Assembly: GCA_029573975.1 (NCBI GenBank)
Contig: JAKQBU010000238.1
Coordinates: forward strand, 1-24,557
Reading direction: 5' to 3'
DNA length: 24,557 bases
From: Planctomycetota bacterium
GTDB taxonomy: Bacteria; Planctomycetota; Phycisphaerae; Sedimentisphaerales; SM23-30
The position numbers and the translations under genes were made by a program. Each line of letters begins with the position of its first letter. Position 1 is the first letter of the stretch. The notes under the pieces are model-generated. The model saw only the letters and a list, made by a program, of their open reading frames with translations. It had not been told where the DNA came from and did not search any database. This document shows positions 1 to 24,557 of the stretch, piece after piece.

Positions 1-1
1 G

Positions 2-3000
2 CATCCGTATAATCCGGCCTCGCAGGATCGCTGGGGTTTTGGGGCGACCTTGTTTGATTCGGAATTGAACGAGGTGGCGGCGCTGGGGGAGGCGGATCTG
101 GGTACGCCGGATATCGGCGGCAGCGGGGTGGGGGCGGCCGGGACGGATCTGCCGCTGGTATTTACCGCGGAGACGGCGGGGATTTATACGGTAGAGATTA
201 ACTTTTTCGACATCCCTTCCTGGTCGTACCGGCTGGATATATCCGGCACGACGGCGGTGGTGCTGGGCGGCGGGAATGTGGGCGGGGATCTGCGGTCGCA
301 GGGCATGGAAGATGACGGCAAGTCCAATATCTGGATACCGACAGGGAATATGGGGGCGATGAGTGTGGGCGGGGCGGTGCGGGGCGGCAGCGTCCGGGTA
401 GATCAAGGCAGCCTGGGGGCGCTGCGGGCGGCGGCCAATGTCATGCCGGTCGGCGATTCGTTCAGTGCGGCCCCGGCGGTCAATTCCACTTTTGGTTTTT
501 ATCTGGAACTGGTGATAGGCGCTGATGTATTGCATGGCCCCTATCCCACCCTGATGGTAGGCGGGGATGTGGGGCTGGTCAGCTCGTATCAGGAGAGCAT
601 TCTGGATGTGAATATCGGGGGTAACCTGCAGGCCCTGCACATGGGGGCGGAAGGCGCCAGCGGGGTGGACTATATCGGGCATGTCGTCGTGGACGGCAAT
701 ATCGGGGAGATCGTGATCCAGGGAGATTACGGCGACATCATCGTGGATGAATTTGGCACTCCCTGGAGTTCTGACGGCGGGATTTTTGCCAATGCGGACG
801 GGCTGGGGCCGCGGGGAGTAATTGATGTCCTCCGCATCAGCGGCGATTTCGGGCAGGCCAACGGTTATTTCAGTGAATTGCCGTTGAGTGTGGGCGCCCG
901 GGGCGGGAATGTCCGGTTTGTGGATATTGGGGGAAATATTATCATAGCAACGGCTCATTGGGTTACCGGTGCGTTTGGGCCGTTCACGTTCAATCCCGGC
1001 CAGGCGGTGGAGATTGTGGATGATTCGGGGGCGCTGGTGCAGATTGCCCCGGGGTATCGGGGCGGCAACACCGATGTCTTTAACGCCAGTATGGCAGGGA
1101 TGATTCAGCCGACGCCGACGGAGGGGGATGGCGGGGTGCTGACGCTGAAGATTCTGCCGGTGCGGGACCAGACCTATCTGGAATATGTGAATAGCGGTTA
1201 TAATGTGGATCAGACGGCCCTGGGATTTGCCATTGTGGAGATTCAATCGACTGACGGCCTGCGGGTGAGCAGTAAGGGCGGACCGGTGGAGATCGGGCAG
1301 GTAACGGTGGCGGGGGTGGTGGACGACAGGATTATTTTTGACGGTTCCTCGGTGATTTCCGCCCTGGAGGTCCATGCCGATGGTCCCGCGACGGAAGGAG
1401 ACGGAGGGGGCGATGGGCAAGATGAACAAGAGGAAGATGATGAAGAAGAGGTGGTAGCTACGGGGGTCCGGCGGGTGATCAACAATACCAGGGGCGGGGA
1501 TATTGTCTCGCTGGTAATCGGTTCGGATGCGGCGGAGCGGAATGTGGCGGTGACCGCGGACTCGATTGTGATTACCGTGCATGAAGGGATTAATGAGCCG
1601 TTTGTGGACCTGATCCGGATTGACGGGAATCTGGGATATACCGCCGGCAGCACGGGGCAGCTCATCCAGTCCAAGATTATCAGTGCCTTGATTGAAGTGG
1701 GCAACAGTTTGACGGTGGCGGGGGATCCGGGCGGGCTGCAGCGGTCGGGGCTGCTGGCCGGCAGCAGTGTGACCAGCATCCAGGTGACCGGGGCGCTGGG
1801 GGATGTGGACGTACGGGGCGATGTGAACCGCATTGTCATCAACAGCGACGACAGCAATAATACGGGGCAGTTTGACGGCGTGGCCGGTGCGATTATCATC
1901 CACGGGAACCTGGGGCGGATTGAATTAGGAGATGGAATTACCGACCCGGGCACGGGGCGGTTTGCCCGGTCGGGCCTGTTTGTGTATGGTTCCATTGATC
2001 AGGTAAATATTTCCGGGTACGGCAATGATATCGCCGGACCGATTCTGGCGGCGGACTCGATTGACCAGGTGAATGTCAGCGACGGGGCCCGGATTCTGGG
2101 ATACAATGCGATGTCCGCGAATCGGGAACGGGCCCGCAACAATTTTGGCACGCAGCCCACGATTGCGGTAACAACCGATTTTGAAGCATTTTGGATATTC
2201 AACACCGGCTGGAGCCATACCGGGGATATTAATTCGATCACGGTTAAAGGGGAGGATTCCTATATTTTCGGGGCGCAAATTACCGCGGCGGCGATTCACC
2301 AGATTACGGTAAACGGGGGCGCGGAGGGGATCTTCAGTTCGGTGATCGGCGGGCACGGATATTCTGCCGTTGGGTTGGGGACCATCGATAGCATCGTAGT
2401 GGGCGGGGAAGGGATCCGGGATACGATTATTTCAGCGAACCGGCAGATCGGCCAGATTACGGTGGCGGCAGGCGGCACGATCGAATATTCGGAAATCCGG
2501 ATGGATACCAATTTCGCCGGCGCGGGCAAACGGATCGGTTCGATTACCGCCGATGCCTTTTATTATACGGATATTGACGCGGGCAATAAGCTGGACAAGG
2601 TGACGGCCCGGGACGAGGTCTTTGACCTGGTGATCGAGGCGGGCGAGCTGGGGACGCTGCAGGTGAAGAATGAAATGTTGGGTTCGGCGATTCTGGTGGC
2701 CGGGCCGGTGAAGCTGATTCAGGTCGGGGACGACCTAATCAGCACGATTTCGATTACCGGGCCGTTTGGGAATCTCAAGAGCCTGAAGGTGGGCGGAGAC
2801 CTGGGCACGCCGGCCGGCGGGGAGGTGTTGGTGGACGGCCAGGTGGGCAAGATTGCGGTCGGCGGCGATTTCCTGGCCGATTTTTACCTGAATTATTATC
2901 CCCAGCCGGTGACGCCGGGCAATCCGGATGGCGGTTTCGTGGCCTATCCGGGGCGGGAAGGAATCGAACTGAAATCGATGGTGGTGGGCGGTCAGATTCG

Positions 3001-6000
3001 CGGGATCGGGCATATCGGCGGGGATGTCAAGCTGATTTCCAGCGGGGGCGAGTTCGGGGTGCCGGGTTCCCTGCTGCATGTGTACGGCGATCTGAAGACC
3101 TTCGCGGTGGGATCGAAGAAGGGCATGGCCGACCTGGAAAGCTCCCTGATTGTGGACGGCGACCTGGGCAAGATGACGGTGTATGGGAACGTGAACGGCC
3201 AGATTAATGTGGTGCAGGACTTTACGTCACTAACGTTGATAGGCGGCCAGACGGCCGATACGCGGGCGGATTTGAACGCCAGCATTACGGTGGGCGGGGA
3301 TTTTGACAAACTGAAGATTATCAACGGCGATATTTCCGAAACGGATGTGGTGGACGGCGGCCTGCTGACCATCGATGTCAACGGCGAAGGGCCGAAGATA
3401 ACGATTAAAGGCTCGGATATTGACGGATTGTTGCGTGACGGTGGGGCGGGGCAGCAGCCGACGGGGATCGATATAGATGGTTCGCTGAACGGGACGTATA
3501 TCGCGACCGGAGATGTGGAACGGATTGTGCTGGGAGAGAATTTGAGTGAAACGGGGATCGTTATCATTGATGGCAACCTGGGGGAACTGGTGGTGGAGGG
3601 GAGCATCGAAGGGAAGGTGTATGTTTCCGGGAATATTGGTTCGATTGTAGCCGGCCATATGGGATTGGCTGTGGATACCATTGCCACGATTACCGCCGGC
3701 GGCAGCATCGGTACGATTGCAATCAGCGGGCAGATGCAGGACGGCTATATCCTGGCGGGTTTCGACCCCGGGATGGACTGGGACCTGGTGAATGACCCGA
3801 ATTTTGTGCCGGGCGATTTGACGACGGAATTGACGGTGGACGGGACGACGGCGGACCCGGCGGAGCAGGCCCTGGCCGGCGATATCGAGAAAATCCAGGT
3901 CGGCCTCTTGAACCATTCGGTGATTTCGGCGGGCGTGCATCCGGGCCGCAATACGGCCTTCGGGGACCTGGACGGCAGCGATACGGCGGGCAGCGGGCTG
4001 AGCCGGATCGGCTCGGTGGTATTGGGCCAGGTGCAGGGCGACGGCAGCTCGTTCGGGATTTTCGCGGACACGGAGATCGATTCGCTGAAGATCGGCAAGA
4101 AGAAGATTTCGGTGCCGGCGTACCTGGCGCAGTCCGGTTTTGGGGCCTGGACGGTTTTGGCGGAGGAGCCGGATGGGATCGACGGGATTCCGGTGCAGCA
4201 GGGGATGCCGCTGACGCTGCTGTTCGGCGATAAACTGGTGACGGTTACAATGAGCGGCCCCGGCCTGGGCCTGGTGGTTCCGGGGGCGGGGCAGATTGAG
4301 GCGATTCAACTGAGCGGAACGACGGACAAAACGAAGGTGAAGATCGAGGCCAAAGGATCGGACGCCATCGATGTGGGGCGGCTGTTCACCAGCGACGACG
4401 GGAGCCTAAAACAGTTGATTCTGGATGGGCAGATCGGCAACGCGGATTCGAATGCGTCGCTGGATATCGGGGGCGGTATTTCAAATCTGAGCCTGGGCGG
4501 GATCGGCGCGGGCACTGCGGTGAACATCGGCGGCAGCGTCGGCCAGGCGGAGGTCGGGATTCTGAGCGGCAGTGCGGCCGCCGCCACGGAAATCACGGTG
4601 CAGGGGAACATCGGCAGGCTGCGCACGGGGGATTTCGGTGCGTATGTGTCGATGGAGGCGGACAATATCGGCCAGTGGGCGGTGCGGGGCGATATGGACG
4701 GGTCGCTTACGATTCGCAAGGACCTGCTGGGCAAGATGCAGGTGAGCGGGGATATGGCCGGGACCATTTCGTCGGAAGGGTCGATTTCGCGTCTGGTGGT
4801 GGGCGGGGTGTTTGGCGGCGGGGTGCGGGCGAAACGGGATATCGACCGGTTTGTCACCGGCAGCATGTTTGACGGCGTCGTGGCGGCGAAAGGCGATTTC
4901 GACCTGGCCCAGATTACCGGCAACATGGAATACAGTACGCTGGCGGCCGGTCTGGATACCGGTGCGGATGCCCGGCTGGATGTGGCCGATGGGGTGGGGC
5001 GGGGCGATTTGAAGAAAGTCGTCATCGGCGGGGATTTTGTGCAGTCGAATCTGGCGGCGGGCATCGCATCCGGGGCGGACGGGTATTTTGCCACAGGCGA
5101 TGATTTTCTGGCCTCGGTCAATGTGGAGCAACTGGATGCGCCGAAGGTGAACGGGATTGCCATCAGTTCGGATTTGAAGAGCATTGACGTGAGTTTTCTG
5201 GTTCCCAGCCAGGGCCAGTCCTCCAGCATCGGCAGCGTGCAGATCAAGGGGTATGTGGAAGGTTCCTCGTATCCCAGCGAGCAGTTTGCCATCGTGTCGG
5301 CGGGCGAGGTAGGCACAGTATTTGTGCATGGTAAGGCCTTCGGCGGCAGCGAGGCGGAAAATATTGTCGTGGAGAATGTAACGACCAAAGGGATGCGGGC
5401 CAGCACGCTGACTATGGCGGATATCCGTTCCAGCAATGCGGCGGCGGCTCCGTTTCGGGTGGTGGCGGCGGGAATAGACAGCCAGTTCGGGACCGCCGAT
5501 GATATTTTGATTCATGGCGATGACGATGATGCGACGGACCCCACCGTGTGGCTGGAGTTTGATGAAACCACGCAGACGGTCAAATTTGGCAAGAACGACG
5601 GCTTCCTGCTCAACAACGGGGGCACTAATTATTATCAGGTCGTACTGGATGCCTCCCAGATTACCAATATCATGGGGGTGCCGCTGGATGGGGAGTTCAG
5701 CGGCCAGTGGCCGACAGGCGATGGATTGCCGGGGAACGGCAATTTTGTATATTATTTTTCGGTAGGGGACTGGGGCGATTCAATCGCAACGGCGTTTACC
5801 CCGTTCCCGCTGCAGGCCTACGCCGAGGGCTTCCCGACGAATCAGCAATGGCAGTACCGCAGCCAGACAGGCGATGGGGCGGGTTTGTTGCAGGGGATTT
5901 TTGACGATCTGGATACGATCCAGTTGACCCAACTGCAAAAGGGGCAGATTCTCAATATCGGCATTGACGATGCCCAGACGCTCGGGACCTATTCGCAGAA

Positions 6001-9000
6001 TACGTTTCAACTGGCGCTGTATCGGATCGAAGAAGCGAATCTGGACTTGTCGGGGCAGGAGATGATTGATTATAACGGCCGGAACGATCTGGCACCGGCT
6101 CGGGATGTGGTGATTCCGGAGATGGATGAGCTGGCGTATGCGGGCGGGCACTTTTATGCCTATGAAAATATCGGGCAGCAGTTTTATTCGCTGACGCCGC
6201 TCTATCTGGAGATGGAACTGCTGGAGAACGACCTGGAGGACCTGAATAACCTGCTGGCAACGCCGGGGACGCTGACGGATATCAATGCCCTGGGATCGCA
6301 TGGGGGCAATTCAATCTGGGCGATTGCGGATTTCCAGCCGGCCAGCGGCGCGGCGCGGAAGAGCCTGGTTTTGATAACCGACCTGGATCATCCGGAAACG
6401 ACGACGATTACCCTGTCCGCCCAGAATCTCGGCAGCCGGGACATTGTCGGTCTGGCGGAACTGGACGGCGTGCTGTACGGCCTGGATGCGGCGAATAACG
6501 CCCTGGTTGCCTTGAATTCGGATCTGACCAGTGCCAGTTTCGGGCAGGTGACGAATACCTATTCTCTGACGAATACCGAACTGGTATGGGCCGGGCTGTC
6601 GGTCAGCCGCGATGGGGATACGCTGCTGGCGCTGCATGATCAGCCGCTGGATGTGCTGACCAACTTTTACCAGGATGCCTTGTACGAACTCCATCCGGAT
6701 TCGGTGCTGGGCGGCAGCCAGATCAACCCCGTTCTCTATTACGAATTTCCGTACGATATGGAGCGGCACGGGCTGGCGGTCCAGCCGGGCGGGGTGATTC
6801 TGGCGGGTCTGCCGCTGCGGGGCAGCCCCGTGGGAGATACGATCCGCATCGATTTTGCCAGCGAGTCGGTTTTGGTGACCGAAACCCAGTACCATGTTTT
6901 CGGCGACGACACCACGGTATTTTCCGGTTTGAATAACCGGATCGTCTCCGACAAACTCCAGGTTCTGGAAAACAACCGGTTGCAGAATTTTATCGCGGAA
7001 GGGATGTATTACGCCTTTGAAATCAGCTACGATCAGCAGATGGGTCCTGTTACGATCACGATTACGGATATGGACTGGCTGAATGATACGGATTTCGGCC
7101 AGATCACTTCGGCGGTTACGGATTCGCCCGAGAATGTGAATATCACCGGCCTGGGGGCCGGAGCGATCCAGTTGCAAATCGACACCGATTTAGGGGATGG
7201 CTCGTTCAAGCTCTATTTTGCCGGGACCAGTTGGGTGGAACTCATCGATTCGGAAGGGGAGATTCTGATGGGCGGTTTGACGGGCGAGCGCTTGCGGGAA
7301 GATTTGTCGCCGGTACGAGACCTGATCCTGCCGAATATGACGGAGTTGGCGACGGCTTCCGCGAATCTGTACACTTTTACCACGATTGCATTTACCGACG
7401 AGCTGCGGGATGCCCTGCCGGAAGATCTGGTCGAAGAAGTAGAAGAGAATGGTTTGACTTTCGCTTTGTGGTCCCAACTGTTGAATCAGTTGCCGCCGGA
7501 TATGTGGGATGATCTGGCGGCGGCGGTCCGTTCGGTCAGCTATGATGCCCTGGGCTATGACGCCGATCAGGAGTATTTTGCCCTGGTGAGCACCGACAGC
7601 CAGCAGGTTCGGCCGATCCTGGTGCAGGATCCCCTGGATCCGCAAGGGGAGGAAGTGCCGCTGACGCTGGAGGTGTTGAGCGACATTTTCGACCAGACAT
7701 TCGACACACGCGATGTCACGATCGATGCGGTGCGGGGCTTCGAGTTTGGTGTCTATGATACCGCTCTGGGTATCGATGAACTCTGGATGGTGGCCACGGT
7801 GACGATCGAGGAGGTCGGAACGTACGATTTCCTGCTGAATGTTAATAGCATTCTGAACCCCTATGAGGGGATGACCCTGGGCCGGCACCGGTTAACGGCC
7901 CTGGTCAATCAGACGGAAGTATTCATGGATATCACGGATCTGGCGTATCGGGACGACAAGATTTATGCCATTGATTCGGCATCGGATACCCTGGTCACCA
8001 TCGACAGCCGGATGCAGGTAATCGATCTGCTGACCAACGAACCCATCAACAATCCTGTTTTTGGAAAGATTTCCCTGATCGACGGCCAGTTGGGGAACCT
8101 GGGCGATCCGGGACCGGGCCAGATTGAGATCGTGGGTCTGGATTTTGCTTCGGATGGCGTTTTGTATGCCCTGGATAATTATTCCGACAGTATCGCGCGG
8201 CTCAATACCGAAACGGTTTCCGAACCGAATGCGGCACGGATGGAAGTAATTGATGTGCTGGCGAGTGGGGATTACAGTGCGTTTCATATTCATCCCGACG
8301 GGATGTTTTACATGGTACGAACGGCAAACGGCAGTCCGGTCGGCCAAACCATGCAGATTACCGTTAATTCCACCAGCAGTGCTTCCCATATCTTCGGCAC
8401 TTCGGCTACCACCACGGTCGGCGGGGTAAGCGTGACCAGCAGTGCGGCAGCCAATGAGGCGGCGGCGGTCGTGGAAGCAGGCGGATTTTATCGGCTGGAT
8501 ATTGCCTATGGAACCGCGCAGGGGGATCTGGTCATCGATTTGAATAACATCCTGTGGGTAGGGGCGGGCCGCGGCGATGTGGATTCGGTATTTGTTTCGG
8601 ATCCGGCGAATGTAACGGTGGCGGATTTTGACGGCGATTTCATCCGGATCCAGATTGACAGCAATAACGGCAGCGGTACGGTGAGCGTTTACTTTGGGGC
8701 TACCTCCGATTTGCTGATGGCCAGTTCTGGCGAGGTGGTTCAGCAGGTAAGCGCGGTATATACCGATGGGCAAGGGGATGACCTGGTCGCCATGATCCCG
8801 GACGACGGGAATTATATTGTGGAAATCAGCAGCTTGTTTAACACCACCTATGATCTGGATATCACGCTGTATGATGACGGCAACGGCGATTTCGGTATCT
8901 ATACCACGACCAGCGGGATTGCCTATGATCCGATCGGGCCTTCCAACCGCCCGATCAGCCTGGCGGCCGGCAGTCCGGATCTGGTGGTCGATGAGGATGA

Positions 9001-10213
9001 CGATACGGTGTTCTACTATAATCCTGCCCGCAGCGGGGCCGCCGCGGAAGACGGCTTCCGGGTGGATGGGGAACTGCTGGTACCGGGTGAGGCGAACTCT
9101 CTCGCCGTGCACTCCAAACTGGGGCCTTATATGGACGTGGATGTCTATAGTTTCCAGTTGGAAGAAGGCCAGCGGATTACGGTGGATATCGATTCGGAAA
9201 TCAACTACGGCCGGGATACCATGCGGATATCCGTCGGGATTTATAATGGGGATCTGGAATCCGTCACCACGGCCATGACCGATGAATATTACGATGTCGT
9301 TCCGGCCCAGGCTGCCGATCCGATTTATACCGGCCAGGCGGTCTTTACCGTACCCAACCATGGTTCGGTTACGATTGACCCCAGTGTGAACGGCGTGGGA
9401 ACGTATTATGTGGTGGTGAGTGGTTTGGGGATTCAGGGCAATGCTCCGAAAGAGGAGTCATCCTACACGCTGAAAATAACGACGACCGAGACGGAAACGG
9501 TACAGGCGGCGCCGTCGCAACTGGTATGGCTGGCGTTTGATGGCGCGATTGCCGATTTTCTGGCCCATGCGGGAATGGGATACTCCCAGGCGGATACCTA
9601 CCGGCCCGCCTTTGATATTGCCGATTTCGGCCTGGGCAACACCAGCCGCAGTTGGCTGATTCAGCAGATTGCCGACCGGATCGAGGTGATGTACCGCCAG
9701 ACGGGTCTGAGTGAGAATGAAATAGAATTTACCCTGACCAAACCCGGCGCCGGCCAGGTATATTCCACGGTGGTTTTTGGCGGGACGTTAGATTCCGGTC
9801 TGAATGGATTGGCCGAGTCCGTAGATCGCAATAACAGCGACCGGACGGAAATGGCGTTGGTTTTGACGGAAGAAATGGCGCGCAATTACTGGCTGGATCT
9901 GAGCGATGATCTGACGGTCCGCCGGGAGCAGGTCATCAACATGCTGGCCAATACCGGCGCGCATGAGTTAGGGCACACCTTGGGACTCGAACATGCCCGG
10001 GAAGTCTCGGTGACGGAACCGAATAATCTGATGAATTATTTCTGGGGTGACGAAACCTATTTGAAATTGTCCGAGCAGGAATTTGAGGAACGGACCAGCT
10101 TCCTGGAATTTGCGGATCGTCATTATGACCTTTTCTATGGCCAGATCGGCTTCCAGAATGAAATCGATATCCTGCTGCGGAATATCGGCTCCGGAACCCC
10201 GATGGGCAAATAA
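2..10213 (+). CDS. Giant extracellular beta-strand-repeat protein with C-terminal metzincin-type protease domain (5' end outside window)
   Basis: The frame is open from the left edge, so the true start lies upstream; the TTG at 50 is not a start. About 3,400 residues are visible. Order: a short pre-peptidase-like beta segment (about nt 150-245); a long run of glycine-rich repeats of the type GNIGxIxVxG / GGDLGxLxV (about 290-5420), typical of parallel beta-helix or beta-roll folds; an acidic D/E linker (about 1390-1455); a pre-peptidase-like domain (about 5900-6090); two copies of a roughly 400-490-residue module (6086-8760); another pre-peptidase-like domain (about 9130-9480); and a metalloprotease domain. 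The latter has HELGHTLGLEH at 9962-9994 (three His zinc ligands and catalytic Glu) and a candidate Met-turn, LMNYFW, with Met at 10031. That pattern is the metzincin signature. I see no cysteine in the visible protein, which suits a secreted or surface protein. Substrate is unknown. Protease activity is inferred from the motif only. Confidence 0.9.
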   Translation, partial: HPYNPASQDRWGFGATLFDSELNEVAALGEADLGTPDIGGSGVGAAGTDLPLVFTAETAGIYTVEINFFDIPSWSYRLDISGTTAVVLGGGNVGGDLRSQGMEDDGKSNIWIPTGNMGAMSVGGAVRGGSVRVDQGSLGALRAAANVMPVGDSFSAAPAVNSTFGFYLELVIGADVLHGPYPTLMVGGDVGLVSSYQESILDVNIGGNLQALHMGAEGASGVDYIGHVVVDGNIGEIVIQGDYGDIIVDEFGTPWSSDGGIFANADGLGPRGVIDVLRISGDFGQANGYFSELPLSVGARGGNVRFVDIGGNIIIATAHWVTGAFGPFTFNPGQAVEIVDDSGALVQIAPGYRGGNTDVFNASMAGMIQPTPTEGDGGVLTLKILPVRDQTYLEYVNSGYNVDQTALGFAIVEIQSTDGLRVSSKGGPVEIGQVTVAGVVDDRIIFDGSSVISALEVHADGPATEGDGGGDGQDEQEEDDEEEVVATGVRRVINNTRGGDIVSLVIGSDAAERNVAVTADSIVITVHEGINEPFVDLIRIDGNLGYTAGSTGQLIQSKIISALIEVGNSLTVAGDPGGLQRSGLLAGSSVTSIQVTGALGDVDVRGDVNRIVINSDDSNNTGQFDGVAGAIIIHGNLGRIELGDGITDPGTGRFARSGLFVYGSIDQVNISGYGNDIAGPILAADSIDQVNVSDGARILGYNAMSANRERARNNFGTQPTIAVTTDFEAFWIFNTGWSHTGDINSITVKGEDSYIFGAQITAAAIHQITVNGGAEGIFSSVIGGHGYSAVGLGTIDSIVVGGEGIRDTIISANRQIGQITVAAGGTIEYSEIRMDTNFAGAGKRIGSITADAFYYTDIDAGNKLDKVTARDEVFDLVIEAGELGTLQVKNEMLGSAILVAGPVKLIQVGDDLISTISITGPFGNLKSLKVGGDLGTPAGGEVLVDGQVGKIAVGGDFLADFYLNYYPQPVTPGNPDGGFVAYPGREGIELKSMVVGGQIRGIGHIGGDVKLISSGGEFGVPGSLLHVYGDLKTFAVGSKKGMADLESSLIVDGDLGKMTVYGNVNGQINVVQDFTSLTLIGGQTADTRADLNASITVGGDFDKLKIINGDISETDVVDGGLLTIDVNGEGPKITIKGSDIDGLLRDGGAGQQPTGIDIDGSLNGTYIATGDVERIVLGENLSETGIVIIDGNLGELVVEGSIEGKVYVSGNIGSIVAGHMGLAVDTIATITAGGSIGTIAISGQMQDGYILAGFDPGMDWDLVNDPNFVPGDLTTELTVDGTTADPAEQALAGDIEKIQVGLLNHSVISAGVHPGRNTAFGDLDGSDTAGSGLSRIGSVVLGQVQGDGSSFGIFADTEIDSLKIGKKKISVPAYLAQSGFGAWTVLAEEPDGIDGIPVQQGMPLTLLFGDKLVTVTMSGPGLGLVVPGAGQIEAIQLSGTTDKTKVKIEAKGSDAIDVGRLFTSDDGSLKQLILDGQIGNADSNASLDIGGGISNLSLGGIGAGTAVNIGGSVGQAEVGILSGSAAAATEITVQGNIGRLRTGDFGAYVSMEADNIGQWAVRGDMDGSLTIRKDLLGKMQVSGDMAGTISSEGSISRLVVGGVFGGGVRAKRDIDRFVTGSMFDGVVAAKGDFDLAQITGNMEYSTLAAGLDTGADARLDVADGVGRGDLKKVVIGGDFVQSNLAAGIASGADGYFATGDDFLASVNVEQLDAPKVNGIAISSDLKSIDVSFLVPSQGQSSSIGSVQIKGYVEGSSYPSEQFAIVSAGEVGTVFVHGKAFGGSEAENIVVENVTTKGMRASTLTMADIRSSNAAAAPFRVVAAGIDSQFGTADDILIHGDDDDATDPTVWLEFDETTQTVKFGKNDGFLLNNGGTNYYQVVLDASQITNIMGVPLDGEFSGQWPTGDGLPGNGNFVYYFSVGDWGDSIATAFTPFPLQAYAEGFPTNQQWQYRSQTGDGAGLLQGIFDDLDTIQLTQLQKGQILNIGIDDAQTLGTYSQNTFQLALYRIEEANLDLSGQEMIDYNGRNDLAPARDVVIPEMDELAYAGGHFYAYENIGQQFYSLTPLYLEMELLENDLEDLNNLLATPGTLTDINALGSHGGNSIWAIADFQPASGAARKSLVLITDLDHPETTTITLSAQNLGSRDIVGLAELDGVLYGLDAANNALVALNSDLTSASFGQVTNTYSLTNTELVWAGLSVSRDGDTLLALHDQPLDVLTNFYQDALYELHPDSVLGGSQINPVLYYEFPYDMERHGLAVQPGGVILAGLPLRGSPVGDTIRIDFASESVLVTETQYHVFGDDTTVFSGLNNRIVSDKLQVLENNRLQNFIAEGMYYAFEISYDQQMGPVTITITDMDWLNDTDFGQITSAVTDSPENVNITGLGAGAIQLQIDTDLGDGSFKLYFAGTSWVELIDSEGEILMGGLTGERLREDLSPVRDLILPNMTELATASANLYTFTTIAFTDELRDALPEDLVEEVEENGLTFALWSQLLNQLPPDMWDDLAAAVRSVSYDALGYDADQEYFALVSTDSQQVRPILVQDPLDPQGEEVPLTLEVLSDIFDQTFDTRDVTIDAVRGFEFGVYDTALGIDELWMVATVTIEEVGTYDFLLNVNSILNPYEGMTLGRHRLTALVNQTEVFMDITDLAYRDDKIYAIDSASDTLVTIDSRMQVIDLLTNEPINNPVFGKISLIDGQLGNLGDPGPGQIEIVGLDFASDGVLYALDNYSDSIARLNTETVSEPNAARMEVIDVLASGDYSAFHIHPDGMFYMVRTANGSPVGQTMQITVNSTSSASHIFGTSATTTVGGVSVTSSAAANEAAAVVEAGGFYRLDIAYGTAQGDLVIDLNNILWVGAGRGDVDSVFVSDPANVTVADFDGDFIRIQIDSNNGSGTVSVYFGATSDLLMASSGEVVQQVSAVYTDGQGDDLVAMIPDDGNYIVEISSLFNTTYDLDITLYDDGNGDFGIYTTTSGIAYDPIGPSNRPISLAAGSPDLVVDEDDDTVFYYNPARSGAAAEDGFRVDGELLVPGEANSLAVHSKLGPYMDVDVYSFQLEEGQRITVDIDSEINYGRDTMRISVGIYNGDLESVTTAMTDEYYDVVPAQAADPIYTGQAVFTVPNHGSVTIDPSVNGVGTYYVVVSGLGIQGNAPKEESSYTLKITTTETETVQAAPSQLVWLAFDGAIADFLAHAGMGYSQADTYRPAFDIADFGLGNTSRSWLIQQIADRIEVMYRQTGLSENEIEFTLTKPGAGQVYSTVVFGGTLDSGLNGLAESVDRNNSDRTEMALVLTEEMARNYWLDLSDDLTVRREQVINMLANTGAHELGHTLGLEHAREVSVTEPNNLMNYFWGDETYLKLSEQEFEERTSFLEFADRHYDLFYGQIGFQNEIDILLRNIGSGTPMGK
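290..5420 (+). repeat. Degenerate glycine-rich beta-helix-like repeat region inside the giant gene
   Basis: The translation shows dozens of imperfect repeats of roughly 18-25 residues, with alternating hydrophobic residues and G-N/D-I/L-G turns (for example GNIGEIVIQGDYG, GNLGRIEL, GDLGKMTVYGNVNG). These suggest stacked beta-strand coils. The repeats are divergent at the DNA level. The boundaries are approximate and the fold is inferred from the pattern, not computed. Confidence 0.6.
6086..8760 (+). repeat. Tandem duplication of a large protein module inside the giant gene
   Basis: Two related modules lie head to tail. Copy 1 opens with DLAPARDVVIPEMDEL at 6086 and copy 2 with DLSPVRDLILPNMTEL at 7301. 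Later in each copy comes a block starting GSPVGDT (6821) or GSPVGQT (8330). It is followed by a similar beta-rich stretch that includes D-rich segments and KLYFAGTSW versus SVYFGATSD. Between these anchors are propeller-like segments (VLYGLDAANNALVALNSDL; KIYAIDSASDTLVTIDS; VLYALDNYSDSIARLN). Copy 2 is longer, because the anchors are 1,215 nt apart at the start and 1,509 nt apart at the second block. Confidence 0.6.
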
Positions 10214-10266
10214 AGGAAAACCGGCAGGTGTACAACCGAATCAGGGAATAGATAAGGAGATACAGG

Positions 10267-11271
10267 ATGGCAACGGAAAAGAAGATGGGCCGCATCGGAT
10301 TATGGGTCATATCGATCTTCTGGGCTTTGGCCTTTTTGGCATTAGTATTCGGCGTGTTGGCTCATTTTTTCCAGTTGGCGGAGCGTTCCAGATTACTGGT
10401 GCTCCTTCAGGATATAGCCTGGCCCCTCGCTTCCTTTTTTGGTTTTACGGCCTTTAGTTTGAGTACCGTATGGATCCTGTACTATGTGGCGATTGTCAGC
10501 CGGAACAGCGAATCGATGGTGAACGATCTGCGTCGTTTGCTGGCGGGGCAGACCCAGAGTGAGGCGATTCTGACCCAGATCAACGAAAACCAGCTTCTCA
10601 GCGAGGCCGTCAAGGCGGTGGCCTTTCGGGAAAAGGACCGGGCGGTGGTGCAGGAGGCGATTCAGCAGGATATCCGGGTGGGCAACTGGGACAGTGCCCT
10701 GTATTTGATTCAGGTGCTGGACGAAAAGTTCAGTTGTCCGCAGGAGGCCCTGAAGCTGCGGGCGGAACTGGAGGAATACCGGAAAGCGACGATTCAGGAA
10801 AAAATTGACAAGGGGATCAAGCATATCGAATCGTTGTGGATGATTCACCATTATGAGGATGCCCAGAAGGAAGTGGAACTGCTGATGCGGATATACCCGC
10901 GGGAGGAGCGGGTGCAGGCACTGGAGGGAGAAACCGCCCGTCGCCAGCAGGGGCATAAGAAGGAGCTGCTGGCCCGCTGGGACAAGGCGGTGAAAAGCAA
11001 CGATGTGGAACAGGGGGTAGAACTGCTGAAGCTGCTGGATGAGTATTTGACGCCCACGGAAGCGGCGGCCCTGGAAGAATCGGCCCGGGGCGTTTTCCGG
11101 GCCAAGCTGCACAATATGGGCGTGCAGTTTTCCCTGTTTGTGACGGAACGGGAATGGAACAAGGCGCTGAAGCTGGGTAGAGAGATTATCGAAGAGTTCC
11201 CCAACAGCCGGATGGCCCAGGAAGTGCGGGATAAATTGCCGGTGCTGGAGCAGCGGGCGGGCAGTCAGTGA
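10267..11271 (+). CDS. Two-helix membrane protein with long helical/TPR-like C-terminal region
   Basis: 334 residues. The ATG at 10267 has an AAGGAGA ribosome site at 10254-10260. Two hydrophobic segments (about residues 12-34 and 51-76) form a membrane hairpin. The remaining ~250 residues are charged and helical. They have TPR-like helix pairs (NWDSALYLIQVLDEKF; HYEDAQKEVELLMRIYPRE; EWNKALKLGREIIEEFPNS), a pattern that usually mediates protein-protein contacts. With both termini on one side, the helical part would be cytoplasmic, but topology is inferred only. The gene starts 53 nt after the giant gene with no clear promoter or terminator between, so the two may be co-transcribed. I do not recognise a named family. 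A role as an assembly scaffold is possible but unproven. Confidence 0.8.
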   Translation: MATEKKMGRIGLWVISIFWALAFLALVFGVLAHFFQLAERSRLLVLLQDIAWPLASFFGFTAFSLSTVWILYYVAIVSRNSESMVNDLRRLLAGQTQSEAILTQINENQLLSEAVKAVAFREKDRAVVQEAIQQDIRVGNWDSALYLIQVLDEKFSCPQEALKLRAELEEYRKATIQEKIDKGIKHIESLWMIHHYEDAQKEVELLMRIYPREERVQALEGETARRQQGHKKELLARWDKAVKSNDVEQGVELLKLLDEYLTPTEAAALEESARGVFRAKLHNMGVQFSLFVTEREWNKALKLGREIIEEFPNSRMAQEVRDKLPVLEQRAGSQ

Positions 11272-11299
11272 TTGACGGCGGAAAAAAGGGCGTTATAAT
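11272..11299 (+). promoter_or_regulatory. Sigma70-type promoter for the HEAT-repeat gene
   Basis: TTGACG at 11272-11277 and a perfect TATAAT at 11294-11299 are separated by 16 nt. They begin right after the stop codon of the upstream gene. The expected transcript start near 11306 leaves a ~70-nt leader before the ATG at 11376. Confidence 0.6.
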
Positions 11300-11375
11300 T
11301 AGTTGAAAAAGCAGGAAATACGTTTTTGAATAAATATTGGCAAAAAAAACGAATCGAGTAAGCGGAGGCTCAAAC

Positions 11376-13583
11376 ATGGGCAAACAATGTGGTAGATGGA
11401 TAGTGGCAGCGGCTCTGATCATGGCGGTGTGCGTGAGCACGCCCGCGGTTTTGGCCCAGCCGGCAGAGAAAGATCCCGGGGATCAGGTCCGCCAGAACTG
11501 GGATGAGCTGATGCATTATTCCCTGATCGGACGGCTGGACCTGGCCAAAGAATTCGGTGAGGCCCTGATCGCATCGAATCCGGATCCCGTCCATCTGCTC
11601 TCGCTGGCGGAAAGCGAGCGTTATACCGATAGTTATCGCAATCTCACGACGCTCCAGAAAAATCCGGAACTGGCGGAAATGGCGGGGAAGATCCTCAAAC
11701 TGCTGGAAGACGGGCGGTTCCAGCAGCGCACGGATTTCCAGCGAATCGCCGTCGATGTTAAGCGGCTTTCCGATACGACCCGCGCCCGCATGTTAGCGCT
11801 GAAGCGGCTGCAGGATTCGGGCGAATGGGCGATCCCGGTGATGGTCCAGGCCCTGCGGGATGCGGCCCGCGGCGAGGAATATGCCAATATCAAATGGGCC
11901 TTGCCCCAGATCGGCAATGCGGCGGTAAATCCGCTGGTAGTGGTTTTGCAGCAGTGCCCGGAATTGAGTATCAAATTGATCGTTTTGGATGCCCTGGGCA
12001 AAATCGGCTATCCGGCGGCGCTACCCTATATCCGCGAAGTGGTCGAAGATGAAAAAGCCAGTCCGGAGCTGAAGGCGGCAGCGGTTTCGGCGATGGGGCG
12101 CATCCTGGGCGCCGGGAATGCCAGTGCCGTTCCCGCCTCCATTTTATTCGAGCGGCTGGCACGGGATTATTATCAGCATCTGCCCTCGCTGCAGGTGCCG
12201 GAAAATCAGGAAAAGGCCAATGTCTGGTTCTGGAAGGATGAAGGCGGGTTGTATTTTGAGCCGGTGCCGAGTGGGGCTTTCGACGAATTGATGACCATGC
12301 GGTGCTGCGAGCAGTCACTGCGGCTGGATCCGGCGCTGGGGACTACGATTTCGCTGTGGCTGTCGGCGTTTTTCCGTCTGGAAGCGGAAGGATTTCAGCA
12401 GCCGGAGTATTTCGGAGCCGGCCATGCCGATGCCGATACCTATGCCTTGACCGCCGGTCCGGAGTACCTTCATCGGGTGCTGGCCCTGGCCCTGGAGCAT
12501 CGCAACCGCCCGGTGGCCCTGCAGGCGATTCGGGCCTTGCAGCGGAATTCCGGGCAGAAATCCCTGCTGCTGGAACTGGAGTCCCAGCAGCCGCTGATCA
12601 AGGCCATCAACTATCCGGATCGGGAAGTGCGTTTCAGCGCCGCTCTAACGCTGGGCAAAGCCGATCCCCAGGCGAATTTCCAGCATAGCGAGATGGTGAT
12701 TCCGATTATCGCCGAGGCGCTCCTTCAGAAAGGGCAAAAGTACGCGATCCTGGTGGATGAAAGACAGGAGCGGCGAAATGGTTTGGCGGCTTCTCTGGGT
12801 GCGACCGGATTTTTTGCCGAGGTGATCCAGGGAGAAAATTTTGCCGCCACGATGGAGCAGGCTGGCGGTTTGCCGGGCTTTGACTTGATTATTCTGTCGC
12901 AAACGATCCAGAATCCCAATCTGTCGGCGGCCATGGAAACCATCCGGAAAAATTATCATCTGGCCTTTACTCCCACGATCGTGCTTTCGGACAGCGGGGA
13001 CCTTGCCCCGGTACGAAAGAGCCTGGAAGGCGATTCCTTCGTGGAGGTGGTTCTGGATACGACACCTGCCGAGGAACTGGCGGCCCTGGTTCCGGCGATT
13101 CTGGCCCGCAATCAAGCGCAGTTGTTCAGCAGCGAACTGGCCGATGCCTACGCCCAGAATGCGGCGGATACGCTGCTGCATCTGGCAACGGTCCGGAATC
13201 CGGTTTTGGACGTGATGAAGGCGGAACCGGCGCTGCTGGCGGCCATTTCGGATGTGCGGAAGCCGATTCAGGAAACCGCCACCCGGACGCTGGCCCAACT
13301 GGATTCGCTGGCAGCGCAGCGGGCCGTGGCGTCGTTGGCGCTGAACGAACAGGTAGAAATCCCGGTGCGTCTGATGGCATTTCGCGCTTTGGCCACCTCT
13401 GCCAAGATGCATGGAAATTTGCTTCTGACCGAGCAGGTCAGTGCGATGTATGCCATCGTCAATTCTCTGGAAGCGAATGTCGAATTGCGGAATCTGGCGG
13501 CGGAAGCCTATGGCTCGCTGAATTTACCCAGCGTGACCATCAGCCAGTTGATTCTGAATCAGGCCCGCAGCGGCTCCCGCTAA
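11376..13583 (+). CDS. Exported HEAT-repeat protein with an embedded receiver-like domain
   Basis: 735 residues. I chose the ATG at 11376 because GGAGG at 11364-11368 precedes it by 7 nt and the N-terminus is then a textbook signal peptide (basic start, hydrophobic core about residues 8-21, likely cleavage after AVLA at residue 27). An in-frame TTG at 11337 lacks both. HEAT-like helix pairs are visible at about residues 130-245 (TTRARMLALKRLQDSGEWAI, SIKLIVLDALGKIGYPAALP, ELKAAAVSAMGRIL), 365-450 (VALQAIRALQ, EVRFSAALTLGKADP) and 585-725. Residues about 455-578 interrupt them with an alpha/beta segment resembling a response-regulator receiver. Strand 3 there reads FDLIILSQT, with Ser508 where the phospho-accepting Asp would be. 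HEAT arrays bind partner proteins; the partner here is unknown. The gene follows its own promoter and precedes the type II secretion operon. Confidence 0.8.
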   Translation: MGKQCGRWIVAAALIMAVCVSTPAVLAQPAEKDPGDQVRQNWDELMHYSLIGRLDLAKEFGEALIASNPDPVHLLSLAESERYTDSYRNLTTLQKNPELAEMAGKILKLLEDGRFQQRTDFQRIAVDVKRLSDTTRARMLALKRLQDSGEWAIPVMVQALRDAARGEEYANIKWALPQIGNAAVNPLVVVLQQCPELSIKLIVLDALGKIGYPAALPYIREVVEDEKASPELKAAAVSAMGRILGAGNASAVPASILFERLARDYYQHLPSLQVPENQEKANVWFWKDEGGLYFEPVPSGAFDELMTMRCCEQSLRLDPALGTTISLWLSAFFRLEAEGFQQPEYFGAGHADADTYALTAGPEYLHRVLALALEHRNRPVALQAIRALQRNSGQKSLLLELESQQPLIKAINYPDREVRFSAALTLGKADPQANFQHSEMVIPIIAEALLQKGQKYAILVDERQERRNGLAASLGATGFFAEVIQGENFAATMEQAGGLPGFDLIILSQTIQNPNLSAAMETIRKNYHLAFTPTIVLSDSGDLAPVRKSLEGDSFVEVVLDTTPAEELAALVPAILARNQAQLFSSELADAYAQNAADTLLHLATVRNPVLDVMKAEPALLAAISDVRKPIQETATRTLAQLDSLAAQRAVASLALNEQVEIPVRLMAFRALATSAKMHGNLLLTEQVSAMYAIVNSLEANVELRNLAAEAYGSLNLPSVTISQLILNQARSGSR

Positions 13584-13700
13584 GAAAAAAATCGACAACG
13601 CAAAATAGCAGCTTGTAGTGCAAAACGGCTATATCGTCTGTTTTTTTCCAACATAGGGTCTGGAAAATGGTCTGATAGAGAAGAAGGCAGCGGCAGGGGG

Positions 13701-13724
13701 GCGGCGGCGAGCCGCGGTCTTTTG
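13701..13724 (+). other. GC-rich stem-loop with short T-run between the HEAT gene and gspF
   Basis: GCGGC (13701-13705) can pair with GCCGC (13711-13715) across a 5-nt loop, followed by GGTCTTTTGT. It could be a weak terminator of the HEAT transcript or structure in the gspF leader. The T-run is short and interrupted. The rest of the 175-nt gap (13584-13758) shows no convincing promoter. Confidence 0.25.
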
Positions 13725-13731
13725 TAAGTGT

Positions 13732-13742
13732 TTGTCAGACAA
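13732..13742. promoter_or_regulatory. Short perfect palindrome upstream of gspF
   Basis: TTGTC-A-GACAA is an 11-nt perfect palindrome ending 16 nt before the gspF start codon. Its position would suit an operator, but a palindrome of this size can also occur by chance. Confidence 0.25.
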
Positions 13743-13758
13743 CGCAATAGGTTGATTT

Positions 13759-14982
13759 ATGCCCATATATCAATACAAGGCTATGGATCGGATGGGGCAG
13801 GCGGTGCAGGGACAGATCGAGGCGGCCACCCAGCAGAGCGCGATAGCGGTTTTGGCGGAAAAGGGCCATTTTGTCGAAGAGATTGTGCCGCGGGTCTATA
13901 CGTCCGCTACGGCGAAGCCCCGCCAGAAGGGATTCAAACTTCGATTATCGGATAAGGATTTATCGGAATTTATTTTGCAATTTGCCACGGCCCTGCAATC
14001 GCAATTGCCGCTGATTACCGCTTTGCAGGTAATCAGCCAGCAGAATCCCAGCCCCAAAGTAAAAAGTCTGGTGGCCGGTTTGACCGAAATGATTACCTCC
14101 GGGCGGTCCCTTTCCGAGTCGATGGCCCGCTATCCGCGCATATTCGATAATCTTCATCTCTCGATGGTGGCGGCGGGCGAGGCCAGCGGCACACTGCCGC
14201 AAACCATGGGACAAATGGCCAAATGGCTCGAACGGGAGCTGGAGATTAAAAATAATGTTCTGACGGCGGCGCTGTATCCGGCGTTTGTGCTGAGCCTGGG
14301 ATTGATTTCGGTGGTGATCGTGGTAACCTGGATTTTGCCGCAGATTCTTTATACGCTGGCGGGGGATGTCAGCCAACTGCCCTGGCCGACCCGGGCGACC
14401 CTGGCCCTCAGCGGTTTTCTGAAACACTATGGCCTGGTGCTGGCAGGGGCGGGGATTGTGGGAGCTTTTCTGGTGAAACGCTGGAAAAAAACCGCTATCG
14501 GCAAATACACCTGGGATCGGCTGAAATTGATGATTCCGGTCTTTCAGGGGGTGCAGCGGAAATGGGCGGTATCTCGTTTTGCCCGGACGCTGGGAACCCT
14601 GATGCAGGAGGGGATCAATATTCTGGAGGCCCTGCAGATCGTGCGGGATACCCTGGGAAACGAGGTGCTTGCCCAGGATATCGACAAACTGGCCGCCCAG
14701 GTTCGTACCGGTTCGAGTCTGTCCCAGCCGCTGGTACAAAGCGGCCGGTTTCCGCCTTTGCTCATTCAGATCGTTTCGGTAGGGGAAGAAACCGGATCGC
14801 TGGCGCCCCTGCTGCTGGGGGCGGCAGATGCCTTTGACCGCGATACGCAAACCGCGGTGAAACGGTTTATGGCACTGTTCCCCGCCGTGCTGATTTTGCT
14901 GCTGGCGCTGGTGGTCGGATTTATCGTGGCGGCAACCCTGCTGCCGATTGTTCAGATTGAAACGGCGATTCCGGGGTTGTAA
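13759..14982 (+). CDS. gspF: Type II secretion system inner-membrane platform protein GspF
   Basis: 407 residues, the normal length for GspF/PilC. The N-terminus (MPIYQYKAMDRMGQAVQGQ) is the family's characteristic opening. Two T2SSF domains follow, each with a helical bundle (ISQQNPSPKVKSLVAGLTEM... ; LMQEGINILEALQIV...LAAQVRTGSSLSQPL). Hydrophobic segments sit near residues 170-195, about 218-235 and at the C-terminus (ALFPAVLILLLALVVGFIVA). GspF is the polytopic platform that couples the cytoplasmic ATPase GspE to pseudopilus assembly. It is first in a tight gspFGHIJK run. The ribosome site is weak (AGG near 13749). It could equally be called PilC, but the following GspG/GspK partners favour type II secretion. 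Confidence 0.95.
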   Translation: MPIYQYKAMDRMGQAVQGQIEAATQQSAIAVLAEKGHFVEEIVPRVYTSATAKPRQKGFKLRLSDKDLSEFILQFATALQSQLPLITALQVISQQNPSPKVKSLVAGLTEMITSGRSLSESMARYPRIFDNLHLSMVAAGEASGTLPQTMGQMAKWLERELEIKNNVLTAALYPAFVLSLGLISVVIVVTWILPQILYTLAGDVSQLPWPTRATLALSGFLKHYGLVLAGAGIVGAFLVKRWKKTAIGKYTWDRLKLMIPVFQGVQRKWAVSRFARTLGTLMQEGINILEALQIVRDTLGNEVLAQDIDKLAAQVRTGSSLSQPLVQSGRFPPLLIQIVSVGEETGSLAPLLLGAADAFDRDTQTAVKRFMALFPAVLILLLALVVGFIVAATLLPIVQIETAIPGL

Positions 14983-15007
14983 CCGGAGAAACAAGGAAAG
15001 GATAACT

Positions 15008-15448
15008 ATGCCATTCAATAGCAGATTTCGGCCCCGGGGGCCGGCGGTTTCCCGCGGATTTACCATCATCGAAGTCCTGGTGGTGATATTGCTGATCAGT
15101 GTGCTGGCGGTTTTCATGGTGCCCCGGTATCTGGACCGGGTGGAAGGGGCCAAGTATAAGGCCGCCAAGTCGCAAATCGCGCTGCTGGAACAAAATCTCA
15201 GCGCCTATTATATGGATTGCGGTTCCTATCCGGCGGATTTGGCCGCCTTGCGGTCTGCACCGGCCAGTCTGACGGGCAAATGGCACGGGCCGTACGGCAA
15301 GGAAAGTGATTTTATCGATCCGTGGGGGAATGCTTTCAAGTATGTTTATCCGGGGACGAAAAATCCGTCCAGTTTTGATATTGTTTGTTATGGCAGTGAC
15401 GGCCAGCCGGGTGGAGATGAGTATGCCGCCGATATCACCAATGACTGA
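15008..15448 (+). CDS. gspG: Type II secretion major pseudopilin GspG
   Basis: 146 residues from the ATG at 15008, which follows AAGGAAAGG at 14993-15001; an open upstream extension has no ribosome site and overlaps gspF. The type III signal peptide SRGFTIIEVLVV gives prepilin-peptidase cleavage between Gly17 and Phe18, with the conserved Glu at +5 (residue 22), then a long hydrophobic helix. The C-terminal half has the GspG pattern (YYMDCGSYPADLAALRSAP, a GPYGKESDFIDPWGNAFKYVYPG segment, then SFDIVCYGSDGQPGGDEY). The acidic C-terminal loop is the calcium-binding site of the family. GspG builds the shaft of the periplasmic pseudopilus. It lies 25 nt after gspF and overlaps gspH. Confidence 0.95.
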   Translation: MPFNSRFRPRGPAVSRGFTIIEVLVVILLISVLAVFMVPRYLDRVEGAKYKAAKSQIALLEQNLSAYYMDCGSYPADLAALRSAPASLTGKWHGPYGKESDFIDPWGNAFKYVYPGTKNPSSFDIVCYGSDGQPGGDEYAADITND

Positions 15449-16031
15449 CAGGGCTGTCGATCCGATGCGGAAGAGCGGCGGCGCCGGGGGATTTACGGTA
15501 CTGGAAGTTCTGGTGATCATGACCCTGATCGCTTTGGCCAGTACGATTTCCGCCCTTCATATTTATCGAAGCCTGGACAGTGTTTCTTTATACGGGGCGG
15601 CCAAAAAGCTGCTTTATACCGTCCGGTATGCCCGTCTGCTGGCGGTGGAAAATCATCAGAGTTGTGTCCTGCACATTGACCTGGAGGAAAATTCGTATTA
15701 TCTCAGCGTCCAGAAGCCCGGAATCCCCGTGGAAAACCAGGATCAGCCCCCGCCCCCTCTGGTGGTCAGCAATCTCTATGTCAGTCCGACCCGGCTGCCC
15801 GAACAGGTCCGGTTTGAAAAAGTACAGGTGGAAGGATCTGCACCGGCGGAGAAGGGCGAAGTGAAAATTCATTACCGGGAGGACGGCCGCGTTCAGGCCG
15901 CCTGGATCCAGGTGGCAAACCCGGAAAGAACCTATACCATATTGCTGAACCCGTTTACCGCCCGGGCGGAACTGCACGCGGAAAAAATCGATACGCTGCC
16001 GGTGGATACCGTCGATCTGGATAAAAAGTAG
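15423..16031 (+). CDS. gspH: Minor pseudopilin, GspH-like
   Basis: 202 residues from the ATG at 15423, chosen because GGAG (15413-15416) sits 6 nt upstream; ATGs at 15441 and 15465 are possible alternatives. The prepilin signal GGAGGFTVLEVLVIMTLIAL predicts cleavage between Gly23 and Phe24, with Glu at +5. The globular part (SLYGAAKKLLYTVRYARLLAVE, then a beta-rich region) matches the GspH/FimT arrangement, in which a helix is followed by beta-strands. It reads in another frame from gspG and overlaps its end by 26 nt, implying translational coupling. GspH is part of the pseudopilus tip. The assignment as H rather than another minor pilin rests on operon order and the VRYARLLAVE helix. Confidence 0.85.
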   Translation: MPPISPMTDRAVDPMRKSGGAGGFTVLEVLVIMTLIALASTISALHIYRSLDSVSLYGAAKKLLYTVRYARLLAVENHQSCVLHIDLEENSYYLSVQKPGIPVENQDQPPPPLVVSNLYVSPTRLPEQVRFEKVQVEGSAPAEKGEVKIHYREDGRVQAAWIQVANPERTYTILLNPFTARAELHAEKIDTLPVDTVDLDKK

Positions 16032-16080
16032 AGTTTCCGGCAGCGGGATGCCGCTTGACGGGCCGATGAGGTGCTTGAAA

Positions 16081-16455
16081 ATGGTGAAAATTCGAAAAAG
16101 CGGCTTTACCTTGATAGAAGCCCTGGCCGGCAGCCTGATTTTCGCGATCGGCGCGGTGGTGATTTGCGGGCTGAGCCATCGCTGTGTCGTCAATAACGTG
16201 CGGGGGCAGGAATATGAGCAGGCCTGGCGGCTGCTGGACGAATGTCTGGATAAGGCCTCGTCCCAGCGGCGCACCCTGATGGAAAAAGAAAAAACCGAAG
16301 GGGATTTTCCGGGTACGCAGCCCCCGTACCACTATACGCTGGCGGTGGAGCCGGCGGATATCGCCCAGGTGTATCGGGTCACGGCGGAGGTGCACTGGCT
16401 GGTTGCCGGCCAGCGCTATTCGGTCAAAGCCCAAACCCTGCTGTCGGACCGATAA
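16081..16455 (+). CDS. gspI: Minor pseudopilin, GspI-like
   Basis: 124 residues from the ATG at 16081, preceded by GAGGTG at 16068-16073; ATGs at 16048 and 16066 would only lengthen the leader. The prepilin signal MVKIRKSGFTLIEALAGSLI gives cleavage between Gly8 and Phe9, with Glu at +5. The short globular domain (VRGQEYEQAWRLLDECLDKA...; YRVTAEVHWLVAGQRYSVKAQTLL) has the size and terminal beta-strands of GspI. GspI nucleates the I-J-K tip complex of the pseudopilus. It sits between gspH and gspJ, as expected for this operon. Confidence 0.85.
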   Translation: MVKIRKSGFTLIEALAGSLIFAIGAVVICGLSHRCVVNNVRGQEYEQAWRLLDECLDKASSQRRTLMEKEKTEGDFPGTQPPYHYTLAVEPADIAQVYRVTAEVHWLVAGQRYSVKAQTLLSDR

Positions 16456-16482
16456 GCAGGAGGAACCGCGCGGAACGCAGCT

Positions 16483-17142
16483 ATGGCAAAATCAAGAACA
16501 AACAGGCCGGCTTTTACGCTGGTGGAATTGCTGCTGGCGACGCTGATCGGGACGCTGGTGATTCTGGTAGCGCTGGCGGCCTTTCGCAGCGTGATTGTCA
16601 GCCGGCAGGCCGTCCAGAATCATACGGAAGTGATTGCCAACGGGCGGATTGCCATGCGGCAGATCCGGGAAGACTTGTCCAATTTTTATCGTTCTCCGGT
16701 TCCGGGTGTAATGCGCCTGGTGGGGGAGCAGCATTTTATGGCCAGCCAATCCGCGGATACATTGCGGTTCTATGCCGTGTCCGACCGGATGCTGCCGGAG
16801 CGGGACGAACAGGGGGATGTGTATGAAGTCGAATATGGGATCTATACCGATGAGAAAACCCAAACCCGCTATCTGGGGCGGCGCTGTGCGATGGTCAAGG
16901 ATCCCCTGCAGGGAAATGCCAAAGGGATTTTGTCGGCGCTTGCCCTGGATATCCAGGAATTGAAATTTGAATATTATGACAGCCGGGAATGGAAACCGCA
17001 GTGGGAAGAAGCCGGCCGGGTGCCGCAATGGGTGCGGGTGAGCATGACCTTTCGTCATCCGCAGCAGACGGATCGGCAAGCCCGGTTCAGCCAGGTGATT
17101 TCCCTGGAGCCTCTGCCGGTCCTATTTTCGCAGGAAGGATAA
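16483..17142 (+). CDS. gspJ: Minor pseudopilin GspJ
   Basis: 219 residues. The prepilin signal RPAFTLVELLLATLIGTLVI has Glu at +5 (residue 15) but Ala10, not Gly, at -1 of the predicted cleavage site. The body shows the GspJ pattern of an N-terminal helix with IRMQ-type continuation (NGRIAMRQIREDLSNFY), then LRFYAVSD, YEVEYGIY, LGRRCAMVKDP, LALDIQELKFEYYDS and a final beta-strand VSMTFRHP. GspJ joins GspI and GspK at the pseudopilus tip. An AGGAGG lies 19 nt upstream, too far to be ideal, and GGAA at 16472-16475 is nearer. The gene ends 4 nt before gspK. Confidence 0.9.
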   Translation: MAKSRTNRPAFTLVELLLATLIGTLVILVALAAFRSVIVSRQAVQNHTEVIANGRIAMRQIREDLSNFYRSPVPGVMRLVGEQHFMASQSADTLRFYAVSDRMLPERDEQGDVYEVEYGIYTDEKTQTRYLGRRCAMVKDPLQGNAKGILSALALDIQELKFEYYDSREWKPQWEEAGRVPQWVRVSMTFRHPQQTDRQARFSQVISLEPLPVLFSQEG

Positions 17143-17146
17143 CCTC

Positions 17147-18496
17147 ATGGCGGTTTTGGTATCTGCCCTTTCGCCTCGTCCGGCCCGCCGTTGTGCGGCG
17201 ATGGCCCTGGTTCTGGTTTTATGGGTATTGGTCATTTTAACGGTTCTGATTGTGGCTATGGCGCAAAATACCCGTTTGGAAAATGCCATTCGGATGGCGG
17301 CGGGGGACCGGGTGGTAGCCCGCTGGGCCGCCCGTGCGGGGATTCATCAGGGACTGGGGCTTTTGCGGCAGGATGGCGGTACTACCGATTGTCTGTACGA
17401 TAGCTGGTATGAAAATCCGGGCCGGTTTAAGGAGGTTCCCTTGTCCTCGGCCTCTTTTACGGTTTTGGCGGATCGGTTTAAACTAAATCATGAATTTTCC
17501 TATGGCCTTGAGGATGAAGCGGGAAAAGTAAATTTGAATACCGCCGGGCGCGAGGCGATTTTAGCGCTGCCGGAAATGAATGAGACCATCGTGGCGGCGC
17601 TCCTGGCATGGCGGAATACCCGCCGGGTATCGGGAGGGGAAACGGATTCCCCGACCCTCCAGACGATTGTGGAATCGGCCCTCCAGATACCGTCCCTCAC
17701 TTCCTTTTTAACCATCCGGGAGGCCGGTCTGCTGCCGGAAGTGAATCGGAAAATTCTGTATGGGGAGGATACCAACCGCAATGGAGTTTTGGAAAATAAT
17801 GAAAACGACGGAGACCGGATGGACCCGCCCGACAACGAAGACAGCCGGCTGGATCGCGGGCTTCTGGCCTATGTCACGGTATATTCCTACGATCGGAATC
17901 GGGACGGCAAGGGCCGCAAACGCATCAATATCAATACGGCTCCCCTGGCGGTGCTGGAGACCGAACTGGAACTCAGTTATCCGCACGCCTTGTGGATTCT
18001 GGAAAACCGGGTGGTAAAAATGAAAAGCATCGCCGGCCTGCTGGCGGTGGAAAAAGCTCCGGAGCAGGGGGCCGCCTTGGCCGGTGGGACAGAGGAAGCG
18101 GAGCCGCTGGATCTTCAGACCTTTCGCCGCATCGCCGACCGGATTACGGTGACGGATGAGGACCGGATCCCCGGCCGCATCAATATCAATACTGCCGGGA
18201 AGGCCGTTTTGCAGACGCTGCCGGGGATTACCGAACCCCTGGCCATCAATATTGTGGAAGCCCGAACGGCTCTGTCCGAAGGTTATACCAGTATTGCCGA
18301 ATTGCTGCTGGTGCCCGGCATCACCATCGATCTGTTTATGGATATCGCGGAACTGATTACGGTTCGCAGCAATGTATTTACCATTCGCAGTTGTGGCAAG
18401 GCGGAACGGACCGGCATTCAGCATACGGTGGAAGCGGTCGTGGACCGCGGGCAGGATCCGCCGATGGTGCTCTACTGGAAAGAAAACGATTACTGA
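17147..18496 (+). CDS. gspK: Type II secretion minor pseudopilin GspK
   Basis: 449 residues, longer than the ~330 of enteric GspK. AGGAAGGA at 17132-17139 is 7 nt before the ATG. The N-terminal helix (AAMALVLVLWVLVILTVLIV) lacks the +5 Glu, which is usual for GspK, the terminal tip subunit. Three helix-hairpin-helix-like motifs appear: VNLNTAGREAILALPEM (about residues 128-145), ININTAPLAVLETE (about 260) and ININTAGKAVLQTLPGI (about 345). An acidic insert near residues 206-230 (DTNRNGVLENNEND) resembles an EF-hand loop and may bind calcium. GspK caps the pseudopilus with GspI and GspJ and may contact substrates. It is the last gene of the operon and converges on the minus-strand phosphodiesterase 19 nt away. 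Confidence 0.93.
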   Translation: MAVLVSALSPRPARRCAAMALVLVLWVLVILTVLIVAMAQNTRLENAIRMAAGDRVVARWAARAGIHQGLGLLRQDGGTTDCLYDSWYENPGRFKEVPLSSASFTVLADRFKLNHEFSYGLEDEAGKVNLNTAGREAILALPEMNETIVAALLAWRNTRRVSGGETDSPTLQTIVESALQIPSLTSFLTIREAGLLPEVNRKILYGEDTNRNGVLENNENDGDRMDPPDNEDSRLDRGLLAYVTVYSYDRNRDGKGRKRININTAPLAVLETELELSYPHALWILENRVVKMKSIAGLLAVEKAPEQGAALAGGTEEAEPLDLQTFRRIADRITVTDEDRIPGRININTAGKAVLQTLPGITEPLAINIVEARTALSEGYTSIAELLLVPGITIDLFMDIAELITVRSNVFTIRSCGKAERTGIQHTVEAVVDRGQDPPMVLYWKENDY

Positions 18497-18515
18497 AGAT
18501 GTAACTCAATGCCGG

Positions 18516-19343
18516 TTACGAATCCGCGGCGGCCTCCATCTGTTGCCGCAGCCAGCCGGGCCGGTCGGTGGTAATGCCCTCGATGCCCAGCTTGTTCAGC
18601 CGGACGGCTTCCCCCGGGTCGTTAACCGTCCAGGCATAGAAACCCAGCCCGGCCGCCCGTAGCGATTCGGAAAACTCTTTCGTGATGCCCGCGAAATGGA
18701 GATTCAGCCCGTCCAGGCCATGTTCCCGGGCTTTCTGAATGAGTTCGGCGGAGTGGGGGATCGGCTGCTGTGTTTGCGGGTCCTTCTGGGTGCCCACCAG
18801 CCAATAGACAGGGATTTTCGGCATTTGCTCTTTGGCCGCCGCCATGGTATTTAAATCAAAACCGATAATGACGATCTGTGACTCCTTATGGCTGGCCTGG
18901 AAAATCCTTTGCAATTCCGGCAAAATTTCCTGGCCGCATTTAATCTCCACAAAAAGCAGGCCACGGGGTGGGATTGTTTCGATGAGTTCCTCCAGATAGG
19001 GAATCTTTTCTCCGGCGAATTCCGGCGATTTCCAGCTTCCGGCATCCAGCTTGCGCAGTTCGTCCGAGGGGGTTTCGCGGACGGGCAAGTCCGTGCCGGT
19101 CGTCCGTTTGGTGCTGCCGTCGTGCAGGACCATGATGCGGCCATCCCGGCTCAGATAGACATCGCACTCGACGGCGTCTGCTCCCTGCTGCCAGGCCAGG
19201 TTGGCCGCCGCCGCGGTGTTTTCGGGAGCATCATACGAAGCCCCGCGGTGGGCAATGATCCTGGTTTGACCCCGGCCCGTTATACACCCCGATACATTCC
19301 AAAACCACAGACTAAGAAAAACCAGCATGGCGATGTACTTCAT
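18516..19343 (-). CDS. Glycerophosphodiester phosphodiesterase family lipoprotein
   Basis: 275 residues. A hydrophobic leader ending in the lipobox-like VSGC predicts lipid attachment at Cys20. The GDPD TIM-barrel motifs follow: IIAHRGAS (catalytic His32, Arg33), PENT (Glu41), VECDVYLSRDG (Glu59, Asp61) and VLHD (His74). Later come FVEIK and the C-terminal GLGFYAWTVNDPGEAVRLNKLGIEGITTDRPGWL, typical of the UgpQ/GlpQ type. The enzyme hydrolyses glycerophosphodiesters to glycerol-3-phosphate and an alcohol, probably at the cell envelope. The start at 19343 gives a complete signal peptide; the ribosome site is weak (GAGG 11 nt upstream). It lies downstream of element A, whose A+T-rich end is the likely site of its promoter. 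Confidence 0.92.
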   Translation of the reverse strand: MKYIAMLVFLSLWFWNVSGCITGRGQTRIIAHRGASYDAPENTAAAANLAWQQGADAVECDVYLSRDGRIMVLHDGSTKRTTGTDLPVRETPSDELRKLDAGSWKSPEFAGEKIPYLEELIETIPPRGLLFVEIKCGQEILPELQRIFQASHKESQIVIIGFDLNTMAAAKEQMPKIPVYWLVGTQKDPQTQQPIPHSAELIQKAREHGLDGLNLHFAGITKEFSESLRAAGLGFYAWTVNDPGEAVRLNKLGIEGITTDRPGWLRQQMEAAADS

Positions 19344-19386
19344 ACCTATTTTTGCCTCGTGACAATACTATTCACTTTTACTCATG

Positions 19387-19704
19387 TTTTGCACTGCTTT
19401 TATAGCACTTTAACACGTTTTTCCATCACTTTCTTCATGTTTTGCTATACTTTGTTTAACATTTACCAACTCAACCTAACCGTCAAATCTTACCAAAATT
19501 CTTATCCATATTACCAAAAATCTTACCCAACCGTTATAACCGTTATAATCGCTACTTTATTATCGGACCATCACTTTCCACGTAAAATAAAGACTTACAG
19601 CAATTTCCTCAAATCAAAAATAAGCACTTACAGCAATTCCGCAAAACAAAAATTAAAGACTTATGGCAATTACCAGTCCCCAAAATTACGGACTTACAAG
19701 CGAC
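19387..19704 (+). repeat. A+T-rich intergenic element, copy A (with 33-nt periodic array)
   Basis: This element fills most of the 419-nt gap between the phosphodiesterase start and the rhomboid stop. It matches copy B in inverted orientation, ungapped: 19552-19599 is identical to the reverse complement of 24208-24255 (48 bp), and about 165 of 186 positions match over 19422-19607. It ends in four units with GACTTA (once CACTTA) at 19592, 19625, 19658 and 19691, exactly 33 nt apart, with CAATT and A-runs between. Its plus strand is G-poor: by hand count about 17 G and 61 C in 19381-19620. Shorter internal duplications are seen (TTACCAAAA... about 21 nt apart; AACCGTTATAACCGTTATAA). Confidence 0.8.
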
Positions 19705-19723
19705 CAACGGGAGCGTCGCCTTG
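19697..19723 (-). terminator. Candidate hairpin downstream of the rhomboid gene
   Basis: CAAGCGAC (19697-19704) pairs with GTCGCCTTG (19715-19723) with one bulged base and a 10-nt loop. On the minus strand it lies about 40 nt after the rhomboid stop and is followed by a moderately T-rich stretch of element A. It is not a classic intrinsic terminator, since the T-run is broken. Confidence 0.3.
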
Positions 19724-19748
19724 GTAAAATGCCCGCGGCGCGAGTGGT

Positions 19749-19762
19749 GCAGGCTTGCCTGC
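19749..19762. repeat. 14-nt palindrome directly abutting the rhomboid stop codon
   Basis: GCAGGCTTGCCTGC is a perfect inverted repeat immediately after the stop codon (minus-strand sense). It could form a small hairpin in the mRNA. A GCAGGC also occurs just after the rseP stop codon, at 24127-24132, but without its partner arm. Confidence 0.4.
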
Positions 19763-20587
19763 TTACATACGATTTCGTTTTTGTTCTTCCGTCGCCTGCT
19801 GGAGGATCTTTTTCTCTTTTCCGCTCAGGCTCTGAATCCCCTGTTCATGCACCTTGGCCAGGATCCGGTCCAGCTCATATTGCAGCATCTCCCTCTTCTT
19901 ACTCTTTTTCTGATAAGAGGTTGCACTCAATCGCGATAGCCATGCCTTTATATACGGCCTGCCTACCCACACAAATCCCGTCGCCATCCCCCCCAAGTGA
20001 CACAAATCCCCGCCCGCGTTGGCCATATTTGTCAAGACGGATAACATATACACCACGCATAGCAAAATCGCCGCAAGTCGAATTGGCACAGGGAATAATA
20101 TCAAAATGACCGTTACTTGCGGAAAGAGCACCGCACACGCCGCCAGCATTCCCAGAATCCCCCCCGATGCCCCAATGATATATTCACCGCTTAGCCAGCC
20201 AATCGAAGTAAAAACGACAAACAAAAGTCCACCCACCAAACCACATGTTAAATAAAAGGTTATGAATCGTTTCGCCCCCCAGCTTCGTTCCAGCAGCGGC
20301 CCCAGAAAATACAGCCCGATCATATTGAACAGCAAATGAAAGGGCGTTCCCGTGTCATGCAGAAACTGAAACGTAATCAGCCGCCATACCTGAAAAGGAT
20401 GATAAACCGTTGCAGCAAAAAGGGTTTCCAACTTCCCCCTGAAAGCCAGTTGCAGCAGAAAAATCACGCAATTCGCGATAAGCAGGTACTTTACCATCGG
20501 GCTGGGCCGGGGCAGTCCGAAGCCGCCCATTCTACCGCCGCCCATGCCATATGGTTCCTGATAATATTGCCGGTCCTGAAAACTCAC
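19763..20587 (-). CDS. Rhomboid family intramembrane serine protease
   Basis: 274 residues. I chose the GTG at 20587 over the TTG at 20593 because the AAAGGAA ribosome site lies 7 nt before the GTG but only 1 nt before the TTG. Six to seven hydrophobic segments span about residues 32-210. Rhomboid signatures are present: HLLFN (His84, Asn88), the GASGG catalytic motif (Ser141) and the catalytic His197 in CHLGG. It should cleave transmembrane helices of substrate proteins within the inner membrane. The glycine/methionine-rich N-terminus is followed by the core. A charged C-terminal tail (residues ~225-274, with ELDRILAKVHEQGIQSLS) resembles the tail domain seen on many planctomycete rhomboids. 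It is transcribed divergently from dxr. Confidence 0.93.
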   Translation of the reverse strand: MSFQDRQYYQEPYGMGGGRMGGFGLPRPSPMVKYLLIANCVIFLLQLAFRGKLETLFAATVYHPFQVWRLITFQFLHDTGTPFHLLFNMIGLYFLGPLLERSWGAKRFITFYLTCGLVGGLLFVVFTSIGWLSGEYIIGASGGILGMLAACAVLFPQVTVILILFPVPIRLAAILLCVVYMLSVLTNMANAGGDLCHLGGMATGFVWVGRPYIKAWLSRLSATSYQKKSKKREMLQYELDRILAKVHEQGIQSLSGKEKKILQQATEEQKRNRM

Positions 20588-20622
20588 GTGCAAGTTCCTT
20601 TCTTTTCGATTGTTACAAACCT

Positions 20623-20650
20623 ATCATATCGCCCCCATCGAATAAATCAA
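20623..20650 (-). promoter_or_regulatory. Candidate promoter of the rhomboid gene
   Basis: On the minus strand TTGATT (20650-20645) and TATGAT (20628-20623) are separated by 16 nt. The start codon is about 35 nt downstream. The -10 matches consensus at five of six positions. Confidence 0.45.
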
Positions 20651-20710
20651 GCAAATGCCGGAGAGCGTTTCCTGTTTTACGGCAGTCATTTACATTCGGT
20701 TCGATTTTTC

Positions 20711-20738
20711 TTGTAATCACCTCCGTTCTGACTAGACT
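20711..20738 (+). promoter_or_regulatory. Candidate dxr promoter implying a leaderless mRNA
   Basis: TTGTAA (20711-20716) and TAGACT (20733-20738) are 16 nt apart. The -10-like hexamer ends 7 nt before the ATG at 20746, so transcription could start at or beside the start codon. No Shine-Dalgarno sequence precedes the ATG. Each hexamer matches consensus at only four of six positions. Confidence 0.3.
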
Positions 20739-20745
20739 TATCTCT

Positions 20746-21924
20746 ATGCGGCAAAAGAAAAAACGGATAGTGCTGCTGGGTTCGACCGGCTCCATCGGCC
20801 TGAACAGCCTGGCAGTTATAGATTCCCTGCAAGATTCGTATGAATTAATCGCGGTCAGTGCCCATTGCAAATGGCAGGTGCTGGCGGAGCAGGCCCGTAA
20901 GTACCGTTTAAATAAGGTGGTAATAACCGATCCCCTGTATCTGGAGCCGCTGCAAAAGGGCTTGGCGGATACTCCAACCGAGGTGCTGGGGGGGCCGGAA
21001 TATCTGGTGGAACTGGCGACGGACGAACGCTGCGATATTTTGATTGTCAGTATTGTGGGAGCTGCCGGTCTGCCAGCCGTAGTAGCAGCCGTCAAGGCGG
21101 GAAAAACCGTGGCCATCGCCAACAAGGAATCGCTGGTGGTGGCCGGCTGTCTGTTAATGCCGATGGCGCAAGAGTATAACGCCACCATCCTGCCGATTGA
21201 CAGCGAACATTCCGCCATCCTACAGGCGATGCATTCCGGCCGGCGGGAAGAGGTGGAAAAAGTCATAATTACCTGTTCCGGCGGACCGTTCCGTCAATGG
21301 ACCGCCGAACAGCTTTCCGGTGCGACGGTGGCCCAGGCCCTGCGGCATCCGACCTGGAATATGGGTCCGAAAATCACCATTGACTCTGCCACATTGATGA
21401 ATAAAGCCCTGGAAATCATTGAAGCCCGCTGGCTTTTCGGACTGGAACCGGAACAAATTGAAGTACTCATCCATCCGGAGTCGATAATTCATTCATTGGT
21501 AGAGTTTTGCGATGGTTCGGTGATAGCCCAGCTATCCAATCCCGACATGAAACTGCCGATTCAGTATGCCCTGACCTACCCGCACCGGCTGCCTTGCACT
21601 ACCCGGCGGCTTAAACTCAGTGAAATGGGTAAGTTAACGTTTGAACCGCCGGACAGGGACCGTTTTCCCGCCTTGCGGCTGGGGTTCGAGGTGGCGCGCC
21701 AGGGCGGTACGGCTGGGGCCGTGCTCAATGCCGCCAATGAAGCGGCGGTTGCGGCGTTCCAGGCCGGTAAAATTGGTTTTCATCAGATAGCCGAACTTAC
21801 CGAGCATTGTCTGCGTAGTCATAAGTGGATAAAAAATCCGAGTTTGGATCAACTGCTGGCCGCGGATCGCTGGGCCAGAGAAATGGTTGCCAGCCCCGAA
21901 AAAACGGGGATTAAAGTTTCGTAA
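20746..21924 (+). CDS. dxr: 1-deoxy-D-xylulose 5-phosphate reductoisomerase
   Basis: 392 residues, the normal length. It converts DXP to 2-C-methyl-D-erythritol 4-phosphate with NADPH, the committing step of the MEP isoprenoid pathway, in the cytoplasm. Visible: NADPH-binding GSTGSIG (residues 12-18); ANKESLV (125-131); metal ligands Asp152 and Glu154 in IDSEHSAILQ; SGGPF (178-182); HPTWNMG (His201); and DSATLMNKALE with Asn219, Lys220 and Glu223; then HPESIIHS. The ATG at 20746 gives the usual short basic N-terminus; the upstream extension to 20551 is not family-like and overlaps the rhomboid gene. No Shine-Dalgarno is present. rseP follows 41 nt downstream, a gene order common in bacteria. 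Confidence 0.97.
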   Translation: MRQKKKRIVLLGSTGSIGLNSLAVIDSLQDSYELIAVSAHCKWQVLAEQARKYRLNKVVITDPLYLEPLQKGLADTPTEVLGGPEYLVELATDERCDILIVSIVGAAGLPAVVAAVKAGKTVAIANKESLVVAGCLLMPMAQEYNATILPIDSEHSAILQAMHSGRREEVEKVIITCSGGPFRQWTAEQLSGATVAQALRHPTWNMGPKITIDSATLMNKALEIIEARWLFGLEPEQIEVLIHPESIIHSLVEFCDGSVIAQLSNPDMKLPIQYALTYPHRLPCTTRRLKLSEMGKLTFEPPDRDRFPALRLGFEVARQGGTAGAVLNAANEAAVAAFQAGKIGFHQIAELTEHCLRSHKWIKNPSLDQLLAADRWAREMVASPEKTGIKVS

Positions 21925-21940
21925 TTGCTTGTTTTATAAT
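21911..21940 (+). promoter_or_regulatory. Candidate promoter for rseP
   Basis: A perfect TATAAT at 21935-21940 lies in the dxr-rseP gap, with a poor -35 (TTAAAG at 21911-21916, 18 nt upstream, inside the end of dxr). The predicted leader is about 20 nt and contains GAGGT 4 nt before the ATG. rseP may have its own promoter as well as read-through from dxr. Confidence 0.35.
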
Positions 21941-21965
21941 TTAGTAAAAAGATTTTGAGGTATCT

Positions 21966-24125
21966 ATGTCGGATCAGACAAACGTTCCCGTGGAAAAGAA
22001 AGAATCAAATAGATTTTCCCAGGTATTGATGCTGGCGATTTTAGCGGGTGGCGGCATATATTTGATGGGGCATCTGGACAAAGTTTGGAATATAATTCTG
22101 GTATTAGCCGGCTTCGGGGCGGTGGTTTTTGTGCATGAGTTGGGCCATTTTATTGCGGCCAAATCCGTGGGAATCAAGGTGGAAGGCTTTGCCCTGGGTT
22201 TCGGCCCAACCATCGTAAGTTTTCAAACGGTGCAAGGGGGATTTCAGATTCGCATACTCCCCGATTTGTTTCACGGGGAAGATGGAAAAAGTCAATGTAA
22301 CCTAACCATACCAACGAAATCCACGCAGGAAGCGGAAACGGAATATAAGATAAATCTTGTGCCGCTCGGCGGTTATGTCAAGATGCTGGGGCAGGAGGAT
22401 GCCGGTCCCGACAAACCCAGCGACGATCCGCGGGCCTTCGGCAATAAGAAGATATGGCAGCGAGCGATTGTGGTATCCGCAGGTGTCATTATGAATATCA
22501 TTTGCGGAATCCTGGTGTTTATGATTGTTTTTTCGCATGGTGTGGATTTGGAGCCGGCGGTGATCGGTGACGTGGTAAAAGATACGCCGGCCGCCGAGGC
22601 CGGATTGAAACCGGGGGACGAAGTGATAGAGATTAACGGTTCGACAAAGCTGGTGTTTACGGATATCAAGCTGGCCAGCGCCCTTGCGGATAAAGGGCAG
22701 GGGGTGGAGATGAAGGTGAAACATACGGATGGGACAATTGAGGATTATACCATTGTTCCTAAGATGGATGAACTGATTGGGATCCAGGAATTTGGTATTC
22801 TACCGCCTCAATCCCTGACAATTGGTAATGTGCGGGAAGCCGAAATCATCGAACAATTACTGCAAATAGGCCTTCTGGCAGGGGATACGATTACCGCGGT
22901 GAACGGCCGGGAGATATCGCGTGCTGATCAGCTTCATGACTATTTATATCCGGAATCGCTGCTACAGACGCCGGCGAATTTGAAGATTACCGTATCGAGG
23001 AAATCGGATGCCGGGCAAACCCAACACGATATTGAAATTCCCTTCCTGCTGATGGGGCTGGGCGACCGGCAGACCCGGGGGCAGATTTTGGGGATGAAAC
23101 CGCGTTTGAAGGTCGAAAAGGTAACGGAAAAAAGTGCTCAGGCAGCCGGTTTACAGGCAGGAGATATTATCCTGGAAATCGGGTCAATTCTAAATCCAAC
23201 ACTGGAAGATATTTATAAAGTTTGTGAAAGTAATATAGGAAATTCTGTAGGTATGGTGGTTAGCCGCCAAACAGAGGGTGAATGGATTGAGAAGACATTG
23301 GAGGTAACTCCCTACCGCCGCAGTCCGGTTTCCTGGATCGATCGGCTCTTCCGGGGTGCGAAAGGGGATCCGATGATCGGATTTATGGCCGGATTTGATA
23401 TGGAACATCCTGTTATTGCAGAAGTTAGCAAGGAGTTCCCAGCCGCAGAAGACCAACTGGCCATGCCGCGTGGTGCTCGGATAGTTAGTATAGAGGATGT
23501 TCCGGTGGCAAGCTGGCAGGAGATTATTCGGGAACTTATCCGCCATTCCGGCGAAACAGCAGCTATTGGATATCAGGTAGGGGATCAGCCGGCTGTGAAT
23601 ATTGTAAACGTGAAGGTGCCGCAGGAGGAGCCTGAGAAGTGGATTCAATATGCGTATCTTCCTGACTTTAAAGGTTTGGCAGCACTGCCTTTAAAGACAC
23701 TGCTGCGGCAATTCAAGGGGGATAGCTGGGCGGAGAGTATGGAGTTGGGGCTGAACCGGACCTATGATTTTGTCGCCCAGACGTACCTGATGATCAAAGG
23801 GATGTTCCAGGGGACGATGTCGGTCAAGGCGGCTAGCGGGCCGGTAGGGATTTTAAGTGCCAGTTATACGATCGTGCAGGAGAGGCCGACGAGTTATTAT
23901 TTTTATTTTCTGGCGATCATCAGTGTCTGCGTAGCGGTGTTTAACTTCTTACCATTGCCGGTTTTAGATGGCGGGCTGATGGTGTTCCTGCTGATCGAGA
24001 AAATCAAAGGCTCACCGATATCCGTGCGAACGCAGGCAATCGCCACGTATGCGGGACTGGCATTGATTTTGGGACTGGTGCTGTGGGTTACGGTTTACGA
24101 TATTGGGAAGATTATTGGTATTTAA
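21966..24125 (+). CDS. rseP: RIP metalloprotease RseP (site-2 protease) with four PDZ-like domains
   Basis: 719 residues against about 450 in E. coli. It is an inner-membrane zinc protease that cleaves transmembrane segments, classically of anti-sigma factors. The active site is HELGH at residues 57-61 (His57, Glu58, His61), and the third ligand lies in LPVLDGG (Asp668). Membrane segments lie near residues 18-35, 42-65, 165-190, 645-665 and 692-712. Between the second and third sets are four PDZ-like regions: about 197-268 (AAEAGLKPGDEVIEINGS), 280-350 (LLAGDTITAVNGREIS), 380-450 (AQAAGLQAGDIILEIGS) and a weaker one at 470-552. SGPVGILS (624-631) is another family motif. The extra PDZ regions account for the length. 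GAGGT precedes the ATG by 4 nt. It follows dxr in the same direction. Confidence 0.95.
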   Translation: MSDQTNVPVEKKESNRFSQVLMLAILAGGGIYLMGHLDKVWNIILVLAGFGAVVFVHELGHFIAAKSVGIKVEGFALGFGPTIVSFQTVQGGFQIRILPDLFHGEDGKSQCNLTIPTKSTQEAETEYKINLVPLGGYVKMLGQEDAGPDKPSDDPRAFGNKKIWQRAIVVSAGVIMNIICGILVFMIVFSHGVDLEPAVIGDVVKDTPAAEAGLKPGDEVIEINGSTKLVFTDIKLASALADKGQGVEMKVKHTDGTIEDYTIVPKMDELIGIQEFGILPPQSLTIGNVREAEIIEQLLQIGLLAGDTITAVNGREISRADQLHDYLYPESLLQTPANLKITVSRKSDAGQTQHDIEIPFLLMGLGDRQTRGQILGMKPRLKVEKVTEKSAQAAGLQAGDIILEIGSILNPTLEDIYKVCESNIGNSVGMVVSRQTEGEWIEKTLEVTPYRRSPVSWIDRLFRGAKGDPMIGFMAGFDMEHPVIAEVSKEFPAAEDQLAMPRGARIVSIEDVPVASWQEIIRELIRHSGETAAIGYQVGDQPAVNIVNVKVPQEEPEKWIQYAYLPDFKGLAALPLKTLLRQFKGDSWAESMELGLNRTYDFVAQTYLMIKGMFQGTMSVKAASGPVGILSASYTIVQERPTSYYFYFLAIISVCVAVFNFLPLPVLDGGLMVFLLIEKIKGSPISVRTQAIATYAGLALILGLVLWVTVYDIGKIIGI

Positions 24126-24136
24126 TGCAGGCGGTT

Positions 24137-24420
24137 TCGATTGTAAGTCGTTATTTTTGAGTTTTAAAAATTGCTATAAGTCTTTATTTTTGGGGACGGG
24201 AAAATGATGTAAGTCTTTATTTTACGTGGAAAGTGATGGTCCGATAATAAAGTAGGGATTCTAACGGTTTTAACGATTGGGTAAGATTTTTGGCAAGATG
24301 GGCAAGAATTTTGGTAATTTGTAACGGTTAGGTTAAGTTGGTAAATGTTGAACAAAGTATAGTAAAAGACGAAGAAAGTGATATAAAACATGGGTAAAAC
24401 ACGAAGAAAGTAGTATAAAA
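24137..24420 (-). repeat. A+T-rich intergenic element, copy B (with 33-nt periodic array)
   Basis: This is the inverted partner of copy A, beginning about 12 nt after the rseP stop codon. On the minus strand GACTTA starts at 24215, 24182 and 24149, exactly 33 nt apart (three units, one fewer than A). Both arrays finish with GACTTACAA followed by G/T and CGA. At the far end a 32-nt tandem repeat is visible on the plus strand (CGAAGAAAGT at 24370 and 24402, each followed by TATAAAACA). The remaining 432-nt stretch to the right edge holds no clear gene. Confidence 0.8.
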
Positions 24421-24503
24421 CACAATAGTGTTCGGCACATGATTTGCTCTTTTCCAATCTCAGCAAGAATTTCGGCATCCAGGGAGATTTCGGGAAAGGA
24501 CAT
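24333..24503 (-). pseudogene. Small open frame entering element B, possibly truncated gene
   Basis: 56 codons. The first ~22 (MSFPEISLDAEILAEIGKEQ and two more) have a protein-like composition. The rest is a translation of the element and is hydrophobic. No ribosome site precedes the ATG. It may be a gene cut by the element or simply chance. I do not recognise a family. Confidence 0.15.
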
Positions 24504-24517
24504 AACGGGAGTTCTGA

Positions 24518-24557
24518 TTATTTCGGCGCAGCATTTACGGCCGCCTCGGGGAAGGCG
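24518..24557 (-). CDS. Possible C-terminal tail of a minus-strand gene continuing beyond the window
   Basis: The frame is open from the right edge and reads AFPEAAVNAAPK then stop at 24518-24520. Codons look like those of neighbouring genes. Twelve residues are too few for identification, so this could be chance. The opposite strand is also open here. Confidence 0.2.
   Translation of the reverse strand, partial: AFPEAAVNAAPK

What the first reader, a model, noticed from the sequence alone, without database searches (positions are those of the whole stretch)
19387..24420. Inverted pair of a related A+T-rich intergenic element flanking rhomboid-dxr-rseP
Copies A and B match as inverted repeats with a constant coordinate sum of 43807, meaning no gaps across at least 19427-19663. 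They share a 48-bp perfect match (19552-19599 with 24208-24255) and about 89% identity over 186 nt. Two copies within 5 kb suggest a dispersed repeat family. I know of no named family with this sequence. The pair could also support inversion of the ~4.6-kb segment between the copies.
Basis: partly seen in the sequence, partly recalled or inferred. Interest (0 to 1): 0.75.

Follow-up and report, generated by a model that had tools for sequence, protein, structure and literature searches.

The report
Planctomycete intergenic repeat with phased motif
The two inverted copies are members of a scattered, non-coding repeat family that lies between genes of an uncultured planctomycete; its leading 20-base motif, repeated every 33 bases, also borders unrelated repeats in related bacteria, which suggests that an unknown protein binds it.

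Summary
In detail: 279-nt inverted arms at 19385-19663 and 24144-24422, 81% alike, with a 48-bp perfect block. It is not a local duplication: the nearest genome held (G001, which matches MAG UR.bin216) has 30 clusters of the same element, 14 of them nearly full length.

Anatomy: a head of 3-4 units at 33-bp steps (RTAAGTSNTTATTTT), a conserved C-poor core, and a tail of A-tracts phased at about 10.75 bp. A and B are each closest to their own counterpart in G001, so the spread predates that split.

The head motif is shared more widely than the element. In the order it exceeds its control 247 sites to 33. Several genomes have it bordering their own, different repeat body. Outside G001, six of seven close same-strand pairs are 33 or 34 bp apart. 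I read the head as a protein-binding array at the edge of dispersed intergenic elements; how they spread is unknown. Not met: REP palindrome, RAYT linkage, long terminal inverted repeats. Inversion of the segment has no support. At phylum scale the motif is not above control.

A known kind (dispersed intergenic repeat) in an unusual form; interest moderate.

The parts
19385..19698 (-). Copy A (head at 19698, tail at 19385), between rhomboid and GDPD
19583..19698 (-). Copy A head: four TAAGT units at exact 33-bp steps (the outermost two deviate from the consensus by a base or two)
   Evidence: tandem array of period 33 also found by TRF
19464..19582 (-). Copy A core, C-poor on the head-to-tail strand, contains most of the 48-bp perfect block
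19385..19463 (-). Copy A tail with phased A-tracts
24142..24422 (+). Copy B (head at 24142, tail at 24422), 18 nt after the rseP stop codon; its tail is cut short compared with most G001 copies
24142..24224 (+). Copy B head: three TAAGT units at exact 33-bp steps (TAAGT at 24144, 24177, 24210)
24225..24343 (+). Copy B core
24344..24422 (+). Copy B tail with phased A-tracts
19704..19762 (.). GC-rich module that abuts the head of copy A; itself a dispersed repeat
   Evidence: 4 further matches in G001, 83-90%; abuts the head in several copies

Best explanation
A and B are two members of a dispersed, non-coding, intergenic repeat family of this planctomycete lineage (shown). Each copy is polar: a head of motif units at 33-bp steps, a conserved C-poor core and a tail of phased A-tracts (shown). 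The head motif is the part that matters: an array of binding sites for a conserved DNA-binding protein, three helical turns apart so that its subunits sit on one face of the DNA beside curved DNA (inferred). The bodies behind the motif are lineage-specific and replaceable (shown for several genomes). The array most likely works in DNA architecture, as a boundary between a gene and a long spacer; the mechanism of spread is unknown (inferred).
For: 30 clusters in G001 plus A and B. Units at exact 33-bp steps in A and B; in G001 and window 36 of 45 close same-strand pairs at 33 bp, 4 at 32, 1 at 34; outside them 5 at 33 and 1 at 34 of 7, in three genomes with different spacer sequence. Within the 33-bp unit TAAGT and TTATTTT were required by the search pattern; of the rest, some columns vary widely. 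Orthologs of A differ by one whole 33-bp unit. Tail AAA runs peak at 10.75 bp, power 12.6 against at most 3.0 in 100 shuffles. In the order the motif has 247 sites against 33 for the reversed control, chiefly in families f1, f2 and f6. Similar 3' flanks within genomes but 0 similar between genomes. No RNA structure signal.
Against: No binding protein is known. The 16 copies used for periodicity are related, so the shuffle test overstates the evidence. Outside G001 most motif sites are single: 7 close same-strand pairs among 121 distinct hits. At phylum scale, with one mismatch, the motif is not above its reversed control: 19 of 391 genomes have it, and apart from G001 (16 sites) and an unrelated element in G642 (179 sites) the sites are about as few as the control's (my count 21 to 28). 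Family f4 has fewer sites than control (2 to 7). The paired sites in two viral contigs are 37 and 45 bp apart, not 33. In GWC2_45_44 and GWF2_41_51 the repeat body lies mainly on the other side of the motif.
Confidence: 0.4

Rival explanations
1. A non-autonomous mobile element without a host role. The head motif is the recognition site of a recombinase or transposase encoded elsewhere, and each lineage has amplified a different body beside it. The 33-bp steps are then mere tandem duplications.
For: Genome-specific bodies beside one shared motif. The motif also occurs in viral contigs, near a terminase gene in four and an integrase gene in two of the ten looked at. Unit number varies by whole units between orthologs.
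Against: No terminal inverted repeat of any length; no target-site duplication could be tested because no empty site was found; the motif lies at none of 12 fetched stretches around Y1_Tnp genes (12 of 20 matches in four genomes); A and B are at the same sites in G001, so there is no sign of recent movement.
Confidence: 0.33
2. A portable promoter or upstream activating region. The units are activator sites, the conserved block holds the promoter, and the C-poor body is a long leader of the downstream gene.
For: In G001 and the window the downstream gene runs in the element's direction in 19 of 21 clusters with a called downstream gene; among codirectional gene pairs 9 to 1 (p 0.02). A weak sigma-70-like TTTACG-16-GATAAT lies in the perfect block of both copies.
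Against: Promoter-like sites are no more than in shuffles (9 found, mean 7.5, sd 2.7). The downstream genes look unrelated (read by eye). Some copies have a longer spacer in the block. In other genomes the motif shows no such bias: downstream gene with it 17, against it 19.
Confidence: 0.12
3. A Rho-dependent barrier to antisense transcription. The complementary strand is rich in C, poor in G and unstructured, so transcripts that enter from the tail side would be stopped.
For: Composition over core and tail of 16 copies: C 5.9%, G 25.3% on the head-to-tail strand; no stable fold of that strand. Gaps without an element have only mild skew (0.10 for codirectional).
Against: Does not explain the 33-bp array or the shared motif; no transcript data; only the head-to-tail strand was folded.
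Confidence: 0.06
4. A single local inverted duplication, or an invertible switch of the 4.5-kb segment between A and B.
For: Two inverted copies 4.5 kb apart with a 48-bp perfect block.
Against: 30 clusters in G001. A matches its G001 counterpart at 90.7%, B its own at 91.7%, A matches B at 84.5%. The G001 junctions are not inverted.
Confidence: 0.02

Closest known systems
REP elements and BIMEs (GTAG- and CGTC-tagged palindromes; PMC3733652, abstract and passages seen)
   Same: Dispersed, intergenic, mosaic, many copies per genome; reported from Planctomycetes too.
   Different: No stable palindrome or tagged hairpin; longer, polar, C-poor; no link to the transposase genes that go with REPs.
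MITEs and other small non-autonomous repeats such as ERIC, RUP, CIR (PMC2229807, abstract and list of sections seen)
   Same: Short, non-coding, repeated, intergenic.
   Different: No long terminal inverted repeats; a variable number of 33-bp units at one end only.
Phage stoperators and iterons (recalled, no call)
   Same: Short asymmetric sites repeated in non-coding DNA, read by a protein.
   Different: Here the sites head larger repeat bodies at many places in a chromosome, and no binding protein or replicon is known.

Membership tests
REP/BIME | 20-40 bp palindrome able to form a hairpin, with a GTAG or CGTC tag (PMC3733652) | tested here: not met
   Folding of the element is no better than shuffles, z -1.17 and 0.20; only weak short inverted repeats inside the copies. 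The tag was judged by eye on the unit.
REP/BIME | Association with RAYT (Y1_Tnp) genes | tested here: not met
   Y1_Tnp matches in 4 of 4 genomes, but the motif in 0 of 12 stretches fetched around 12 of the 20 matches.
MITE | Terminal inverted repeats | tested here: not met
   No long inverted arms at the ends of A or B; the best is 18 nt at 78% in A only.
MITE | Target-site duplication | not testable with these tools
   No empty site was found for comparison.
Dispersed intergenic repeat family (general) | Many similar non-coding copies between genes of one genome | tested here: met
   30 clusters in G001 plus A and B; no called gene over the element in 46 loci.
Structured RNA or described RNA family | Match to an Rfam family, or fold better than shuffles | tested here: not met
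   0 Rfam matches at gathering score over the window; folds as above.
Protein-binding array | A protein that binds the motif | not testable with these tools
   Needs an experiment.

The most novel reading that the evidence does not exclude
A conserved protein of these planctomycetes recognises RTAAGTCNTTATTTTRCGT and uses it to seed or maintain intergenic elements: the site is the fixed edge, the body beside it is replaced from lineage to lineage, and temperate phages of these bacteria carry the same site beside integrase or terminase genes, so that one protein serves chromosome and phage.
Probability: 0.2. Interest if true: 0.72.

Novelty: new variant of a known kind. Interest (0 to 1): 0.45.

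Why it matters
Dispersed repeats are normally recognised by their whole sequence. Here a 20-bp edge motif and its 33-bp step are kept while the body changes from genome to genome. If a protein is behind this, it would open genome organisation, or an undescribed way of spreading non-coding DNA, to direct test in a phylum with few genetic tools. Such repeats may also be places where short-read assemblies of these genomes break.

Tried and rejected
Single local duplication: rejected by copy number. Structured RNA: no support. RAYT as mobiliser: no link. Chromosome-polarity signal: no closed genome with many copies was found; the three sources with two clusters (window, L195, L200) have them in opposite orientation, which speaks against it. 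tRNA attachment site: tRNA genes found in 4 of 29 loci scanned; not followed. The 179 copies in G642 belong, as far as the four G642 loci read show, to a different element with its own palindromic ends; these loci were left out. BLAST of copy B against phage and plasmid records: no match. Exact 38-nt piece in viral contigs: none. Literature: six searches, listings only; nothing on this motif or on such repeats in this group. Synteny: beyond the head of A and the tail of B the window and G001 differ, but assembly across a repeat can cause this and part of the region is missing from G001, so no claim is made. Purifying selection: mixed (Fisher p 0.0001 for B against rseP fourfold sites, 1.0 for A against GDPD).

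Limits: G001 is a MAG of 660 contigs, 78% complete. The gene caller is my own script; trained on the window alone it miscalled the GDPD region, so it was retrained on the fetched G001 contigs. In one search, 11 of 32 clusters had no called downstream gene, and divergent gene pairs say nothing about orientation. In one search at most 7 candidates per genome were scored. Of 69 genome-contig loci I count 56 titled Planctomycetota or a group within it (18 genomes, 10 of them with one locus) and 13 not; one search used 52 or 53 flanks from nine genomes, single-locus genomes left out except G009/CSMAG_2046, for which loci were used. In one search, 4 of 51 motif places fell inside a called gene.

Full report
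Check of the observation. The inverted pair is real and as described. Arms 19385-19663 and 24144-24422 match without gaps over 279 nt (226 identical, 81.0%), with a 48-bp perfect block at 19552-19599/24208-24255 and 165 of 186 identical in the best 186 nt. The neighbours are a glycerophosphodiester phosphodiesterase, a rhomboid protease, dxr and an M50 protease with PDZ domains. Both copies lie in low-GC intergenic DNA.

Copy number. The window's own assembly is not held. The nearest genome, G001, shares 37% of sampled 31-letter words; its places and contig lengths agree with records titled Planctomycetota bacterium isolate UR.bin216. Copy B matches 40 places there at E up to 0.01. Fourteen are nearly full length at 82-94% identity: 13 cover at least 218 nt and one covers 177 nt up to a contig end.

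Anatomy. An alignment of 14 G001 copies with A and B shows one polar structure. The head is an array of units; A has four, B three, at exact 33-bp steps. The core is conserved, nearly gap-free, and C-poor on the head-to-tail strand (C 5.9%, G 25.3% over 206 columns of core and tail). The tail carries A-tracts with a period of about 10.75 bp. Conservation is high and fairly even from the last unit through the core, and lower in the outer units and the tail. Neither strand read head to tail folds better than shuffles, no Rfam family matches, and there is no long terminal inverted repeat. Further modules follow the tail in many copies, often in the same order (read by eye).

History. A is closest to its positional counterpart in G001 (90.7%), B to its own (91.7%); A to B is 84.5%; the mean over 16 copies is 85.6%. 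In the tree only A and its counterpart group with fair support (90/88); most forks are unresolved, B's place among them. The spread therefore seems to predate the split of the two genomes. The A orthologs differ by one whole 33-bp unit. Constraint is uncertain: the core of B changes less than fourfold sites of rseP (7 of 124 against 50 of 243), the core of A as much as those of GDPD (10 of 121 against 10 of 126). Conversion among copies could also cause the first.

Setting in G001 and window (32 clusters). Where the upstream gene is codirectional the head lies 0-210 nt behind it (median 63, 15 clusters); where it is divergent, 53-967 nt (median 158.5, 14 clusters). The tail lies at a median of 500 nt before a codirectional downstream gene (19 clusters) (medians). 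The downstream gene runs in the element's direction in 19 of 21 clusters with a called downstream gene. Only codirectional pairs inform on orientation, and there it is 9 to 1 (p 0.02). Gaps with an element are long: medians 817, 998 and 1199 nt (5, 5 and 2 gaps) against 362, 279 and 381 nt (25, 11 and 5 gaps) for codirectional, divergent and convergent pairs. In other genomes the motif shows no such bias: downstream gene with it in 17 places, against it in 19.

What is shared beyond the genus. Of 98 relatives, G001 included, 9 had a match to copy B; the others' matches are short, mostly to the head unit, some inside genes. A scan of one genome per species for YRTAAGTSNTTATTTTRCGT gave 69 loci; I count 56 titled Planctomycetota or a group within it and 13 not. 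In the order, RTAAGTSNTTATTTT occurs in 76 of 158 genomes and its reversed control in 26; sites 247 to 33. By family: f1 100 to 3 (51 of the 100 in G001), f2 66 to 5, f6 36 to 5, f7 39 to 13, f4 2 to 7. In the class, a longer form occurs in 3 of 298 genomes, control none. In the phylum, a form with one mismatch occurs in 19 of 391 genomes, and apart from G001 and G642 it is not above its control (about 21 sites to 28 by my count). So enrichment is shown for the order, above all f1, f2 and f6, not for the phylum.

The key result. Within UR.bin216, SMBSF06, Zod_Metabat.916 and Nc350_bin29 nearly all pairs of loci have similar 3' flanks (96 of 105, 10 of 10, 6 of 6, 3 of 3), in G009 5 of 15, in NC_groundwater_1802 1 of 3, in AUK119 1 of 1; between genomes none. 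5' flanks are also similar in UR.bin216 (67 of 105, at most 100 nt), Nc350_bin29 (3 of 3) and Zod_Metabat.916 (4 of 10), and 4 pairs between genomes. In GWC2_45_44 (10 of 10) and GWF2_41_51 (18 of 36) the similar side is mainly the 5' one (3': 2 of 10 and 5 of 36). So one motif borders different repeat bodies. Spacing is shared too: in G001 and window 36 of 45 same-strand pairs within 120 bp are at 33 bp; outside, five at 33, one at 34 and one at 89, the first six from three genomes (G009, SMBSF06, NC_groundwater_1802); 121 distinct hits were examined there, so most sites are single.

Phages. The motif occurs in 21 stretches of viral contigs. Of ten contigs looked at for genes, four have a terminase large subunit gene (L143, L147, L150, L156) and two an integrase gene (L140, L158) near it by PHROGs (nine proteins searched). 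A variant form occurs in four contigs. Chance is a fair explanation for hits in A+T-rich contigs and for those inside genes; hits in contigs of GC 0.60-0.68 (L145, L154, L156) are harder to explain so. That is a rough reckoning, not a test. Two viral contigs have paired sites 37 and 45 bp apart.

Interpretation. Shown: a dispersed, polar, intergenic repeat family, and a head motif with 33-bp steps that recurs in other genomes beside different bodies. Inferred: a protein binds the motif as a phased array. Unknown: how copies spread. The main rival is a passive mobile element whose edge is a recombinase site. A portable promoter or a Rho barrier would explain the orientation bias in G001 but not the shared motif. 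The inversion idea has no support.

Novelty. No description was found in six literature searches (listings only). PMC3733652 was seen as abstract and passages, PMC2229807 as abstract and list of sections. It is a dispersed intergenic repeat, a known kind, in an unusual form.

Noticed in passing
window 19704-19762; G001 matches L218-L221: A GC-rich module abuts the head of copy A and recurs at four places in G001 (83-90%); in several copies it joins the head at the same junction. It looks like a separate REP-like repeat.
   Followed up: partly
L168, L181, L184, L187 (genome G642): An abundant GC-rich element (179 matches to the search pattern in the genome) with palindromic ends that happens to contain TAAGTCGTTATTTTGCGA; MITE-like, unrelated to the window's element.
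   Followed up: partly
L143, L147, L150, L156, L140, L158, L252-L254: The head motif or a variant in non-coding DNA of phage contigs, in some near terminase or integrase genes.
   Followed up: partly
window 24423-24557: Beyond the shortened tail of copy B the sequence has no match in G001, where a different gene follows.
   Followed up: partly
L193: The gene downstream of one element starts like a Cas9 protein (judged by eye).
   Followed up: no
L190-L212, between element tail and downstream gene: Other repeated words recur in the long gaps, such as GTTATCAGTTATCGG, AGATTGCCCAGATTAACAGC and CATGGAATGCCGGTTTCCCCCCGTG, often in the same order.
   Followed up: no
window 50-10213: An open frame of 3387 residues ahead of type II secretion genes.
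   Followed up: no
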